Source of the DNA: Candidatus Methylacidiphilales bacterium
Lineage (GTDB): Bacteria > Verrucomicrobiota > Verrucomicrobiia > Methylacidiphilales > CAZTYG01
Direction of reading: 5' to 3'
DNA: 64,000 nucleotides
NCBI GenBank assembly: GCA_033875315.1
Contig: JANRJG010000006.1
Location: 1-64,000 of the forward strand
Part shown: piece by piece, positions 1 to 64,000 of the stretch
Layout: the number at the start of each line of letters is the position of its first letter
Numbering within the stretch: the stretch's first letter is position 1
Position numbers and translations under genes: made by a program
The notes under the pieces: generated by a model
What the model was told of the DNA's origin: nothing
The model's database searches: none
Seen by the model: only the letters and a program-made list of their open reading frames with translations

Positions 1-1
1 A

Positions 2-175
2 AAAAGGACGGGTGAACCCTTTGCGGAGCGGCTGGGACGCATGTGGGAATCTCTCGGCGTGGAGCCGGCGAAGTGGGGCTTTTGGTCGGCCTGGGTCATG
101 AAGTTTGGGAAGTTCATCGCTCCCAGGAAGTATTACCAAGCGACCCTAGCCGATGTCGAGGGGAATGGGTGGTGA
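2..175 (+). CDS. C-terminal fragment of an unknown protein, cut by the window edge
   Basis: An open frame runs in from the left edge and stops at a TGA at 173-175, giving 57 residues. The composition looks like real protein: charged and aromatic, with WESLGVEPAKWGFWSAWVMK followed by a basic/aromatic stretch around IAPRKYYQ. An overlapping longer frame that starts at 43 is the 5' extension of the hrpB frame and looks like noise by comparison. I do not recognise the family, and most of the gene lies outside the window. Confidence 0.6.
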   Translation, partial: KRTGEPFAERLGRMWESLGVEPAKWGFWSAWVMKFGKFIAPRKYYQATLADVEGNGW

Positions 176-273
176 TAGCGCATAGCCAACAGCTCCCCGT
201 GCGGGCGATGCCCAACGGGGCCTTCGGGACACTTGACTGGCGCTGGAGAGACCGAGCGGGAATGGGGGGCAGT

Positions 274-298
274 GGACGGACGACGGACGACGGACGAC
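274..298. repeat. 7-bp tandem repeat GGACGAC, three perfect copies
   Basis: Three exact copies of GGACGAC lie at 278-284, 285-291 and 292-298, preceded by a half copy (GGAC). They sit in the 179-bp spacer before hrpB. The spacer otherwise shows nothing recognisable. This is one of several period-7 arrays in the window. Confidence 0.75.
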
Positions 299-354
299 TG
301 ACCCATTCAGATCTGCTTGGCCCGGGGCCTGTTGGTGGCTACTCTTTCGCTTCG

Positions 355-2880
355 ATGAATCCGAAGGAATTGCCCATTCATGAGATTGCCCCGGCTCTCA
401 ATTTGGCCCTGGGCTCGGGCAACCGGATGGTCATCCAGGCGCCGACGGGGTCGGGCAAGTCCACCCAGATCCCGCAGTTCCTGGCCGATCATCCGGCCAT
501 GGCCGGGCGGGAAATCATCGTTCTCCAACCGCGAAGGCTGCCCGCCCGCATGTTGGCCAAACGGGTGGCTTGGGAACGCGGGGTGGATTTGGGCGGCGAA
601 GTCGGCTACCAGGTGCGTTTTGACAGCCGTCGCAGCCGCGAGACCCGCATTTGTTTCATCACCGAGGCCATCCTGCTGCGCCGGATGATGGACGATCCGG
701 AATTGAAGGGCGTGGGGGCGGTGGTCTTTGATGAATTCCACGAACGACATCTTTACGCCGACGTTTCCCTGGTTTGCTGCAAAAGACTGCAGGAGACGCT
801 GCGACCCGATCTGCGCCTGGTGGTGATGTCGGCCACGCTGCAGACCGAGGGTCTCCAGGCCTACCTTGAGTCGAGCACGCTTCTGCAATCGGAGGGGCGG
901 ACTTTCCCCGTCACCGAGGAGTTCCTTGAGGAAGAGGACACCATCCCGGTGTGGGAGGCGGCGGCGCTGGAACTGGGACGGGCGGTGCGTCGTGGTTGTG
1001 AAGGCGACGTCCTCATCTTCATGCCCGGGGCCTACGAGATCAACCGCACGATCCAGGAGGTGCGGATGTTGCAGGAGAACAAGAACTGGCTGGTATTGCC
1101 CCTGCACGGGGAGCTGCCGCCACAGCAACAGGACGCGGCCATGGAGGAGTCGGCCACACGCAAGGTGATCGTTTCGACAAACGTGGCGGAAACGTCGCTG
1201 ACCATTGATGGCATCCGTTTGGTCATTGATTCCGGGCTGGCTCGGGTGGCGCGCTTTGATCCGCACCGGGGCATCAACACCCTGGTCATCGACAAAATCA
1301 GCCGGGCCTCGGCCGAACAACGCAAGGGCCGGGCCGGTCGGACCGCACCGGGGCATTGCATGCGCCTGTGGGCGGCGCATGACCACCGGAACCGGGCGGT
1401 GGCGGAATTGCCGGAAATCAAGCGGGTGGACCTGGCGGAGATCTGCCTGACGCTTCTGGGGGCAGGCCATGACCCCGCCGCGTTTGAGTGGTTCGAGGCT
1501 CCGTTGGAAAACAGCCTCAAGCGGGCGCTGGTGTTGTTGGAGGACTTGGGGGCGATGGAGGCCGGGGCCATCACGGAGTTGGGTCGTCGCATGCTGGCCT
1601 TCCCGGTGCATCCGCGGTTTTCCCGGTTGTTGATCGAGGCCGGACAACGCGGATGCGTCCGCCCGGCGGCGCTCATTGCCGCGCTGTGCCAGGGCCGGAG
1701 CATTCTCCAGCGGGCGGATTCGCCGCAAATGCGGGAACGGCGCGAGGATGTCCTGGGGGGTGAGGGACGCTCGGATTTTTTCCAACACATGCGGGCCCAT
1801 CAATATGCCGCGCGGGTCAATTTCCGCGTGGAGGAATGTCGCAAGCTGGGCATCCACGCCCAATCGGCCTCGCAGGCGGGCCAGTTGCAGGAACGGTTTC
1901 TCGAGATCGCCAGGAAGCAGGGCATCCCGATCGAGCAGAAGGCGGCCGATGAGGCCTCGATCCGCCGGAGCGTGCTGGCGGCTTTTTCCGACCAGGTGGC
2001 CCGGTTGGTCGATGGCGGGACCCTGCGCTGCGAGTTGGTGCATGGTCGCCGCGGGTCGCTGGCGCGGGACAGTGTGGTGCGTGAGGCGGGATTGATGGTG
2101 GCGTCCGAGATCAACGAAATCGAGGGCCGGGACAAGGAGTTGAACGTCATCCTGAACCAGGTGACCGAGATCGAGGAAGATTGGTTGCGCGAGTTGCAGC
2201 CGGGGGCGTTCCGCGACCGCCATGAGGTGCGCTGGGACCCGGTGGTGCGCAAGGTGCTGGCCGAGCGGGTGGTGGTCTTCCGGGATCTGGTGTTGCGGCG
2301 GGAGGCGGCGGCGGTGCCGCCCCCGGAGCAGGCTGCCAGCCTGCTGGCCCGGGCGGTGCAGGATGGGAAGTGTCCGCTGACCCATTGGGACGATGCGGTG
2401 GAATCTTGGATTGTGCGCCTGAACTGTCTGGCGGCCTGGTGCCCGGAGTATGAACTCCCTCCCGTGACTAGAGAGGATCGGTTGGCTCTGCTGGAACAGA
2501 TCTGCCACGGGGGTTACAGCTACAAGGACATCAAGGACCGTCCGGTGGCGCCAGTGGTGCACGGATGGTTATCGCCGTCCCAGCGGGATCTGCTCGACCG
2601 GATGGCCCCGGACCGGATCGAATTGCCCGGGGGGCGCAAGGCGCGAATCGTTTACGGGGAGGGCAAGGACCCTGTGGTGGCCTCGCGCATCCAGGATTTG
2701 TTCGGATTGCAGGAGGCGCCGAAGGTGGCGGGTGGGAAGATCGGGGTGACGGTGGAAATCCTGGCCCCGAACATGCGGGCGGTGCAGATGACGCGCGATT
2801 TGAAGAATTTCTGGGCCGAAACCTACCCGCAGATCAAGCCCGAGCTGGCGCGTCGATATCCCAAGCACCGCTGGATTTGA
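355..2880 (+). CDS. hrpB: ATP-dependent helicase HrpB (DEAH/RHA family)
   Basis: Superfamily 2 helicase of 841 aa. From the N-terminus it shows Walker A GSGKSTQIPQ, motif II as DEFH (DEFHERH) rather than DEAH, the SAT motif, STNVAETSLTIDG, and motif VI QRKGRAGR, followed by the HA2/OB region. The C-terminus (TRDLKNFWAETYPQIKPEL then RYPKH) is the diagnostic HrpB ending and separates it from HrpA. The ATG at 355 is chosen because the frame before it (from 43) overlaps another gene and has no helicase similarity; the resulting length is close to the usual ~810-850 aa. The cellular role of HrpB is poorly defined; an RNA-dependent NTPase or helicase is expected. Confidence 0.93.
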   Translation: MNPKELPIHEIAPALNLALGSGNRMVIQAPTGSGKSTQIPQFLADHPAMAGREIIVLQPRRLPARMLAKRVAWERGVDLGGEVGYQVRFDSRRSRETRICFITEAILLRRMMDDPELKGVGAVVFDEFHERHLYADVSLVCCKRLQETLRPDLRLVVMSATLQTEGLQAYLESSTLLQSEGRTFPVTEEFLEEEDTIPVWEAAALELGRAVRRGCEGDVLIFMPGAYEINRTIQEVRMLQENKNWLVLPLHGELPPQQQDAAMEESATRKVIVSTNVAETSLTIDGIRLVIDSGLARVARFDPHRGINTLVIDKISRASAEQRKGRAGRTAPGHCMRLWAAHDHRNRAVAELPEIKRVDLAEICLTLLGAGHDPAAFEWFEAPLENSLKRALVLLEDLGAMEAGAITELGRRMLAFPVHPRFSRLLIEAGQRGCVRPAALIAALCQGRSILQRADSPQMRERREDVLGGEGRSDFFQHMRAHQYAARVNFRVEECRKLGIHAQSASQAGQLQERFLEIARKQGIPIEQKAADEASIRRSVLAAFSDQVARLVDGGTLRCELVHGRRGSLARDSVVREAGLMVASEINEIEGRDKELNVILNQVTEIEEDWLRELQPGAFRDRHEVRWDPVVRKVLAERVVVFRDLVLRREAAAVPPPEQAASLLARAVQDGKCPLTHWDDAVESWIVRLNCLAAWCPEYELPPVTREDRLALLEQICHGGYSYKDIKDRPVAPVVHGWLSPSQRDLLDRMAPDRIELPGGRKARIVYGEGKDPVVASRIQDLFGLQEAPKVAGGKIGVTVEILAPNMRAVQMTRDLKNFWAETYPQIKPELARRYPKHRWI

Positions 2881-2936
2881 GATTCAGGGTCTAGGATCCA
2901 GAATTCAGGATTCGGGATTCAGGATCTAGGATTCTG
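2881..2936. repeat. Degenerate 7-bp tandem repeat, 8 units (GATTCAG/GATCTAG)
   Basis: Eight consecutive heptamers start on the first base after the hrpB stop codon: GATTCAG, GGTCTAG, GATCCAG, AATTCAG, GATTCGG, GATTCAG, GATCTAG, GATTCTG. The period is exactly 7 with no slippage. The same unit recurs at 8199-8219. Confidence 0.85.
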
Positions 2937-2972
2937 GGTGGGGAAGTTAAATTCGAAGCACCCTCCAGTCAG

Positions 2973-3056
2973 ACCAAATGAATGGAGTGGGCGATAAATG
3001 CCTTATGCGAGGACGAAGCGGGGGAGCCTCGCCCTCCCGCTGCTTCTGTCGTTTGT
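2973..3056. repeat. Dispersed REP-like element, copy 1
   Basis: This stretch between the convergent hrpB and CDF genes is clearly related to 8260-8390. Shared blocks are GAGTGGGCG, TGCCTTATG, a GAGG-CGAAGC arm, GCCTCGCCCTCCCG and TTCTGTCG. The arm and the CCTCGCCCTCCC block are imperfect inverses, so a stem is possible. This copy lacks about 45 bp present in the middle of copy 2. Confidence 0.75.
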
Positions 3057-3100
3057 TCCCTTCCTCGTGCTCTCGGGGGCGAATCCAGCCGGATACGGTG

Positions 3101-4072
3101 TTATCCCCGGCTTGAGTTTTTGGGGACAGCGTCACCCGCGGGAGGAGATGGTTTCTGAGGAGCTTCATCCTCGCGGCGCTCCAGAACGTCATCGACCCAG
3201 GATGCCGGGTCGTCGAGGGATTCGAGGTGGGTGAAGACAATGGCCCCCGGCAAAACGTTGCGGATATCACCCTCGATCTGTTCCAGCAGGTGGTGGCCGT
3301 GTTGCACGCTCCAATCGCCGGGCACCAATACGTGCATGGAGACAAACTTCAGGGCCCCGGCGTGGCGGGTCCAAAGCGCATGGAACTTGATGGCATCGGC
3401 TTCGTAGGACTTGAGGACTTTTTCGACGGCTTGACGGTCTTCCTTGGGCAGTGCCGTATCCATGAGGCCGACAACGGAACGCCGGACGATTGAAAAGCCG
3501 GTCCACAAGATGTTTGCCGCCACGACCAGCGCGATGATGGGGTCAAGATTCTGCCAGCCGGTGACCGCGACCAGTCCGACCCCGAGAACCACTCCCACCG
3601 ACGTCCAGACGTCCGTCAACAAATGATGCGCATTTGCTTCCAGGGTGATGGACCGGTGCTTCTTGCCGGCGCGCAAAAGCAACAGGGCGGTGGCCAAATT
3701 TGCGAGCGAGGCCCCGGTGGAAATGGCCAACCCAAGGCCCACGGACTCCAAAGGAGCGGGATGAAGAAGCCTGTGGCCAGCTGTGACGGCGATGCAGAGT
3801 GCGGCAATCAAGATGAGTGCGCCTTCGAACCCGCTTGAAAAATATTCCGCTTTGCCGTGGCCGTAGGGATGATCTTCGTCCGCCGGTCGCTCCGCCACCG
3901 TCAACATGCCCAGGGCCATGACACCCCCAAGCAGATTGACTATGGATTCCAAAGCATCGGAGAGCAGCCCAACAGAACCTGTCAGCCACCAGGCCCCCGT
4001 CTTCAGGCCCATGGTAAACAGGGCGGTGAAGATCGACAGCCAGGCGAATTTAGTGAGAGAGGATCTTTCCAT
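3101..4072 (-). CDS. Cation diffusion facilitator (CDF) metal/proton antiporter
   Basis: A 323-aa inner-membrane exporter of divalent metal ions (Zn, Fe, Co or Mn; specificity not readable). The N-terminal ~200 residues hold about six hydrophobic segments with the CDF signature SDALESIVNLLGG and HPYGHGKAEYFSSG. HHLLTDVWTS in TM5 carries the second HxxxD metal site. The C-terminal ~100 residues form the cytoplasmic CDF dimerisation domain (VSMHVLVPGDWSV, HHLLEQIEGDI). The tail is polar and lengthened. The ATG at 4072 is the first start before TM1. The gene is convergent with hrpB. Confidence 0.93.
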   Translation of the reverse strand: MERSSLTKFAWLSIFTALFTMGLKTGAWWLTGSVGLLSDALESIVNLLGGVMALGMLTVAERPADEDHPYGHGKAEYFSSGFEGALILIAALCIAVTAGHRLLHPAPLESVGLGLAISTGASLANLATALLLLRAGKKHRSITLEANAHHLLTDVWTSVGVVLGVGLVAVTGWQNLDPIIALVVAANILWTGFSIVRRSVVGLMDTALPKEDRQAVEKVLKSYEADAIKFHALWTRHAGALKFVSMHVLVPGDWSVQHGHHLLEQIEGDIRNVLPGAIVFTHLESLDDPASWVDDVLERREDEAPQKPSPPAGDAVPKNSSRG

Positions 4073-4490
4073 AGGAGGATGGGACAGGCTCTAGGCCGGA
4101 ACAGTTCAGTTCACCACGAAGGACGCGAAGAACGCGAAACAGAAACACATGATTGGGAATACATTTTGAAGTAATCCTACTGCATGACATTTGGATTCGG
4201 GTTGACCGATCGGTGAATGGAGTTTTTGCCAGCCAAAATCCGTATGACTTCGCGAACTGAGCGTTTTTCGCGGTAAACAACTGCATAGTTACGGCTAGGG
4301 ACGATGATAGTGCAACGGGCGGGGAAACCACAGGGTGCACGACCCGGGCCGTAAAGCCAATGATTCGCGCCCTGTCATGGTCATTATCCAATGAGATGGA
4401 GCAGGTCACAGAGTTTCTCAGAAAAGAACGAGGCTCCTGACTTCCCGCAGATGCGCAGAGGGTGCTTCGCTCGGGAGGCCGAAGACAAAA
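4073..4490. other. Gene-free spacer with period-9 repeat fragments
   Basis: 418 bp without a convincing gene. At 4113-4140 the plus strand carries CACCACGAAGGACGCGAAG and continues AACGCGAA, a period-9 CGAAGGACG/CGAAGAACG pattern. At 4246-4276 a diverged relative lies on the opposite strand (ACCGCGAAAAACGC then TTCGCGAAG). The 119-aa minus-strand frame across this stretch reads partly through the repeats and is not supported as a gene. Confidence 0.5.
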
Positions 4491-6386
4491 TCAGGGGATG
4501 GCGGGTTTGAATTTTTGGCTGGGGGTGGATGGCGGGGCCAGTGATGAGGGCATGCTATTGGGGGCGGGTGGAGGTGTGTTTGAAGGGGCAGGTGGGGGGC
4601 TTCCGGGAAACCGGGGGGTCGCGGCCGGGTGGGCGGAGGAGGGAGCCACCGGAGGCGGGGGTGGGGGCGTGTAGGTGGGTGTTGATGAAGTTAGGCTGGG
4701 GGTGCTTGCCGGGGTGGATGGCGGCGTCGATTCCATGGTGGCTTGGTGGGCTTTCATGGCGGGCGACAGGCGGTCCCAGCCGATTTTTCGAGCGTAGGCC
4801 AGGGCGGTTTGGGGCACGGCATAGCGTACGGATTCCTTCGGATAGCGTTCCACCAGTTCTTCGTACAGGCGCATGGCTTCGCCGGGTTGTTCGGATTTCT
4901 GGAATTGCCCGGCGATTTTCAAACCGAGCCGGATGTTGGTGATGGGACTGGTGCCTTCCTGGCGGGCCTTGTCGTAGCAGGCGCGCACGACATCGGTGGT
5001 GGCGCCAAGATCCCGCACCAGATCGGCGCATTCCTCCCAAACGACCGGGCAGGGTCGCGATTCTGCGGCGCGGATCAGGGTGGTGATTTTTTCCAGGTCT
5101 TCGCCCGGTTGTTGGGCGAGGAGGCGGAGGGTGCGGGCCACGATCCAGTCGGAGGAACGGTCCTGGCGGCCTTCGGCGATTTGCAGGCTGTTGAGGAAGG
5201 AGCGGGGAAAGGGCCGGTAGAGGGGGTCGCCGACGAAGGTGGTCATCCAGGACAATCCGACCTGGGACTGGTAGGCGGCCTCGGCAAAGGTCAGTCCCTC
5301 CAGCAATCCACGGAAGAAGATCCCGACCTGCGGGGTCATGCCGAGGTAGGGTTCGTAGACGTTGCCCATGGTGGCGGCGGCGCCGCGGTGGATGAGCGGC
5401 CCGGCCCAGAACCGGTCCGGCACACGCAGGCTCTCACCGCTGAAGGAATGGAGGTGGTAGGCCACCGCACCCGGGGCGAAGCGGAAGCCGGGAACGGTGA
5501 AGGGGCCGCGGACATCCCGCTCGTACCAGCCGGCGTATAGGGCGACGTCCTCCCACGGTTGTTTGTCGTCGTAGACGGGTTCGGCTTCGTCGAGTTCGGC
5601 ATTGAAGCCGCCATTGCGGCAGACGGTGAAGGCTTGGCGGATCCAGTCGTCGCCAGCGGTGTAGGGATTGGCGGGATCGCGCAAATTCCGGCTGTCGAAG
5701 AAGGCCCTTCCGGCCAGTTCCATTTCCTCGGTGGCCACCGAGTCGCGCATCATGCGGCGCACGTCGTCGGGGGTGGGGCCGTCGAGGCGGGTGACGAGGA
5801 TGAGGTTGTCGGCCATGAACTGGTTGAATTCGCGGCTGCGGTCGCTGTGGAAGTAGGGATTGGGGATGGCGCTGGAGAGAGGATAGGATCCGAGGGTGAG
5901 GAGGGAGAGTTCGGAGTCGACGGCGGCGGCGTTGCTGCGCAGGGGTTCCTTGATGGATTCGGGGGCGATGATGGTGGGGTCGCCTTCGATGCGGAGGGGG
6001 ATGCCCCGGATGAGGGCGATGGCCCAGATTTGGTTGCCGACGGCCTGTTGGGTGGGGAAGTCCTCGTTGTTGAAGCGGATCTTGCGTGGTTGGCGTTGGA
6101 GCCACTGGTTGGATTCCAAGAAACGGGAGATGGGGTTGCGCAGGGTTTGGTCGAATTCCTTGCGGGTGATGGTTTCGTTGGTGGAGGCAGGCAGGCCGAG
6201 GATGTGGTCGGCCGGGATTTGCCGGAGGCGGGCGTACTCGGCGGCCAGGGCGGTGGAATCGGGATCGCTGCTGTTGAAGACGACGAGGAGTTTGTCGTGC
6301 AGATCGGCGGCGGTGAGGGGGCAGAGCCCGGCCAAGCCCCAGAAGAGAAGGGCGGCGCGACAGAGACCGGCCGGAAAAAACCGCAT
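4491..6386 (-). CDS. TIGR03790-family secreted protein with Pro/Thr-rich tail
   Basis: 631 aa. The N-terminus is a signal peptide (MRFFPAGLCRAALLFWGLAG, cleavage near LTAAD). The mature start LLVVFNSSDPDSTALAAEYA then RQIPADHI is the hallmark of TIGR03790, a family of unknown function common in Verrucomicrobiota, Acidobacteria and Planctomycetes. The middle contains conserved GIPLRI, YAGWYERDV and HRGAAATMGNVYEPYL segments. The last ~80 residues are Pro/Thr/Ser-rich low complexity, probably a wall- or envelope-spanning linker. The ATG at 6386 fits the signal peptide; the longer frame to 6911 would run into recN. The gene is divergent from recN across 120 bp. Confidence 0.85.
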   Translation of the reverse strand: MRFFPAGLCRAALLFWGLAGLCPLTAADLHDKLLVVFNSSDPDSTALAAEYARLRQIPADHILGLPASTNETITRKEFDQTLRNPISRFLESNQWLQRQPRKIRFNNEDFPTQQAVGNQIWAIALIRGIPLRIEGDPTIIAPESIKEPLRSNAAAVDSELSLLTLGSYPLSSAIPNPYFHSDRSREFNQFMADNLILVTRLDGPTPDDVRRMMRDSVATEEMELAGRAFFDSRNLRDPANPYTAGDDWIRQAFTVCRNGGFNAELDEAEPVYDDKQPWEDVALYAGWYERDVRGPFTVPGFRFAPGAVAYHLHSFSGESLRVPDRFWAGPLIHRGAAATMGNVYEPYLGMTPQVGIFFRGLLEGLTFAEAAYQSQVGLSWMTTFVGDPLYRPFPRSFLNSLQIAEGRQDRSSDWIVARTLRLLAQQPGEDLEKITTLIRAAESRPCPVVWEECADLVRDLGATTDVVRACYDKARQEGTSPITNIRLGLKIAGQFQKSEQPGEAMRLYEELVERYPKESVRYAVPQTALAYARKIGWDRLSPAMKAHQATMESTPPSTPASTPSLTSSTPTYTPPPPPPVAPSSAHPAATPRFPGSPPPAPSNTPPPAPNSMPSSLAPPSTPSQKFKPAIP

Positions 6387-6506
6387 CCAATAAGGATAGG
6401 CGCGTAGCCGGGCAGGGGCCAGAGGGAAAAAGGAGCGAAAACGGAGCCCAAACGAATCGAAAGCGGACACAGTTGACCGCGGGCGATCCGGCGGCAATCT
6501 TGGCGG

Positions 6507-8174
6507 ATGCTGCTGACCCTGCGCATCCGCAACCTGGCCCTGATCGAGGACCTGACCTGGGAGCTGGGCCCTGGATTCAACATCCTCACCGGCGAGACCG
6601 GGGCGGGGAAATCCATCCTGATTGATGCCTTCAACCTGCTCCTGGGCGAGCGGGCCGACCGCACCCTGATCCGCGACGGGGCGCAGGAATGCGCGGTGGA
6701 GGGTCTGCTGGAGGTCTCCCGGCCCGTGGCGGCGAAGATCGGGGCATTGGGCCTGGATGGGGTGGAAGTCGGGGAAGGGGAGCTGTTGCTCAAGCGCACG
6801 TTTTCCCTGCAGGGACAGAACCGGCAGTCGGTCAACGGCAGCCCGGTCACTCTGCAGATGCTCAAGCAACTGGGGGATCTGTTGGTCGACCTGCACGGAC
6901 CGCACGATCACCAGTCACTCCTCTCCAAGGACCAGCAGATCCGCGCGCTGGACGCGGCCGGGCCGTATGCGGACGAATTGTCGAAGGTGCAGGAGGCATG
7001 GGCCGTGGTGCAGGCCTTGAAGGGCGAGATCGAGGCCTTGGAAGCGGCCGCGCAGGGGGATGTGAAGCGCCGGCTGGATTTTCTCCAGCACCAGATTTCC
7101 GAGATCGAACAGGTTGATCCCAAGCCGGGCGAGGACGAACAGATTGAACAGGAATACCGGGTGGCGACCCATGCGCAACGGATTGTCGAACTGGCCTCCG
7201 GCGCGTCGGCATTGCTGGCGGAGGGGGAGGGCAATGTGTTGGAAGTTCTGGCACGGGTGCAGCGTTCCTTGCAGGAATGGGAGGGGCTGGATCCGGCGGC
7301 GGAGTCCGTGGTGGCGCAAAACAGCGCCGTGGTCGGCCAGGTGCAGGAATTGTTGCGTGATATCGAGACCCGGGTCCGTTCGGTTGACCTGGATCCCTCC
7401 CGGCTGGGCGAACTGGAGGCACGGTTGAATCTTCTCCAGGGACTGAAGCGCAAGTATGGGGGGGGTGTGGCGGCGATTCTGGCGCAGCGCGACCAGATGG
7501 TGGTGGAGCGCGACCAACTGGCCCATCTGGAAGAAAACCGGGCCGGGCTGAACAAGCGCTTGGAGGCGGCCTCGACTGCCCTGCGCGCGGCCTCGCAGGC
7601 CCTGACCCAATCAAGGGCGGCACATGCGCCTAAGCTGGCCCAGTCGGTGGCCCGTCAATTGAAGTCGCTGGGTTTCAAACAGGCGAGTTTCGAGATCCAT
7701 CTGGAGCCCAGGAGCGAGCCGAACAGCCGCGGCCTGGATGAGGTGGATTTTGTTTTCGCCCCGAATCCCGGGGAGTCCCCGCGGCCCCTGCGGAGCATTG
7801 CCTCCAGTGGCGAAATGGCCCGGGTGATGCTGGCCTTGAAGTCGGTGCTGGCCGAGCAGGACGGGATTCCCATTTTGATTTTTGATGAAATCGACGCCAA
7901 CGTGGGCGGGGAAACGGCGCTGGCGGTGGGCGAGCGGTTGCGCAAGCTGGCCGATTGCCACCAAGTGCTGTGCATCACCCACCTGCCGCAGGTGGCGGCG
8001 GCGGGGCATCGCCATTTCCGGGTGGAAAAGAAGACGGCCAAGGGTCGCACCACCACCCAACTGGAAGACCTGGATGCGGGCGGGCGCAAGGAAGAACTCG
8101 GGCGAATGCTGGGCGGGGCGAACGCCAGTGCACTGAAACTGGCGGCCGAATTGTTGGGTCACTTCGGGAAGTGA
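6507..8174 (+). CDS. recN: DNA repair protein RecN
   Basis: 555-aa SMC-like ATPase for double-strand-break repair. Walker A GETGAGKSILIDAFNLLLG is near residue 30. Long coiled-coil segments from ~150 to 370 flank a short hinge. The ABC signature SSGEMARVMLALK is near 430 and Walker B PILIFDEIDANVGGE follows, with the D-loop and ITHLPQVAA H-loop. Length matches the family. The ATG at 6507 opens with LLTLRIRNLALIEDL, the usual RecN N-terminus. Confidence 0.97.
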   Translation: MLLTLRIRNLALIEDLTWELGPGFNILTGETGAGKSILIDAFNLLLGERADRTLIRDGAQECAVEGLLEVSRPVAAKIGALGLDGVEVGEGELLLKRTFSLQGQNRQSVNGSPVTLQMLKQLGDLLVDLHGPHDHQSLLSKDQQIRALDAAGPYADELSKVQEAWAVVQALKGEIEALEAAAQGDVKRRLDFLQHQISEIEQVDPKPGEDEQIEQEYRVATHAQRIVELASGASALLAEGEGNVLEVLARVQRSLQEWEGLDPAAESVVAQNSAVVGQVQELLRDIETRVRSVDLDPSRLGELEARLNLLQGLKRKYGGGVAAILAQRDQMVVERDQLAHLEENRAGLNKRLEAASTALRAASQALTQSRAAHAPKLAQSVARQLKSLGFKQASFEIHLEPRSEPNSRGLDEVDFVFAPNPGESPRPLRSIASSGEMARVMLALKSVLAEQDGIPILIFDEIDANVGGETALAVGERLRKLADCHQVLCITHLPQVAAAGHRHFRVEKKTAKGRTTTQLEDLDAGGRKEELGRMLGGANASALKLAAELLGHFGK

Positions 8175-8198
8175 GTGAGGACAGAGGGCGGGGGAGAG

Positions 8199-8219
8199 GA
8201 TTCGGGATTCAGGATCTGG
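8199..8219. repeat. 7-bp tandem repeat, 3 units (GATTCGG GATTCAG GATCTGG)
   Basis: Three heptamers of the same consensus as the 2881-2936 array, 25 bp after the recN stop. Confidence 0.7.
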
Positions 8220-8259
8220 GGGCAATGCCGATAACTGAGGGTGCCTGCCTTGCTGTAAT

Positions 8260-8390
8260 ACCCAATTGAATTGAGTGGGCGTAAAAGTGCCTTATGGGAG
8301 GGCGAAGCTCCAGCTGAGCCGCCCTTGGAATAGAGACATCAAACCGGCCCGGCAGGAACCTCGCCCTCCCGTTTATTCTGTCGCTCAGTC
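8260..8390. repeat. Dispersed REP-like element, copy 2
   Basis: The longer relative of 2973-3056. GGGAGGGCGAAGCTCC near the left and AACCTCGCCCTCCCG near the right are near-perfect inverted arms, so the transcript could fold into a long stem with ~60 nt between. Like copy 1 it lies between convergent genes, which suits a bidirectional terminator or REP role. Function is inferred only. Confidence 0.75.
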
Positions 8391-8458
8391 ATTTTAAACT
8401 GGTATGTAGGTCGAGGGCGGGGGACAGAGGGCGGGAGCCGGAAACCTCAAAACCGAAC

Positions 8459-8481
8459 GGGGAAAGGATTCCCCGTCTACA
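8459..8481. terminator. GGGGAA-TTCCCC hairpin followed by GTCTACA, copy A
   Basis: GGGGAA and TTCCCC pair around a 4-nt AGGA loop. It lies ~40 nt beyond the exbD stop, in the right place for a terminator of the minus-strand unit, but no strong T-run follows. A near-identical hairpin plus GTCTACA is at 40798-40820. Confidence 0.4.
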
Positions 8482-8522
8482 AAGGGATCCGGGGTGTGCC
8501 GTCCACCAAGGAGACCAACCGA

Positions 8523-8966
8523 TTACTTCGGGGTGGAATCGGCGGGGGCGCGGAAGCTGAGCTTCTTGACCCCGGCGTAGCTGGCGGCATCGAGGACGTT
8601 GATGAGACGGCTGTGGACCGTCTTGGCACTGGGGGCGATGATGACCGGAGGCGGGTCGTCGGCCAGGGCTTCGGTGGCGCGCTTCAACTGTGCGCGCAAT
8701 TCGTTCAATTCCAAGTCGGCCGGTGTGCCGACCGGGGAACCGTTGTAGAAGACCACGCCCTCGGCATCCAGAGTGACGAGGATCGGGGTGGTCGGTGTCC
8801 CTGGAATGGTGCTCTTGCCCTCGCCGGGGACCTTGACCCCGAGTTCCTGTTCCTTCTCATTGGCTCCGGCGGAGACCATGAAGAAAAGCAGGAGCACGAA
8901 CATGACATCCAGCATGGGTGCAATCTGCAATCCGAATTCGCCTTCTTCTCCTCCGCCGCTGGCCAT
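8523..8966 (-). CDS. ExbD/TolR-family biopolymer transport protein (second copy)
   Basis: 147 aa. One N-terminal membrane helix follows a short cytoplasmic stretch: QIAPMLDVMFVLLLFFMVSA, with the essential transmembrane Asp in PMLDVMFVLL. The periplasmic domain (VTLDAEGVVFYNG; LKRATEALADD; PPVIIAPSAKTVHSRLINVLDAA) is typical ExbD. It probably works with the adjacent ExbB to couple the proton gradient to a TonB-like or other envelope process. It is the last gene of the exbB-exbD-exbD unit, 33 bp after the first exbD. Confidence 0.93.
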   Translation of the reverse strand: MASGGGEEGEFGLQIAPMLDVMFVLLLFFMVSAGANEKEQELGVKVPGEGKSTIPGTPTTPILVTLDAEGVVFYNGSPVGTPADLELNELRAQLKRATEALADDPPPVIIAPSAKTVHSRLINVLDAASYAGVKKLSFRAPADSTPK

Positions 8967-8999
8967 GGTGTGGGTTCCTGGGGTGTGTGGGGTTGGGGT

Positions 9000-9512
9000 T
9001 TACTTGGTTTCGAAGCCGCGGGCGCGCTTGCCCTCTTTGTCTTCATTGATGGCGAAGGAGACATCGGGGACACCGGCCTTGGCGCAGGCCTTCATGACCT
9101 CGTGGATGCGCTGGTATTGGGTGTTGACGTCGGCGCGGATGAAGACGCGGAACGGCTTGTTGGGGTCATAGCCCGGGGACTGGGTGTACTGGCCGAGCTG
9201 GCTCTTGACCAGGGGAACGAGGTTTTCCGGGTCGGTGATTTTTTGTTCAAGGCCCTTGACCTCGATGGAACCGTCGAGTTTCTCGATGTTGATGTCCATC
9301 AGGGCGTCCTTGCCCTCGATTTCCTTGGCGTCGAGTGCCTTGGGGAGGGTGAGGTTGGCGCGCTGCATGGTCACCTCGGTGGTGGCGGTGGCCATGAAGA
9401 AGAGGAGCAACACGAGCAGCACGTCGACCATGGGCGCCACTTGGAACTCCATCTCCATCTCGTCTTCCGCCAAGACGGTGGGGACGGTGGGGCCGCTGTG
9501 GGGTTGGGACAT
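9000..9512 (-). CDS. ExbD/TolR-family biopolymer transport protein (first copy)
   Basis: 170 aa with the same plan: a cytoplasmic lead, FQVAPMVDVLLVLLLFFMAT containing the proton-path Asp, then a periplasmic domain that is longer than in its neighbour. RVFIRADVNTQYQRIHEVMK is the conserved ExbD stretch. The two ExbD proteins are paralogues, not recent duplicates. Pairs of ExbD behind one ExbB are common in Verrucomicrobiota and may form a hetero-oligomer. No TonB or receptor gene is in the window. Confidence 0.93.
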   Translation of the reverse strand: MSQPHSGPTVPTVLAEDEMEMEFQVAPMVDVLLVLLLFFMATATTEVTMQRANLTLPKALDAKEIEGKDALMDINIEKLDGSIEVKGLEQKITDPENLVPLVKSQLGQYTQSPGYDPNKPFRVFIRADVNTQYQRIHEVMKACAKAGVPDVSFAINEDKEGKRARGFETK

Positions 9513-9542
9513 AGGGCGAGGAAGGCTGGAGCGTGGACGGGA

Positions 9543-10316
9543 TCAGGAGTTGGCGTTCAAGCCCAGGTTGAGGCCTTGCAGTTGCTCGAAGGGGATGAGA
9601 CGGAGAAGACCGCGGATTTCCCCGTGGACGTCGGCGAAAACGACGGTGGAGGCGTTTTTGAAGTAGTAGAAGAAGACAAAGCCCGGGACGGCGACGACGA
9701 GGCCGGCCAGGGTGGCGATGAGCACTTCGGAAATGGCGGAAGAAAGGCCGGTCATGTTGGCGACACCGGATTGGCCGAGGACCGCGAAGGCCTTCATCAT
9801 CCCGGCGACGGTACCGGCGAGACCGACCATGGGGGAAACGACCCCGATGACCGAGAGGTAGTTGTTCTTGGCCTTGATGCGGGAGGATTGTTGGGTGAAG
9901 CCTTCGTTGACGATCTCATCGACGGCATAGCGACCGAGAGTGACCGAGGCGAGGGCCGGTCCCATGACGGCGGTAAGGAAGCACTTGTTGGCCCCGCAGA
10001 CGTCGAGGGCCTGCTGGTAGTTGCCGCTGACTAGGGCATCGCGGAGCAGGGCGACTACGGCGGGAGGAGCGAGTTTGGCCGTGCGGAGACGGATGAAGAG
10101 CTCGACGATCAGACCGAGCATGACCACGGAAGAAAGGAGGAGGATCCACATCACGACGGCCTTGGGGCCGGGAGTGATGAAGATTTCGTAGAACTTCACA
10201 TCCTTGGGCGCGCCGGAGGCGTCTTCGGCGGCCATCGCAGGAAGCAAGGTTAGGAAAAAGGCGAGGAGGGTGAGGAGCTGCAGGTTGAAACGGGCGAGGA
10301 TGGGGATTCTTTTCAT
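9543..10316 (-). CDS. ExbB/TolQ/MotA-family proton channel protein
   Basis: 257 aa. An N-terminal hydrophobic signal-like segment (LLTLLAFFLTLLPAMAA) precedes three membrane helices, with ExbB landmarks KNNYLSVIGVVSPMVGLAGT and ISEVLIATLAGLVVAVPGF. It forms the motor stator with the two ExbD proteins. The ATG at 10316 (MKRIPILARF) is preferred to a TTG nine codons upstream because it starts directly at the signal segment. It is the first gene of a three-gene unit. Confidence 0.92.
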   Translation of the reverse strand: MKRIPILARFNLQLLTLLAFFLTLLPAMAAEDASGAPKDVKFYEIFITPGPKAVVMWILLLSSVVMLGLIVELFIRLRTAKLAPPAVVALLRDALVSGNYQQALDVCGANKCFLTAVMGPALASVTLGRYAVDEIVNEGFTQQSSRIKAKNNYLSVIGVVSPMVGLAGTVAGMMKAFAVLGQSGVANMTGLSSAISEVLIATLAGLVVAVPGFVFFYYFKNASTVVFADVHGEIRGLLRLIPFEQLQGLNLGLNANS

Positions 10317-10435
10317 GGGGGGATGACTGGTAAGGGAAAACAATCGCGCGGCTCTCTTCCGGTGTCAAAAGTAAAAAATACTGATCGCAACTATTTTAGG
10401 AGACACGGGGTCGTGCCGTCGCGGGTGGGGGTGGT

Positions 10436-11176
10436 TCAGGCGGAGGCGCGCTGGAGTTCGTACAGAAGGATGCCCATCGTGTAGAGGGCAGCGGTTTCCG
10501 TGCGCAGGACAGTCGGTCCGAGGCTGACCGGAAGGTAGCCCGCGCTGAGGAAGGCCCCGGTTTCCGCCGGGGTGAAGTCGCCTTCGGGTCCGATGAGGAA
10601 GGTGAGGTTGTTCCATTGAGGGGTTTGGCGGGCCTCGGCGAGGACGAGATGGAGGGGGCGGGCGCCGGGTTGCAGGGAGGCGATCATTTTGAGTCCGCCC
10701 CAGGCTTTCTGGGAGTCGATGAAGGCGGAAACGGAGAGCGGGGGATGAATATCGGGAAGCCAATTCTGGCCGCATTGTTTGCAGGCTTCGAGGGCGGTCT
10801 GGGACCATTTTCCCGCCTTGGATTCGGCGCGTTCGCCTTCGAGTTGGACCACGGACCGGTCGGAGAGGATGGGATAAAGGGTAGGCAGACCGAGTTCGGT
10901 GCCTTTCTGGATGATGAAATCCATGGCCTTGTTTTTCGGCACAGCCTGGCCGAGACGGAGTTGGAAGGCGGGAGCGGGCGCCTGATGGATGGATTGGACG
11001 CGGAAGCGGAGCCCGTCTTTGTCCGCACTGGCCACCGTGGCCCGGGCCTCCCGTCCCTTGCCGTCGAAGACCGCCAAGGCATCGCCTTCTTTCAAGCGCA
11101 AAACGGAAAGAGCGTGGTGGGATTCCTCGCGGGAGAGGATTCCGAGGTCGAGATTGGGGGCGAAAAAGCGGTGCAT
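10436..11176 (-). CDS. rsmE: 16S rRNA (uracil-1498-N3) methyltransferase RsmE
   Basis: 246 aa. It methylates U1498 of 16S rRNA in 30S particles using SAM. An N-terminal PUA-like domain (HRFFAPN, HHALSVLRLKEGD) is followed by the SPOUT trefoil knot, with LIGPEGDFTPAE and LGPTVLRTETAALYTMGIL as cofactor-binding loops. It follows dnaJ by 36 bp; the dnaJ-rsmE (often with prmA) linkage is common in bacteria. Confidence 0.95.
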   Translation of the reverse strand: MHRFFAPNLDLGILSREESHHALSVLRLKEGDALAVFDGKGREARATVASADKDGLRFRVQSIHQAPAPAFQLRLGQAVPKNKAMDFIIQKGTELGLPTLYPILSDRSVVQLEGERAESKAGKWSQTALEACKQCGQNWLPDIHPPLSVSAFIDSQKAWGGLKMIASLQPGARPLHLVLAEARQTPQWNNLTFLIGPEGDFTPAETGAFLSAGYLPVSLGPTVLRTETAALYTMGILLYELQRASA

Positions 11177-11212
11177 GGAGGTGGTGACAAAGATGGGAAC
11201 CGGTGGCGTGGG

Positions 11213-12361
11213 TCAGCGGAAGAAATCCTTGGCTTTCTCGAAGAAGGATTTGGTATCGGGGTTGGTGTCTTCATCGCAGACCGCGGCAAAATCTTCGAGT
11301 TTGGCTCGTTGTTCGGCGGTGAGTTTTTTCGGGACCTCGATGTGGACACGGATGTTGAGATCGCCGCGGGTGCCGCCGCGAAGGTCGGGGACCCCTTTGC
11401 CACGGAGGCGGAAAACCTTGCCCCCCGGGGTGCCGGCCGGGATTTTCAGTGCGGCCTTGCCCTCGAGCGTGGGCACAATGATTTCACCACCGAGGGCGGC
11501 CTTGACGAAGCTGATGGGCACTTCGCACAGGAGATCGTTTTCTTCGCGGTGGAAGAGCGGGTGTTCGCGGACGTGGATGACGATGTAGAGGTCGCCATGG
11601 CCACCGCCGCGCAGACCGGCCTCGCCCAGGCCGGGGGAGCGGAGACGCGAACCGGAATCGACGCCGGCGGGCACGCGGATTTTGACCTTGGTGCTTTTTT
11701 CGGCACGACCCTCGCCGCCGCAGGAAGTGCAGGGGTGTTCGATGACCACGCCCGATCCATGGCAGCGGGGGCAGCTTTGGACCATGTTGAAGAAACCGCG
11801 GCTGACCGAAACCTTGCCCGCGCCGCGACAAGTCGGACAGGCCACGGTTTTGGAGCCTTTGGCCGCCCCACTGCCGGAGCAGGTTTCGCAGTTTTCCAAT
11901 TTGCGGAGGGTGACCTCTTTTTCGCACCCGGCCACCGCATCCTCGAGACTGATTTCCAGGTCGTAGCGCAGATCGGCCCCGCGGCCGGATTGTTCACGTC
12001 CTCCGCCGAAGGCTTCGCCGAAGATGTCCCCGAAGATTCCTCCTCCTCCGCCCGCGCCGAAGACCTCCCGGAAAACATCGAAGGGGTCGTGGAATCCCCC
12101 GCCAGCCGCACGTCCGGACCCGCCGCCCTGTTGGAAGGCACTGTGGCCGAAACGGTCGTAGGCGGCTTTTTTATCGGGGTCGCTCAAGACCTCGTAGGCC
12201 TCTCCGAGTTCTTTGAATTTTTCCTCGGCCTGTTTGTCGCCCGGGTTTTTGTCGGGATGGTATTTGACCGCCATCTTGCGGTAGGCCTTCTTGATCTCTT
12301 CTTCTCCGGCCTCGCGGGAGATGCCGAGGACTTCATAGTAATCGCGTTTGGTGGCGGCCAT
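11213..12361 (-). CDS. dnaJ: Chaperone protein DnaJ
   Basis: 382-aa Hsp40 co-chaperone of DnaK. J domain at residues 6-70 with the HPD motif (YHPDKNPGD), a G/F-rich linker, four CxxCxGxG zinc motifs ([32 protein letters not shown]), then the two C-terminal substrate-binding domains. All zinc cysteines are present. It lies 88 bp after grpE in the same direction; dnaK is not in the window. Confidence 0.98.
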
Positions 12362-12412
12362 GGATGGAATCTAGGGGGAATCAGGTCAGGACAAAGGAAA
12401 AAACGGGGGCAG

Positions 12413-12447
12413 GGATCCGGGATCGGGAATCATCATGAGGGACTGGG
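12413..12447. repeat. Weak 7-bp repeat in the grpE-dnaJ spacer
   Basis: Reads as GGATCCG GGATCGG GAATCAT CATGAGG GACTGGG, then GATTAGG running into the grpE stop. Period 7 is visible but unit identity is low, so this locus is less certain than the others. Confidence 0.4.
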
Positions 12448-12449
12448 GA

Positions 12450-13022
12450 TTAGGCGGCGGGTGTTTCCGCCGGGGTGTGGGCCACGACGACCGCGGCCGG
12501 ACGGAGGAGTCGGTCGCGGAGTTTGTAGCCTTTGCGACGCTGGGCGAGGATGGTGCCCTCTGCTTGTTCGGGGGAGGGTTCTTGGGCGATGGCTTCGTGC
12601 AGGTGCGGGTCGAAAACTGCGCCGACGGCCTGGATTTCCTCGACCCCGCAGTCTCCGAGGAAGCGCTGGATCTGGGTGCGAACCATCTGCATGCCCTGGG
12701 CGATGGTGCGGGCGTCGGGGGCGGTTTCGGCGGCGGCCAGGCCGAGTTCGAAGTTGTCGATGACGGGCAGGAGGGACTCCAGGAGCGATTCGTTGGCGTA
12801 ACGAACGGCCTCATCCTTTTCACGGGCCAGGCGTTTGCGGAAGTTGTCGAAATCGGCCTGCATTCGGATCATCTTGTCCTTGGCTTCAGCAAGCTGTTGG
12901 AGAAGTGCGGACGGGTCCGGGGAAGCGGAGGATGCGGGGCTTTCGGCGGGGGTTTCCGGGGCGGGCTGCTTGTCCTGGAGATTGTCTGGATTGTCTTGAT
13001 TGTTTTGGTCTTGGGGATTCAT
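12450..13022 (-). CDS. grpE: Nucleotide exchange factor GrpE
   Basis: 190 aa. GrpE drives ADP release from DnaK. An acidic/Gln-rich N-terminal tail is followed by the long dimerisation helix (LLQQLAEAKDKMIRMQADFD, NFRKRLAREKDEA) and the C-terminal beta domain (GVEEIQAVGAVFDPHLHEAI). ATG at 13022 overlaps the stop of the upstream phosphatase gene as ATGA, so the two are probably translationally coupled. A longer frame to 13136 lies inside that phosphatase gene and is rejected. Confidence 0.95.
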   Translation of the reverse strand: MNPQDQNNQDNPDNLQDKQPAPETPAESPASSASPDPSALLQQLAEAKDKMIRMQADFDNFRKRLAREKDEAVRYANESLLESLLPVIDNFELGLAAAETAPDARTIAQGMQMVRTQIQRFLGDCGVEEIQAVGAVFDPHLHEAIAQEPSPEQAEGTILAQRRKGYKLRDRLLRPAAVVVAHTPAETPAA

Positions 13023-14473
13023 TTTTTCTGGAGGATCAAGAGGGTGATGTCGTCGTTCTGGCTGGCGGTCCCGCGGAAGCGGGCGACCCGCTCCACGATG
13101 TTGACCGTCAGGGCGGAGGCTCCGTCTTTGGAGCATTTCCGGAGGGAATCCAGCAGGGGATCCCGACCGAATTCACGCCCTTCCTCGTCGACGGCTTCAT
13201 TCACGCCGTCGGTGTGCATGAGGAGCGTATCACCCGGTTGCAAGGGAACAACCAAGTCCTGGATCACCATATCGAAGACGTCCCCACTGTCAATTCCCAG
13301 GACCATTCCGGGTGATTGGAGGAGGCGGACGACGCTGCTGCCGGCCTGGTGGAAGAGGGGGGCATCATGGCCGGCCTTGGCCAGGGTGATTTCGTTTTTA
13401 CGGGTGTCGAGGATGGCGTAGGCCATGGTGATGAACATGTCGTTGCGCAGGTCGGGGAAGAGGACGCGGTTGACCCGGCGGAGGAGTTCGGCGGCGGAGG
13501 TGCAGCCGCGGGCATGGAGGCGTAGGACACTGCGGCACATGGCCATGACCAGGGAAGCGGGGACCCCCTTGCCGGAGACGTCGGCGATGACGATGCCCCA
13601 GCGGTCTTCGTCGACCTGGATGAAATCGAAGTAATCGCCACTGACGTACTTGGCTGGAAGGTTGACGGCGGCCAAATCATAGCCGGAGATGTCGGGGCAA
13701 CGGGCGGGGAGGAGGATCTGCTGGATTTCCCGGGCGACAAGGAGGTCGCGGTCGAGTTGTTTTTTTTCCGCCAGTTGCGTGTACACGGCGGCGTGGTGCA
13801 GGGAAAAGGCGGCCTGGGCGGCAATGGATTGCACCAGGTCGAAGTCGGCTTGGGAGAAGGCGTCCTGGGGGGCGGGGTTGGCTATGGTGAGGAGGCCGAG
13901 GGTTTCTTCGCGGTATAGCAGGGTGAGGCAGATGAGGGAATAAGGGGTGAATTCGGGGTCGCGGGAGGGCGGAAAAAACGTACCGGCTTCCTCGCCGTTG
14001 AGAAGGAGTCCGCCGCCATGAAGGAAGAGTTCGGCGGGAGGGGAAGGAGGGTCGAGCGGGAGGGGGTGGTCGCGGAGGACGGCGCGGAGTTGCTCCGGAC
14101 CTTGGAGGGCGCGGGCCCAGGCCTCCGGACCAAGGGGGACGGGCGGTGGAAACAGACCCCGGACCATGGCGGGGAAGAGACGGCGGTGTTGGGATTGGTG
14201 GAGGAAGATGGCTCCACTGCGGGCGGAGGTGACGCGCATGACGGCATCGAGAATCATGCCGAGGAGTTGTTCCTGGTTGACGTCGCCGGTGAAGGCCTCG
14301 CCGATTTCGTGCATGAATCCGAAGTAGTTTTTCTTTTCCGAGAGGAGCTGGCGGACATGGCGGCGCGCGGCGGTGAGCCGGACGCGGCAATTCCACCACA
14401 AGGCGGAAGATGCGACGGCGGCGAGCAGGGCCGCGGCAGCGAGGAAGATGGCCATGGTCGGGGGTGGCATCAT
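13019..14473 (-). CDS. Membrane-anchored GAF-PP2C (RsbU-type) serine phosphatase
   Basis: 484 aa. One N-terminal membrane helix (~8-28), a short coiled linker, a GAF-like sensor domain (~50-235; EQLLGMILDAVMRVTSARSG), then a PP2C/SpoIIE phosphatase domain (~260-484) with the metal aspartates in SGDYFDFIQVD, IADVSGKGVPASLVMAM and SQNDDITLLIL. Such enzymes dephosphorylate STAS anti-anti-sigma factors in partner switching. A STAS gene lies 61 bp upstream in the same direction. No anti-sigma kinase is in the window, so the target sigma factor is unknown. Confidence 0.9.
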   Translation of the reverse strand: MMPPPTMAIFLAAAALLAAVASSALWWNCRVRLTAARRHVRQLLSEKKNYFGFMHEIGEAFTGDVNQEQLLGMILDAVMRVTSARSGAIFLHQSQHRRLFPAMVRGLFPPPVPLGPEAWARALQGPEQLRAVLRDHPLPLDPPSPPAELFLHGGGLLLNGEEAGTFFPPSRDPEFTPYSLICLTLLYREETLGLLTIANPAPQDAFSQADFDLVQSIAAQAAFSLHHAAVYTQLAEKKQLDRDLLVAREIQQILLPARCPDISGYDLAAVNLPAKYVSGDYFDFIQVDEDRWGIVIADVSGKGVPASLVMAMCRSVLRLHARGCTSAAELLRRVNRVLFPDLRNDMFITMAYAILDTRKNEITLAKAGHDAPLFHQAGSSVVRLLQSPGMVLGIDSGDVFDMVIQDLVVPLQPGDTLLMHTDGVNEAVDEEGREFGRDPLLDSLRKCSKDGASALTVNIVERVARFRGTASQNDDITLLILQKK

Positions 14474-14534
14474 GCCGGAAAACGCCCTCCGGTCACGCGG
14501 GGAATTTCGGGGAGGGCTGCGGAGGGACGAAGGC

Positions 14535-15035
14535 TCAGGAAGTCTTGCGTCCGAGTTTGTTTTCCAAAAAGGTGATGACGTCCTGGAATTTGGAAGCGTT
14601 GTCGCGGTTGAGTTCGATCAGGTTGCGGTGGGCTTCGAGCATGGTGGTGGCGACGTCTTGTTTGCAGGGTTCCCCCGGGGCCGGGAGGGGACTCAAGGGG
14701 GCGGTGGGCGGGGCGGGTGCGGGTTCGAGGTGAAGGATCCGGTCCAGACCGAGGGTGGCAAGGAGTTCGGCGTTGCGCGGGTTGACGTTGACCACGCGGG
14801 GCAACTGGCCTCCGGTTTGTTTCTGGATGCGGGCCAGGCCGGCGAGCACACCCATGAACGTGCTGTCCATGTGGGGACACTCCTGGAGGTCGATGGTGAA
14901 GGTGTTGACGCCGAGATCGGCCACGGTCTGGGCGTAGGATTTGACCAGGGAAGCGTTTTGGAAAGATCCCATGCCGACGACCTTGATCATGCTGACGGGA
15001 CCCTCTTGCGAGACAAGTATGGTGGGGGCAACCAC
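14535..15035 (-). CDS. STAS-domain protein (anti-sigma-factor antagonist type) with helical extension
   Basis: 166 aa. Residues ~5-105 are a STAS fold; QECPHMDSTFMGVLAGLARI holds the phosphorylatable serine in the usual DSxxMG context. Residues ~120-166 (TMLEAHRNLIELNRDNASKF onward) form a helical extension not normally present in SpoIIAA/RsbV. The start is GTG at 15035 with GGAG six bases before it. It is probably the substrate of the phosphatase encoded next and the first gene of the STAS-rsbU-grpE-dnaJ-rsmE run. Confidence 0.88.
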   Translation of the reverse strand: MVAPTILVSQEGPVSMIKVVGMGSFQNASLVKSYAQTVADLGVNTFTIDLQECPHMDSTFMGVLAGLARIQKQTGGQLPRVVNVNPRNAELLATLGLDRILHLEPAPAPPTAPLSPLPAPGEPCKQDVATTMLEAHRNLIELNRDNASKFQDVITFLENKLGRKTS

Positions 15036-15143
15036 GTCTCCACTATAAAAAAGTCCGGCGATCAGTCAATGGCGGGCTTAAGCACCTTGGGGTCAGTGGG
15101 TTGTGCTCGGTACCAGTGCCGTTTAAGCGACGCAAAAGCAGAA

Positions 15144-17666
15144 TCAGGCGTCTTCAAAGAGGAAATTGCGGGATTTGAGGTCCTCGATTTTTTTGCGGAA
15201 TTCCTCGCGGTTCGGGTCGCCCAGGCGTTCGAGGATGCGGTAAATTTCCACCGCGCCGCGGATGTCTCCCTGGTCTTCGCGCATCTGGGCGGCGGCCAGA
15301 CCCGATTTGATGAACCAATGGAATTCGGGTTCGGGGGATTGTTGCGTGACTTCCGGGGGGAGAAGCCGTCCGTAGACCACATCGAGGTAGGCCTGGAGGG
15401 CGAGGTTTTTGCGGTCGAGCCGGGCGAGGGTTTGACCGCGGAGAAAGCCGGCTTCGTTGCGTTGTGAGGTATTGGCGGCGGGGGAGGCGAGGATGGCTTC
15501 GGTCACGGCCAGCGCCTGGTCGAGTTTTTTCGGATCCTGGGTGGCCAGGGTGAAGAGTGAGCCGGCTTTGCGGAGGGAGGCTTCGACCCAAGCGGCATCC
15601 TCCTTGCGGTTGGCCAGGATGGAATCGGCGACGGTGAGGGCCGCTTCATACTGGCTGAGATTCATGAGGCAGCGGATTTGCAGGAGGCGGGCGTCGATTT
15701 TGACCGGGGATTTTTCCGCGACCTTTTCCAGAAGCGGGATGGCTTCTTTGAACTCGCCACGGGTGGCGGCGGCCTTGCCGGCGTAGTAGGCGGCGACCGG
15801 GGCGAGGCTGTGGTCGGTATGCGACTGGGTGAATTCCAGAAAACGGGTCTGGGCTTCGGCGAGGTTGCCCTGTTGGTATAGCCAGCGGGCGACTTGGAAC
15901 TCGGCGTTGATGACGGCCGGGTGGCCGGGGAAGCGCTCGATGAATTGTTGCCATTCTGTGCGCACGGCCTCGCCCTTGAGGAGGTCGAGGTTGACTTCGG
16001 TCAGGATGCGCCGGTAGGAGGCATCGGCCAGGCCGCTGTAGGTGGGGAAATCTTTTTCAATTTGGCGGAGCGAGCGGATGGCCGAGGCGGAATCTCCTTT
16101 TTCCAAGGCGCCCAGGGCCAATTGGTGGGCGGCCTGGGCCGCGCGTTCAGGGTCATCACCCCGGGCGGAAAGCTCTTGGTAGATTTTCGCAGATTCTTCC
16201 GTCTTCCCGTTCTGGTTGAGGAGGCGGGCCTTTTCCATCAAAGCGACCGGACGGTGGCGGGACTGGGGGTTGAGTTGTTCGAGGGCCTGATAGGTGAGAT
16301 TGAATTGATCGAGATTGCCGGCGCGGGACCAGGCGAGGAGGGCACGGAAGAGGTTGGCTTCTTTTTCGTCCGGGGAATCGGCCGCCCCTACGGCGGCGAG
16401 AAACTTTTGGGCAGCGCCCGCATCGTCTTTTTTCTCCGCAAGCCATTCCCCCTGCCGGATGAAGGCGCGGCAGGCGTAGGGTCCGGTTTTGTTCTGGGTG
16501 ATGACTTCTTCCATGGCGGCAGAGGCCCCCTCCAGATCGCCTTTGCGCTTCAGGCACTCGCCCATGAGGATGCGGGCGGGCCATCGCCATTCCGAACTGG
16601 GATAGGAATTGATGAGGAAGTCGAGTTCCGCGATGGCGGCATCGTCGTTCCCCTGGTCGCGGTAGAAGCGGCCGATGGCGAAGAGGCCGACCGTGGATGT
16701 GCCCTCTTTTTTGCGCACGAATTGGCGGACGCGCAGACCGGCTTTGGCCAGGGTATTGGATTTTGCGTTGGCTTCCAGGTAACGGACGACGGCGGGTTCG
16801 ACGACCTTGGGGTCGAGGGCGAGGGAGAAGGCCTGTTCAAAGGCGTCGGAAGCGGCGGTCCAGTTCTCTTTGGCGGCGTGGGCGAGGCCGGTTCCAAACC
16901 AGGCGAGGGGAACGAGGTTGCGGGGCCGGGCGCGGGAATCGCCGGTGATTTTGCGGTACCATTCCAGAGCGCGGTCGGGTTCTTTTTCGGCCTGGGCCAG
17001 TTCTCCGGTCCAATAGGCGGCTTCATACGTGGTCGCGGGGTCGGGTTTTTCAGAGGCCAGCGATTCGAGGAGCGTGTGGGCGGTGGTGAAGTTGCCGCTG
17101 GTGATTAGGATGCGCGATTTCTGCAGGGCGGCCTTGCGGGCGGGAGGCTGGGCGAAGCCGGCAGCGATGATCGGGTCGAGGAGGGCCATGGCCTCGCTGT
17201 TTTTCTCCAGCCGGTGTAGAGCGGCAGCGAGTCCGATGCGGACGTCATCGGCAAGGGGGTCTTCCGGGTGGTTTTTCAGGAACGTCTGGTGGCGTTCGGC
17301 GGCTTCGGCCCAACGTTCCTGGGCGGCAAGGGTTTGGGCTTCCCAGTAGAGGTATCCGGTGCGGAATTTGTCGTCGCCTTTGGTCGGCGGCGTTTTGAAG
17401 ATTTCCAATGCCTGGGGCAGCTTGCCTTGGAAAAAATAGGCCTGACCGAGAAGCCATCTAGCCTCGGTTTTGAAATCTGAATCCGGGTATTTGGCGAGGA
17501 ACTTGGTCAGACGGTCCTCGGCCGCATCATACAGGTTGTCCTGGAAAGTCTGTTGCGCCAGCGACATGGCCCTTCGCTCGAAGAACGAGGATTCGGCGGC
17601 CAATGGGGTGACGGCGGCGAACCACCCCAGCACAAGCCAAGAAGCTTTAAAGCAAAGTGGGTTCAT
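15144..17666 (-). CDS. Exported TPR-repeat protein, 840 aa
   Basis: A signal peptide (MNPLCFKASWLVLGWFAAVT, cleavage near PLAAE) is followed by about 15-20 tetratricopeptide-like helical pairs over the whole length, many with the W-LG-Y-A-F-P pattern (YPDSDFKTEARWLLGQAYFF). The fold resembles YbgF/BamD-type scaffold proteins of the periplasm or outer membrane. The ATG at 17666 overlaps the end of uvrA by 20 bp; the earlier start at 17804 lies well inside uvrA and lacks the signal peptide context. Partners are unknown. Confidence 0.85.
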   Translation of the reverse strand: MNPLCFKASWLVLGWFAAVTPLAAESSFFERRAMSLAQQTFQDNLYDAAEDRLTKFLAKYPDSDFKTEARWLLGQAYFFQGKLPQALEIFKTPPTKGDDKFRTGYLYWEAQTLAAQERWAEAAERHQTFLKNHPEDPLADDVRIGLAAALHRLEKNSEAMALLDPIIAAGFAQPPARKAALQKSRILITSGNFTTAHTLLESLASEKPDPATTYEAAYWTGELAQAEKEPDRALEWYRKITGDSRARPRNLVPLAWFGTGLAHAAKENWTAASDAFEQAFSLALDPKVVEPAVVRYLEANAKSNTLAKAGLRVRQFVRKKEGTSTVGLFAIGRFYRDQGNDDAAIAELDFLINSYPSSEWRWPARILMGECLKRKGDLEGASAAMEEVITQNKTGPYACRAFIRQGEWLAEKKDDAGAAQKFLAAVGAADSPDEKEANLFRALLAWSRAGNLDQFNLTYQALEQLNPQSRHRPVALMEKARLLNQNGKTEESAKIYQELSARGDDPERAAQAAHQLALGALEKGDSASAIRSLRQIEKDFPTYSGLADASYRRILTEVNLDLLKGEAVRTEWQQFIERFPGHPAVINAEFQVARWLYQQGNLAEAQTRFLEFTQSHTDHSLAPVAAYYAGKAAATRGEFKEAIPLLEKVAEKSPVKIDARLLQIRCLMNLSQYEAALTVADSILANRKEDAAWVEASLRKAGSLFTLATQDPKKLDQALAVTEAILASPAANTSQRNEAGFLRGQTLARLDRKNLALQAYLDVVYGRLLPPEVTQQSPEPEFHWFIKSGLAAAQMREDQGDIRGAVEIYRILERLGDPNREEFRKKIEDLKSRNFLFEDA

Positions 17667-20583
17667 CCTGGGGGTCGGGCCGCTGGGTGCCAGCGCGGGG
17701 TGCGCGGAGCTTGGGGCCAAGGAATTGTCCGGTGAAACTGGCGGGATGGGCGGCGATTTGTTCGGGAGTGCCTGTGACCACGACAGTTCCCCCGGCGGCT
17801 CCACCCCCGGGTCCCAAGTCGATGATATGGTCGGCGTTTTTGATCACATCCAAATGATGTTCAATGATTAAGATCGTATTACCAGCATTACGGAGCTTGA
17901 AAAGCATGGAAAGCAGGACTTCGATGTCCGAGAAATGCAGGCCAGTGGTTGGCTCATCGAGAATGTAACAGGTTTTACCGTTTGTTTTACGATAAAGTTC
18001 AGCGGCAAGCTTGATTCGCTGGGCTTCGCCGCCGCTGAGGCTGGTGCCTCCCTGGCCCAAGGGAAGGTAACCCAGGCCGACATAGGCGAGGGTCTCGAGC
18101 CGGTCCGCCACTTCCGGGATGTTCTTGAAGAGGGTGAGGGCCTGCTCGACGGTCAAGCCCAGGACATCGGCGATGGTGTGGCCCTTGTAGGTGATCTCGA
18201 GGGTTTCGCGGTTGAAACGCCGGCCTTTGCAGGCCTCACAAGTCACATGCACGTCGGGCAGGAGCTGCATTTCCATGGTGATGATGCCGTCACCCTGGCA
18301 GTGTTCGCAGCGGCCGCCGGGGGTGTTGAAGCTGAAGCGTGATTTGGTGAAGCCGCGCACGCGGGCGAGCGGGAGTTGGGCGAAGAGGTTGCGGATGCCG
18401 TCGAAGGCCCCGAGGTAGGTGGCGGCGTTGGAGCGTGGGGAGCGGCCGATGGGGGACTGGTCGATGATGACCGCTTTTTCCAGGGCTTCGAGACCGGTGA
18501 TGCGGCGGTGGGCCCCGGGCCGTTCCTTGCCGGTGCCGAAATGGCGGAAGAGCGCACGGCTGAGCACATCGTGGATGAGGGTGCTTTTGCCCGATCCGCT
18601 GACGCCGGTGATGCAGGTCAGGCAGCCGATGGGGAATCGGACATCGATGTTTTGCAGGTTGTTTTCCGTCACACCCTCGAGAGTGATCCAACCCTGCTCC
18701 GGGGCGGTGCGCCGCCCGGTGAAAAGATCGAGTGTTCCTGCGAGGTAGCGACCGGTGAGGGAAGTCGGGTTCTGGATGATCTCCCGAGGGGTGCCCATCC
18801 CGGTGATCCGCCCGCCGTGGATGCCGGCGGATGGACCGACTTCCACCACCCAATCGGCTTGGCGGATGGTATCCTCGTCGTGTTCGACCACGACGATGGT
18901 GTTGCCCTGGTCGCGGAGGCCTCGGAGGGTGTCGAGCAGGCGGGCGTGATCGCGGGGGTGGAGGCCGATGCTGGGTTCGTCGAGCACGTAGAGGACCCCG
19001 GTGAGGCCGGAACCCAGTTGGGAGGCGAGACGGATGCGCTGCATCTCGCCTCCGGAGAGTGTGCCGGTTTCGCGGTCAAGGGTTAGGTAGGGCAGGCCGA
19101 CCTCGCAGAGGAAGCGCAGGCGGCCGCGGATCTCGGTCAGGAGTTCCCCGCCGATAGCGCGGTCGCGGTCGCTCCATGGATTTTGCTCGAGGAATTCAAG
19201 GGCACCGGAGGCGGTGAGGGCGCAGAATTCGTGGATGCCCAGGGGTTGGGCACCAGGGCCACGGTCCAGGCGGACGGCAAGGATTTCCGGGCGGAGTCTT
19301 TTCCCGGCGCATTCGCGGCAGGTCTGGCGGGTCATGTAGCGCTTGAGCCGTTGGCGGGCCAGAGGGCTTTCGCTCCGGTCATGCAGGTCCTGGATCCAGG
19401 CGGCCAGGCCTTCGAAAGGGCGGGGCTCGGTCACGACCCGGCCGTCGCGCAGCGTGGCCATCGGAACGGGTTCTCCGCGGGAACCCTCAAGGATGAGGTT
19501 GCGGAACGATTCCGGCAGGGCGGCCCAGGGCGTGGCAGTGGAAACCCCGGCGTGGCGGGCGAGGTCGCGGAGAAGGGAGCGATGGTGGCCGGTTTGGCGT
19601 TTGGGGATTTTGGCCCATGGGGCGATGGCCCCGTCGTCGAGACTTTTGCCGGGGTCGGGCACGCAGAGGGTGGGGTCGGCGATGATTTCCGTGCCCAGTC
19701 CGTGGCAGCGGGGACAGGCGCCAAGCGGATTGTTGAATGAAAAGTGCCCGGCACTGAGGTCGGCGAAGCGGTGGCCCGTTTCAGGATCGAAGTTCCGGTG
19801 GCTCAGGGCCCATTCCACCGCCGTGCCGCCATCCGCAGGGGGCCAGTGGACGATGACGACCCCGTCGCCCGTTTTCAGGGCGAGTTCGAGCGAATCGGAA
19901 AGACGCGAACGGGCCGCGGGTTCGACTTTGAGCCGATCGACAACAACCTCCAGTTGGTGCGTCCGGTTGCGGTCCGGTTTGGGATTTTCGTCGAGAGTGA
20001 GGAAGGTTCCGTCGAGGCGGATGCGGGCGAAGCCCTCGCGGCGTAGCCGGTCGAGCAGGCCGCGGAGATCGCCGGCATCCCCGGTGGGGAGCGGGGCCAG
20101 AAGCACGAAGCGGTCGCCGGCCGGTTCATCCAGGATGCGGGTGGCCATGTCCTCGACGCTCCAGCGCTGGAGGGGTTTTCCGGTGACCGGGTGGTGGGGG
20201 CGTCCTAGGGTGGCGAAGAGGACACGGAGGTGGTCGAAGATTTCCGTGGTGGTGGCGATGGTGGACCGGGGGTTGCCGCTGGCGGTGCGCTGCTCGATGG
20301 CGATGGCGGGTGAGAGGCCTTCGATGGAGTCGACGTCGGGCCGGTCGAGACGGTCGAGAAACTGGCGCACGTAAGAAGAGAGGGAAAGCATGTAACGGCG
20401 CTGGCCTTCGGCGAAGAGCGTGTCGAAGGCGAGGGAAGATTTGCCCGAGCCGGAGGGGCCGGTGATGACGGTGAGGCGGTTGCGGGGGAGGTCGAGGTCG
20501 ACTCCTTTGAGGTTGTGGGTGCGCGCCCCGCGGATACGGATGGTTCCGGCGTCCGTGAGGGGTGTGGGGCGGGCGATTTTCAT
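17647..20583 (-). CDS. uvrA: Excinuclease ABC subunit A (UvrA)
   Basis: 978 aa. The damage-recognition ATPase of nucleotide excision repair. Two ABC modules: N-terminal Walker A GPSGSGKSSLAFDTLFAEGQ and signature LSGGEMQRIRLASQLGSGL with YVLDEPSIGLHPRD; C-terminal Walker A GVSGSGKSTLIHDVL and signature LSGGEAQRIKLAAELYRK with YILDEPTTGLHFSD. Zinc cysteines are visible at CPRCHGLG, CRECAGKRL, CEHCQGDG and CEACKGRRFN. ATG at 20583 is preferred over a TTG one codon earlier. It is convergent with nothing and divergent from hpf. Confidence 0.98.
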   Translation of the reverse strand: MKIARPTPLTDAGTIRIRGARTHNLKGVDLDLPRNRLTVITGPSGSGKSSLAFDTLFAEGQRRYMLSLSSYVRQFLDRLDRPDVDSIEGLSPAIAIEQRTASGNPRSTIATTTEIFDHLRVLFATLGRPHHPVTGKPLQRWSVEDMATRILDEPAGDRFVLLAPLPTGDAGDLRGLLDRLRREGFARIRLDGTFLTLDENPKPDRNRTHQLEVVVDRLKVEPAARSRLSDSLELALKTGDGVVIVHWPPADGGTAVEWALSHRNFDPETGHRFADLSAGHFSFNNPLGACPRCHGLGTEIIADPTLCVPDPGKSLDDGAIAPWAKIPKRQTGHHRSLLRDLARHAGVSTATPWAALPESFRNLILEGSRGEPVPMATLRDGRVVTEPRPFEGLAAWIQDLHDRSESPLARQRLKRYMTRQTCRECAGKRLRPEILAVRLDRGPGAQPLGIHEFCALTASGALEFLEQNPWSDRDRAIGGELLTEIRGRLRFLCEVGLPYLTLDRETGTLSGGEMQRIRLASQLGSGLTGVLYVLDEPSIGLHPRDHARLLDTLRGLRDQGNTIVVVEHDEDTIRQADWVVEVGPSAGIHGGRITGMGTPREIIQNPTSLTGRYLAGTLDLFTGRRTAPEQGWITLEGVTENNLQNIDVRFPIGCLTCITGVSGSGKSTLIHDVLSRALFRHFGTGKERPGAHRRITGLEALEKAVIIDQSPIGRSPRSNAATYLGAFDGIRNLFAQLPLARVRGFTKSRFSFNTPGGRCEHCQGDGIITMEMQLLPDVHVTCEACKGRRFNRETLEITYKGHTIADVLGLTVEQALTLFKNIPEVADRLETLAYVGLGYLPLGQGGTSLSGGEAQRIKLAAELYRKTNGKTCYILDEPTTGLHFSDIEVLLSMLFKLRNAGNTILIIEHHLDVIKNADHIIDLGPGGGAAGGTVVVTGTPEQIAAHPASFTGQFLGPKLRAPRAGTQRPDPQDEPTLL

Positions 20584-20691
20584 CAACCCGCCAGCCTATG
20601 CCCGGAAAGGACGGGTGCAAAGCGCGAATGCGCAGGGAGGGACGGGGGGTTGGAGTTGCCATCATGCCGGGCGAGTCGTAACTTAGGATTG

Positions 20692-21045
20692 ATGCAAATC
20701 CATATCAGTTCCCGCCACCTGAAACTGACCGGGGCCATCCAGGCCTTTGTCACCCAAAAAATCAGCCATCTGGAGCACCTGACCGACGACATCATCGCCG
20801 CGCATGTGGTGTTGGACCACGATGAGCTGCGCAACCCATCGAAGGCCTTTTCGGTGAAGGTCCATCTGGCGGTGCCGGGGCCGGACATCCACATTGAGGA
20901 CCACAAGAGCGATCTCTACGCGGCCATTGATGTGGCGGTGAACAAGCTGGAACGGCAGGTGCGGAAGCGCAAAACCAAGATCGTGGACCAAAAGAAGGCC
21001 AAAGCGCAGCGGGCTGCGGAGCGTACGAAGCGACTGGGACTTTGA
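20692..21045 (+). CDS. hpf: Ribosome hibernation promoting factor, short form (HPF/RaiA)
   Basis: 117 aa. MQIHISSRHLKLTGAIQAFV is the typical beta-alpha start, with HVVLDHDELRNPSKAFSVKV and DIHIEDHKSDLYAAIDVAVN completing the fold that binds the 30S decoding region. The C-terminal 25 residues are Lys/Arg-rich. The long-form dimerisation domain is absent. ATG at 20692 has an AGGA sequence 6-9 bases upstream; the extended frame from 20515 overlaps uvrA. Confidence 0.93.
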   Translation: MQIHISSRHLKLTGAIQAFVTQKISHLEHLTDDIIAAHVVLDHDELRNPSKAFSVKVHLAVPGPDIHIEDHKSDLYAAIDVAVNKLERQVRKRKTKIVDQKKAKAQRAAERTKRLGL

Positions 21046-21063
21046 ACAAACCGCGCGGTCAAT

Positions 21064-23295
21064 TCACCGGGCACGCACGAAGGTGTATTCGGAATCCCAG
21101 GCGGGTTTTTCGACCTGACGCACGCGGATTTTGAATTCGGACGGCAGGTCTTCGGGCAATTTGACCTCGGCGCGCGGTCCCTTGATGTTGACGTTGGGAA
21201 GGCTGCCGGGATGGTCCCAGTTGCCGAGCGAGGCGATGCGCGATCCGTAGTCCAGTTCGGCTTCGAAGCGACCGGGAGGCACGAGGTCGGGTGAATCGTT
21301 CAGAATCCACAATTCTGCGCTGAAGAGCTCACCGGGTCTCCAGGAAAACTTCGGAACGCGGGCGCTGGCGATGACCGGGCGGCAGGAGGATACGACGGCG
21401 AAGTAAGCCGGCTTGGGTTTGTCCGGCCAGTTGATGAGGCTGTTGTTGGCGGCAGTGGGCCACGGTTCATTGAGGCACCAACCGAGGGCCATCGATGCCA
21501 CCGGCTTCTGCCGCCTGGCTTCCTCATAGAGGCATTTCAATCCCTGGCATTGGAGCATTTGCGAACGCTCGACCAGTTCCTCCAGGGATTTCGACGGACC
21601 GAAGTAATGCTCGACGGTGGACAACATCAACCAGGATTCGGGATCACCGGCCCAGGCCCTGAAGGCGTGGTGCCATTCCCAGGATGTCCCGGTGGACGGG
21701 GGAAAAAGATCCTTTTCGGGGATGAAGGTGCGCAGGTAATCGGACGGGGATGCCCCCGGGCAACCAAACTCGACGTAAGCCGTGCGCTTGCCGGACTCGC
21801 GGGCGAAGATTTGGAAGACTTCCTCCCCTTCCAGAGTGCGGAAGCGGTAGTCGCCATGGACCATGCCCATGAGTGGGGAGGTGGGGAGGAAGGGGGTTTC
21901 CGGGTCGAGTTCGTAGCAATTGCGATTGAGCAATCGGAGGGCATGGGACTGGTCGGTCATTTGCGACCAGCTGTTGAAAAGTTCGTTGCCTCCACACCAG
22001 ATGGCGTGGCAGGCGTGCCCGCGGATCTGGCGGATGATCGAGCGGGACTCGCGGTCAAGGACGCGCAGGTAATAGGAGTCGGGCTCGGTCTCGTAGGAAA
22101 GGCAGGCCAGGGGGAATTCCGTCCAGACGAGCAATCCGAGTTCGTCGCAGATGTCGTAAAATTCCGGTTTGTTGACGGCACCGCCACCCCAGCACCGGAC
22201 GAGGTTGAAGTGGGCGTTCCTGGCCATGCGGAGGAGGGGCAGGTAGGTTTCGCGGGTGACGGTGCCGGGAAAGATCTCGGGCGGCACCCAATTCGAGCCT
22301 TTGGCGAAGATTTTGCGGCCATTGACTTCCAGGGTGATGGGCGGGTTGCGGCGGGAGACGGGGGTTCCGCCGGTGGCGGGAAGGGTCCAGGCACCATCGT
22401 GCATGACCAGGCGGATGCGACGGAACCCGATCCGTTGTTCGATGGCATCGAGTTCCTCACCGGCCTGGCCGATGAGCTGGACCCGGAGTTTATAGAGGGG
22501 TTGTTCGCCGTGACCGTTGGGCCACCAGAGACGGGGAAAGGCGACGCTCTTGGACCAGGATAGCTTTTTCTCCCCGGTGGCGGATTCGTCGAAGCCGAGG
22601 GAATTGGTGAAGAGCGGGGCATTGTCGGGATCGAGAAGCGTGATGCGGAGCTGGCCGCGCCCGGGCAGGCTCATTTCGGTACGGACCTCGAGTTTGGCCT
22701 CGACCATGCCGCTGTCGAATGTGGTGCGGATGTTGACTTGGTGGATGTGGAAGGCGGGGCGGTATTCCAGGTAGGCGTCTTTCCAGATCCCACTGGGGAT
22801 GAGGCGGGGGTGGAAATCCCAACCGTAGGAAACCGGCGGCTTGCAGGATCCGTCGGCCTGGGTGCGGTCCCGGCTCCGGTCGTGGGCTTTGGGGGGCGGA
22901 AAAAGTACGATGAGGAGTTCGTCGCCAGTCCGGGCCTGTTCGGTCAGGTCGAGGCGGACCGGGGTGAACATGCCTTCCTGTTCGAGCAGGATCTGGTCAT
23001 TGAGCCAGATTTGAAATCGGTAGTCGATGCCTCCACAGACAAAAAACAAATGGTGGTCCGGCCGGGCGGTGGGCAGCTCCAGGCGGGCCGAGTAGGTCCA
23101 GAAGAAGTTTTCCAATCCCGCATACTTCAGGAAATGGTCCTCCCGCCAATACTCCGGCCAATTCTTGGACCGGCCCCAGTCGAGCTGGACGGAGCCGGGA
23201 ACCGTAGCGGGAACGGTTTGAAGAGGCGTTGATTCGAGGGAGGTGTGGTTTCCCACGACCCAGGAAAGGGGGATTCGGCGGAGTGTGTCGTTCAT
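21064..23295 (-). CDS. Glycoside hydrolase family 2, beta-mannosidase type
   Basis: 743 aa, no signal peptide, so probably cytoplasmic; it would remove terminal beta-mannose from oligosaccharides. The N-terminal sugar-binding domain (GLENFFWTYSARLELP, IDYRFQIWLND) is followed by immunoglobulin-like domains and a TIM barrel. The barrel has CWGGGAVNKPEFYDICDELG and the acid/base Asn-Glu in CGGNELFNSW; the nucleophile is probably the Glu in AYVEFGCPG. It is somewhat short for the family (~800-860). The ATG at 23295 overlaps the upstream gene's stop as ATGA. Confidence 0.88.
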   Translation of the reverse strand: MNDTLRRIPLSWVVGNHTSLESTPLQTVPATVPGSVQLDWGRSKNWPEYWREDHFLKYAGLENFFWTYSARLELPTARPDHHLFFVCGGIDYRFQIWLNDQILLEQEGMFTPVRLDLTEQARTGDELLIVLFPPPKAHDRSRDRTQADGSCKPPVSYGWDFHPRLIPSGIWKDAYLEYRPAFHIHQVNIRTTFDSGMVEAKLEVRTEMSLPGRGQLRITLLDPDNAPLFTNSLGFDESATGEKKLSWSKSVAFPRLWWPNGHGEQPLYKLRVQLIGQAGEELDAIEQRIGFRRIRLVMHDGAWTLPATGGTPVSRRNPPITLEVNGRKIFAKGSNWVPPEIFPGTVTRETYLPLLRMARNAHFNLVRCWGGGAVNKPEFYDICDELGLLVWTEFPLACLSYETEPDSYYLRVLDRESRSIIRQIRGHACHAIWCGGNELFNSWSQMTDQSHALRLLNRNCYELDPETPFLPTSPLMGMVHGDYRFRTLEGEEVFQIFARESGKRTAYVEFGCPGASPSDYLRTFIPEKDLFPPSTGTSWEWHHAFRAWAGDPESWLMLSTVEHYFGPSKSLEELVERSQMLQCQGLKCLYEEARRQKPVASMALGWCLNEPWPTAANNSLINWPDKPKPAYFAVVSSCRPVIASARVPKFSWRPGELFSAELWILNDSPDLVPPGRFEAELDYGSRIASLGNWDHPGSLPNVNIKGPRAEVKLPEDLPSEFKIRVRQVEKPAWDSEYTFVRAR

Positions 23296-23981
23296 GCTGC
23301 GGTGAAATCCATGATAGGCCAGTGTTCGGATGCATGGAAGGCGGGGCGGGGAAGGCCTGCGGTGGAGGATAAAATGGGAAGATCCCGCCCACGGGTGTAG
23401 TCGTAACGGCAGAAGGCGGTTTTCCAGGGTCTCACCGGACGGATGTCGCCGTTTTCCAGGAAGGCAGCGAAAGGCAGGGTGGCGCCGGCGAGCCAGCGGT
23501 TTTTTTCTCGCTGCACCCGGGTGTGGGTGACCAAGCCTTCGGGCGAAAAGGCATAGTCCAGGAACCAGTCGGTCCGTTCCGGTTTGGAGGCCAGCAATTG
23601 ATCGCGGAAGGCGGTCCCCGGGAATCGTAGGCGGCAGCCGTGGTTCTCGGGGGTGAGGTGGATCTCGAAGTAGCTTTCCTGTCCCTCTGGTCGGAAAAAA
23701 ATCTCGAAGACATCGCCCGTCTGCCAACAAGGCTCCTGAGTGCCCCGGGCGGAGTTGTGGATGTCGCGGTCGGGCAGGACGGCCAGCACATGCCAGGCCT
23801 GGTCGGACCATCCAAGAGTGACCTGTCCGGCGAGGAAATCGGTTTCGGGTGCTGGGCGCCAGGGTTGGCCCAAGCCAATGGTGGGATGGTTTTGCCATGC
23901 GGCTTCCCATGCGACCAAGTCATCGGGGGGAGGCGGTCCGTACGGGCAAGAATGCGGTCCGGGGTTCATGGCCTCGTCCAT
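23292..23981 (-). CDS. CBM9-like carbohydrate-binding protein
   Basis: About 229 aa, no signal peptide. The body follows the family 9 carbohydrate-binding fold: a ligand-facing stretch QTGDVFEIFFRPEGQESYFE, WLAGATLPFAAF, then WKTAFCRYDYTRG and a terminal FHASEHWPIMDF. This domain is usually found in secreted xylanases or as a stand-alone sugar-binding unit. Translation is coupled to the GH2 mannosidase by ATGA, suggesting that they act on the same sugar. The ATG at 23981 is chosen; another in-frame ATG at 23969 is equally possible. Confidence 0.72.
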   Translation of the reverse strand: MDEAMNPGPHSCPYGPPPPDDLVAWEAAWQNHPTIGLGQPWRPAPETDFLAGQVTLGWSDQAWHVLAVLPDRDIHNSARGTQEPCWQTGDVFEIFFRPEGQESYFEIHLTPENHGCRLRFPGTAFRDQLLASKPERTDWFLDYAFSPEGLVTHTRVQREKNRWLAGATLPFAAFLENGDIRPVRPWKTAFCRYDYTRGRDLPILSSTAGLPRPAFHASEHWPIMDFTAA

Positions 23982-24025
23982 GATGGGCCATCTATTCCGG
24001 GCGGCAACGGGAAATGACGATTGCC

Positions 24026-24541
24026 TCAAAAGACATCGCAGGAGTTGACCACCCGGACCCGGGCGCTGAGTGAGCGGAGGGCGATGAGGTGGACCATTTT
24101 GTCGGAAGTGGCGCAACCATCAGCCAGCACAGTGGTGGCGTATTTCTCCGCTTGTTTGGACAAGGCGGTGTGGGTGACGCAGTTTTGCGTCAGCATGCCG
24201 CATAGGAGTATTTCCCCGATTTCCCTATCATCGAGGTAAGCGGCCAAGCCGGTATCCTGGAAACTGTCGGCGTAGGCCTTGACCATCACGGGGGCATCTG
24301 GTGCGGCGGCGAGGATATCGGGATGGAGATCCGCCCCGGAGGTCCCCTCGTTGAAAAAGGGGGCGGGTCCGGAGGCGGACCGGAAGATGTGTTGGATGAG
24401 GACGACCTCGATACCGGTATGGCGGGCGCGGTGAATGGTCTGGACGATGGTGGCCAAGGCGGGGTGCACTTCCCAAAGCGGGTAATGTCCGCCGGGGAAA
24501 TAGTCGTTTTGGACGTCGATGACGATCAGCGCTTTTTTCAT
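24026..24541 (-). CDS. Isochorismatase-fold cysteine hydrolase
   Basis: 171 aa. The catalytic triad of the superfamily is readable: Asp9 (ALIVIDVQNDY), Lys88 (VMVKAYADSF) and Cys121 (TQNCVTHTA). Members hydrolyse nicotinamide, isochorismate or N-carbamoyl amides; the sequence does not decide the substrate. It lies 19 bp after the purA-like gene and 44 bp before the CBM9-like gene, in the same direction. Confidence 0.9.
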   Translation of the reverse strand: MKKALIVIDVQNDYFPGGHYPLWEVHPALATIVQTIHRARHTGIEVVLIQHIFRSASGPAPFFNEGTSGADLHPDILAAAPDAPVMVKAYADSFQDTGLAAYLDDREIGEILLCGMLTQNCVTHTALSKQAEKYATTVLADGCATSDKMVHLIALRSLSARVRVVNSCDVF

Positions 24542-24560
24542 GAAATGAGCGGGATCCGGT

Positions 24561-26084
24561 TCAACCGCGGATCAGATCGATGGTGGGGGGGAGATCCTTG
24601 ATGATCTGCGAGGGTTCGGGGCCGACACCAAGGTAGCGCAGATTGGGCAGGGGATCCGTCGCCCCGGCCACCTCGACCAGTGCGCGGACCATGGCGGCAG
24701 TGTATTGTTTGGCTTGGGGGGGAAGGTCGGAGAATCGCCGGATGCCGGATAGGTCGCCCGTCCAGCCGGGGTGCCGGGAATAGACCGGGCGGAGGGTTTT
24801 GCGGACGGCATCATTCCGGGGAACATGGGTGTAACGTTTGCCGGTGGCATCTTCGTAGGCCGTACAGATGAGGAGGTCGCCGTTCCATTCCCCGCGGTGG
24901 GTCAGGGCGTCGAGCTTGTTGATCATCAGGTCCTGGTAGCCGCCGTAGCGGAGCGCATCGCCCTTTTCCACGGCGTCATACCAGCCGACCATGCGTTGGC
25001 GTCCGGTGCTTGTGCCGTATTCGAGTTTCTTCAAGAGAACGGATAGGGGATGGGCTTCGTCCATCTCGGTCAGAAAGACGTGGGTTCCGACTTTGGTGTC
25101 GTAGGCCTTGGCCACGCCGATGGTGTGGATGGGTTGGACCGGGATGCCGGCGCTTTCGAAGAACTCGGGGGTGAAACTGTGGGAGGCGGTGACGTTGGGG
25201 GAAAACCCGTGCCGCTTGTCCAGCCAGTAGGCCTGGCCGAATTCGCCCACCACGGTGTGTCCGGCGGCGACTTCGCGCAGGATGATTTCCCTTACTTCGC
25301 CGATATTGCGGGTCAGGCGCTGACCGGCTTCCCAATAGGCGTCGGTCAGGTTTTCGAGGTTGAGACTGAAGGGTTCGGCTCCGCGGAAGCGGGTGAAGTC
25401 GAATTCCTCCTTGGGGAAAACACCGAGGGCGAGCGCATCGGCGTTGGCACGGAGTTCGGCCTGGGTGAGGGTGTCAAAGAAGGAGGAAAATGTGGACGGG
25501 GAAACGCGGCAAACGAACTCGATGGTGCGGAGGGCTCGGTCGGCGCGCTGGGTCAATTTGCGGGTGAAGTCGGCCCGGGGTCCGAGGAAGTCGGCGTAGG
25601 TGATCTGCCACTGGCCGGTTTCCTCCATGTAGGCCGGGGTGATGCCCCGCCCGGTGGAACCGCGGGGTTCTTCGCCGAGGACATGCTTGCGGTAATCTTC
25701 CCAGGCGAGGTCGAGGAGGCGGTGGGTGAGGTCGGAGACCTGGGTGCGTTCGTCGAGAACGAGGCGGGAGAAGACATCGTGGCCTTTGGCCTCTTTTTCG
25801 CGGCCTTCCCAGCCGATCTTGCGGGGGTCGGCGACCACGCCCGCGCCGATGCAGAGGTGGGGAATGGTGGGCAGAACGACGCCGCAGGGGAGGAGGTTGA
25901 ATTTTTCCCCGGCGACCGTGTGGCCGGAATTGGCCCCGCCGTTGACTTTGAGAACAACGGAGACCGAGGCGGAGGTGGACTGCAATTCGTCGACAACCTC
26001 GGGGATGAGGCGGCCCTTGCCTTCGTCACCGAGGGAGATGCCGACGTCGGCGATGAGGCGGCTGGTGAAAGGAGTCAGAGACAT
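24561..26084 (-). CDS. purA: Adenylosuccinate synthetase, divergent long form
   Basis: 507 aa versus ~430 for typical PurA, which makes adenylosuccinate from IMP, Asp and GTP. Key elements remain: GDEGKG with the catalytic Asp, SGHT with the catalytic His, [10 protein letters not shown], the aspartate loop [12 protein letters not shown] with both arginines, and INKLD for guanine. The usual EGAQG-LDIDHGTYP-VTSSN loop is altered to [20 protein letters not shown]. Extra residues lie mostly in the middle (~170-260) and in the C-terminal third. ATG at 26084 is preferred to a TTG four codons upstream; no Shine-Dalgarno is visible. Confidence 0.85.
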
Positions 26085-26524
26085 GGAAGGGATCAAGCCA
26101 AGCGATACGGAGGGCAGGGTTCAAGGCTGGAATTTTCCCTGGAAACCAGGTCGCGGGGCCCATCGCAGGGAAAGAACCGGAACGGGAAGGGAGATCTTGA
26201 ACCCGTCGCCCTACTCTGGCGAAGCCGATGAAACGCATCCCGCTTGTCTTTTTTAAGCGCGCGGAGATGGAGATGGTTTTTTGGGCGGGAAGGACTGGGG
26301 TGAGGACGGTTTACCCAGGACAGATATGCTGGCCCGGATGACCGCCGCCGTGATCCCTTGCAAAGACTTTTCCCGCGTCGGGAGCAGTCCGGGGGCGGTG
26401 GGACGTGAGCGAGCAGCCATGATCGGTCTTTTGGGCTTGGATACCCGGCTCGAGGCGGATTTTGAGGGTAGTTTCGACATGGCAGGAGCTCTTCATGAGA
26501 TGCTACCAGCGAAAGAATGATTCA
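26085..26524. other. Gene-free spacer upstream of purA
   Basis: 440 bp between the purA-like start and the sod stop, both on the minus strand. Small frames on either strand here lack family features and have poor starts. I see no clear promoter, riboswitch or repeat. Confidence 0.4.
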
Positions 26525-27250
26525 TCAAATTTTTCGGGTAAATCGTTCCGAAACCGCGTCCCAAGCGATGATGTTGAAGAGGGCGGAGAGGTAATCGGCG
26601 CGGCGGTTTTGATAGCGGAGGTAGTAGGCGTGTTCCCAGACGTCGAGTCCGAGAAGGGGCTGGTTGCCGTGCATGAGGGGGTTGTCCTGATTGGGGGTGG
26701 GTTCGATGACCAGTTTTCCTTCTTTGGAGAGAGAAAGCCAGGCCCAGCCACTGCCGAAGACCTTCAGGGCGGTTTCGGTAAGGGATTTTTTCAGGCCGTC
26801 CATGCCGCCGAGATCGCGGTCGATGGCTTTGACCAAGGCCGGGGAGGGCGATGCGGGCTTGGCGGAAAGGCTGGTCCAGAAGAGGGTGTGGTTGACATGG
26901 CCTCCGGCGTTGTTGCGTACCAGCGTGCGGAAGGCTTCCGGGACCTGGTCGAGTTTTTGGATCAAATCCACCGGGTTGGTGGTGGGGAGGGCGTTGGGTT
27001 GTTCCTTGACCAGTTTGTTGAGATTGTTGACGTAGGCTCCGTGGTGCTTGTCGTGGTGGATGCCCATGGTCTGGGTGTCGATGTGGGGTTCGAGCGCGGC
27101 GGGTGCGTAGGGCAGTGGAGGGAGGGAAAAGGGACCGACGACAGGTGCGGGTGCGGCGGCGGTGGAGGAAGTTTGGGCGTTCAAGGCGCCGGGAAGGGCG
27201 CTGGCGGCGCTGGCGAGCGCGAGGGTTTTGAGGGCGGTTCTACGGTTCAT
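26525..27250 (-). CDS. Superoxide dismutase (Mn/Fe), Tat-exported
   Basis: 241 aa. An N-terminal twin-arginine signal (MNRRTALKTLALASAASALP) precedes a complete Fe/Mn-SOD. Metal ligands are visible: His in MGIHHDKHHGAYV, His in GGHVNHTLFW, and Asp plus His in LLGLDVWEHAYYLRYQNRRA. GGHVNHTLFW and NQDNPLM suit a manganese enzyme. Export means it removes superoxide outside the cytoplasm. The ATG at 27250 gives the signal peptide; the frame before it is unrelated. Confidence 0.93.
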   Translation of the reverse strand: MNRRTALKTLALASAASALPGALNAQTSSTAAAPAPVVGPFSLPPLPYAPAALEPHIDTQTMGIHHDKHHGAYVNNLNKLVKEQPNALPTTNPVDLIQKLDQVPEAFRTLVRNNAGGHVNHTLFWTSLSAKPASPSPALVKAIDRDLGGMDGLKKSLTETALKVFGSGWAWLSLSKEGKLVIEPTPNQDNPLMHGNQPLLGLDVWEHAYYLRYQNRRADYLSALFNIIAWDAVSERFTRKI

Positions 27251-27392
27251 GGGATGGTCTTGGGTTGAGGGTGCGGTTTTTGAATGCAGGGGCATTTTAG
27301 CAACCGGGTGGCAAATCACAAGGCCGGTTCCGATGGCATGATGGCTGAGTCGCACCTTGCGGGCGGTTCAAGAGGAAAGAAATACGACCCCG

Positions 27393-27719
27393 CTATGCTT
27401 TGCGGACGAAGCAGGCTTTAAGGCCGATGGCCACGCCGTCGATTTTGCAGGAGATTTCATGGTCACCTTCGACGAGGAGTATGGGTTTTGATTTGGTGCC
27501 GCCTTTCAAGACCTGGGAAGAACCCTTGAGGGGCAGATCCTTGATCAGGGCAACGATGTCGCCATTGGCCAGGATGTTGCCGTGGGCGTCTTTGACCACC
27601 CGGGTGGGCTCGGGCTCGGGTTCGCGGGGCCATTCGTGTCCGCAGGTGAGGCACTCCCAATGGCCGGGGTGGGAAATGACGTCGGGCATGCTGCATTCGG
27701 GACAGGTGGGAGTACTCAT
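27393..27719 (-). CDS. PhnA/YjdM-family zinc-ribbon protein
   Basis: 108 aa. An N-terminal zinc ribbon (CPEC then CLTCGHEW) is followed by the PhnA domain: VVKDAHGNILANGDIVALIK, DLPLKGSSQVLKGGTK and LVEGDHEISCKIDG. The family was named for alkylphosphonate genes but its function is unsettled. ATG at 27719 overlaps the stop of the upstream TPR gene as ATGA, so the two are co-expressed. Confidence 0.9.
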   Translation of the reverse strand: MSTPTCPECSMPDVISHPGHWECLTCGHEWPREPEPEPTRVVKDAHGNILANGDIVALIKDLPLKGSSQVLKGGTKSKPILLVEGDHEISCKIDGVAIGLKACFVRKA

Positions 27720-29428
27720 GGGGTGTCTGGGGGAAGTTGTTGGATTTTTTCTCGAACGGAGGTGGGATTCTCGCTCTTTTCCAGGGCCCGGGTCCAGCAT
27801 TCCCGCGCGCGGGCGGGATGGCCGAGTTTCAGCCAGGCATCGCCGAGATGTTCGAGCACGACGGGATCGCCGGGCATTTTCTTCTCGGCACGGGCGAGAT
27901 AGGCCCGGGCGTGCCGGTATCGGCCCTGTTGGTAGTGGACCCAACCCAGGCTGTCAAGGTAAGCGCCGTTGGTGGGCTGCAATTCAACCGCCCGCAGGAT
28001 GAGGGCGCGGGCCTCCTCGAGGCGTTCGCCCCGTTCAGCCAGGGAGTAGCCGAGGAAGTTCAGGGCTTCATGGTCGTCCGGATTCATGTCCAGACAGCGG
28101 CGGAGGGCGAGTTCCATGGTGACCCGTTCAGCGGCTTTTTCCGCACAGACGGCTTTGCGGAAGTAGAACTCCCGGTTGAGCAACGAATCCAGCCCGCCGA
28201 GGGCGAGCGTTTCCGTTTTGACGAAGGCTTCAAGGGAGGCCGGGTAGTCCCCCTGGGCAAATAGCACCATGGCGCGGAGGTAGGGGAAGGCGGGCAGGTT
28301 GGGGAAGCGACGCTGGGCGTCATCCAATGTGGCCAGGCAGGCGGAATGTTCGCCGGCCTTGGTCTGGGCCTCGGCAAGGGCAAAGTAAACGCGGGGTTCT
28401 GGAGGAGCGAAAATCACGGCCTGTTGGTAGAACTCAGAGGCTTTGGCCCATTGGCCGAGTTTGGCGTGCAATTCGCCGATGGCAGGGAGGAGTTGACGCT
28501 GGGAGGGATCGCGGTCGTAGAGCCATTCGAAGTAGGGAAGGGCCTCCGCGTATTGCTGGAGTTTGAGGTGGCACTCGCCGATGCGCAGGCGGAGCAAGGG
28601 CAGGTTGGGGCGGCGTTTTTCTACCACTGAGAATTCGGCCAGGGCCTCTCGGATGTTTCCGGCCTGGAAGGCGGCCTGACCAGAGGCGAGCCGCAAGGAA
28701 AGGTTGTCCGGATCGAGGGAGGAAGCCTGTTTGAGAAGAGGTGCGGTTTCGCGGGCGGCTTCGGAAGGCAGGGTTTTGCCGTCGGAAGGGAGGACTTGGA
28801 TCCACAAGAGGGCTTGGCGGGCGTAGTAATCGGCGCGGTCGGTTTTGATTTTCTGGGCTTCCTGAAAGAGCTGACGCAATCGTGCGGGTTTGTCTTCGGC
28901 CAGGGCGACAGAGGCGAGGGTGGCGTAATTGACCACCAGGAGAGGGTTGAGGGTGCGTGATTTTTCCGCCCAAAGGGAGGCCTCCCGGAGCTGATTGAGG
29001 TGGACGTGCACGAGGGCACGGAGGGCCATCAATTCCGGGGACTGGGGCTGGCGGGCGAGCGAGGCCGCGACGGATTCGAGAGCTTCCGTGGGGCGGTTGG
29101 ATTTGAGAAGCGAGAGAGCGACACGGGCTTGGGCGGGGATGTATTGGGGGTCGTCCTGGACCGCTTGGCGGAAACGGGCGAGGGCCTCGGTCGCCCGTCC
29201 CTGTTGTTCCAATTGGAGGCCGAGGGCGAAAGCGGCCGCGGCGGCGGCCCGTTGGGGACGGCCCGCAGCTGCCGTGGGGGTGGGATTTTTGTAGTTTTCG
29301 AGGTCTTCCTCGATCTCCGGGAGTGGATTGTGAACCTGGGGGGGAAGGGATTGTCCACGAAGCAGCAGCGGGGTGAGTGTGAACACGCACCCCGCAGCAA
29401 GCAGTGAGGAGAGAGACCGGGAGCGCAC
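27716..29428 (-). CDS. Exported TPR-repeat protein, 570 aa
   Basis: Signal peptide MRSRSLSSLLAAGCVFTLTP ends near RGQS. A Pro-rich linker follows, then about a dozen TPR units spanning residues ~65-550 (GRATEALARFRQAVQDDPQY; GRYRHARAYLARAEKKMPGD). The start is GTG at 29428; it gives the complete signal peptide, and no ATG lies nearby. It is a likely periplasmic scaffold; the partner is not evident. Confidence 0.85.
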   Translation of the reverse strand: MRSRSLSSLLAAGCVFTLTPLLLRGQSLPPQVHNPLPEIEEDLENYKNPTPTAAAGRPQRAAAAAAFALGLQLEQQGRATEALARFRQAVQDDPQYIPAQARVALSLLKSNRPTEALESVAASLARQPQSPELMALRALVHVHLNQLREASLWAEKSRTLNPLLVVNYATLASVALAEDKPARLRQLFQEAQKIKTDRADYYARQALLWIQVLPSDGKTLPSEAARETAPLLKQASSLDPDNLSLRLASGQAAFQAGNIREALAEFSVVEKRRPNLPLLRLRIGECHLKLQQYAEALPYFEWLYDRDPSQRQLLPAIGELHAKLGQWAKASEFYQQAVIFAPPEPRVYFALAEAQTKAGEHSACLATLDDAQRRFPNLPAFPYLRAMVLFAQGDYPASLEAFVKTETLALGGLDSLLNREFYFRKAVCAEKAAERVTMELALRRCLDMNPDDHEALNFLGYSLAERGERLEEARALILRAVELQPTNGAYLDSLGWVHYQQGRYRHARAYLARAEKKMPGDPVVLEHLGDAWLKLGHPARARECWTRALEKSENPTSVREKIQQLPPDTP

Positions 29429-29445
29429 CCGGACAACCTAGAAAG

Positions 29446-29550
29446 CTAGGACTTGTAGCGCAACCGCTTCTTGTGGCGATTCAGACGGCGACGTTTGCGC
29501 CGTTTGTGCTTGGCTATCTTCTCTTTGCGCTTCTTTTTGATCGAACCCAT
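29446..29550 (-). CDS. 34-residue mS38/COX24 (AURKAIP1)-like basic micro-protein
   Basis: ATG at 29550, TAG at 29446-29448. The product has 34 residues, about 60% Lys/Arg, beginning MGSIKKKRKEKIAKHKRRKR and containing LNRHKKRLR. This matches the AURKAIP1/COX24 domain, whose mitochondrial member mS38 is a small-subunit ribosomal protein and whose bacterial members are short ribosome-associated peptides. It sits alone between hisG (36 bp upstream) and the TPR gene (17 bp downstream). At this length it is easily missed by gene finders. No clear Shine-Dalgarno is visible. Confidence 0.8.
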   Translation of the reverse strand: MGSIKKKRKEKIAKHKRRKRRRLNRHKKRLRYKS

Positions 29551-29586
29551 AGTATTGAGAGGCTGGACAGATTATGGACCTTTGTT

Positions 29587-30465
29587 TCAGTAGACAACTT
29601 TATTCAGCGGATATTCAATGATTCCTTCAGCACCCAATTCTTTCAATTGGGGGATGATTTCCCGGACCACGACCTCATCGATGATGGTTTCGATGGCAAC
29701 CCAATTGCCGTTGGCCAGGGGGGCGACGGTGGGATTGCGCAGGGCGGGCAGGGCTTGGAGGAGTTTTTCCAGCCGTTTGGTGGGGACATTCATCTTCAGG
29801 CCGACCTTGTCCCGGGCGTTGAGGGCTCCTTCGAGGAGGAGGGCGAGCGTGGAGAACTTGCGCCGGGCGGCCGGTTTCTTCCAAACGCCATGGTTCACCA
29901 CCAATTGTGGATAGGATTCCAAGAGGGTGTCCACGATGCGCAACTTGTTGGCCCGGAGCGAACTGCCGGTTTCGGTGATATCGACAATCGCGTCGACCAG
30001 CTCGGGCACCTTGACCTCGGTGGCGCCCCAGGAGAATTCGACGTGGGCCTTGATCTTGTGGCGGGCGAGGTAGTCCTTGGTGATATTGACCGCCTCGGTG
30101 GCGATGCGCTTGCCCTGGAGGTGGGCGGGTTTGGTGATCTTGGAGTTTTCCGGGACCACCAGAACCCAGCGGGCGGGCGAAGAGGTGGCTTTGTTGAAGG
30201 GGAGGTCCTTGACGACCTGGACCTTGGAGCGCGACTCATGCACCCAATCACGCCCGGTGAGACCGGCATCGAGGAAGCCTTCCTCGACGTATTTGGCAAT
30301 TTCCTGGGCACGCAAAAGGCGGATTTCCAGTTCGGGGTCGTTGATGGAGGGTTTGTAGGACCGGGACGAAACCGTGATATGGAAGCCAGCGCTCTTGAAT
30401 AGAGCGAGGGTGGCTTCTTGCAGGCTGCCCTTGGGCAGACCCAGCCGTAACGGTTTCGAGCTCAT
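29587..30465 (-). CDS. hisG: ATP phosphoribosyltransferase HisG, long form
   Basis: 292 aa. First step of histidine synthesis, ATP + PRPP to phosphoribosyl-ATP. [20 protein letters not shown] is the N-terminal signature; [13 protein letters not shown] and [19 protein letters not shown] form the substrate and PRPP sites. The length and the C-terminal ~75 residues ([20 protein letters not shown]) show the long form with the regulatory ACT-like domain, so feedback by histidine is expected. No other his gene is in the window. Confidence 0.95.
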
Positions 30466-30551
30466 GAAGCCGAAAAGAGTGGCGGCAGGGGGCGGGGGCT
30501 GTAAAGACGAAAGATATCCCTTCGCCGAAGCGGGGTCGCGCGGAATCGGCG

Positions 30552-30577
30552 GGCAAGGCGGGGCCTCCCGCCTTGCC
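30552..30577. repeat. Perfect 11-bp inverted repeat with 4-nt loop
   Basis: GGCAAGGCGGG and CCCGCCTTGCC pair perfectly around GCCT. It lies in the xylA-hisG spacer, 21 bp after the xylA stop (minus strand). No T-run follows on the minus strand, so it may be a REP-type stem or an atypical terminator of xylA. Confidence 0.7.
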
Positions 30578-30597
30578 TCATCCCTTCGCTCTTCTTA

Positions 30598-31911
30598 TCA
30601 GATGAACTCGTTGATCAGATTTTCCAAGTATTCCTGGCGACCCGAGGTGTTCGGCGTGATTTCGTTCTTCTTGAGGATGTAGGCCTCGAGGTCGGTGAGG
30701 GAAACCTTGCCTTTTTCAATGTCGGCCCCGATGCCGGAATCCCAAGTCTGGTAGCGTTGTTTGACGAACTGGTCCAAGCGGCCGTCTTTGCGGATGGCGG
30801 CGGCGATTTTGAGACCGCGGGCAAAAGCATCCATGCCGCCGATGTGGGCGTGGAAGAGATCGACCGGCTCGAAGCTTTCCCGGCGCACTTTGGCATCGAA
30901 ATTCAATCCACCCGTGGTCAGACCGCCGGCTTTGAGGACGGAGAGCATGATCTGGGTGGTGAGGTAGATGCTGGTGGGGAACTGGTCGGTGTCCCAGCCG
31001 ATGAGTTCATCTCCGGTGTTGGCGTCGATCGAGCCCAAAGCCTGCGCTGCGGCGGCGACTTCCAATTCGTGCTGCATGGTGTGGCCGGCCAGGGTGGCGT
31101 GGTTGGTTTCGATGTTCAGTTTGAAGTGTTCGAGCAGTCCGTATTCGCGCAGGAAGTTGAGGCAGGCGGCGGAATCGGAGTCGTACTGGTGGCGGGTGGG
31201 TTCCTTTGGCTTGGGCTCGATGTAGAACGGACCGGTGAAGCCGATCTTCTTCTTGTGCTCGACGGCGAGGTGGAGGAAACGGGCGAGGTGGTCCATTTCG
31301 CGTTTCAGGTTTGTGTTCCAGAGGGTGCTGTAGCCTTCGCGTCCACCCCAGAAGACGTAACCGGCACCGCCGAGTTCATGCGTGACCTCGAGGGCCTTCT
31401 TGACCTGGGCTGCACCATAGGCAAATACATCGGCATTCGGGCTGGTGGCCGCGCCGTGCATGTAGCGGGGATGGACAAAGAGGCAGGCCGTGCCCCACAG
31501 GAGCTTGATGCCGGTGCGCTGTTGTTCCTCTTTGAGGACCTTCACCACCTCGTCGAGGTTTTTGTTGCTTTCGGCCAGGGTCGCACCTTCGGGGGCGACA
31601 TCGCGGTCGTGGAAGCAGTAATAAGGTGCGCCGAGTTTGTCGATGAATTCAAAGGCCACGCGGGCGCGTTTCTGGGCGTTGGCAATGGAGGAAGAGCCGT
31701 CGTCCCACGGGCGTAGGGCGGTGCCGATACCGAAGGGATCCTGTCCTGTGCCGCGGAAGGTGTGCCAGTAGGAAACGGCGAAGCGCAGATGGTCCTTCAT
31801 GGACTTGCCTTCGACCAGCTCGGAGGCGTTGTAGTGCTTGAAAGCGAGCGGGTTTTTGGAGGAGGCACCTTCGAAGGTGATTTTTGAGATGTCAGGGAAT
31901 GCGGGGTTCAT
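30598..31911 (-). CDS. xylA: Xylose isomerase
   Basis: 437 aa. Interconverts D-xylose and D-xylulose in a TIM barrel with two metals. Family motifs: [13 protein letters not shown] with the active-site His, [33 protein letters not shown] with a metal Glu, and [19 protein letters not shown]. Length is right for the class II enzyme. No xylulokinase or xylose transporter is nearby; the neighbour is another TIM-barrel isomerase. Confidence 0.97.
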
Positions 31912-32020
31912 GATCGGGTGATGGTTGGTGTTGGATTTTCAGTTGCGGGTTGGGAAGAAATTGCCGGCGGGCTTTGATGCTCGAAGGGGGAAAAGGGATG
32001 CGCGTTCCATTCTCCCCGGA

Positions 32021-33052
32021 TTAAGCCCCCATGCCGTCCTCGAAGGAGCCTTCAGCGACGGGGAAGCAAAGGTGGTCCCGGGTGTAGGCGATGCCGGCGG
32101 CGCTGGTGGCGTCAAGCCCGCGATAGGCGCTTTCGGCTTCGACCACCAGGGGCGCGGTGGTACTGCCGGTGATGCGGCAGTAGCGGGCCGGGTAACCGAT
32201 GCCGATGAGCATCTCGACGTAACGGGGCATGCTGAGGTCGCCGCTGGCCAGATCGACGAATTGCATGGCGCGGTCTTTCCAGTCCGGGGCCATTTTCCGC
32301 AACGCAATGCCCGGGCGGATGGTGTAGTTTTTGACATGGGCAGCCAGGACGCGGTCACTGATGGCGCGGAATCGGTCCTCCCAGGATTCACCCTCCCAGC
32401 AGTGCGAAGGGTCGGCGTTGACCGTGAGGCAGGGGTCGCCGTCACAGACCTTGACCAGGAGGAGGAAGTCCTCGGCTGTCATGGCCGCGGTTCCAGGGTG
32501 GATTTCGTGGGCAAGGAAGATGCCGGCCTGGCGGGCGGTCTGGCGGATTTTGGCCGTTTTGCTTGCGAAGCGCTCGCCGCCTTCCTTGATCAGGTCATAA
32601 CCCGGGCCGTTCCAAAAGCCCCAGGGGTAGCCACTGGCGGTTTCCCAGCCGAAGGCGGTTCCCCAGAACATGGGGAGAATTTTGACCCCGAGTTGCTGGC
32701 AGAGTTCCAGTAAACGAAGGACGTAACTTTCAGCCCAGGCCTCAATTTTTTCCGGTGACAGGGCCGCGACTTCAGCTGGGATGAAGGGTCGGACGGTGGG
32801 TGAGGCGGTCCAGGCGGTGGTGTGCACCCAGAAGGGACAGTGGGCGGAGATGCCATCGAGCTTCAGCCCGTGTTGGTCAAAGGCGTTCTGGATTTCCTTG
32901 GCGGTTTTGAATTTGGACCCCTCTTGCAGCATGTAATTGGAGGGCTGGGCGCCGGCTGCACCGGACGATTTGGCAAAGGCGAGGAACTGGTCGAGGGTCT
33001 TGGCCCCATGCTGGGCGCCTTCGATGCTGGCGTGGAAACACGGCTTTGACAT
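32021..33052 (-). CDS. Sugar phosphate isomerase/epimerase-like TIM-barrel protein
   Basis: 343 aa, AP endonuclease 2-type barrel. Metal-binding positions are visible at FLAHEIHPGTAAM, LTVNADPSHCWEG, AAHVKNYTI and VVEAESAYRG. Members isomerise or epimerise sugars, inosose or tagaturonate-like substrates; the substrate here is unknown. It lies 109 bp upstream of xylA in the same direction, so a joint role in pentose or sugar-acid use is plausible. ATG at 33052 is used instead of a TTG at 33088. Confidence 0.85.
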   Translation of the reverse strand: MSKPCFHASIEGAQHGAKTLDQFLAFAKSSGAAGAQPSNYMLQEGSKFKTAKEIQNAFDQHGLKLDGISAHCPFWVHTTAWTASPTVRPFIPAEVAALSPEKIEAWAESYVLRLLELCQQLGVKILPMFWGTAFGWETASGYPWGFWNGPGYDLIKEGGERFASKTAKIRQTARQAGIFLAHEIHPGTAAMTAEDFLLLVKVCDGDPCLTVNADPSHCWEGESWEDRFRAISDRVLAAHVKNYTIRPGIALRKMAPDWKDRAMQFVDLASGDLSMPRYVEMLIGIGYPARYCRITGSTTAPLVVEAESAYRGLDATSAAGIAYTRDHLCFPVAEGSFEDGMGA

Positions 33053-33168
33053 GGATCGCCATATTGGCTTCGTTGTGTTTGAGTGCAACGGAAAATGTTG
33101 CTTAGGCTGCCATAATCAACCATTCCTTTTACATGGACTGTTTGGGCAATAAGTTCTATTCAGGCTCT

Positions 33169-34059
33169 ATGAAGTTTTTGAGGATTTTGGCCGCTGGATC
33201 AATTGCCTGCACCCTTCTCGGTTTCGGAGTCCTGCGTGCCGAGACCACGCTCGATGCTTTGGAATTGGCATTGAAAAAAGCCCAGCAGATCCATGATGAA
33301 AGCAACAAGAATGCCGAGGAAAGTTTTTCCCGGGACATCACCCAGGCAGTGTCGGGGTCCGGTGCGGCGCAGACTTTTTTTGAATCTTGCGGGGGCAAGC
33401 TGCCCGCCCCTCCCGACGAACTGTTTGCCGCTCTCCGCAAAGACCGGGACAAGAAAGAACGGGAGCAGATCAGTGGAAAATTCCGCCAAGACCAGGCTCT
33501 GACCGTTCTCGACTACACCGAATTGGTACGATTCGCCTACCTCTTTGTATCCGGGGCATCCAACCCGAAGAAGGATCCTGCTTGGCAGGCTTGGCTGGAA
33601 AGCAAAACCAAAGAATTCGCCGACTTGCGCAGCACGTTTCTTTCCGGATCTTCCGTCCAGTCGTCGCCGATGCTTCGGCAATATGGACTCGGGGGGAAAT
33701 TCCGCGGGCGCAAGGAAGGCGAATGGAAACTGGAAGCCATTCCAGACCTGTACAAGGAGTTCGTCGTTGATGCCCGCATGGAAGAGAAGGCACTCAATCC
33801 GGCCATCGCTGCCTGGGATCTCTACCTCCAGGCCTTGGAAATCCGCACCGCCAACCCCGGACGATGGGGCAATGTGGAGGGCCCGCGGGCCCAGTTCCTG
33901 AAGTTTCAAAGCCTCTTTGCCATCAATCCCACACAGGACATGCTCCTGGCCATGGTGGACATCCTCCAGAACCACCCCCATCATCCCGACTTCGCGGCCA
34001 TGCAGAAGAAATGCCAGGAATTCCTGGCCCAGTTGAAATCGCAGCGTCCGGCAGGCTGA
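33169..34059 (+). CDS. Secreted hypothetical protein
   Basis: 296 aa. Signal peptide [20 protein letters not shown], cleavage near LRAE. The mature part is alpha-helical and charged ([20 protein letters not shown]) with [20 protein letters not shown] in the middle and a C-terminal helical bundle. I do not recognise the family. The ATG at 33169 gives the signal peptide; an upstream in-frame ATG at 33133 would bury it. It precedes hemL by 56 bp. Confidence 0.75.
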
Positions 34060-34115
34060 CACCCCGTCCCGGTTTGGGTTGCCCTCGCCCAATCGGATGC
34101 TACGTTGCGCTTCGC

Positions 34116-35390
34116 ATGTGGCCGAATTCCGCGGCGCTCTTCGAGCGCGCATTGCAGGTGATTCCCGGGGGCGTCAACTCGCCCGTCCGTGCTTTTCGCG
34201 CTGTGGGAGGGAATCCCTTCTTCGCCCGCTCGGCTTCCGGGGCTTGTCTTTTCGATGTCGATGGCAACCGCTACGTCGACTACGTCTGCACCTGGGGTCC
34301 GGCCATTCTCGGTCATGCCGCAGAGCCGGTCCGCCGCGCGGTCTCCCAAGCCCTCGAGTCCGGTACCAGTTTCGGTGTTCCCGGCCCGCTTGAAGTGGAG
34401 ATGGCTGAGACCATCGTCCGTTGGGTTCCCTCGGTCGAGAAAGTGCGGATGTGCAACAGTGGTACCGAGGCCACCATGTCCTGCATCCGCCTGGCCCGTG
34501 GCTTCACCGGTCGTGACAAAATCATCAAATTCGAGGGCTGTTACCATGGTCACGTCGACTCGCTCCTCGTCAAGGCCGGTTCCGGCGCGCTCACCTTCGG
34601 CCAGCCGGACAGTGCGGGCATACCCGTTGCCTTTGCCACCCAGACCCTCACCCTGCCGTTCAACAACCCGGCCCGCCTCAAGACCGCCTTCCAGGAGCAT
34701 GGCGATGAACTGGCCGCTGTCATCCTGGAACCCATCCCGGCCAATGCCGGTCTCATCCCTCCGCATCCTGAATTCCTCCATGCCCTGCGCACCCTCTGTG
34801 ACCACTACGGCACGCTCCTGGTTTTTGACGAGGTCATGACCGGTTTCCGATTGGCCCGCGGCGGGGCCCAGGAACTCCTCGGCATCACCCCGGACCTCAG
34901 CGCTTTCGGCAAGGTCATTGGTGGTGGGCTGCCCGTCGGGGCCTTCGGCGGACGGGCCGGGATCATGGATCATTTGGCCCCCCTCGGCCCGGTCTATCAA
35001 GCCGGAACGCTCTCAGGCAACCCGCTGGCCATGGCCGCGGGTTTGGCCCAGTTGCGGGAGCTTGAAGCCCGCGATGGCTTCCGCCTCCTGGAGGAATCCG
35101 GCGCCGCGCTGGAGTCCGGGCTGCGCGGCATCCTGGCTCGCTGGGGCAAACCCTTCCAATTGATCCGCCGCGGTTCGATGTTCTGCCTCTTTTTCACGGC
35201 GCGGGAAATCCACAACCTCGATGACGCCAAGACCAGCGATACCGCGCTCTTCGCCCGCTTCTTCCACAACCTCCTGCGCGAAGGGGTTTATTTTCCACCT
35301 TCGCAGTTCGAAACCTGTTTCCTCTCCCTGGCCCACGGCAGCGCGGACATCGAGGCCACGCTCCTGGCGGTGGAAAAGGCCCTGCCGTGA
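34116..35390 (+). CDS. hemL: Glutamate-1-semialdehyde 2,1-aminomutase HemL
   Basis: 424 aa. PLP/PMP enzyme making 5-aminolevulinate for tetrapyrroles. Signatures: [56 protein letters not shown] and the PLP lysine Lys266 in [21 protein letters not shown] at 34116 opens with the canonical N-terminus; the frame further upstream belongs to shadow sequence. The next gene starts with GTG overlapping this stop (GTGA). Confidence 0.96.
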
Positions 35391-37147
35391 AATACCTGGC
35401 ATGGGATTGGAACCTGGGATGGACCCTGGCTTTGGTCCTCAGTACAACTTCTGTTCCTGCTGCCCCATTGCCGCAGATCTATCCGGTTGAAGATTTGCGT
35501 CCGGGCCAGCGCGGAATCACCCGCACCGTGCTCCAGGGCACCCAAATCGAAGAAATCCAGACGGAAATCCTCGGTGTGCAAAAGGCCGCCCTGGGTGCCG
35601 GCCACGACCTCATCATTGGCCGCCTCATCGATCCGCGCACGGAAAAAACCGGGGCCGTGCATGGCATGAGCGGCAGTCCGTTGTACATCGACGGCAAACT
35701 CGTCGGCGCCCTCTCGCGTCGCATCACCCTCTTCGAGAAGGACGGCCATTGCGGGTTCACCCCGGCGGCCGACATGTTCGATGTTGAACGTCGCAGTTCG
35801 TCCACCGCTCCCGAACCTTGGCAGGGTGGTTGGTGGACCTTGCTCGCGGCCCCCTTCACGGGCAGTGGTTGCGGCTCCGCCGGACAATGGCTTTCCGTGC
35901 CGCTTCCCGTCCCGGGTTGGGGGCCGGCCATGGAACAGGCCTTCAAGCCCTTCTTCGAAAACATCCCCGGCTTCCTTCCTGTTGCCGCGGCCGCAGGTCG
36001 CGCCGACTCTTCTTCTCGCCTGCCGCTTCCGCTCAAGGACGGTTCCCCGCTCGCGGTTGTTCTGGTGGATGGCGACTTCTCCATGGCGGGCACCGGCACC
36101 CTGACTTGGACCGATGGCCACCGCTTCATGGCGTTCGGCCACCCCATGATGGGACTCGGGTCCGCCGCACTGCCCGTGGCACCGGCCGAGATCATCACCA
36201 CCATCCCCAGCTACTTCATGCCGCACAAGCTTTCCAATGCCGGGAGTGTCAGTGGCACGCTCACCCAGGACCGCCTGAGCGCAATCAGTGGCACCCTCGA
36301 CCGTGCACCGGCCATGGCCCCCTATCGGATCAAGCGCACCCACAACGGCGAACCCCGCCCGGACCTCAAGGGCCGACTGGCCCTCCACCCCCGTCTCAGC
36401 CCCATGTTGGTCGCGATGTTGATGGCGCGCACCCTGAATGACGAACAGGACACCTCGGAGTATGTCACCGTTCGTCTGCACGGCAGCATCCAGCTTCAGG
36501 GTCTGCCGGCATTGGTTCTTGACGGGGTCTACAGTGGGGACGACAGCGAACGCATGCGGGCGGTGATGGATCAGGCCCTGCCGCTCCTGCGGCTCTGCCG
36601 CGATTTTCCACGCCAGGTGGCCATCGAAGGACTGGAACTTTCTGTGGAGTCATTTGAAAAAGATGCCACCTGGCAGATTGACGATCTGCGACCCTCCGCC
36701 ACCACCGTCCGGCCGGGAGAATCGATCAGACTCCTGACCCGTCTGCGCAGCCCGGCGGGAGTGGAACGCTGGGTGGAGCAAGTTTTGGCCCTGCCCGAAG
36801 AAGTGCGAGAAGGGACCGTGGAAGTCCGCGTGCTGGCCGGAAGCGAGCTCCGCCAAGAACGCCTCAATGACCGCGACCTGGGGCGAATGGACCAGCCGCG
36901 TGATTTCCTGCGCGCCTTGGACGTCTCGGCTGATGCCGACCGCCTTTATGCCCAGGTCAACCTCCTCGGTCCGGCCGTGGCCACGGGTGGATTCCTCCAG
37001 GCCGGGTTGCCCGGCAGCATCGCCCGGCAGCAGGCCGGCACACCGGATCCTGTCCGTTCCACCCGCCGCACCGTGGCCGAGGTCTCCGCACCGCAACAGG
37101 GTGTGGTCGCCGGTTCCCGCCAGTTCACCCTCAGGATCATCCCATGA
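35387..37147 (+). CDS. SpoIVB/S55-family peptidase-like exported protein
   Basis: 586 aa with an N-terminal hydrophobic signal ([15 protein letters not shown]). Residues ~33-135 match the S55 region: [20 protein letters not shown], Asp82, then [19 protein letters not shown] with the presumed nucleophile Ser95. A second block at ~225-300 has [20 protein letters not shown] (His252) and [13 protein letters not shown]. In Bacillus SpoIVB the catalytic His precedes the GMSGSP serine; here the order is reversed. The remaining ~250 residues form beta-rich domains. GTG start at 35387 overlaps the hemL stop and the stop overlaps the next ATG (ATGA). Substrate unknown. Confidence 0.82.
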
Positions 37148-39255
37148 ATAAATTCCAATATTTGGTTATACTCTCCGTTTTCCTAACGGGTGCGCCGCTC
37201 CAAGCGGTGCAAACCACCCGCATCCTCATCGATTCCTTCTCCGATTGGGCCGAAGGCCGTCCACAGGGCACGGCGGTGGTGGAGCCCGGACGGCTGTCTA
37301 CCGCTCCCTCGTTCGCCCCGGTGGCGGAACTCAAGTCCGCCGTCCTCTGGGCCGGAGCCCTCGAACGCAACGGTTCGGTTCTGCTCGCCGCCGGGAAGCC
37401 GGGTGCTGTCTGGCGTCTGACCCCCTCCGGTCGCCTCGACAAGCTCACCGAATTCCAGGAACCCGACGTTTATGCGGTCGCGTCCGGACCCAAGGGTGAA
37501 GTTTATGCCGCACCTTCCCCGGGTGGAAAAATTTTCCGTCTCGGCGACCAGGGCCGGTTCGAGGAATTCTATCAGACCGGCGAGGACTTTGTTTGGGATT
37601 TGAAAGTGTCCCCCAGTGGTGTTCTTTTCGCCGCCACCGGCACCAAGGGGAAGATCCACCGCATCACGGGCAAGGGCCAGGGGCAGGTGTGGTTTGACTC
37701 CGATGAGGCCCATATCCGCTGTCTCGCATTCGACAGCGGGGGCAACCTCCTGGCTGGAAGTTCGGGAAGAGGTTTGCTCTACCGCATCACGGGCCGGGAC
37801 CAGGGGGTCGTGCTCCTCGACAGCGGAAAGGACGAGATCGCCGCCCTTGCGGTGGATTCAACAGGACGCATCTTCGCTGCTGCTTCATCCGGCACTGGAG
37901 GCAGCGGGGGCGGGGGTTCCTCGCCCGAACGTCCGCGCAGTGCCCGCCCGGCCATCACCCTGGAGACCGATGGGGAATCGCCACTGTCTTCCGTCGCCGC
38001 TTCATCCTCTACCCCGGGATCCGATTCCGTCCGCAGTCCTGCGGGTTCCTGCACTACGGACCTCTACGTTCTGGGTCGCGACCTCAGCCCGCAGAAACTG
38101 CGCGAATTCAAGGATGACATCGCCGCCCTGGCTGTTTCCGGCAACAAGACCTATGCCGCCTCCGCCGCCGATGGACGCATGTATCAGGTCAACGACGGCC
38201 GCGAAATCGCCCTGCTCGGGGGCATTGAGAAACAGCCGGTCATCGCCCTGCTAGGCCAGGGCGGCATCCTCACCGCATTGAGCCAGGGTCGCAGCCGGGT
38301 CTGGCGTTCCGGACCGGAAGGGGGTGGGACCTACCAGTCGAGGGTGATGGATTCCAAGACCTTCGCCCGCTGGGGTGCGTTCCGTGCCCAGGGGGAGGGG
38401 GACTGGACGGTGCGGACCCGCAGTGGCAACACCAGTGACCCCGACAAATCCTGGTATCCCTGGATGCCGCTGGACGGTGGAAAAATCGCCAGCCCGCAGG
38501 CCCGTTATCTCCAATTTGAAGTGAAACTCGAACGCGGGTCACTGGAACAGGTGGAAGTTTTCCTTCTCCCGGTGAACCAGCCCCCGCGCATCGATCTGCT
38601 GCGGGTGTTGGAGCCGGATACCGCTTACGAGGTCATGCTTCAGCCCGCGCCGCCGCCCCAGCCCCAGGGCGCGGACCAACTGGCCAAGGGGGCCGATGGC
38701 CCGCCCCTGCCACCCGCCCGTTTCCAACCCTCGACCGTCCGCGGTGCCCGCTCCGCTGCCTGGCAGGCATCCGACCCGAACGGCGACCGTCTGCGTTTCG
38801 CTGTCTATCTCAAAAGGGAAGGGGAAGGCGCCTGGGAATTGTTGGAAAAAGAATGGCTGCAGCCGGTTTTTTCGTGGGATGCCAGCGGCTGGCCCGACGG
38901 AGCCTACCGCTTCCGGGTTGTGGCTGACGACGGGCTCGACAATCCGGAAGAGGGAACCCTTCAAACGGAAAAAATCAGCGAAGCCCTGACCGTGGACCAC
39001 ACCCCGCCTTCGGCTGTGATCGTCCGCAAGACCCCGCTTCTGGTGGAAATCGCTGTTTCCGACCAGACCAGTGCGATTGCAGCCGCCTACTGTTCCACCA
39101 ATGGCCATGACTTTGAACCACTCCTGCCTGCCGACGGCATCAACGACAGTCTGCGCGAAACATTCCTTCTGCGCCGAAAGGAAGGCGCCACGTTGTTCTT
39201 CCGTGTCGAGGACAGCCATGGCAATGTCACTGGACTCCGGATTTTGCCGGACTGA
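37144..39255 (+). CDS. Exported beta-propeller-like protein
   Basis: 703 aa, signal peptide [20 protein letters not shown]. Residues ~60-240 hold five or so propeller blades (YAVASGPKGEVYAAPSPGGK; WDLKVSPSGVLFAATGTKGK; IRCLAFDSGGNLLAGSSGRG). A Gly/Ser/Pro-rich insert at ~250-300 interrupts them, and further blades follow. From ~480 a fibronectin-like pair appears (QASDPNGDRLRFAVYLKREG; GAYRFRVVADDGLDN). It is coupled by ATGA to the S55-like gene and is probably its partner or substrate. The second sequence-unlike-neighbours point is the insert only. Confidence 0.78.
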   Translation: MNKFQYLVILSVFLTGAPLQAVQTTRILIDSFSDWAEGRPQGTAVVEPGRLSTAPSFAPVAELKSAVLWAGALERNGSVLLAAGKPGAVWRLTPSGRLDKLTEFQEPDVYAVASGPKGEVYAAPSPGGKIFRLGDQGRFEEFYQTGEDFVWDLKVSPSGVLFAATGTKGKIHRITGKGQGQVWFDSDEAHIRCLAFDSGGNLLAGSSGRGLLYRITGRDQGVVLLDSGKDEIAALAVDSTGRIFAAASSGTGGSGGGGSSPERPRSARPAITLETDGESPLSSVAASSSTPGSDSVRSPAGSCTTDLYVLGRDLSPQKLREFKDDIAALAVSGNKTYAASAADGRMYQVNDGREIALLGGIEKQPVIALLGQGGILTALSQGRSRVWRSGPEGGGTYQSRVMDSKTFARWGAFRAQGEGDWTVRTRSGNTSDPDKSWYPWMPLDGGKIASPQARYLQFEVKLERGSLEQVEVFLLPVNQPPRIDLLRVLEPDTAYEVMLQPAPPPQPQGADQLAKGADGPPLPPARFQPSTVRGARSAAWQASDPNGDRLRFAVYLKREGEGAWELLEKEWLQPVFSWDASGWPDGAYRFRVVADDGLDNPEEGTLQTEKISEALTVDHTPPSAVIVRKTPLLVEIAVSDQTSAIAAAYCSTNGHDFEPLLPADGINDSLRETFLLRRKEGATLFFRVEDSHGNVTGLRILPD

Positions 39256-39258
39256 TCT

Positions 39259-39930
39259 ATGTTTGCTCCATCCACCCTTCTCGATCTTGCCTCCACCGCC
39301 CACGCGACTCTTTTTGATGGGGCCGGCCAGGCTTGGGAGGTTCTTCCGCGTATCGCCGCCTACCTCGATGCCAATCTCCGGCCGGGCAACCATGGAAGGG
39401 TTGTCGGCACCCCCCATATTGGTGGGCGCGTGTTCATCGGCGAGGGCACGGTGGTTGAACCCGGCGCCTGCATCCTCGGTCCGGCCTGGATCGGCAAGGA
39501 CTGCCACATCCGCCACGGGGCCTACATCCGCGAGCAGGTCATCGTGGGTGACGGCTGTGTCGTTGGCAACAGCACGGAGATCAAAAACAGCGTATTATTC
39601 AACGGCGTCCAAGTACCCCACTTCAGTTACGTCGGTGATTCCATCCTCGGTCACAGGGTCCACCTGGGAGCGGGGGTGATTCTCTCAAACTTTCGGTTAG
39701 ATGGCCGGCCTATCATGGTGCGTGCCGGGGGAGACAAGATCCCGAGCGGCCTGCGCAAATTCGGGGCCATCATTGGTGACCGGGCCGAAGTGGGCTGCCA
39801 TTCAGTCCTCAACCCCGGATCGGTCCTCGGCCGGGAAGCCCTTGTCTATCCGGGCACCATTTGGCAGGGCTTTCTTCCCGCCGGCAAGACAGCGCGGATG
39901 CCCGAGCCGTTCGGTAAAATCGTCGGTTGA
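39259..39930 (+). CDS. Left-handed beta-helix (hexapeptide) acyltransferase-like protein
   Basis: 223 aa. Hexapeptide repeats run from ~45 to 200 (GGRVFIGEGTVVEPGACILG; IGKDCHIRHGAYIREQVIVG; GHRVHLGAGVILSNF), as in the C-terminal half of GlmU and in sugar-nucleotide pyrophosphorylase/acetyltransferases. No N-terminal nucleotidyltransferase domain is present. The product may acetylate an amino sugar or bind a nucleotide sugar. ATG at 39259 lies 3 bp after the propeller gene stop, so it is co-transcribed. Confidence 0.8.
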   Translation: MFAPSTLLDLASTAHATLFDGAGQAWEVLPRIAAYLDANLRPGNHGRVVGTPHIGGRVFIGEGTVVEPGACILGPAWIGKDCHIRHGAYIREQVIVGDGCVVGNSTEIKNSVLFNGVQVPHFSYVGDSILGHRVHLGAGVILSNFRLDGRPIMVRAGGDKIPSGLRKFGAIIGDRAEVGCHSVLNPGSVLGREALVYPGTIWQGFLPAGKTARMPEPFGKIVG

Positions 39931-39935
39931 TTCCC

Positions 39936-39952
39936 AACCAGCCTTGCTGGTT
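39936..39952 (+). terminator. Hairpin AACCAGC-CTT-GCTGGTT after the hexapeptide gene
   Basis: A perfect 7-bp stem with a 3-nt loop starts 5 bases after the stop codon. Only TTT follows, so termination strength is uncertain. It ends the 33.2-39.9 kb plus-strand unit. Confidence 0.45.
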
Positions 39953-39988
39953 TGCCGGTGATGCGGCAGCCCGCTTGATGTTTGACTG

Positions 39989-40007
39989 CTGCTTGAGGTG
40001 CAAGCAG
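39989..40007. terminator. Second hairpin CTGCTTG-AGGTG-CAAGCAG
   Basis: Perfect 7-bp inverted repeat in the spacer between convergent genes, with AAAAA at 40012-40016 (a U-run only if transcribed from the minus strand is not placed after the stem). Possibly part of a bidirectional terminator. Confidence 0.35.
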
Positions 40008-40093
40008 GGACAAAAATTCAGCAACAGATTGGCTATCAGAGCCTACCTCCGGCCGGACTGGAATAGCTGGAAGGCGATGATCGTCTGGAGGAA

Positions 40094-40567
40094 TCAGCGC
40101 TGGCCGGTATTGGGGGGGATGATTTGTTCGGCGGCGGGGGTGGTCGGCGTGGTGCTGGTCGGGGTGACGGAGTAGGTGGCGGACGGGGCGCCCTCATTCC
40201 AGCGCAGGGCCAGGGCCCGGCCTTTCTGGTAGCTGCCGTTCCAGTCGCTGACCTGGGTGATGCCCTCGCCCTGGACCAGGATGGCGTGGGCGCCGAGTTC
40301 GGCCGCTTCTTTCTGCATGGCGCGCAGAATGGCATCGTCGGAGGCAAGGGTGCTGGCCTTGCTGCCGACGGTGCCAATGACGGTGTAGGGCCGTGCCGGC
40401 TTTTCAAAGAGGATTTCCACCTGGGCAGAATTGGTCGGCTGGTAGAGGGTGCTGCTGGTGCGGGCAGCCGAGCCGGTGGTGCAAGAAGTGAGGGCCAGAA
40501 GTCCGAGAACAGCGGGAGCCAGGATCAAGACGAATGGGATGCGGGCGCTTTTCGTTTGGGTGATCAT
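40094..40567 (-). CDS. Small lipoprotein (DUF4156-like)
   Basis: 157 aa. Lipoprotein signal with lipobox LLALTSC, so lipid-anchored. The mature part resembles small envelope lipoproteins of the DUF4156/YbjQ-like kind: VEILFEKPARPYTVIGTVGS, then ILRAMQKEAAELGAHAILVQ. The C-terminus is a Thr/Pro-rich tail. Function unknown. ATG at 40567 is the start that gives the signal peptide. Confidence 0.75.
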   Translation of the reverse strand: MITQTKSARIPFVLILAPAVLGLLALTSCTTGSAARTSSTLYQPTNSAQVEILFEKPARPYTVIGTVGSKASTLASDDAILRAMQKEAAELGAHAILVQGEGITQVSDWNGSYQKGRALALRWNEGAPSATYSVTPTSTTPTTPAAEQIIPPNTGQR

Positions 40568-40636
40568 GACCTCAAAAGGAGCGAGCCGCAGGAGGGACAA
40601 GCTAAAAGTTGAAGGAGGGCGGATGGGGGGATCCAG

Positions 40637-40664
40637 TTTTAGGTTTTAAGTATTGAGTTTAAGC
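40637..40664. repeat. AT-rich 7-bp tandem repeat, 4 units (TTTTAGG TTTTAAG TATTGAG TTTAAGC)
   Basis: Four heptamers upstream of the lipoprotein gene. The unit resembles that at 62742-62769 and contrasts with the GC-rich surroundings. Confidence 0.7.
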
Positions 40665-40729
40665 ATCGGAGGGTAGGTCTCAAAACGAAGACGGGAAAGT
40701 TGAGGCAGATGCTAGATGGCGGATTTTCG

Positions 40730-40806
40730 GGAACTGGAAACGGAAAACTGAACACTGAAAACAGGGAACGGGGAACGGGGAACGGGGAAGGGGGAAGGGG
40801 GAAGGG
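40730..40806. repeat. 7-bp tandem repeat array, 11 units
   Basis: Exactly 77 bp: GGAACTG, GAAACGG, AAAACTG, AACACTG, AAAACAG, GGAACGG x3, GGAAGGG x3. The left end is degenerate and the right end perfect, which suggests recent expansion from the right. It runs straight into the hairpin at 40798-40820. Confidence 0.9.
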
Positions 40807-40820
40807 ATTCCCCGTCTACA
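40798..40820. terminator. GGGGAA-TTCCCC hairpin followed by GTCTACA, copy B
   Basis: GGATTCCCCGTCTACA (40805-40820) is identical to 8466-8481, and both copies form the same GGGGAA/TTCCCC stem. It lies 24 bp beyond the stop of the peroxidase gene, the same placement as copy A behind exbD. Confidence 0.45.
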
Positions 40821-40843
40821 GAGGGCTGCGGAAGGCGGAATGG

Positions 40844-42211
40844 TCAGGGGACGCTGTACGTGAAACGGTAGAACATCTTGTTGGCGGATGTGGGGAAATT
40901 CCGAACGATCATTCCATTGGCGTCCGAGGTGATCGTGGCGACATCGGTCCAAGTCGTCAGGTCGGTGGAAGATTGCAGTTGGTAGTCGAGGTTGGCGGCG
41001 GCGTTGCAGGTCAGGGTCATGGTGCCATTGCCGTTGAGGACCATGGAGGTCGCGGAGTCAGGGAGTACGATCAGGCTCAAGTTGCCGTTGACGTCGAAGG
41101 GATTGGACCATTTGGGGTCGGTGTAGACGTTGGAACCGGTGAGGGTTTTGAGGAAGGCCTCGAGGTCGGCGCGTTGCTGGGCGGTGAGATTGAGGTTTTG
41201 CACCTGGCCGCCGGGGCGTTGCAGGCGGGGGTCCAAGTTGGTGTTGTTGGCGGGGATCGCATTGTAGTGGGCGATGACCGCAGCCAGCGTGGTGAGCGAC
41301 CCGTCGTGCATGAAAGGGCCGTTGGTGGTGCTTCCGCCGGGAGCCATGAGATCACGCAGGCTGGGGGACCGGGTATTGGTCAGGTCGGTCCCGCCGGAGA
41401 GAGAGGCGACGATGCCGTTGTTGCGGCTGTTGGGATCGATGTCGAATTCCGGAGGGCGGTGACAGCCGGCGCAACCGGCACCATTCGGACCCGGCGCGGC
41501 GAGGTAGAGGGCCTTGCCGGCATTTTCGTTGGCGGTGAAGTTGGGGAAGTTTTGATTCTCCCCGTTGACTTGGGCCCGGCCGGTATCGTATTTGCTGTCG
41601 AAGGACTGGATGCTGCGCACGAATTGGGCCAGGGATTGTTGGATACGGGATTCCGTGATGTCCGGAGTGTCGAAGGTCATGGCGAAAAGGACGCGGTATT
41701 CCGGGATGGCGGAAAGTTTGCTCTCGAGATCGGTAAAGGCGGGGTCACCGGAGGTGCCGCTGAAGCCCATTTCGGTGTGGTCCTGGATGGGCTGGGTGGT
41801 CTGGGCCTCGAGGCTGGCGGCGCGTTCGTTCCAAAAGAACTTGGCCTCGGTGCCGAAGCGGGCATTGATGAGTCGCATGGAGTGGCGGCCGGTGGTGCCA
41901 TTGACGCCGACGCTGGCGGTGGCGTTGTCGGAGAACGCATGGGCCTGCTGGTGGCAGGAACTGCAACTGACGGTGTTGTTTCTCGAGAGGCGTTTGTCGT
42001 GGAAGAGGACGCGCCCGAGGGTGGCGCCTGCATCGGTGATGGGATTGCCGGAGGTGTTGTCCTTCGTGATGTAAGCGGGTTTGGTTTGGTTGGCGTAGTT
42101 GTCCAGGGAAGTCAGGTCAATGACTCCGTTTTGAGCCTGTAATGGAAGAGGGAGCAGGAAGATCAGGACCGGGAAGTGCCGGTGACCCAATTGCAAAGTA
42201 GAGAGAAACAT
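40844..42211 (-). CDS. Di-heme cytochrome c peroxidase/MauG-family protein with C-terminal beta domain
   Basis: 455 aa with a signal peptide (FPVLIFLLPLPLQAQ). Two CXXCH heme sites, VSCSSCHQQAHAF and GCAGCHRPPEFD, with the family stretches GRVLFHDKRLSRNNTVSC, LINARFGTEAKFFWNERA and GPFMHDGSLTTLAAVIAHYN. Members reduce peroxide or oxidise protein side chains in the periplasm. About 80 extra C-terminal residues (YQLQSSTDLTTWTDVATITS) form a beta module common on exported Verrucomicrobiota proteins. ATG at 42211; no Shine-Dalgarno seen. Confidence 0.9.
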   Translation of the reverse strand: MFLSTLQLGHRHFPVLIFLLPLPLQAQNGVIDLTSLDNYANQTKPAYITKDNTSGNPITDAGATLGRVLFHDKRLSRNNTVSCSSCHQQAHAFSDNATASVGVNGTTGRHSMRLINARFGTEAKFFWNERAASLEAQTTQPIQDHTEMGFSGTSGDPAFTDLESKLSAIPEYRVLFAMTFDTPDITESRIQQSLAQFVRSIQSFDSKYDTGRAQVNGENQNFPNFTANENAGKALYLAAPGPNGAGCAGCHRPPEFDIDPNSRNNGIVASLSGGTDLTNTRSPSLRDLMAPGGSTTNGPFMHDGSLTTLAAVIAHYNAIPANNTNLDPRLQRPGGQVQNLNLTAQQRADLEAFLKTLTGSNVYTDPKWSNPFDVNGNLSLIVLPDSATSMVLNGNGTMTLTCNAAANLDYQLQSSTDLTTWTDVATITSDANGMIVRNFPTSANKMFYRFTYSVP

Positions 42212-42355
42212 AATAGGGATCAGGAAGGTTGAAGGACTTATGAGTAAAACAAATAGAAGTGCAAATAGTTGCGCCGGTTTTTAAGAAAATGCCAGATCGG
42301 GAAGGACTGAGATCGGCTTCAAGCGCCACGGAGCGGGGATGCGGCTTACTAAATC

Positions 42356-42371
42356 AGGGTTCATCAACCCT
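42356..42371. terminator. Hairpin AGGGTT-CATC-AACCCT
   Basis: Perfect 6-bp stem about 100 bp beyond the stop of the membrane-protein gene in an otherwise empty 262-bp spacer. No T-run; weak candidate. Confidence 0.3.
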
Positions 42372-42473
42372 CCAAGGGGCAATCGGCAACTGATCCGGCC
42401 CTTCATGAACCTTTCCCCAAGGTTCTTGGATTTGGGATGGTTCTTCCACTCCTCTTGTGATCAGGAACCGAAA

Positions 42474-43670
42474 TCAGGGGGTGATTCCCGGAATCGCGCC
42501 GCCAATGATCTGGTTCATGCCCACCAGCTCCGAGAACAGGCCGATGTTGCCGGCCAGGAACCAGAGGGAGAAGGAGGGTGGTTTTTCGTGCCGGATCAGG
42601 AGGTTGAACGCCAGGGTGAGGGGCAGCACGACGCGGCAGACGGTGCGGGCTTCCGCCCAGACGGCGGGTCCGAGCACAAGCAGAAGCAGGGCGAAGCCGA
42701 TACCCATGCGCCAGAAGGGGTCATCTTGGTGTTTCTTCAAGTTCAGGGCGAGGTAAAGGGATTGCACGAACAAACAAAACGGAATGGACAAGGTGAGCAG
42801 ACCGTACAGAGAGGGATGTTTTGCAAAGGAGGCCCAAAATTCACTCAGGGCGGGCCAGACAGCGGTCAAAGGGAGGGCGAAGTTTCCAGAGCCCACGAGT
42901 GACCCATGTGCCCTGTAAAGGAAATGGATGTAAACCAACCAAAGGGCAAGCGGAAGGAGGACCAGTGTCAGACGGAGCAGGGAGGAGGGCCACGATGCTG
43001 GGTTGTGGAAGCGTCCTTTCCAAACGGCGAGGAGCGAACAGCAGGCGGTTTCGCGGGTGAGGAGGGATAAGCTGAATAAGGTGTTGCCGGCGTATCCCGG
43101 GAAAGTCACGGCTGCCAGCCCGAGCACTGCGGAAGGCAGGTCGGTGAGTGATCTGGTTAGGGAAAAAAGCGACCCAGAGCCGAGGGCGCAGGCCACCAAG
43201 CAGGACAGGTCCCTGATGGACTGCAGCCTGGTGATCCGGGCCACAAGGACCAGTAGAGCCAGCCAGCAAAGCGGATTGATGAGGGCGAATACCTGGATTT
43301 TGCGCACGGGATCCTGGTTCCAAGTGGCCAACCAGACCAGGGCGGGCATGAAGATGCGACGAGCCCGGTAGCTGGGGCTGTCCAAAGCCCGGGTCAGTCC
43401 GGGGTGACGGAGCGTGGGGTCGAAGGCCATCTGGACATAGTATTGCGCGTCATAGCCCGCGGGGGAATTGCGCGGCGGGGCCAGTTTCCGGATTTCGGGA
43501 AGGCTTGTTTGTTCATGCGATTGCCCGAACAGAATGAGACGCTCGAGTCCCCTGGGTTTCTGGCATGCGAGCACGAACCAATGGGGCGGGATGGATAGCA
43601 GGAGAAGCGCGGCTGCGGCGGCACATACGATGACTGCGCCTTTCCCCGACCAAAAGTCCGTCTTAAACAC
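42474..43670 (-). CDS. Polytopic membrane protein, glycosyltransferase-C-like
   Basis: 398 aa, about nine to ten hydrophobic helices. After the first helix comes a periplasmic loop with SPAGYDAQYYVQMAFDPTLR, a GYDGQFY-like motif seen in membrane glycosyltransferase-like proteins of envelope polysaccharide formation. Short loops carry Arg-rich turns. The start is GTG at 43670; no in-frame ATG occurs before residue 104. It follows the duplicated-domain gene by 13 bp and ends the gcvT unit. Function is not certain. Confidence 0.7.
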   Translation of the reverse strand: MFKTDFWSGKGAVIVCAAAAALLLLSIPPHWFVLACQKPRGLERLILFGQSHEQTSLPEIRKLAPPRNSPAGYDAQYYVQMAFDPTLRHPGLTRALDSPSYRARRIFMPALVWLATWNQDPVRKIQVFALINPLCWLALLVLVARITRLQSIRDLSCLVACALGSGSLFSLTRSLTDLPSAVLGLAAVTFPGYAGNTLFSLSLLTRETACCSLLAVWKGRFHNPASWPSSLLRLTLVLLPLALWLVYIHFLYRAHGSLVGSGNFALPLTAVWPALSEFWASFAKHPSLYGLLTLSIPFCLFVQSLYLALNLKKHQDDPFWRMGIGFALLLLVLGPAVWAEARTVCRVVLPLTLAFNLLIRHEKPPSFSLWFLAGNIGLFSELVGMNQIIGGAIPGITP

Positions 43671-43683
43671 TGGGATCCGCCGT

Positions 43684-44625
43684 TTAATCGATCAGGAAGG
43701 AAGCGTCGAGGAGGTCATCCATGCGGACGTTGGTCAGGATCCACACGCCGGTCTGTGGGTCGAGGCGGTAGAAGAACTGCCAGCGGAGGGGTTTCTTCTC
43801 GGTGGAGACGAGGTAGGTGAGCAGCCGCAGGCGCGGGCTGAGGGGGCGGTTGTCGAGCAAGTTGTAAGAAAGAATTTTGCCGTATTCTTGTTCGGACTGG
43901 CGTGCCTTCTCCTCGAAGGCCTTGACGGCGGCGGCCTCGCCGGCCAGTTCACTCCCGAGAATGAGGTCGGCGAAGGCTTCCGGGATGGCCCCGCTCTGGA
44001 GATTGATGAAAAATTTCTCGTTCTTGAGGAAGACGGGTTCGGGCGGCTTGGCCGAAGAGGGGATGGAAGGGAAGTAATTGCGCAGATCATCGGCCTTGAG
44101 ATTGGCCAGGGTCCAGTCGTTGCCGATGGGTGCGAAGAAGAGGAAGCGCCAGCGGACAGGGCGTTTTTCGTGTTCGACGATGTAGGTCAAAAGGAGGAGG
44201 CGGTCGCCGATGCGGCGGCTATCGAGCAGGTTGTAGTATTTGATCCGTCCGTAGGCCTGGATGCTGCCGCGGGTGACCTGGGTGAAGCTGTCGATGGCAT
44301 CTTTTTCCTGGAGAAGCTTGGAGCCGTCGAAGAGTTTGAGGAAGGCCTGTTCGATGGACTGTTCGGCGAGGGTGGAAAAGAAGAGTTTGATGCGTTCCTC
44401 GACACGGGCGGGGAGGGTGTTGTCAGAAACGGTGTTGCCGCGGGCCTGGACGGGTTCGATGGGCCGGAAGGGAGCCGGGTTCTGCGCGGACAGATGCTGG
44501 GTGATGGAGAATAAACAAAGGAAGAGGAGGCGGGAAAGGAAAACGGTGGGAGCTGACCGGGCGGACTGGGAAGCCCGGCTACCCTGGGGTGGGGACAAAG
44601 CGGGACGCTGGAAAAGGCCGTTCAT
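43684..44625 (-). CDS. Exported protein with two tandem copies of one ~110-aa domain
   Basis: 313 aa, signal-like segment VFLSRLLFLCLFSITQHLSA. Residues ~85-195 and ~205-313 are internal repeats: GRIKYYNLLDSRRIGDRLLL versus GKILSYNLLDNRPLSPRLRL, and EKRPVRWRFLFFAPIGNDWT versus EKKPLRWQFFYRLDPQTGVW. The fold looks like an NTF2/SnoaL-type or DUF3887-type alpha+beta domain. Ligand unknown. ATG at 44625 overlaps the MBL gene stop (ATGA). Confidence 0.78.
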   Translation of the reverse strand: MNGLFQRPALSPPQGSRASQSARSAPTVFLSRLLFLCLFSITQHLSAQNPAPFRPIEPVQARGNTVSDNTLPARVEERIKLFFSTLAEQSIEQAFLKLFDGSKLLQEKDAIDSFTQVTRGSIQAYGRIKYYNLLDSRRIGDRLLLLTYIVEHEKRPVRWRFLFFAPIGNDWTLANLKADDLRNYFPSIPSSAKPPEPVFLKNEKFFINLQSGAIPEAFADLILGSELAGEAAAVKAFEEKARQSEQEYGKILSYNLLDNRPLSPRLRLLTYLVSTEKKPLRWQFFYRLDPQTGVWILTNVRMDDLLDASFLID

Positions 44626-45230
44626 CGGGGTTGCAGAAGCGGCAGGAGACGGGATTTGCCGTCCCGGACCAGGGTGGTTCCATGGGCGAAGGCGCAATGT
44701 TCAAAGCCAAGTTTGGCTAGGGGCCCGAGCGAGAGACGCAGGGCGGCCGGGTCGGAACAGTATTTGTCCGGGAGGCGGGAGAGACCGGTTTCCGCGAGGT
44801 TGATGAGCGCATCGCCAAGGATGAGCAACTTGAGGTGGGGGATGTGAAGGGCGTGTTCCCCGGGGGCTGCCCCGGCGAGGGGCAGGGGGTGGACGCCGTG
44901 GATGGAAGGGGCGGTTTCCAGGACGACATCGGGCTTGTAGGAAATGTCACGGGTCGCCATGGCGGAAAAGGCCGTGGGGATATTGAAGGATTTTTTCCAA
45001 GCGACGGAAGCTCGCTCGTGGTTGCCGTTGGTCAGCACAATCAGGACGGGCTGGCCGAGTCCGAGAATGGCATCGCGCACTCCCGGGACTTCTTCGATCG
45101 GGTCGACAAGGATCACCTTGCCCTCGTGGCTGAAGGCGTGGGCGGTGAGGGTGACGCGTGCCGTTGGGGAATGGGCGGACCATTCCACCAAACCGGGCAG
45201 CGGGAAGTGGCATTCCGGTTTGGTCGCCAT
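44622..45230 (-). CDS. MBL-fold metallo-hydrolase-like protein
   Basis: 202 aa. Small metallo-beta-lactamase fold: ILVDPIEEV, then TNGNHERAS in place of the usual HxHxDH, HIPHLKLLILGDALIN and FAHGTTLVRDG. The first metal motif is degenerate, so activity may be reduced or use one metal. It lies 3 bp after gcvH and is coupled by ATGA to the next gene. Confidence 0.82.
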   Translation of the reverse strand: MATKPECHFPLPGLVEWSAHSPTARVTLTAHAFSHEGKVILVDPIEEVPGVRDAILGLGQPVLIVLTNGNHERASVAWKKSFNIPTAFSAMATRDISYKPDVVLETAPSIHGVHPLPLAGAAPGEHALHIPHLKLLILGDALINLAETGLSRLPDKYCSDPAALRLSLGPLAKLGFEHCAFAHGTTLVRDGKSRLLPLLQPR

Positions 45231-45233
45231 CGG

Positions 45234-45614
45234 TTACTTCCGGATCACGTGGGTATAGGCCCGGGCATCGAGAAGCGAGGAGGCTTCGGAGGGATTGGCC
45301 AAACGGATTTTGAAAATCCAGGCCTTGCCGTATGGATCGGAGTTGACCAGAGCCGGGTCGGCGGTGAGGTCGGGGTTGGTGGCGGTGATTTCGCCGGAAA
45401 GCGGAGAGTAGATGTCGGAGGCCGCCTTGACACTCTCGACCACCGCCACCGGTTCCTTGGCGTTCACGCTCCGACCCACTTTGGGAAGTTCGACAAAAAC
45501 GACGTCACTGAGTTCGTTCTGGGCGTGATCGGTGATGCCCACGGTGGCGGATTCGCCCTCGAGGAGGATCCATTCGTGGCTTTCGGTGTATTTGAGCGTT
45601 TCGGGGATGTTCAT
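45234..45614 (-). CDS. gcvH: Glycine cleavage system H protein
   Basis: 126 aa. The lipoyl carrier that shuttles the aminomethyl group. Lipoyl lysine Lys63 lies in VVESVKAASDIYSPLSGEI; HEWILLEGESATVGITDHAQ is the N-terminal signature. ATG overlaps the gcvT stop as ATGA. Confidence 0.97.
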   Translation of the reverse strand: MNIPETLKYTESHEWILLEGESATVGITDHAQNELSDVVFVELPKVGRSVNAKEPVAVVESVKAASDIYSPLSGEITATNPDLTADPALVNSDPYGKAWIFKIRLANPSEASSLLDARAYTHVIRK

Positions 45615-46723
45615 TCGGGTTTGCGGTAGAAGGGTCGCTTGACGATGACGGCGGGCAGTGTGTTGCCACGGACTTGGATTTCCAAGGTATTTCCGAGGGT
45701 GGCTTCGGGGGTTTCCACCAGGGCCAGACCGATGCCTTTACGGAGGGTGGGGGAAAGGCCTCCACTGGTGACCTTGCCGATGGGGCGTCCGGACTTGAGG
45801 ACGATGTAGTCGGCGCGGGGTGGGGCACCGGGACCGGTGACTTCAAAGGCGATCAACTTGCGGGCCGGTCCGTTTTCACGCTGCTCACGAAGGACTTCGC
45901 GCCCGATGAATTTTTCCGGTTTGTCGAAGGAGACAAACGAGGAAAGGCCGGCTTCGAGCGGTGTGATGGTTTCATCGAGTTCGTGTCCGTAGAGGCTCAA
46001 CCCGGCTTCGAGACGGAGGGTGTCACGGGCACCGAGTCCGATGGGGACGCAGCCCAGGCCGCGTCCTTCCTTGAGGAGGGCTTTCCAAAGATCCTCGGCA
46101 ATGGCATCGCTGAAAAAAAGTTCGAACCCGTCCTCGCCGGTGTACCCGGTGCGGGAAACGAGCACGGGTTGTTTGTTGAACGCCCATGTTTCGATGGCGT
46201 TGCGTTTGGGGGCGTGGAATTCGTCGGGAAAGACCTTTTGGATGACCTGGACCGCCCGGGGGCCCTGAAGGGCGAGGGCGGCGCGGTGGTCGGGGTCGAA
46301 GTCCAGGGTGGCATTGGCATTGAGCCACTTCTTCATCCATTTGAGGTCACGCTCGGTGCGGGCGGCGTTGACCACGAGGAGGAAGTTCTGGTCGTCGAGG
46401 CGGAAAACGAGGAGGTCGTCGACGACGCCGGCGGACTCGTTGAGCATGAGGGTGTACTGGCCCTGGCCTGGGGAAAGCTGTCGGACGTCGTTGGTCAGGA
46501 GGGTGTTGAGCCAGGCTTCCGAGGAAGTGCCGGACACGAAGACCTGGCCCATGTGGCTGATATCGAAGAGGCCCACGGTGTTGCGGACAGCGGCATGTTC
46601 CTCAAGGATGCTGGTGTAGTGGACCGGCATTTCCCAACCGCCAAATTCGATCAATTTGGCCCCGGCTGCCTTGTGCAGGGTGTAGAGCGGAGTCTGCCGG
46701 GGTTTGGAATCAGCGGAAGGCAT
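45611..46723 (-). CDS. gcvT: Aminomethyltransferase (glycine cleavage T protein)
   Basis: 370 aa. Transfers the methylene group from H protein to tetrahydrofolate. Conserved segments: FGGWEMPVHYTSILEEHAAV, GLFDISHMGQVFVSG, GYTGEDGFELFF, GARDTLRLEAGLSLYGHELD and GKVTSGGLSPTLRKGIGLAL. First gene of a five-gene unit; gcvP is not in the window. The 168-bp leader shows no glycine-riboswitch-like fold. Confidence 0.97.
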   Translation of the reverse strand: MPSADSKPRQTPLYTLHKAAGAKLIEFGGWEMPVHYTSILEEHAAVRNTVGLFDISHMGQVFVSGTSSEAWLNTLLTNDVRQLSPGQGQYTLMLNESAGVVDDLLVFRLDDQNFLLVVNAARTERDLKWMKKWLNANATLDFDPDHRAALALQGPRAVQVIQKVFPDEFHAPKRNAIETWAFNKQPVLVSRTGYTGEDGFELFFSDAIAEDLWKALLKEGRGLGCVPIGLGARDTLRLEAGLSLYGHELDETITPLEAGLSSFVSFDKPEKFIGREVLREQRENGPARKLIAFEVTGPGAPPRADYIVLKSGRPIGKVTSGGLSPTLRKGIGLALVETPEATLGNTLEIQVRGNTLPAVIVKRPFYRKPE

Positions 46724-46891
46724 CTGGACAAACTACCGGAGCGTCAAACGAGGTGTCAACCGTCGCCTAAGTCTTCCAAGTCTTGTGATTCGTCTTTGGG
46801 CAAATAGCTTGAGCTGAATGCCTTGGACAATGAATCGGGCGAAATCGCGGGTTGGGATTGATGCGACGCCGGGATAAGGTCTAATGGGGGT

Positions 46892-48088
46892 ATGCGCAAA
46901 AGGCTGAATCAACCTGAAACAGCCTCCGTCATGCCGCGACGGTTCAGACCGTCGACGGGATTGCTTGAGTTGATGCGTTCGGTGGAAAGGCCGGGTTGGA
47001 TCAACCTGGGTGCCGGAGTGCCTTCGCCCAAGCTGCTGCCGGTGGCGGCCCTGCAAAAAAGCTTCGTCCGCGCGGGGGCGAAGAACGGCCTGGCCATGTG
47101 GGCCTACCAGCGACCGGAGGGGCATGCGGGTTTGCGCGAGGCCCTGGCGGAACGCCTGCGCAACCGAAAGGTCCGAGTCGGGGCCTCCGAAGTCCTGGTG
47201 ACCAACGGGTGCACCCAGGCCCTCCATCTGGCCCTGGCCTTGCACACCCGGCGTGGCGGCGTGGTGGCCTGTGAGTCGCCGTGTTATTACAACTTGCTTG
47301 AGCAAATACACGCGGTGGGGGCGAGGTCGTTGTCCCTGCCGGGTGATCCGGTGCGGGGACTGGATGCCGATCGGATCGCGCCGTGGCTGGAACAATGGCG
47401 GCCCGACTGCCTGGTGGTATGTTCCACCCTCTCCAATCCGGGCTGTGCGACCATTCCGGTGCGGTGTCGCGCGGCCCTGGTGGACCTGTGCCGTCAGTTG
47501 GGCGTGCGATTGATCGAGGACGACATCTATGGGGAATTGCGTGAGGGTGGGGCCCTGCCGCCCCTGCGATCCTACGACGACGGTAGCACCGTGACCTATG
47601 TTTCGTCGACTTGCAAATCGGTGGCACCCGGCTTGCGCGGTGGGCTGATGCTCCCGGGCGACCATTTCGAGCAGGCCGTCAGGCGCAAGTGCATGAGCGA
47701 TCTGCACGGCCCGACGGTGGCCGAGTCGACCTTGGCGGCTTTTTTGGAATCTGGCGGGATGGAGCCGCACTTGGAGCGCCTGCGTGCGGCCTGCCATCGG
47801 AGGCGGGCGCGCCTGCGGAAAGCGGTGGTGCGGTACTTTCCGGCGGGCACGCGGGTGTCCGATCCGGAAGGAGGGTTCCTTCTCTGGGTCGAATGTCCCG
47901 GTCGGGTGGATCCGGGACGTTTGCACCAGGAGGCGGCGAAGCGCGGTGTGTCTTTTGCCCCCGGGGAGATTTTTTTTGACCGCGCTTCTCCGAACACCTG
48001 CATGCGTTTGAACGCCGCGCGGGCGGAGGAGTCGGAACTGGAGCGCGGGGCCGGCCTTATGTCGGAAGCTTGGGCGGCGTGTGTTTGA
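46892..48088 (+). CDS. PLP-dependent aminotransferase, class I/II (MocR-type catalytic domain without DNA-binding part)
   Basis: 398 aa. Aspartate-aminotransferase fold: WAYQRPEGHAGLREALAERL, VTNGCTQALHLALAL, CSTLSNPGCATIPV, IEDDIYGELREGG, and the PLP lysine Lys242 in SSTCKSVAPGLRGG. It resembles the C-terminal domain of MocR/PdxR regulators and 2-aminoadipate transaminases but lacks an N-terminal GntR helix-turn-helix. Usual NPTG is replaced by SNPGC. Substrate unknown. ATG at 46892 has GGGGG just upstream. Confidence 0.88.
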   Translation: MRKRLNQPETASVMPRRFRPSTGLLELMRSVERPGWINLGAGVPSPKLLPVAALQKSFVRAGAKNGLAMWAYQRPEGHAGLREALAERLRNRKVRVGASEVLVTNGCTQALHLALALHTRRGGVVACESPCYYNLLEQIHAVGARSLSLPGDPVRGLDADRIAPWLEQWRPDCLVVCSTLSNPGCATIPVRCRAALVDLCRQLGVRLIEDDIYGELREGGALPPLRSYDDGSTVTYVSSTCKSVAPGLRGGLMLPGDHFEQAVRRKCMSDLHGPTVAESTLAAFLESGGMEPHLERLRAACHRRRARLRKAVVRYFPAGTRVSDPEGGFLLWVECPGRVDPGRLHQEAAKRGVSFAPGEIFFDRASPNTCMRLNAARAEESELERGAGLMSEAWAACV

Positions 48089-48202
48089 TTGCGTTCTTGC
48101 TAGCATGCAACGTGTGTGTTAGTTTCAGCCGGCATGTTGCGGTTGCAACGAACCTAGGCACCCGATCCTTGCATCCGTTCTAAAGTATCAATCCTCCTGC
48201 GC

Positions 48203-48580
48203 ATGGCCTCCATTCTTGTAGTTGATGATGATGTGGGGATCCGCTCCCTGCTTCGGCTGTTGCTGGAGCAATTGAGCCACACGGTGAAGGAAGCGGGCGA
48301 TGGGGTGGAGGCCCTGGCCATTGCGGCACAGGGCGGGATCGATGTGGTCTTGACGGACTTGATCATGCCGGAGAAAGAAGGCATTGAGACCATCATGGAA
48401 TTGCATCGCAGGTATCCGGATATGAAAATCATAGCGATGTCTGGAGGAGGCGTGGGCCGGGTGGAGGATTACCTGGCCATGGCTTCGCGGTTGGGGGCGG
48501 TTCAGACGTTGAAAAAGCCGTTTGGTTTGAAGGAATTGAACCAAACGCTGACCCTTGTCTTGGCCGCACAGAAACCGTAG
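48203..48580 (+). CDS. Single-domain response regulator (CheY-like receiver)
   Basis: 125 aa. Acidic pocket VVDDDVGIR, phosphorylation Asp52 in VVLTDLIMPEKEG, the Ser/Thr in AMSGGG, and the conserved lysine in LKKPFGLKEL. No output domain. No histidine kinase lies next to it, and the following genes are pilins 200 bp away, so a link with piliation is speculative. Confidence 0.93.
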   Translation: MASILVVDDDVGIRSLLRLLLEQLSHTVKEAGDGVEALAIAAQGGIDVVLTDLIMPEKEGIETIMELHRRYPDMKIIAMSGGGVGRVEDYLAMASRLGAVQTLKKPFGLKELNQTLTLVLAAQKP

Positions 48581-48639
48581 TTCGCTTCGGCACTTCTGGC
48601 TGGCTGCGACTGGGCAGAAAGTGCCTTTTGTGGTAAAAT

Positions 48640-48656
48640 ATTCCTAGTCAAGGAAT
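48640..48656. promoter_or_regulatory. Inverted repeat ATTCCT-AGTCA-AGGAAT, possible activator site
   Basis: Perfect 6-bp arms, centred about 100 bp upstream of the expected start of the sigma-54 transcript. That spacing suits an enhancer-binding-protein site. The role is inferred. Confidence 0.4.
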
Positions 48657-48721
48657 TATGGGTTCCTGATGATTATTGGCAAACTCCTTTCAGAGAGGCT
48701 ATTGCGCCAGCGTAAGAAAAC

Positions 48722-48738
48722 TTGGCACAGCACTCGCT
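48722..48738 (+). promoter_or_regulatory. Sigma-54 (RpoN) promoter of the first pilin gene
   Basis: TTGGCACAGCACTCGCT matches the -24/-12 consensus TTGGCAC-N5-TTGCT at all informative positions but one (C for T), with correct GG-to-GC spacing. Transcription would begin near 48750, leaving a ~30-nt leader with AGGAG at 48768-48772, eight bases before the pilin ATG. Confidence 0.8.
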
Positions 48739-48780
48739 ATTTGAAACGATGATCTTCAACACCCATCAGGAGCAAAGATT

Positions 48781-48969
48781 ATGATCCATTCACTCTATCT
48801 TCTGGTGGCCAGTTCCATAAAACCCCTGCTCAAACGCATAAGCGGTCAAACGCTCATCGAATACGCGATGATCCTTGCCCTGATCTCTATGGTCACCGTG
48901 GCGGCTTTGACCCTGATGGGGGGACAATTGCGCACTTTTTTTAGCAGGGTCACCTCGCTGCTCACCTGA
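48781..48969 (+). CDS. Flp/Fap-type pilin subunit 1
   Basis: 62 aa. A short basic leader (KPLLKRISGQTLIEYAMILA) runs into a hydrophobic helix; GQTLIEYAMILALISMVTVA is the type IVb Flp pattern, with the conserved Glu five residues after the expected processing point. The C-terminus (GGQLRTFFSRVTSLLT) matches the second pilin closely. No Tad/Cpa assembly gene or prepilin peptidase is in the window. Confidence 0.88.
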   Translation: MIHSLYLLVASSIKPLLKRISGQTLIEYAMILALISMVTVAALTLMGGQLRTFFSRVTSLLT

Positions 48970-49183
48970 TTCGCCTCAGATGGACGCACTAGCTCGCAGA
49001 CTCAGAAGCTTTCTGCGAATCAACATTCCGCTTTATTAGAGTTGATAGATTTGAGTGGTGATGCTGCCTCGCGCATGGATGAATCTGAAATTAACTGTAA
49101 AAAATGTTGGTAATCACAACTGTTTTGAATCTAAACTTTAATAGTCGTTAGTATCAAATAGAACCATCAACCAAAGAAAACAT

Positions 49184-49372
49184 ATGCTCACCCCCTTGTA
49201 CACCCAAGCCGTCAGTTGGTTCACTTGCCTCAAAACCCGTAAGGAAGGCCAGACGCTGGTTGAGTATGGTTTGATCCTGGCCTTGGTGGCGATCGTCGTC
49301 ATCGCTGTGCTCACCGTGCTGGGTCGCCAGCTCCGGACGCTGTTCAGCAGGGTCACCTCGGTTTTGACCTGA
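49184..49372 (+). CDS. Flp/Fap-type pilin subunit 2
   Basis: 62 aa, same length as pilin 1. GQTLVEYGLILALVAIVVIA is the Flp signature and LRTLFSRVTSVLT closes it. The core and tail are conserved with pilin 1 while the leader differs, so this is a tandem duplication that has diverged. The 211-bp spacer between them is AT-rich and has no second sigma-54 site that I can find; a CGCAGA/TCTGCG hairpin lies early in it. Confidence 0.88.
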   Translation: MLTPLYTQAVSWFTCLKTRKEGQTLVEYGLILALVAIVVIAVLTVLGRQLRTLFSRVTSVLT

Positions 49373-49405
49373 TTACGGGCCCCTGGCTATCAAGCATCAG
49401 GACTC

Positions 49406-49436
49406 CATGCGTTGCAAGCATGTACGTCTGTTTTTT
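49406..49436 (+). terminator. Weak terminator after the pilin genes
   Basis: CATGC-GTTGCAA-GCATG stem followed eight bases later by TTTTTT (49431-49436). It separates the pilin unit from the convergent ccoI gene. Confidence 0.35.
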
Positions 49437-51814
49437 CAGCGGTCGTGTCGGAAAAACATCCCAACGATGGCCAATGAGGCCAGCGAGCTCAGGGGCATGA
49501 CCACCGCCGCCAGCAAAGGACCCACCAATCCGGTCAGGGCCATGGCTATCATGACGAGGTTGTAGATCAGGGAGAATATCACGGTGGCCAGGGCCGCGCG
49601 GCGACGTGTCCCGGCCAGGGCCAGGAATCGACTCAGACCGCTCAGGTGGTTCCCGAGGATGTAAAAGTCCGAGCGCTGTTCCAGCAAACCCCGGTCGACA
49701 GCCGGGGTGCCACGACACCAGGCCTCGTTGAAGGCCAGCGAGTCATTGGCTCCGTCCCCCAGCATCAGGGTGTGGCCGCTGCCGATGGTCCGCAAGCGCG
49801 CTCTCTTTTCCTCCGGGGTCAGGCCGGCGAACACATTGTCGTCGGCGAAGCCAAGGGTGCGGGCCAGGGCCTCGACTTTGGCGGAACGGTCGCCACTCAA
49901 GATCCACAAATCATAACCGGCCGCCCGCAGCGCGTCGCATTCTCCATCGGCGCCGCGGCGTACTTTCTCGGCGAATTCGAATTGGGCCAGGACCTCCCCA
50001 CCGCAGGAGAAAACCGTGCCGCCGCAAGGAGCCCCGGCCCAGGACGCCCGGCCCAGTCGCCAGATTGTCTTGTGGCCTGGATCACAGGCTTTATCCGCTC
50101 CCTGCGGTCCGGTGGTGCATTCGATGCCGTTCCCAAAGGTTTCGTGCATCTGGAGGGCAAGTGCCGGACGGGGAATGCCGCGTCGCATCAGGGCTTCGCG
50201 AAGGGCCCGCGAGACGGGGTGGAGGCTGGATTCGGCCATGGCCAGAAGTATCGATTGTTCCTCCCGGGTCAGGCGGTCAAGCGGGGATTCGGATTCCAGA
50301 ACCGGGGTATCGAGGGTGAGGGTGCCGGTTTTGTCGAAAACGATGTGTTGGATCGCTCGGGCCCGGGGCCAGAAGTCCGAGCGGCGCACAAAAAAACCCA
50401 TGCGTCGGGCCGCGGCGGTGGCCAGTTCGTAGGTCAGTGGAACAGCCACCCCGCTGGCGCAGGGACAGGAAACCACCAACACGGCGACGAGGGCACGCCA
50501 AGCCGTGTCCGGATGGCCCATGAACATCCAGGCCAGTCCGCCGAGGGTGGCGATACCCACCACCGCGAACAGATAGAAGCGGATGAAGCGTTCCAGGAAG
50601 AGATCCCGTGGAGGTGGAGGGCATTCGGCCTGGAGCAGGGCGGGCAGGAGGGCCTGGTCCCACGATTCAAGGGCCTCGAAATCAGCGGCAACCATGCCGA
50701 CATGCTGGGCGCCTGAGGGCACCACGGCGCCCGTATGTGTGACCTGGGGTTCGGATTCGCCGTTGATCCAGTCGAGCGCAAAAGCGGTTTCCTCTGAAAG
50801 CAAACGGGAGCGCACCGGCACGTGTTGCCCGCTATTGAGACGATAGGTCCATCCGGTTTGGATTTGGTCGGGATTGACCGGCGCTTCCGATCCGGGATCG
50901 AGCCTCCGGACTGGGCCGGGTTGGAAGCGGCGTTGGAGAAGACGGTTGCGGTTGGCTTCGACCGCGCGTTCCTGGACCCAGCGGCCGACGAGCATGAGGA
51001 AGGTGAAGACGGAGACGAAGTCGAGGTAGACGAGATCGCGGTTTCCCGTGGCCCAGGCCAGGAGGGAGGCGGAGTAGGCGGCGGCCAGTCCGAGGGTGAT
51101 GGGCAGGTCGATGTGGATGATGCCGGCGCGGAGTCCGTTCCAGCTCCGTCGGGCGAAGAGGCTGCCTCCAACCACCAGGCTGAGGGTGGCCAGGACCAGG
51201 GCCACGGCATCCAGCACGGGAACGACCGGTTCGTGCGGATCGATGCCGAGGTAATGCGGCAGGGTGAAGAGCATGGCATTCATGGCGAAGGCCCCGCAGA
51301 GGCCCAGCCGCCGACCGGGTGCGCCGTTCCGTGGCGCAGGAGCGATCCCTTCTTTTCGTGGACCCAATTGATAACCAAACTGGGCCAAGAGCCGGGCGAA
51401 AGCCGGAAGGTCGCATTGCCGGGGGGTCCAGGCGAGTTCCAGCAGGCCGCTTCCGGCATGAACCCGGGCTTCGACCGCGCCGGGCTGGCGGGCGAAGACC
51501 TTTTCCACCAGCCAGACGCAGGCCGCGCAGGAAATGCCCTGGATATCCAGACGGGTGCGGGCGATTCTGGTTTGTGAGGCATCACCCTCGCGCTGGATCT
51601 CGGCAAGCCAATTCCATTCGGACTGCTGGAAGGGATGGAGTCCTACCGGAGGGGTGGGGTCCTTGATTTCGTAGTAGCGGTCGAGGTTTTCCCGGTGGAT
51701 CAGGCCGAAAACGAACTCGCAGCCACTGCAACAGAAACGTTCGGTTTCACGGGCGGTCTCGAAGGGGGTTCCGCAGTGAACGCAGAAAATGCGCGGTGGC
51801 TGGGCGGTTTTCAC
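49436..51814 (-). CDS. ccoI: Copper-transporting P1B ATPase CcoI/FixI
   Basis: 792 aa. Exports copper for cbb3 oxidase assembly. N-terminal cysteine cluster (FCVHCGTPF, FCCSGCEFVFG), heavy-metal-associated domain with GISCAACVWLVEKVF, eight membrane helices, the SCPCASG metal motif, phosphorylation motif DKTGTLTLDTPV, SLHPVSRAL and GDGANDSLAF. Start GTG at 51814 overlaps the stop of the previous gene (GTGA); a longer frame to 52414 lies inside that gene. Last gene of the cco operon. Confidence 0.95.
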   Translation of the reverse strand: MKTAQPPRIFCVHCGTPFETARETERFCCSGCEFVFGLIHRENLDRYYEIKDPTPPVGLHPFQQSEWNWLAEIQREGDASQTRIARTRLDIQGISCAACVWLVEKVFARQPGAVEARVHAGSGLLELAWTPRQCDLPAFARLLAQFGYQLGPRKEGIAPAPRNGAPGRRLGLCGAFAMNAMLFTLPHYLGIDPHEPVVPVLDAVALVLATLSLVVGGSLFARRSWNGLRAGIIHIDLPITLGLAAAYSASLLAWATGNRDLVYLDFVSVFTFLMLVGRWVQERAVEANRNRLLQRRFQPGPVRRLDPGSEAPVNPDQIQTGWTYRLNSGQHVPVRSRLLSEETAFALDWINGESEPQVTHTGAVVPSGAQHVGMVAADFEALESWDQALLPALLQAECPPPPRDLFLERFIRFYLFAVVGIATLGGLAWMFMGHPDTAWRALVAVLVVSCPCASGVAVPLTYELATAAARRMGFFVRRSDFWPRARAIQHIVFDKTGTLTLDTPVLESESPLDRLTREEQSILLAMAESSLHPVSRALREALMRRGIPRPALALQMHETFGNGIECTTGPQGADKACDPGHKTIWRLGRASWAGAPCGGTVFSCGGEVLAQFEFAEKVRRGADGECDALRAAGYDLWILSGDRSAKVEALARTLGFADDNVFAGLTPEEKRARLRTIGSGHTLMLGDGANDSLAFNEAWCRGTPAVDRGLLEQRSDFYILGNHLSGLSRFLALAGTRRRAALATVIFSLIYNLVMIAMALTGLVGPLLAAVVMPLSSLASLAIVGMFFRHDR

Positions 51815-52488
51815 GGGCAGAGAGGGCAGGCTTTGGATGCGGGTACAAGGAGCGGCCAGGCCAGGCGGGTGGCCACGATGAGGCAGGCGATCAAGGCCAG
51901 GCCTTGTTGGAGTCGTCGCAAGGACGGGGGGGGGAAGAAACGTTGCAGGGCACCCGCTTGGAGGCGGACGGTTTCGAGGAGGGCGACGGTGCCGAGACCG
52001 AAGCAGGCCATAAGAAGGGCACCGTGCGTGGCGGAACCGGCCGCAGTGGCGGTGCCGGCGGCGAGCAGCAGGGGGCCACAGGGGATCAAGGGTGTGAAGA
52101 AGCCGAGCAGGAGCGCGCCGCGCCAGCCTTGGAGTTGTGCGGCACGTTGGAGGGGTGAACGCCAGGATGCGGGCAGTCGGGCAAAGCGGGCCGGATCCCA
52201 GGATAGGGCGATGGCGGCAAAGAGCAGGAGAAAGGCCCAGGGAAGTATTTTCCAGATGGGCTGACCCAGCATCTGGCCGAGCGAGGCCCCGCTCCAACCC
52301 AGGGCCGCGCCCAACAGGCTGTAGGCCGTGATGCGGGCGCCGTGGTAAAGCAATCCGTCCCGCAGCCGGGCGCCGGGTCTGGCGGGACATGCGGTACAAG
52401 CGAGGGGGCCACACATGCCGGCGCAGTGAAGCGAAGTAACCGCACCCGCAGCCAAGGCGGCCAGTGGGGTGGCGAATTCAGGGGTCAT
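51811..52488 (-). CDS. SafE/TauE-like (UreH-domain) membrane protein of the cco cluster
   Basis: 225 aa, six helices. The family motif SLHCAGMCGPLA lies near residue 20, followed by GLLYHGARITAYSLLGAALG and FFTPLIPCGPLLLAAGTATA. Proteins of this type sit regularly beside ccoI and help copper delivery or oxidase maturation. It overlaps the 53-aa gene before it by 11 bp and ccoI after it by 4 bp. Confidence 0.88.
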   Translation of the reverse strand: MTPEFATPLAALAAGAVTSLHCAGMCGPLACTACPARPGARLRDGLLYHGARITAYSLLGAALGWSGASLGQMLGQPIWKILPWAFLLLFAAIALSWDPARFARLPASWRSPLQRAAQLQGWRGALLLGFFTPLIPCGPLLLAAGTATAAGSATHGALLMACFGLGTVALLETVRLQAGALQRFFPPPSLRRLQQGLALIACLIVATRLAWPLLVPASKACPLCP

Positions 52489-52639
52489 GGGCGGGTGATG
52501 CCGATTGGGCGGCGGGTTCCGGCGGTAGTTTTTGCACGGGATGACGGCTGGCCAGAATGAAAAAAACCGTCCATGCCACGATGGGCAGGCAGAATAGGAT
52601 GATGAGCAGGATCCAGGGTCGCTGGCGGATGAAGTTCAT
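52478..52639 (-). CDS. 53-aa single-helix membrane protein in the FixH/CcoH position
   Basis: MNFIRQRPWILLIILFCLPI starts a single transmembrane helix (~8-30) that ends in a short Pro/Ala-rich tail. ATG at 52639 overlaps the ccoG stop as ATGA. FixH/CcoH proteins at this place are usually ~150 aa; only the anchor remains here, so it may be a minimal CcoH or an unrelated assembly peptide. Confidence 0.72.
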   Translation of the reverse strand: MNFIRQRPWILLIILFCLPIVAWTVFFILASRHPVQKLPPEPAAQSASPAHDP

Positions 52640-54027
52640 GGGGCGGGGGGTGGGCCGTCGGGGCCGAGGAAGGGCACGCGGCGGCGGAGGGTCAGTTTGC
52701 CGTCCTCGGTTTCCAGGCGCAATTGAAGGGTGAGGGAACCACGGAACCGGTCGCGGGGAATTTGGAACACGATCGGTTGCTGGATCTCGCACTCGGCCGG
52801 GATTTCCACCACGTCCCCGAAGCCGGATTGGATCAGGCCGGGGGCGGGGGATTCGACACCCAGGCGGAGCCGGAGGGGGTGGTGTTCTTTGTTGGCCACG
52901 CGGACCATGAACTGGTTCCGGATCATGTTGCCATCGAGATAATAGGGAGCCCCGGTCATGCGCAGCACCGTGAGGGAGGCCGGCTGGAAATAAGTGAGGG
53001 CATAGCCGGCGACACAGGCGCCCAGGGCCAGAAGGATGGAATACAGGACGATGCGTGGCCGGAGCCAGCGGGTTTTCCTGCCGGCCAGTCCGTTGAGGGA
53101 GTCGTAGCGGACCAGCCCTCGGGGACGCTCCAGTTTGTCCATGATTTCATCGCAGGCATCGATGCAGTTGGCGCAACCGATGCATTCCATCTGCAGACCC
53201 TGGCGGATGTCGATGCCGGTGGGGCAGACCTGCACGCAACGGCGGCAGTCGATGCAGTCCCCCGTGGTGGCGCCCGCCTTGCCCCGCGGTTCGCCACGTT
53301 TTTCGTCGTAACCGATGACGAGCGAGTGATCATCGATGAGGGCGGATTGGAAACGCCCGTACGGGCAGAGGATGATGCAGAACTGTTCGCGGAACCAGGC
53401 AAAGTCGAAGTAAAAGACACCAGCCAGGGCGAGAACAAGGAGGAAGAGGGGAAAGTGATCGGCGGGGGACTGGTGCATCATGGCCCAAAGGCCGGGGATG
53501 GAGACGAAGTACGACAGGGCGATGTGGGCGACGATGAGGGAAAGGAGGAGGAAGAGGGCGTGTTTGAATCCGCGCTTGAGCCATTTTTCTGCGGACCAGG
53601 ATTGTTGGTCGAGGCGGCGGCGGGCGGGGGCATCACCTTCGATGAGTCGTTCAATGGCGCGGAAGACATGCTCCATGAAAAGGGTTTGGGGGCAGGCCCA
53701 ACCGCACCAGACGCGGCCGAGGAGGGCGGTGAGGAAGAAGAGGGAAAAGCCGAGGCCGGTGATGAAGAAAAAGAAAAGCCAGAGGTCTTGGGCGGCGGCG
53801 GTCAGGCCGAAGAGGTGGAAGCGGCGGTCGGCGACATCGAGGAAGACCGCGGGATGGCCGCCGATTTGAATCCAAGGAAGGGCGATGAAGATCCCCAGGA
53901 TGATCCAGCCGGATAAACGGCGGAGGAGGGTGAATGGGCCGCGGACATCGGCCGGGTGGAGGAAGTGTCTGGATCCGTCCTCATTGATGGTGGTGACGGA
54001 ATCCCGCTCCGGTAGGCGGGGCTTCAT
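52636..54027 (-). CDS. ccoG: Cytochrome c oxidase accessory protein CcoG (FixG)
   Basis: 463 aa. Membrane-bound ferredoxin-like copper reductase for cbb3 assembly. VWCGWACPQTLFMEHVFRAI marks the N-terminal membrane part; FREQFCIILCPYGRFQSALI and two 4Fe-4S sets, CIDCRRCVQVCPTGIDIRQG and CIGCANCIDACDEIMD, follow. The C-terminus is an Ig-like periplasmic domain. Coupled by ATGA on both sides. Confidence 0.96.
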   Translation of the reverse strand: MKPRLPERDSVTTINEDGSRHFLHPADVRGPFTLLRRLSGWIILGIFIALPWIQIGGHPAVFLDVADRRFHLFGLTAAAQDLWLFFFFITGLGFSLFFLTALLGRVWCGWACPQTLFMEHVFRAIERLIEGDAPARRRLDQQSWSAEKWLKRGFKHALFLLLSLIVAHIALSYFVSIPGLWAMMHQSPADHFPLFLLVLALAGVFYFDFAWFREQFCIILCPYGRFQSALIDDHSLVIGYDEKRGEPRGKAGATTGDCIDCRRCVQVCPTGIDIRQGLQMECIGCANCIDACDEIMDKLERPRGLVRYDSLNGLAGRKTRWLRPRIVLYSILLALGACVAGYALTYFQPASLTVLRMTGAPYYLDGNMIRNQFMVRVANKEHHPLRLRLGVESPAPGLIQSGFGDVVEIPAECEIQQPIVFQIPRDRFRGSLTLQLRLETEDGKLTLRRRVPFLGPDGPPPAP

Positions 54028-54569
54028 GGGGAGGAGGCGGGAGGCTGGTGGTGACTGAGGATATAGGCGGCTACTTCGTTGATCTTGCGGGCCCCCAGAA
54101 CCGGGCCCCAGCTGGGCATGCCCTTGGCTTGAACCCCGTTGGTGATGGTCTGCACGATCTGGGTGGGGTTGCCGCCGTGGATCCAGGTGGCGTCAACGAG
54201 ATTGGCCCCGATGCCGCCCTGGAGGTTGGCACCATGGCAGGAGGCGCAGGTGGTGTTGAAGGTGGCCTGCCCGGCGCTGCTGGCACCGGGGTCGCGGCTC
54301 ATGGCCCATAGCTGAGTGTCGGTGAGCGGGCCGGTGGAACGGGCGGCGGCTTTGGCGGTGAGGGCGGCGAGGTTTTTGTCCAGCTTCTCCTGTGGGGTGA
54401 GGGACCCGCCGGCCCGGTGCAGGAGGAACCAGTAGGCGAGTGAGAAGATGATGGCCCCGTAGAAGGTCCAGAGCCACCAGTTGGGGAGTTTCTTGTCGAA
54501 TTCCTCGATACCGTCGTAGGTGTGGGAGCGGATGGGGTCTTCTTCGGGGGGGCGCGGGTTGGTGCTCAT
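54024..54569 (-). CDS. ccoP: cbb3 oxidase subunit III CcoP, mono-heme short form
   Basis: 181 aa versus ~290-310 for the usual di-heme CcoP. The N-terminal CcoP/FixP domain (HTYDGIEEFDKKLPNWWLWT) with its single membrane helix is intact. Only one CXXCH is present (FNTTCASCHGANLQGG), with the axial Met probably in AKGMPSWGP. One cytochrome domain has therefore been lost or never gained. Coupled to ccoQ by ATGA. Confidence 0.93.
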   Translation of the reverse strand: MSTNPRPPEEDPIRSHTYDGIEEFDKKLPNWWLWTFYGAIIFSLAYWFLLHRAGGSLTPQEKLDKNLAALTAKAAARSTGPLTDTQLWAMSRDPGASSAGQATFNTTCASCHGANLQGGIGANLVDATWIHGGNPTQIVQTITNGVQAKGMPSWGPVLGARKINEVAAYILSHHQPPASSP

Positions 54570-54748
54570 GGCTGGTTGGGGGTGCGGGGTTGGTCCGGCT
54601 CAAGGGGGAGCCGGGAGAGGCGTTCGATTTCGCGGTCAGGCGAGCGCAGGACGCGGACCACGACCGCGATGAAGACGGTGGCGATGAAGACAAAGGCCAT
54701 GGCCACCAGGAGGTGGGTCCATTCGGGGAAGGTGACGTGTTTGAACAT
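54566..54748 (-). CDS. ccoQ: cbb3 oxidase subunit IV CcoQ
   Basis: 60 aa, one membrane helix (HLLVAMAFVFIATVFIAVVV) then a charged cytoplasmic tail. Size, topology and position between ccoNO and ccoP identify it. ATG shares one base with the ccoNO stop (TGATG). Confidence 0.85.
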   Translation of the reverse strand: MFKHVTFPEWTHLLVAMAFVFIATVFIAVVVRVLRSPDREIERLSRLPLEPDQPRTPNQP

Positions 54749-57063
54749 CAGTGGGCCTTGGCTTGGGTGGCCACTTTTTCCGAATGGCCGAGTTTTTGCA
54801 GATAGGCGATGAGGGGGATGATTTCGGTCTCGGCCCGGGCGTTGACCCCGGCGGCCTGGAGGTCGGCGGTGATGGCGGCGGCTTGCTCACGGACCTGGGT
54901 TTCGATTTGATCCGGTGTCAGATCGGCGAAGGGTACACCGAGCATGCGCTGGACCCGGATCTTGGAAGGCAGTGCGGAGTAATCGGCCTTGTCCGAGAGC
55001 AACCAGGGATAGGCGGGCATGATGCTGCCGGGCGAGGTGTTCCGGGGGTTGTTCATGTGCTGGTAGTGCCAGAGATTGGGGTATTTTCCGCCGACGCGGT
55101 GGAGATCGGGGCCGGTGCGCTTGGAACCCCATTGGAAGGGGTAATCGTACATGGATTCACCGAGTTGCGAGGGTTTTCCGTAGCGCAGGGACTCGGCGAC
55201 GAAGGGCCGGACCATCTGGCTGTGGCAGTTGTAGCAGCCTTCGCGGATGTAGAGGTCGCGCCCGGCCAGTTCCAGCGGGGTGTAGGGAATCTGGCGGATG
55301 CCATCGATCTGGGTGGTGCGTTCGAGCAGGATGGTGGGAAGGATCTGGATCAGGCCGCCGGCGGCCACGGCGATGAACGTGAGGATGGTGAAAGGGAGCG
55401 AGCTGGCGAGGAGGCGGTTGTACCATTCGGCCCAGCTTTTGAGACCGCCCTCGAGCTGGATGACGGCGGCGGCGCCGACGAGGATGAGGATGGGGAAGGC
55501 GAGGAGACTGAGGCCTGCCGGTAGGAACATCCAGAGGAGGGCGGCGCCGACCAGGAGGGTGCAATAAACCACGGGGGCGTTGAGGAAGGAGCCTGCCAGG
55601 TTAAGCGAGGGTGCTTGTTCGGGTTCGACCGGGACATCAACCGAGCCATTGATCGTTTCCGCGCCGACGATGGTGCGGAGGAGGTTGTAGGCCATGAGGA
55701 GGAATCCGACGATGTAGAGGGTGCCGCCGAAGGCGCGGGTGATGAACATGGCGCGGGCGGAGAGGAGTGGGTCGAGGAAATTGGGATAAGCCAGAACCCC
55801 TTCGTCGGTGACGGCGTTGAGCATCAAGCCTTGGGAGATGCCGGAGACCCACATCGAGGCGATGTAGAGGAGGATGCCGGTCATCCCGAGCCAGAAGTGG
55901 AGGTCGGCGAGTTTGACCGAGTGGAGGGGACGGTTCCAGAGGCGTGGGGCCATCCAATAGAACATGCCGGCGGCCATGAAGCCGTTCCAACCGAGGGTGC
56001 CGCTGTGGACATGGCCGATGGTCCAGTCGGTGTAGTGGGAAAGGGCGTTGACCGACTTGATGGCCAGGAGGGGGCCTTCGAAGGTGGACATGCCGTAGAA
56101 GGTCACACCGGCGGCAAAGAATTTCAGCACGGGGTCGGTGCGCAACTTGTCCCAGGCGCCACGGAGGGTGAGGAGGCCGTTGAGCATCCCGCCCCAAGAG
56201 GGGGCCCAGAGCATGAGGCTGAAGAGCATGCCGAGGGACTGGAGCCAGACCGGGAGGGCGGTGTTGAGCAGGTGGTGGGGTCCGGCCCAGATATAGATGA
56301 AGACCAAGGACCAGAAGTGGACGACCGAGAGTCGGTAGCTGTAGACCGGGCGGCCCGCGGCCTTGGGCATGTAGTAATACATGATGCCGAGGATCGGCGT
56401 GGTGAGGAAGAAGGCGACGGCGTTGTGGCCGTACCACCACTGGACCAGCGCGTCTTGAACGCCGCCGAAGAGGGGATAGCCATGGAGCCATCCGGTGGGG
56501 ATTTGCAGGTGGTTGACGATGTAGAGCATGGCCACCGTGACGATGGTGGAAATGTAGAACCAGATGGCCACATAGAGGGTGGGCTCGCGGCGGCGGGCCA
56601 GGGTCCAGAAGAAGTTGACGCCAAAGGTGACCCACATCAACACGACCCCGATGTTGATGGGCCAGATGAGTTCGGCGTATTCCTTGCCTCGGGAGAAGCC
56701 GAGCGGGAGGGTGATGGCGGCGGCGACAATGATCAATTGCCAGCCCCAGAAGTGGAGCCAGGAGAGGAAGTTCGAGGCGAGGCGGGCTTTGACCAGACGC
56801 TGGGTCGAGTGGTAGATGCCGGCGAACATCATGTTGCCAACGAAGGCGAAGATGGCGGCGTTGGTGTGGAGCGGGCGCAAACGTCCGAAAGTCAGCCAGG
56901 AGGTGTCGAAGTTGAGGAAGTGGAAGGCGAGCTGGAAGGCGATGAAGACGCCGGCGGCCATGCCCACGACACCCCAGAAGACTGAGGCCAGCATGAACCA
57001 GCGCACAATGGTGTCATTGAATTCGATGCGCAAAGTCGAGGGTGAGGAAGTCGATTCGTTCAT
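54748..57063 (-). CDS. ccoNO: Fused cbb3 oxidase subunits I and II (CcoNO)
   Basis: 771 aa. Residues 1 to ~480 are CcoN, the heme-copper catalytic subunit: RPLHTNAAIFAFVGN, QWWYGHNAVAFFLTTP, IWAGPHHLLNTALPVWL and GHVHSGTLGWNG carry the His ligands. From ~520 follow extra helices and then CcoO, with EGCYNCHSQMVRPFVAE (first heme Cys at residue 610) and RTGPDLHRVGGKYPN. The fusion removes the usual gene boundary. ATG at 57063 starts at MNESTSSPSTLRIEFND, four bases after ccoS. Terminal oxidase of high oxygen affinity. Confidence 0.96.
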   Translation of the reverse strand: MNESTSSPSTLRIEFNDTIVRWFMLASVFWGVVGMAAGVFIAFQLAFHFLNFDTSWLTFGRLRPLHTNAAIFAFVGNMMFAGIYHSTQRLVKARLASNFLSWLHFWGWQLIIVAAAITLPLGFSRGKEYAELIWPINIGVVLMWVTFGVNFFWTLARRREPTLYVAIWFYISTIVTVAMLYIVNHLQIPTGWLHGYPLFGGVQDALVQWWYGHNAVAFFLTTPILGIMYYYMPKAAGRPVYSYRLSVVHFWSLVFIYIWAGPHHLLNTALPVWLQSLGMLFSLMLWAPSWGGMLNGLLTLRGAWDKLRTDPVLKFFAAGVTFYGMSTFEGPLLAIKSVNALSHYTDWTIGHVHSGTLGWNGFMAAGMFYWMAPRLWNRPLHSVKLADLHFWLGMTGILLYIASMWVSGISQGLMLNAVTDEGVLAYPNFLDPLLSARAMFITRAFGGTLYIVGFLLMAYNLLRTIVGAETINGSVDVPVEPEQAPSLNLAGSFLNAPVVYCTLLVGAALLWMFLPAGLSLLAFPILILVGAAAVIQLEGGLKSWAEWYNRLLASSLPFTILTFIAVAAGGLIQILPTILLERTTQIDGIRQIPYTPLELAGRDLYIREGCYNCHSQMVRPFVAESLRYGKPSQLGESMYDYPFQWGSKRTGPDLHRVGGKYPNLWHYQHMNNPRNTSPGSIMPAYPWLLSDKADYSALPSKIRVQRMLGVPFADLTPDQIETQVREQAAAITADLQAAGVNARAETEIIPLIAYLQKLGHSEKVATQAKAH

Positions 57064-57067
57064 GGTT

Positions 57068-57286
57068 TCATGGGTTATGGGTTTGGATCTGATCGGGTAA
57101 GGGAGACAGGGTGGCTGGGAGGCCGGAGGTGCTTTTTCGTCCGGAAACGGGGATTTCATCGGCCAAGGGCATCAGGCTTTCCCTCTCGGGGTTGGAAGCA
57201 CCGGAGCGCTGGCTCCAGAGAAAAGCGACCGCGAAAAAAGCCACCAAAAGGAGGCTGACGAACATCGTGAGCAACAACACATTCAT
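57068..57286 (-). CDS. ccoS: cbb3 oxidase assembly protein CcoS
   Basis: 72 aa. One N-terminal helix (LLLTMFVSLLLVAFFAVAFL) followed by WSQRSG, matching the CcoS/FixS pattern of a helix plus short tail. Here the tail is about 40 residues long, longer than usual. It is the first gene of the operon, unlike many genomes where ccoS follows ccoI. Confidence 0.82.
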   Translation of the reverse strand: MNVLLLTMFVSLLLVAFFAVAFLWSQRSGASNPERESLMPLADEIPVSGRKSTSGLPATLSPLPDQIQTHNP

Positions 57287-57299
57287 CGCGAGCTTGTGC

Positions 57300-57328
57300 G
57301 TTTTAATTCAACCATTGCTCAGATGCAA
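57300..57328 (-). promoter_or_regulatory. Candidate cco promoter with TTGC-N6-GCAA palindrome
   Basis: On the minus strand TTGCAT, 17 bp, then TAAAAC is a plausible -35/-10 pair ahead of ccoS. It overlaps the palindrome TTGCTCAGATGCAA (57315-57328), which has the 14-bp length of an FNR/CRP-type site but not the TTGAT half-site. Oxygen control is expected for cbb3 genes but is not proven by this site. Confidence 0.35.
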
Positions 57329-57528
57329 CATAAAAACTTATAGATAAGAATACTAATGATTAAGGAATATAATCTTATAGCGAACCTGCTTGCTGGAATT
57401 TTATAAACGTATCCGAAGGCAGTTTCATACAATGACCAAAATTGGGTTGTAAAAATTGTTGTTACTCATTTTGCACCAATAAGAAGACCTTTCCATTGAC
57501 CGATTGGATATCCAGTGCAAAAGTCAAG

Positions 57529-59037
57529 ATGTGGAGGGGCTTTACGCCAGACCATTTCCAATCTTCCGAAAATGATTTCGTGAGGCTTTTTCGCCCGCTT
57601 AAAAAGCTGCGGTTTTTCAAGCGCGGATTCAACATTCTACTCTTTTTCGGCTTCTTGTTCGCTCTGACTGCCGGAGCTGTTACCGTCTTTTCAATAGTGA
57701 GGACGGAAAAATCCAACCAGCTGGCGATCGGTGCCCATGAAGTGGCTGTCAGGCTCGAAAATCTCAGGTTCTCGCTGCAAATCATGAGTCTCAGCTACCG
57801 GACATATTTATTCACCCAAGATCCCGAGCTTTTGGTTCGCTTTGAGCAAGCTGCGAAGGAAAGCCGGATATGGATGCAGCAGTTGGAGTCGGATTTCCGG
57901 GATTCACCTCTGGAATCGGAACAGATGCGCAAGTTGGTTGATTTATACCGTGAACGGATGAAATTGGCTCGGGAGAGTCGTACGACCCTTGAATCCGAGG
58001 GCTTGGGTGCTCTCGCGGAAAAGATGAAAGACACAGCCAGACAGAATCTTCCTTTTTTGATGGATGAAATAGTGGCCAGATTGATTCAGGAGCAGGCCGA
58101 TTCTGTCAGGCAACATGAAAGACGGGCAAAGCGGGATTATCGGATTTCCAGCACAGCCATTTTGGCCTGCGTGGCGAGCTGTCTTGGTTTCGGATCGTGG
58201 GCGGTATTCCTGCTGAACGGAGAGGTGGCCCGCAGCGCCCAACGCACCCTCGCGGCCATGGAAGCGGAGCGTCTTGTCCAGCAAATGAATGATCAGCTGG
58301 AAAAACGCGTGCGGGAACGCACCGTGGAGTTGGAATCCGCCAACAAGGAACTTGAGGCCTTTGCTTACTCGGTGGCGCACGACCTTCGAGCCCCCCTTCG
58401 TGCCGTCAGTAGCTATGCCCATATACTCACCGAGGACTATGCTGCAAAACTGGACGCAGAAGCCATGCGCATCACAGGCGTCATCACCGGGGAGTCGCGA
58501 CGCATGGGAGTTTTGATTGATGAACTTTTGAATTTTTCCAGGATTGGCCGGCAACAGATCAATCATCAAATAGTGGATATGCGGGGTATGGCCCAGTCTG
58601 TTTTTGAAGAACAGCTGGCTGTACATGGGCGATCTGGTGTTGGATTTGACCTGGGTGATCTTCCTCCGGCAGTGGGGGACAGAATCCTCCTGAGGCAGGT
58701 GTGGTCCAATTTGATCGATAATGCGATCAAGTACACGCGCAATAGACCAGAGGTATTGATCCGCATCAGGGGGTCGGTGTCGGACGGTTTTTTGAAGTAT
58801 GTTGTGGAAGATAACGGGGTGGGTTTTGACCCGCGCTTCACCCACAAGCTCTTCGGTGTCTTCCAGCGGTTGCACACCCTGGATGAATTCGAGGGGACGG
58901 GCGTCGGCCTGGCCATTGTGCAACGGATTGTTTCGCGCCACGGCGGACAGGTTTCGGCCGAGGGAAAGCCCGGAGTTGGCGCGGCTTTTTCTTTCACCCT
59001 ACCCCAACACCCTGATGGAAACCCCCAACATGCCTGA
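57529..59037 (+). CDS. CHASE3 sensor histidine kinase
   Basis: 502 aa from this start. Two helices (~34-56 and ~206-228) flank a ~150-aa periplasmic CHASE3-type helical sensor (SLSYRTYLFTQDPELLVRFE). No HAMP. A coiled coil leads to the HisKA H-box AYSVAHDLRAPLRAV (His284), then HATPase with LIDNAIKYTRN, VVEDNGVGFDP and EGTGVGLAIVQRIV. The start is uncertain: a TTG at 57442 would add 29 residues; I prefer ATG 57529 though neither has a Shine-Dalgarno. It overlaps the next gene by 8 bp. Confidence 0.85.
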   Translation: MWRGFTPDHFQSSENDFVRLFRPLKKLRFFKRGFNILLFFGFLFALTAGAVTVFSIVRTEKSNQLAIGAHEVAVRLENLRFSLQIMSLSYRTYLFTQDPELLVRFEQAAKESRIWMQQLESDFRDSPLESEQMRKLVDLYRERMKLARESRTTLESEGLGALAEKMKDTARQNLPFLMDEIVARLIQEQADSVRQHERRAKRDYRISSTAILACVASCLGFGSWAVFLLNGEVARSAQRTLAAMEAERLVQQMNDQLEKRVRERTVELESANKELEAFAYSVAHDLRAPLRAVSSYAHILTEDYAAKLDAEAMRITGVITGESRRMGVLIDELLNFSRIGRQQINHQIVDMRGMAQSVFEEQLAVHGRSGVGFDLGDLPPAVGDRILLRQVWSNLIDNAIKYTRNRPEVLIRIRGSVSDGFLKYVVEDNGVGFDPRFTHKLFGVFQRLHTLDEFEGTGVGLAIVQRIVSRHGGQVSAEGKPGVGAAFSFTLPQHPDGNPQHA

Positions 59038-59476
59038 TTCCAGAGAAGTCGTCGTTCTCCTCGTGGAGGACAGTCCGCAGGACGCGGAGATCACCATCCG
59101 CACCCTGAAAAAGAAAAACCTCGTGAACAGTGTGGTCCATCTCAAGGATGGGCAGGAGGCACTGGACTGGCTGTTCCAAGAAGGCCCCTACGCAGGTCGC
59201 AGCGGCCCGGTCGTGCCCAAAGTGATCTTGCTGGATCTCAAGCTCCCGAAAGTGGACGGGCTCGAGGTACTAAAAGCCATCCGTGCGGATGATCGCACCC
59301 GCCTGATCCCGGTGGTCATCATGACGTCTTCGCTCGAGGAGCGGGATCTGGTCCAGAGTTATTCCCTCGGAGTGAACAGTTACATCGTCAAGCCTGTGGA
59401 CTTTGAGAATTTTTCCGCCGCGGTCGCCGAGGCGGGACATTACTGGTTGTTGGTCAATCAAAATCCCCTGATCTGA
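59030..59476 (+). CDS. Response regulator, Rcp1-type single receiver
   Basis: 148 aa. Receiver with LLVEDSPQDAEITIRTLKKK, phosphorylation Asp in VILLDLKLPKVDGLEVL, MTSSLEERD and Lys in YIVKPVDFENF. This Rcp1-like group is usually encoded behind a sensor kinase, as here. An in-frame ATG at 59015 is an alternative start. The cognate kinase is most likely the CHASE3 protein. Confidence 0.93.
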   Translation: MPDSREVVVLLVEDSPQDAEITIRTLKKKNLVNSVVHLKDGQEALDWLFQEGPYAGRSGPVVPKVILLDLKLPKVDGLEVLKAIRADDRTRLIPVVIMTSSLEERDLVQSYSLGVNSYIVKPVDFENFSAAVAEAGHYWLLVNQNPLI

Positions 59477-59483
59477 AAGACGC

Positions 59484-62201
59484 ATGAATCCCGCTTCCCC
59501 AGATTCGCCTGTTCCGTTGCGTGTCCTGATGCTTGAGGACAACCGGGTGGATGCGGACCTGAACCGGGATTCCCTCTGCCGCGCGGGATTCGCCCCGGAG
59601 ATCAAGGTGGTGGTTAGCGGTGCGGCCTACGAGCAGGCGTTGAATGAACCCTGGGACCTCATCCTGGCGGATTACAATTTACCGGATTATGACGGGCGCA
59701 TGGCCTTGGATTTCCTAACCCGGAGCGGGCGTGACGTCCCCTTCATCCTCATTTCAGGAACGCTGGGTGAAGAGCATGCCGTCGAAGCCATCCGTTCTGG
59801 TGCGGATGACTACCTCATGAAGGACCGCTTGGGCCGGTTGGGGACTGCGGTCCGGGCGGCTTTGGAAAAAAAGCGCCTGAGGAATGAAAAACGAGCCGCC
59901 GACACCGAGGCCCTGATCCAGCGGCAGATTCTGGAACAAACGGGGGAAGTGGCCGGGGTGGGCGGTTGGCGGATCGATTTGAAGGACATGCGTTTGGAAT
60001 GGACGGAGCAGACTCGCCGGATCCACGAAGTGGAGCCCGGTTATCGGCCCGACATCGATACGGCCATCGATTTTTATGCCCCAGAGGCTCGTCCGGTCAT
60101 TCGAAAGGCGGTAAATGATTGCATCCTTTACGGAACGCCATGGGATCTGGAACTCCCTCTCGTTACGGCCAAGGGACGCTCCATTTGGATAAGGGCCCAA
60201 GGCAAAGTCGTGAGGCATATGGACCACCCCATCTACCTTGTGGGTGCTTTCCAGGACATCACCCAGAGGCGTTTGCAAGAGACTCGACTCCGCCTCTTGA
60301 ACCATGCCGTTGAGAATCTCACGGATATAGTGATTGTCACGGATGCCGAGATGCTGGATGAACCAGGTCCGAAGATCGTTTTTGTCAATCCCGCCTTTGA
60401 GCGCATCTCCGGTTATACGGCCGCGGAAGCCCTTGGTCGCAGCCCGCGCATGCTCCAAGGGCAGCAGACCAGCACGTCAGAACGGAAGCGGATTCGCCAA
60501 GCCTTGGAACAAAAAGTTCCGGTCCGCGTGGAATTGATCAATTACAACAAGTCCGGTGAAACCTATTGGATTGAAATGGAAATCATTCCCTTGTTCGACC
60601 TACTTGGGAAGTGCACCCATTTTGTCGCGGTTCAGCGTGAAATCACCCAGCGCAAACAGTCGGAGACCCAAATAGCCCGGCAGGCCGCACTGATTGACAA
60701 AGCCCATGACGCCATCCTCGTGCGCGACATGGACTACAACATCCGCTTTTGGAACGCCGCGGCGGAGCGGATCTACGGATGGAAGGCCGAGGAAGTCCTT
60801 GGGCGGAGTTCCCGCGAATTGATTCCGATAGATCGGGAGGGATTCGATTTGGCCACCGAGGAACTCGTACGTGCGGGCAGTTGGAGCGGGAAAGTGAAAC
60901 ACCGGGCCAAAGACGGACGGATTTTGGATATTGATGCCAGTTGGACCCTGCTCCGTGACACGGATGGGCGCCCCGAGTCCGTTCTCGTCATCAATTCCGA
61001 CATCACCGAGCACCTCAAATTGGAACGGCAGTTCCTCCGAGCCCAGCGGATGGAGAGCATCGGAACCCTGGCGGGCGGAATCGCCCATGATCTAAACAAC
61101 ATGCTCGCCCCCATCCTCCTCTCCATCGATACGCTGAAGATAGGTGAGACCAACCCCATGCGTTTGAAGATCCTCGACACCATCCTCAACAGCACCCGGC
61201 GCGGAGCGGATATAGTCAAGCAGGTTCTGCTTTTCGGGCGCGGAGTCGAGGGTCAGCAGGTGCCGGTTCAACTTGGCCAGCTCCTGACGGAAATCCACCG
61301 GTTCGCAGTGGAAACATTCCCAAAAAACATTTCTCCCAGCGTGCGCGTGGAGGAGAAGCTCCCGTTGGTAAGGGGCGACAATACCCAACTCCACCAAGTC
61401 CTGTTGAATCTTTGTGTGAACGCCCGCGACGCCATGCCCGACGGTGGGAAGTTGGTGCTTTCTGCCAAAACCATCGTGCTCGACGAAAAAGAGACCAGTC
61501 AGTATGTGGATGCCAAGCCGGGGGTTTACGTCTTGATGGAAGTGGAGGATTCGGGGGCCGGTATACCCCCGGAGATCATCGACCGGATCTTCGATCCTTT
61601 TTTTACCACCAAGGAAATGGGCCGGGGAACAGGCCTCGGTCTTTCCACTTCCGCCGCGATCATCAAAAGCCACGAAGGATTCATGCGGGTTTACAGTGAA
61701 TTGGGCAAAGGCACGACCTTCCGGGTTTATTTGCCGGCCGTGGCGGAAAAAAACGACAAAACGCAGGAGTTCCACGCAAACATTCTTTCCCGGGGCAGGG
61801 GGGAAATGGTTTTACTCGTGGATGACGAGGTATCTGTCCGCGAAATCGCCCGGCAGACCCTCGAAGCCTTCGGATACAAGGTGCTCATGGCCCGGGATGG
61901 TGCGGAAGCGATTGCCCTCTATGCCGCGCAAAGGGAGTCGGTCGACCTGGTCCTGACCGACATGATGATGCCGGTGATGGATGGGTCGACCCTGATCCAG
62001 ATCCTGCGACGGATGAATCCCGATGTCCGCATTGTAGCCGCCAGTGGGTTGTGTTCGAATCAAGACTCCTTGAAAGCAGCCTCTTTGGGGGTGCCCCATT
62101 TCCTGCCCAAGCCTTTCACTGCGGAAGAACTTCTCGGGACCCTCCGGAAGGCTCTGGATGAGGGGCCGACTGGAAAACCCTCAGGCGATCCTGCTCCTTG
62201 A
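59484..62201 (+). CDS. Hybrid histidine kinase REC-PAS-PAS-PAS-HisKA-HATPase-REC
   Basis: 905 aa, no membrane segment. Receiver 1 (~12-128; Asp63, Lys113), PAS 1 (~150-262), PAS 2 (~272-388), PAS 3 (~400-510), HisKA with GGIAHDLNNMLAPI (His535), HATPase (LLNLCVNARDAMPDGGK; GRGTGLGLSTSAAIIKSHEG), receiver 2 (~775-890; Asp826, Lys876). PAS 2 has the LOV-like frame GRSPRMLQG, but the flavin-binding Cys position is Pro321. It starts 7 bp after the receiver gene, giving a three-gene phosphorelay set. Confidence 0.93.
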   Translation: MNPASPDSPVPLRVLMLEDNRVDADLNRDSLCRAGFAPEIKVVVSGAAYEQALNEPWDLILADYNLPDYDGRMALDFLTRSGRDVPFILISGTLGEEHAVEAIRSGADDYLMKDRLGRLGTAVRAALEKKRLRNEKRAADTEALIQRQILEQTGEVAGVGGWRIDLKDMRLEWTEQTRRIHEVEPGYRPDIDTAIDFYAPEARPVIRKAVNDCILYGTPWDLELPLVTAKGRSIWIRAQGKVVRHMDHPIYLVGAFQDITQRRLQETRLRLLNHAVENLTDIVIVTDAEMLDEPGPKIVFVNPAFERISGYTAAEALGRSPRMLQGQQTSTSERKRIRQALEQKVPVRVELINYNKSGETYWIEMEIIPLFDLLGKCTHFVAVQREITQRKQSETQIARQAALIDKAHDAILVRDMDYNIRFWNAAAERIYGWKAEEVLGRSSRELIPIDREGFDLATEELVRAGSWSGKVKHRAKDGRILDIDASWTLLRDTDGRPESVLVINSDITEHLKLERQFLRAQRMESIGTLAGGIAHDLNNMLAPILLSIDTLKIGETNPMRLKILDTILNSTRRGADIVKQVLLFGRGVEGQQVPVQLGQLLTEIHRFAVETFPKNISPSVRVEEKLPLVRGDNTQLHQVLLNLCVNARDAMPDGGKLVLSAKTIVLDEKETSQYVDAKPGVYVLMEVEDSGAGIPPEIIDRIFDPFFTTKEMGRGTGLGLSTSAAIIKSHEGFMRVYSELGKGTTFRVYLPAVAEKNDKTQEFHANILSRGRGEMVLLVDDEVSVREIARQTLEAFGYKVLMARDGAEAIALYAAQRESVDLVLTDMMMPVMDGSTLIQILRRMNPDVRIVAASGLCSNQDSLKAASLGVPHFLPKPFTAEELLGTLRKALDEGPTGKPSGDPAP

Positions 62202-62733
62202 GAGGGATCCATTCACCCGGGAGGAGCCCGGAGAGTCCATATGCCCCGATGGCAGTCCGCACCAACCGTAGGGTGGGGTGCCCGACGGCGGCGGTCATGC
62301 GTCGGACTTGGCGGTTTTTTCCCTCGTGCAGGACCAGTTCGATCCAGGCATCCGGGATGTGTTTGCGCAAACGGATGGGCGGGACCCTGGGTGGGACCAC
62401 CGGCGCAGGATCAAGCAAGCGGGCCTGGCAGGGGAGGGTTTGATGGCCGGCGATCAGTACGCCGGCAGCTAGCCTGGCCAGTGTTTCCGCGGTGGGGATG
62501 TTTTCCACTTGGGCCCAATAGGTCCGGGGGTGGGCGTGCTTGGGGTCGAGCAGGCGGGTGTTCAATCCGGGCTCATCGGAGAGGAGGAGAAGCCCCTCGG
62601 AGTCGGCGTCCAGTCGGCCTAAAGGATAAACATTTGGCGGAAGGTGGAAGTCGGCCAGCGTCCGCCAGGATGAGCCGCGTTCCGGGGTGAATTGGGACAG
62701 AACGCCGTAGGGCTTGTGGAAGGCGAGGAGCAT
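62116..62733 (-). CDS. RsuA/RluE-family pseudouridine synthase
   Basis: 205 aa. Modifies a uridine in rRNA. FHKPYGVLSQFTPE is the N-terminal signature and PLGRLDADSEGLLLLS holds the catalytic Asp; EGKNRQVRRMTAAVGHPTLR is the third motif. No S4 domain, and the size and motifs are closest to RluE (23S rRNA U2457), but the target is inferred. Its 3' end overlaps the convergent hybrid-kinase gene by 86 bp. Confidence 0.9.
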   Translation of the reverse strand: MLLAFHKPYGVLSQFTPERGSSWRTLADFHLPPNVYPLGRLDADSEGLLLLSDEPGLNTRLLDPKHAHPRTYWAQVENIPTAETLARLAAGVLIAGHQTLPCQARLLDPAPVVPPRVPPIRLRKHIPDAWIELVLHEGKNRQVRRMTAAVGHPTLRLVRTAIGAYGLSGLLPGEWIPLKEQDRLRVFQSAPHPEPSGGSREVLPQ

Positions 62734-62741
62734 GTACGAAG

Positions 62742-62769
62742 ATTTAAGTTTTAAGAATTAAGTTTTAAG
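62742..62769. repeat. AT-rich 7-bp tandem repeat, 4 units (ATTTAAG TTTTAAG AATTAAG TTTTAAG)
   Basis: Four heptamers directly upstream of the pseudouridine synthase start. The unit is the same type as at 40637-40664. Confidence 0.8.
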
Positions 62770-62794
62770 TGGTTGGCCATGAGAAGCCAGAACA

Positions 62795-62822
62795 TCAAAC
62801 CTCAAACTTTTAACTTTTAACT
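62795..62822. repeat. AT-rich 7-bp tandem repeat in inverse orientation, 4 units
   Basis: TCAAACC, TCAAACT, TTTAACT, TTTAACT, ending inside the transglutaminase stop codon. Its complement has the AAGTTNN look of the neighbouring array, so the two face each other across 25 bp. Confidence 0.75.
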
Positions 62823-63687
62823 AATTCCCACTGCGCTTGACACTGACCATGACTTCCAACTTTTGATCCTGGGCCCCCTTGTAGGTGCCGCGGAGCGGGG
62901 CGACGTCGTGATAGTCGCGGCCGATCGCGACTCGCACATGACGTTCGCCCGCGGTCTGGTTGTTGGTGGGGTCGAGTCCCCACCAAAAGCCGCCCGGGAG
63001 GCAGGCTTCGACCCAGGCATGGCTGGCGGCGGCGCCCACCAGGGCCGGGTCCTTCTGTGTGGGGTCATGCGATTCGATGTAACCGCTGACGTAACGGGCC
63101 GGGATGCCATAGGTGCGTAGGATCGAGATCATGAGGTGGGCGAAGTCCTGGCAGACACCGCGCCGCAGGCGGATGACTTCGTCGAGCGGGGTACTGACGT
63201 CGGTGGTGCCGGGTTTGTATTTGAAATTTTCGTAGATCCAACGGTTGAGCCGGAGGAGGGTGTCGCCGAGGGGTTGGTCCGCGCAGATGAAGTTTTTCTT
63301 CAGGGGCAGCAGCACCTTGTGCAGCGGGACATGGGTCGAGGGTTGGAGGAAAGGGTAGATTTTCAGCAGGCGGCTGTTGAGAATCTGGCGGGCCTCGGCC
63401 ACGGCGACGTCGAGCACATTTTCAGGCGGGGTCACGGCGGAGGTTTCGACCTCGGCATGGGAACGCACCACCAGGCGGTTGTGGCGGAAGGGAATGGAGA
63501 AGAACTCGACATGGTTGCCGAAATGGTCGGTGTAGTTCTGGATGCGGGTGGCGGGGTGGACTTCCAGCCGTCGTTTGATCACCCGCTGGTGGAAGTTGGT
63601 CGAAGGGTTGACGCGCAATTCCCCATAGGATTCCGAGGCGGGGACCCGGTAATGGTATTCGGTTTGGTGGGTGATGCGGAAGCGCAT
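62821..63687 (-). CDS. Transglutaminase-like cysteine protease
   Basis: 288 aa. An N-terminal beta domain (MRFRITHQTEYHYRVPASES) precedes the transglutaminase core with the Cys-His-Asp triad in RRGVCQDFAHLMISIL, AASHAWVEACLPGG and WGLDPTNNQ. IPARYVSGYIESHD is also family-typical. Such genes travel with alpha-E and ATP-grasp-like genes, as here, possibly in peptide ligation or hydrolysis. ATG at 63687. Confidence 0.93.
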   Translation of the reverse strand: MRFRITHQTEYHYRVPASESYGELRVNPSTNFHQRVIKRRLEVHPATRIQNYTDHFGNHVEFFSIPFRHNRLVVRSHAEVETSAVTPPENVLDVAVAEARQILNSRLLKIYPFLQPSTHVPLHKVLLPLKKNFICADQPLGDTLLRLNRWIYENFKYKPGTTDVSTPLDEVIRLRRGVCQDFAHLMISILRTYGIPARYVSGYIESHDPTQKDPALVGAAASHAWVEACLPGGFWWGLDPTNNQTAGERHVRVAIGRDYHDVAPLRGTYKGAQDQKLEVMVSVKRSGN

Positions 63688-63706
63688 GGCGGGTAAGTGG
63701 TTTGGT

Positions 63707-64000
63707 TCAGCTCCGGCCCCGGGGGATTTGGTGGCTGAGGAAGGTGTCCTCGATTTGTTCGTGCAGCAGGGCGAGCTGTGCTTTGAGCCTTCCACTGTAT
63801 TTTTCGAAGCGCGAACGCATGACTTCCAGTTGGGCGGCGGAGCTGGACTCGGGCATGTCACTTTCGGTCGAGGCGTCGGGGAAGAGGGAGGACGAGCGCT
63901 GGCCTGCGAGGGATTTGCCGATGCGTTCGGCCAGGACCAGGGGCTTGCGGTACTCGGTGCGCATGCCGCCCAGCAGTTCGTGCAAGGCCGAGACCGCATG
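63707..64000 (-). CDS. C-terminal part of an alpha-E (DUF403) domain protein
   Basis: 97 codons plus stop, open at the right edge; HAVSALHELLGGMRTEYRKP through the end. The helical ending (GRLKAQLALLHEQIEDTFLS) and the position 19 bp before the transglutaminase gene fit the alpha-E proteins of that conserved cluster. The residues ~35-60 are a polar insert. The N-terminal two thirds are outside the window, so the family call rests on context and a short match. Confidence 0.6.
   Translation of the reverse strand, partial: HAVSALHELLGGMRTEYRKPLVLAERIGKSLAGQRSSSLFPDASTESDMPESSSAAQLEVMRSRFEKYSGRLKAQLALLHEQIEDTFLSHQIPRGRS

Follow-up and report, generated by a model that had tools for sequence, protein, structure and literature searches.

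A small basic COX24_C protein conserved across Verrucomicrobiota and its probable identity as the ribosomal protein bS22

The window, by which we mean the whole stretch of 64,000 nucleotides analysed here, contains a short complete frame on the minus strand that starts with ATG at 29550, runs for 34 codons and ends with TAG at 29446. Minus-strand translation of 29446-29550 gives MGSIKKKRKEKIAKHKRRKRRRLNRHKKRLRYKS, followed by the TAG codon. The initial annotation had placed a small peptide at exactly these coordinates and had left the strand unstated; the coordinates held, and the strand is minus. The plus-strand reading of the same interval, an unrelated hydrophobic sequence, was rejected. 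The frame lies between hisG and a TPR-repeat gene, and all three are on the minus strand:

27716..29428, minus strand: TPR-repeat gene, 570 aa, GTG start, downstream neighbour, 17 nt from bS22 (protein-family match)
29446..29550, minus strand: bS22/mS38-like (COX24_C) gene, 34 aa (frame, conservation, profile matches)
29551..29586, minus strand: gap of 36 nt between the hisG stop and the bS22 ATG (sequence and scan)
29587..30465, minus strand: hisG, ATP phosphoribosyltransferase, 292 aa, upstream neighbour (protein-family matches)

A scan of the 36-nt gap (29551..29586) detected no Shine-Dalgarno-like core directly 5' of the bS22 ATG. The promoter and terminator scan returned two promoter-like sites, none of them between hisG and bS22, and no terminators; in the source genome the small gene may be co-transcribed with hisG. 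No RNA element in the window matched Rfam at gathering scores. The source genome (G000; 42 contigs, 95.65% complete) contained exactly one match to the peptide. A plus-strand ORF at 29404-30402, which overlaps the bS22 locus and is antisense to hisG, was treated as spurious. Elsewhere in the window, 26525-27355 on the minus strand encodes an Fe/Mn superoxide dismutase; its TAT-signal match was weak (E=0.0061) and did not reach the cut-off, and the enzyme is possibly exported.

The peptide is rich in lysine and arginine (59% K/R over 34 aa) and contains both of the motifs, KIAKHKRRKR and LNRHKKRL, from which the initial annotation had recognised an AURKAIP1/COX24 protein, known as mS38 in mitochondria. 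The HMM search that it had proposed was run, and the only Pfam family matched by the window peptide was COX24_C (PF08213), over positions 1-29 of 33, with E=1.4e-4 and 22.1 bits against a cut-off of 23. All 45 distinct relatives matched the same family at E<=1, the best at 1.9e-6. When seven relatives were scored singly, two passed the PF08213 cut-off (L059 with 27.6 and L050 with 26.4) and five fell below it, and it was passed by both copies from viral contigs. The NCBIfam equivalog model for bS22, NF047430, was matched at E<=1 by 28/45 relatives (best 0.0018); the window peptide reached 11.9 bits against a cut-off of 34, and on this sequence score the protein is not filed under the model. 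Among 14 control genomes, COX24_C found matches in Corynebacterium glutamicum, M. jannaschii and S. acidocaldarius, one of the three above the cut-off, and the Bacteroides ihuae genome was not among these three. The matches in the archaeal controls M. jannaschii and S. acidocaldarius, at E<=1, may be aL41 or may be chance.

Searches of the PDB pointed to chains of ribosomes. With the single sequence the best match was 7jil chain 5 (E=0.0026), from what we take to be the Flavobacterium johnsoniae ribosome, and it was followed by 8fmw chain V, the Borrelia bS22 (0.045), the mS38 of 8a22 (0.24) and 9i5v, an AURKAIP1/COX24 domain-containing protein (0.28). With the alignment of relatives the values were 4.4e-5 for 7jil, 0.0012 for 9i5v, 0.014 for 8a22, 0.02 for the mS38 of 6xyw, 0.028 for 8fmw, 0.083 for the mS38 of 9evs and 2.2 for the mS38 of 5aj4; no actinobacterial bS22 chain was among the matches listed for this search. 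The PDB gives 7jil chain 5 two names, S22 and L38. We follow PMC10618245 and PMC10085706 in naming it, since the available parts of both papers place F. johnsoniae bS22 in the pocket formed by h2, h27, h44 and h45. The COX24_C and 7jil matches thus bear out the AURKAIP1/COX24/mS38 assignment by sequence. The family name mS38/COX24-like is right, and the precise bacterial name is bS22, a protein already known from the ribosomes of other phyla.

Because these peptides are more than half Lys/Arg, we employed a shuffle control with a profile of five non-verrucomicrobial bS22/mS38 chains. The window peptide scored 29.2 bits with this profile, and 20,000 shuffled versions of the peptide reached 16.0 at most, so that 0/20,000 attained the real value; with the composition correction switched off the scores were 57.2 and 48.3, respectively. 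Among 1,333 stop-to-stop frames of the window (>=20 aa) the bS22 frame ranked first with 28.4 bits and the next frame reached 9.1. It is the order of the residues, and not their composition, that yields the profile score, and the shuffles rule out a composition artefact.

We also compared the printed parts of chains 7jil, 9i5v and 8fmw with NF047430 and COX24_C at E<=10 and obtained no match; these stretches are 24-29 aa long, two are several residues short of the full chain, and HMMER filters drop weak matches. Since the stretches of these three bS22-type chains, all of them placed in ribosomes, fail to match the model, the PF08213 cut-off does not define the family. It also follows that bS22 of the Bacteroidota/Borrelia type may escape automatic annotation. 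The verrucomicrobial proteins match both COX24_C and the bS22 chains, two groups that the tested models separate, and are therefore usefully placed between the COX24_C branch and that of Bacteroidota/Borrelia; this intermediate position is one of similarity and not of a tree, which sequences this short cannot resolve. The same shortness bears on whether the likeness could be convergent, with an unrelated K/R-rich helix resembling bS22 and performing the same function without true homology to mS38, the kind of relation that has been suggested between eL41 and mS38. Very short basic helices hold little phylogenetic information, and single mS38 chains are matched with weak E-values (0.014 to 2.2), but the K..HKR.KR...NRHKK pattern stands in gap-free register with 7jil, 9i5v and 8fmw, the score depends on residue order, and COX24_C and bS22 chains are matched alike, so that we regard convergence as very improbable and prefer homology.

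The peptide was detected at E<=1 in 95/98 genomes of relatives, including 59/59 of those with >=90% completeness and <=5% contamination. Two of the 95 (G033 and G051) were discounted, leaving 93/98, because their matches were partial, with E around 0.57, and were not confirmed by profile. In the phylum-wide profile search of Verrucomicrobiota genomes >=90% complete it was present in 283/288, as a single copy in each. The 5/288 genomes with no convincing copy were drafts 91-96% complete and still gave none at E<=10; incomplete assembly can explain these five, and real losses are possible. When ten genomes with no convincing match were searched again at E<=10, the result was one partial match of 16 residues inside a 111-aa frame, which was judged to be chance. 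The peptide was held by 68/69 of the loci that were read, the remaining one being the 16S locus, and all 68/68 copies had an ATG start and opened with MGS or MGN. Removal of a duplicate (L068) and of a copy cut by a contig end (L069) left 66 copies that represent 45 distinct proteins of 28-35 aa with 52-61% K/R, the alignment of which has 11 invariant columns.

Selection on the frame was evident at the nucleotide level. The pN/pS ratio was 0.20 (mean pN 0.15, mean pS 0.76; 2,145 pairs, first 28 codons), and among the loci encoding the identical protein (L001, L002, L003) two relatives had 13/14 and 14/16 of their base differences from the window at third codon positions. A chance open frame, or an artefact of composition, had to be considered for a short K/R-rich frame under the usual gene-calling limits and with a peptide below the curated cut-offs. 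The presence in 283/288 genomes, the pN/pS of 0.20, the ATG in 68/68 copies and the 0/20,000 shuffles make such an origin barely credible, and conservation refutes the chance frame. Absence of the frame from relatives had been named at the outset as what would count against the peptide; instead the frame is conserved in relatives and across the phylum under purifying selection, and the observation of a real gene, conserved above chance, is confirmed. The data show a gene that is conserved, present as a single copy and kept by purifying selection in almost all of the Verrucomicrobiota sampled. Within the phylum it has all three marks of a core protein, being near-universal, single copy and subject to purifying selection.

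The neighbourhood was less constant than the gene itself. The hisG gene was found upstream on the same strand in 107/158 loci, and in 106/155 of the loci with at least 400 nt of upstream sequence, where both counts include loci fetched twice and the latter also includes two viral contigs. The distance between the ends of the hisG and bS22 matches varied from 5 to 274 nt. A TPR match of low identity lay downstream of bS22 in 88/158 loci. At loci with no hisG, the gene that precedes bS22 varies and in several cases looks peroxiredoxin-like by eye, as it often does in soil members. As a partner of a ribosomal protein gene, hisG is unexpected and widespread. The linkage raises the question of whether a conserved basic RNA-binding COX24_C micro-peptide could work elsewhere than in the mature ribosome, for instance during rRNA processing or subunit assembly or on hisG mRNA, rather than as a stoichiometric 30S protein. 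In addition to the frequent hisG linkage, such a role would recall that COX24 was first described in yeast in connection with COX1 mRNA splicing and translation, according to the available part of PMC6582356. However, 49/155 loci keep the gene with no hisG upstream, which makes a hisG-specific role unlikely, and every one of the nearest relatives with a solved structure is a ribosomal chain; we consider the extra-ribosomal role improbable. A peptide found almost everywhere, with a linkage to hisG that is frequent but dispensable, is more in keeping with a general role than with one specific to histidine.

We therefore return to the ribosome. The gene very probably encodes bS22, a small-subunit ribosomal protein that is the counterpart of the bS22 of Bacteroidota and Borrelia and homologous to the C-terminal domain of mS38; its location in the ribosome we infer by analogy with these proteins. 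A K/R-rich helix of about 30 residues with 55-65% basic residues, standing alone or at the C-terminus, is characteristic of the family, and the window protein, with 34 aa and 59% K/R, was predicted by AlphaFold2 to form one straight helix over residues 2-31 (mean pLDDT 88.8), whereas ribosome-bound relatives are described as bent. In the source-genome 16S rRNA (L031) the motifs tested around h2, h27, h44 and h45 and the anti-SD showed at most one difference each, a result that does not discriminate. In the solved ribosomes described in the available part of PMC10618245, bS22 sits in a pocket of 16S helices h2, h27, h44 and h45 and contacts H68 of 23S rRNA, a contact given as H67 in the part of PMC10085706 available to us. 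Yeast mS38, as far as the accessible text of PMC6582356 goes, stabilises h44, makes an inter-subunit bridge and is required for efficient mitoribosome biogenesis and preferentially for the initiation of COX1/2/3. If the window protein behaves like its solved relatives, its basic helix would lie in the h2/h27/h44/h45 pocket near the decoding region, its Lys and Arg side chains would reach over to 23S rRNA at H67/H68, and the helix would brace h44 and add an inter-subunit contact. The ribosomes of E. coli function without bS22 (PMC10085706, available part).

The occurrence of bS22-like copies was not restricted to cellular genomes. In a scan of viral contigs, 2/200 pattern matches were confirmed with the alignment:

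L161:1713-1817: bS22-like copy, 34 aa, on IMG/VR contig UViG_3300009790_004215
L162:731-835: bS22-like copy, 34 aa, on IMG/VR contig UViG_3300012920_005951

The two copies are 91% identical to each other and, over 29 residues, up to 90% (L161) and 86% (L162) identical to cellular copies. Each starts 9 nt downstream of an ORF, which in L161 has endolysin matches and in L162 is 75% identical to the L161 ORF. L161 also carries ParB-like and SSB-like (DUF3127) proteins and L162 a DNA primase/helicase, and no hisG was present at either locus. Because both contigs are only short fragments, we assign them to phages by their genes and their listing in IMG/VR; from the similarity of the peptide only, we infer a verrucomicrobial host. 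Of 80 viral loci that encode a related endolysin, these two contigs alone carried the peptide; it was missing from the 78 others and from 10/10 other related viral records searched whole. A tblastn search of the L161 copy against 50,697 GenBank phage records gave no match at E<=10, a weak test for a low-complexity query of 34 aa. Fourteen virus-encoded ribosomal proteins are reported in PMC6375957, the main text of which mentions neither 'bS22' nor 'S22', and PMC13157829 does not mention 'bS22'. The two phage copies thus suggest a virus-encoded ribosomal protein not named in the main text of PMC6375957.

A Shine-Dalgarno (SD)-like core precedes bS22 in 25/153 leaders, compared with 7/153 in a control stretch (the set excludes all leaders of less than 60 nt and, by manual choice, five loci, namely two viral contigs and three presumed duplicates). 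For the long ORFs of the window the numbers were 7/33 and 4/33, and because these ORFs were chosen crudely, with one or more spurious ones among them, the comparison is a lead only. It has been speculated that bS22/mS38 helps mRNAs that have no SD (PMC6582356, available part). The accessible portion of PMC10783764 lists Akkermansia and another verrucomicrobial genome, next to Bacteroidota, among SD-scarce organisms with an intact anti-SD, so that the idea of bS22 supporting SD-independent initiation could be tested in a second SD-scarce phylum. In the same portion Spirochaetia are listed at 46, which we take as the percentage of SD-bearing genes; on that reading bS22 does not go strictly hand in hand with SD scarcity. 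Combining these strands, we put forward a tentative joint reading, which as a whole we hold to be doubtful: bS22 would be a core verrucomicrobial ribosomal protein that helps ribosomes with an intact anti-SD to start on SD-less mRNAs, as speculated for mS38 and for mycobacterial bS22; some phages of these bacteria would bring a bS22 of their own, with which to replace or supplement the host protein during infection and bias the ribosomes; and the sequence found here would also link the bS22 of Bacteroidota and Borrelia to mitochondrial COX24/mS38.

With this gene, Verrucomicrobiota would, almost without exception, join the bacterial phyla that carry an mS38 counterpart. Their addition makes it harder to regard mS38 as a mitochondrial invention, and its distribution among bacteria becomes a phylogenetic question. 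The verrucomicrobial sequences, scoring against COX24_C as well as against bS22 of the Bacteroidota/Borrelia type, would also make for a better search profile for missing members. A literature search that lay mostly outside subscription papers and preprints found no paper mentioning bS22 together with Verrucomicrobiota and none joining a phage-encoded ribosomal protein with COX24.

Among known systems, bS22 has been found in Actinobacteria, Bacteroidota and Borrelia, and the window protein is therefore one more member of an established family; that bacterial ribosomes can contain such a protein was already known. The F. johnsoniae bS22 (7jil chain 5; 30 aa compared with 34) aligns with it gap-free over residues 2-29 and shares the HKRxKR...NRHKK core. 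It differs in its phylum, in its N-terminus (MPSGKKRKRH, where the window protein has MGSIKKKRKE), in having no counterpart of the C-terminal LRYK tail and in that its printed stretch, unlike the window protein, does not match COX24_C. The Borrelia burgdorferi bS22 (8fmw chain V), an unannotated basic helix of 28 aa, has the same pattern (E=0.045) and differs in its reported GUG start, its shorter C-terminus and its phylum; according to the available part of PMC10618245 it was detected first as density and afterwards by a translated genome search. The actinobacterial bS22 is represented by NF047430, an equivalog model to which more than half of the relatives show similarity and outside which the window peptide falls. 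The archaeal and eukaryotic aL41/eL41 is a shorter, unbent single helix compared with bS22 and, in the accessible parts of PMC10618245 and PMC10085706, occupies the same pocket. The C-terminal domain of mitochondrial mS38/AURKAIP1/COX24 (PF08213) is matched by profile, with the mS38 chains of 8a22, 6xyw and 9evs recovered in the alignment search; in most mS38 proteins the domain is accompanied by an N-terminal extension and a targeting signal, whereas the window protein consists of the bare domain.
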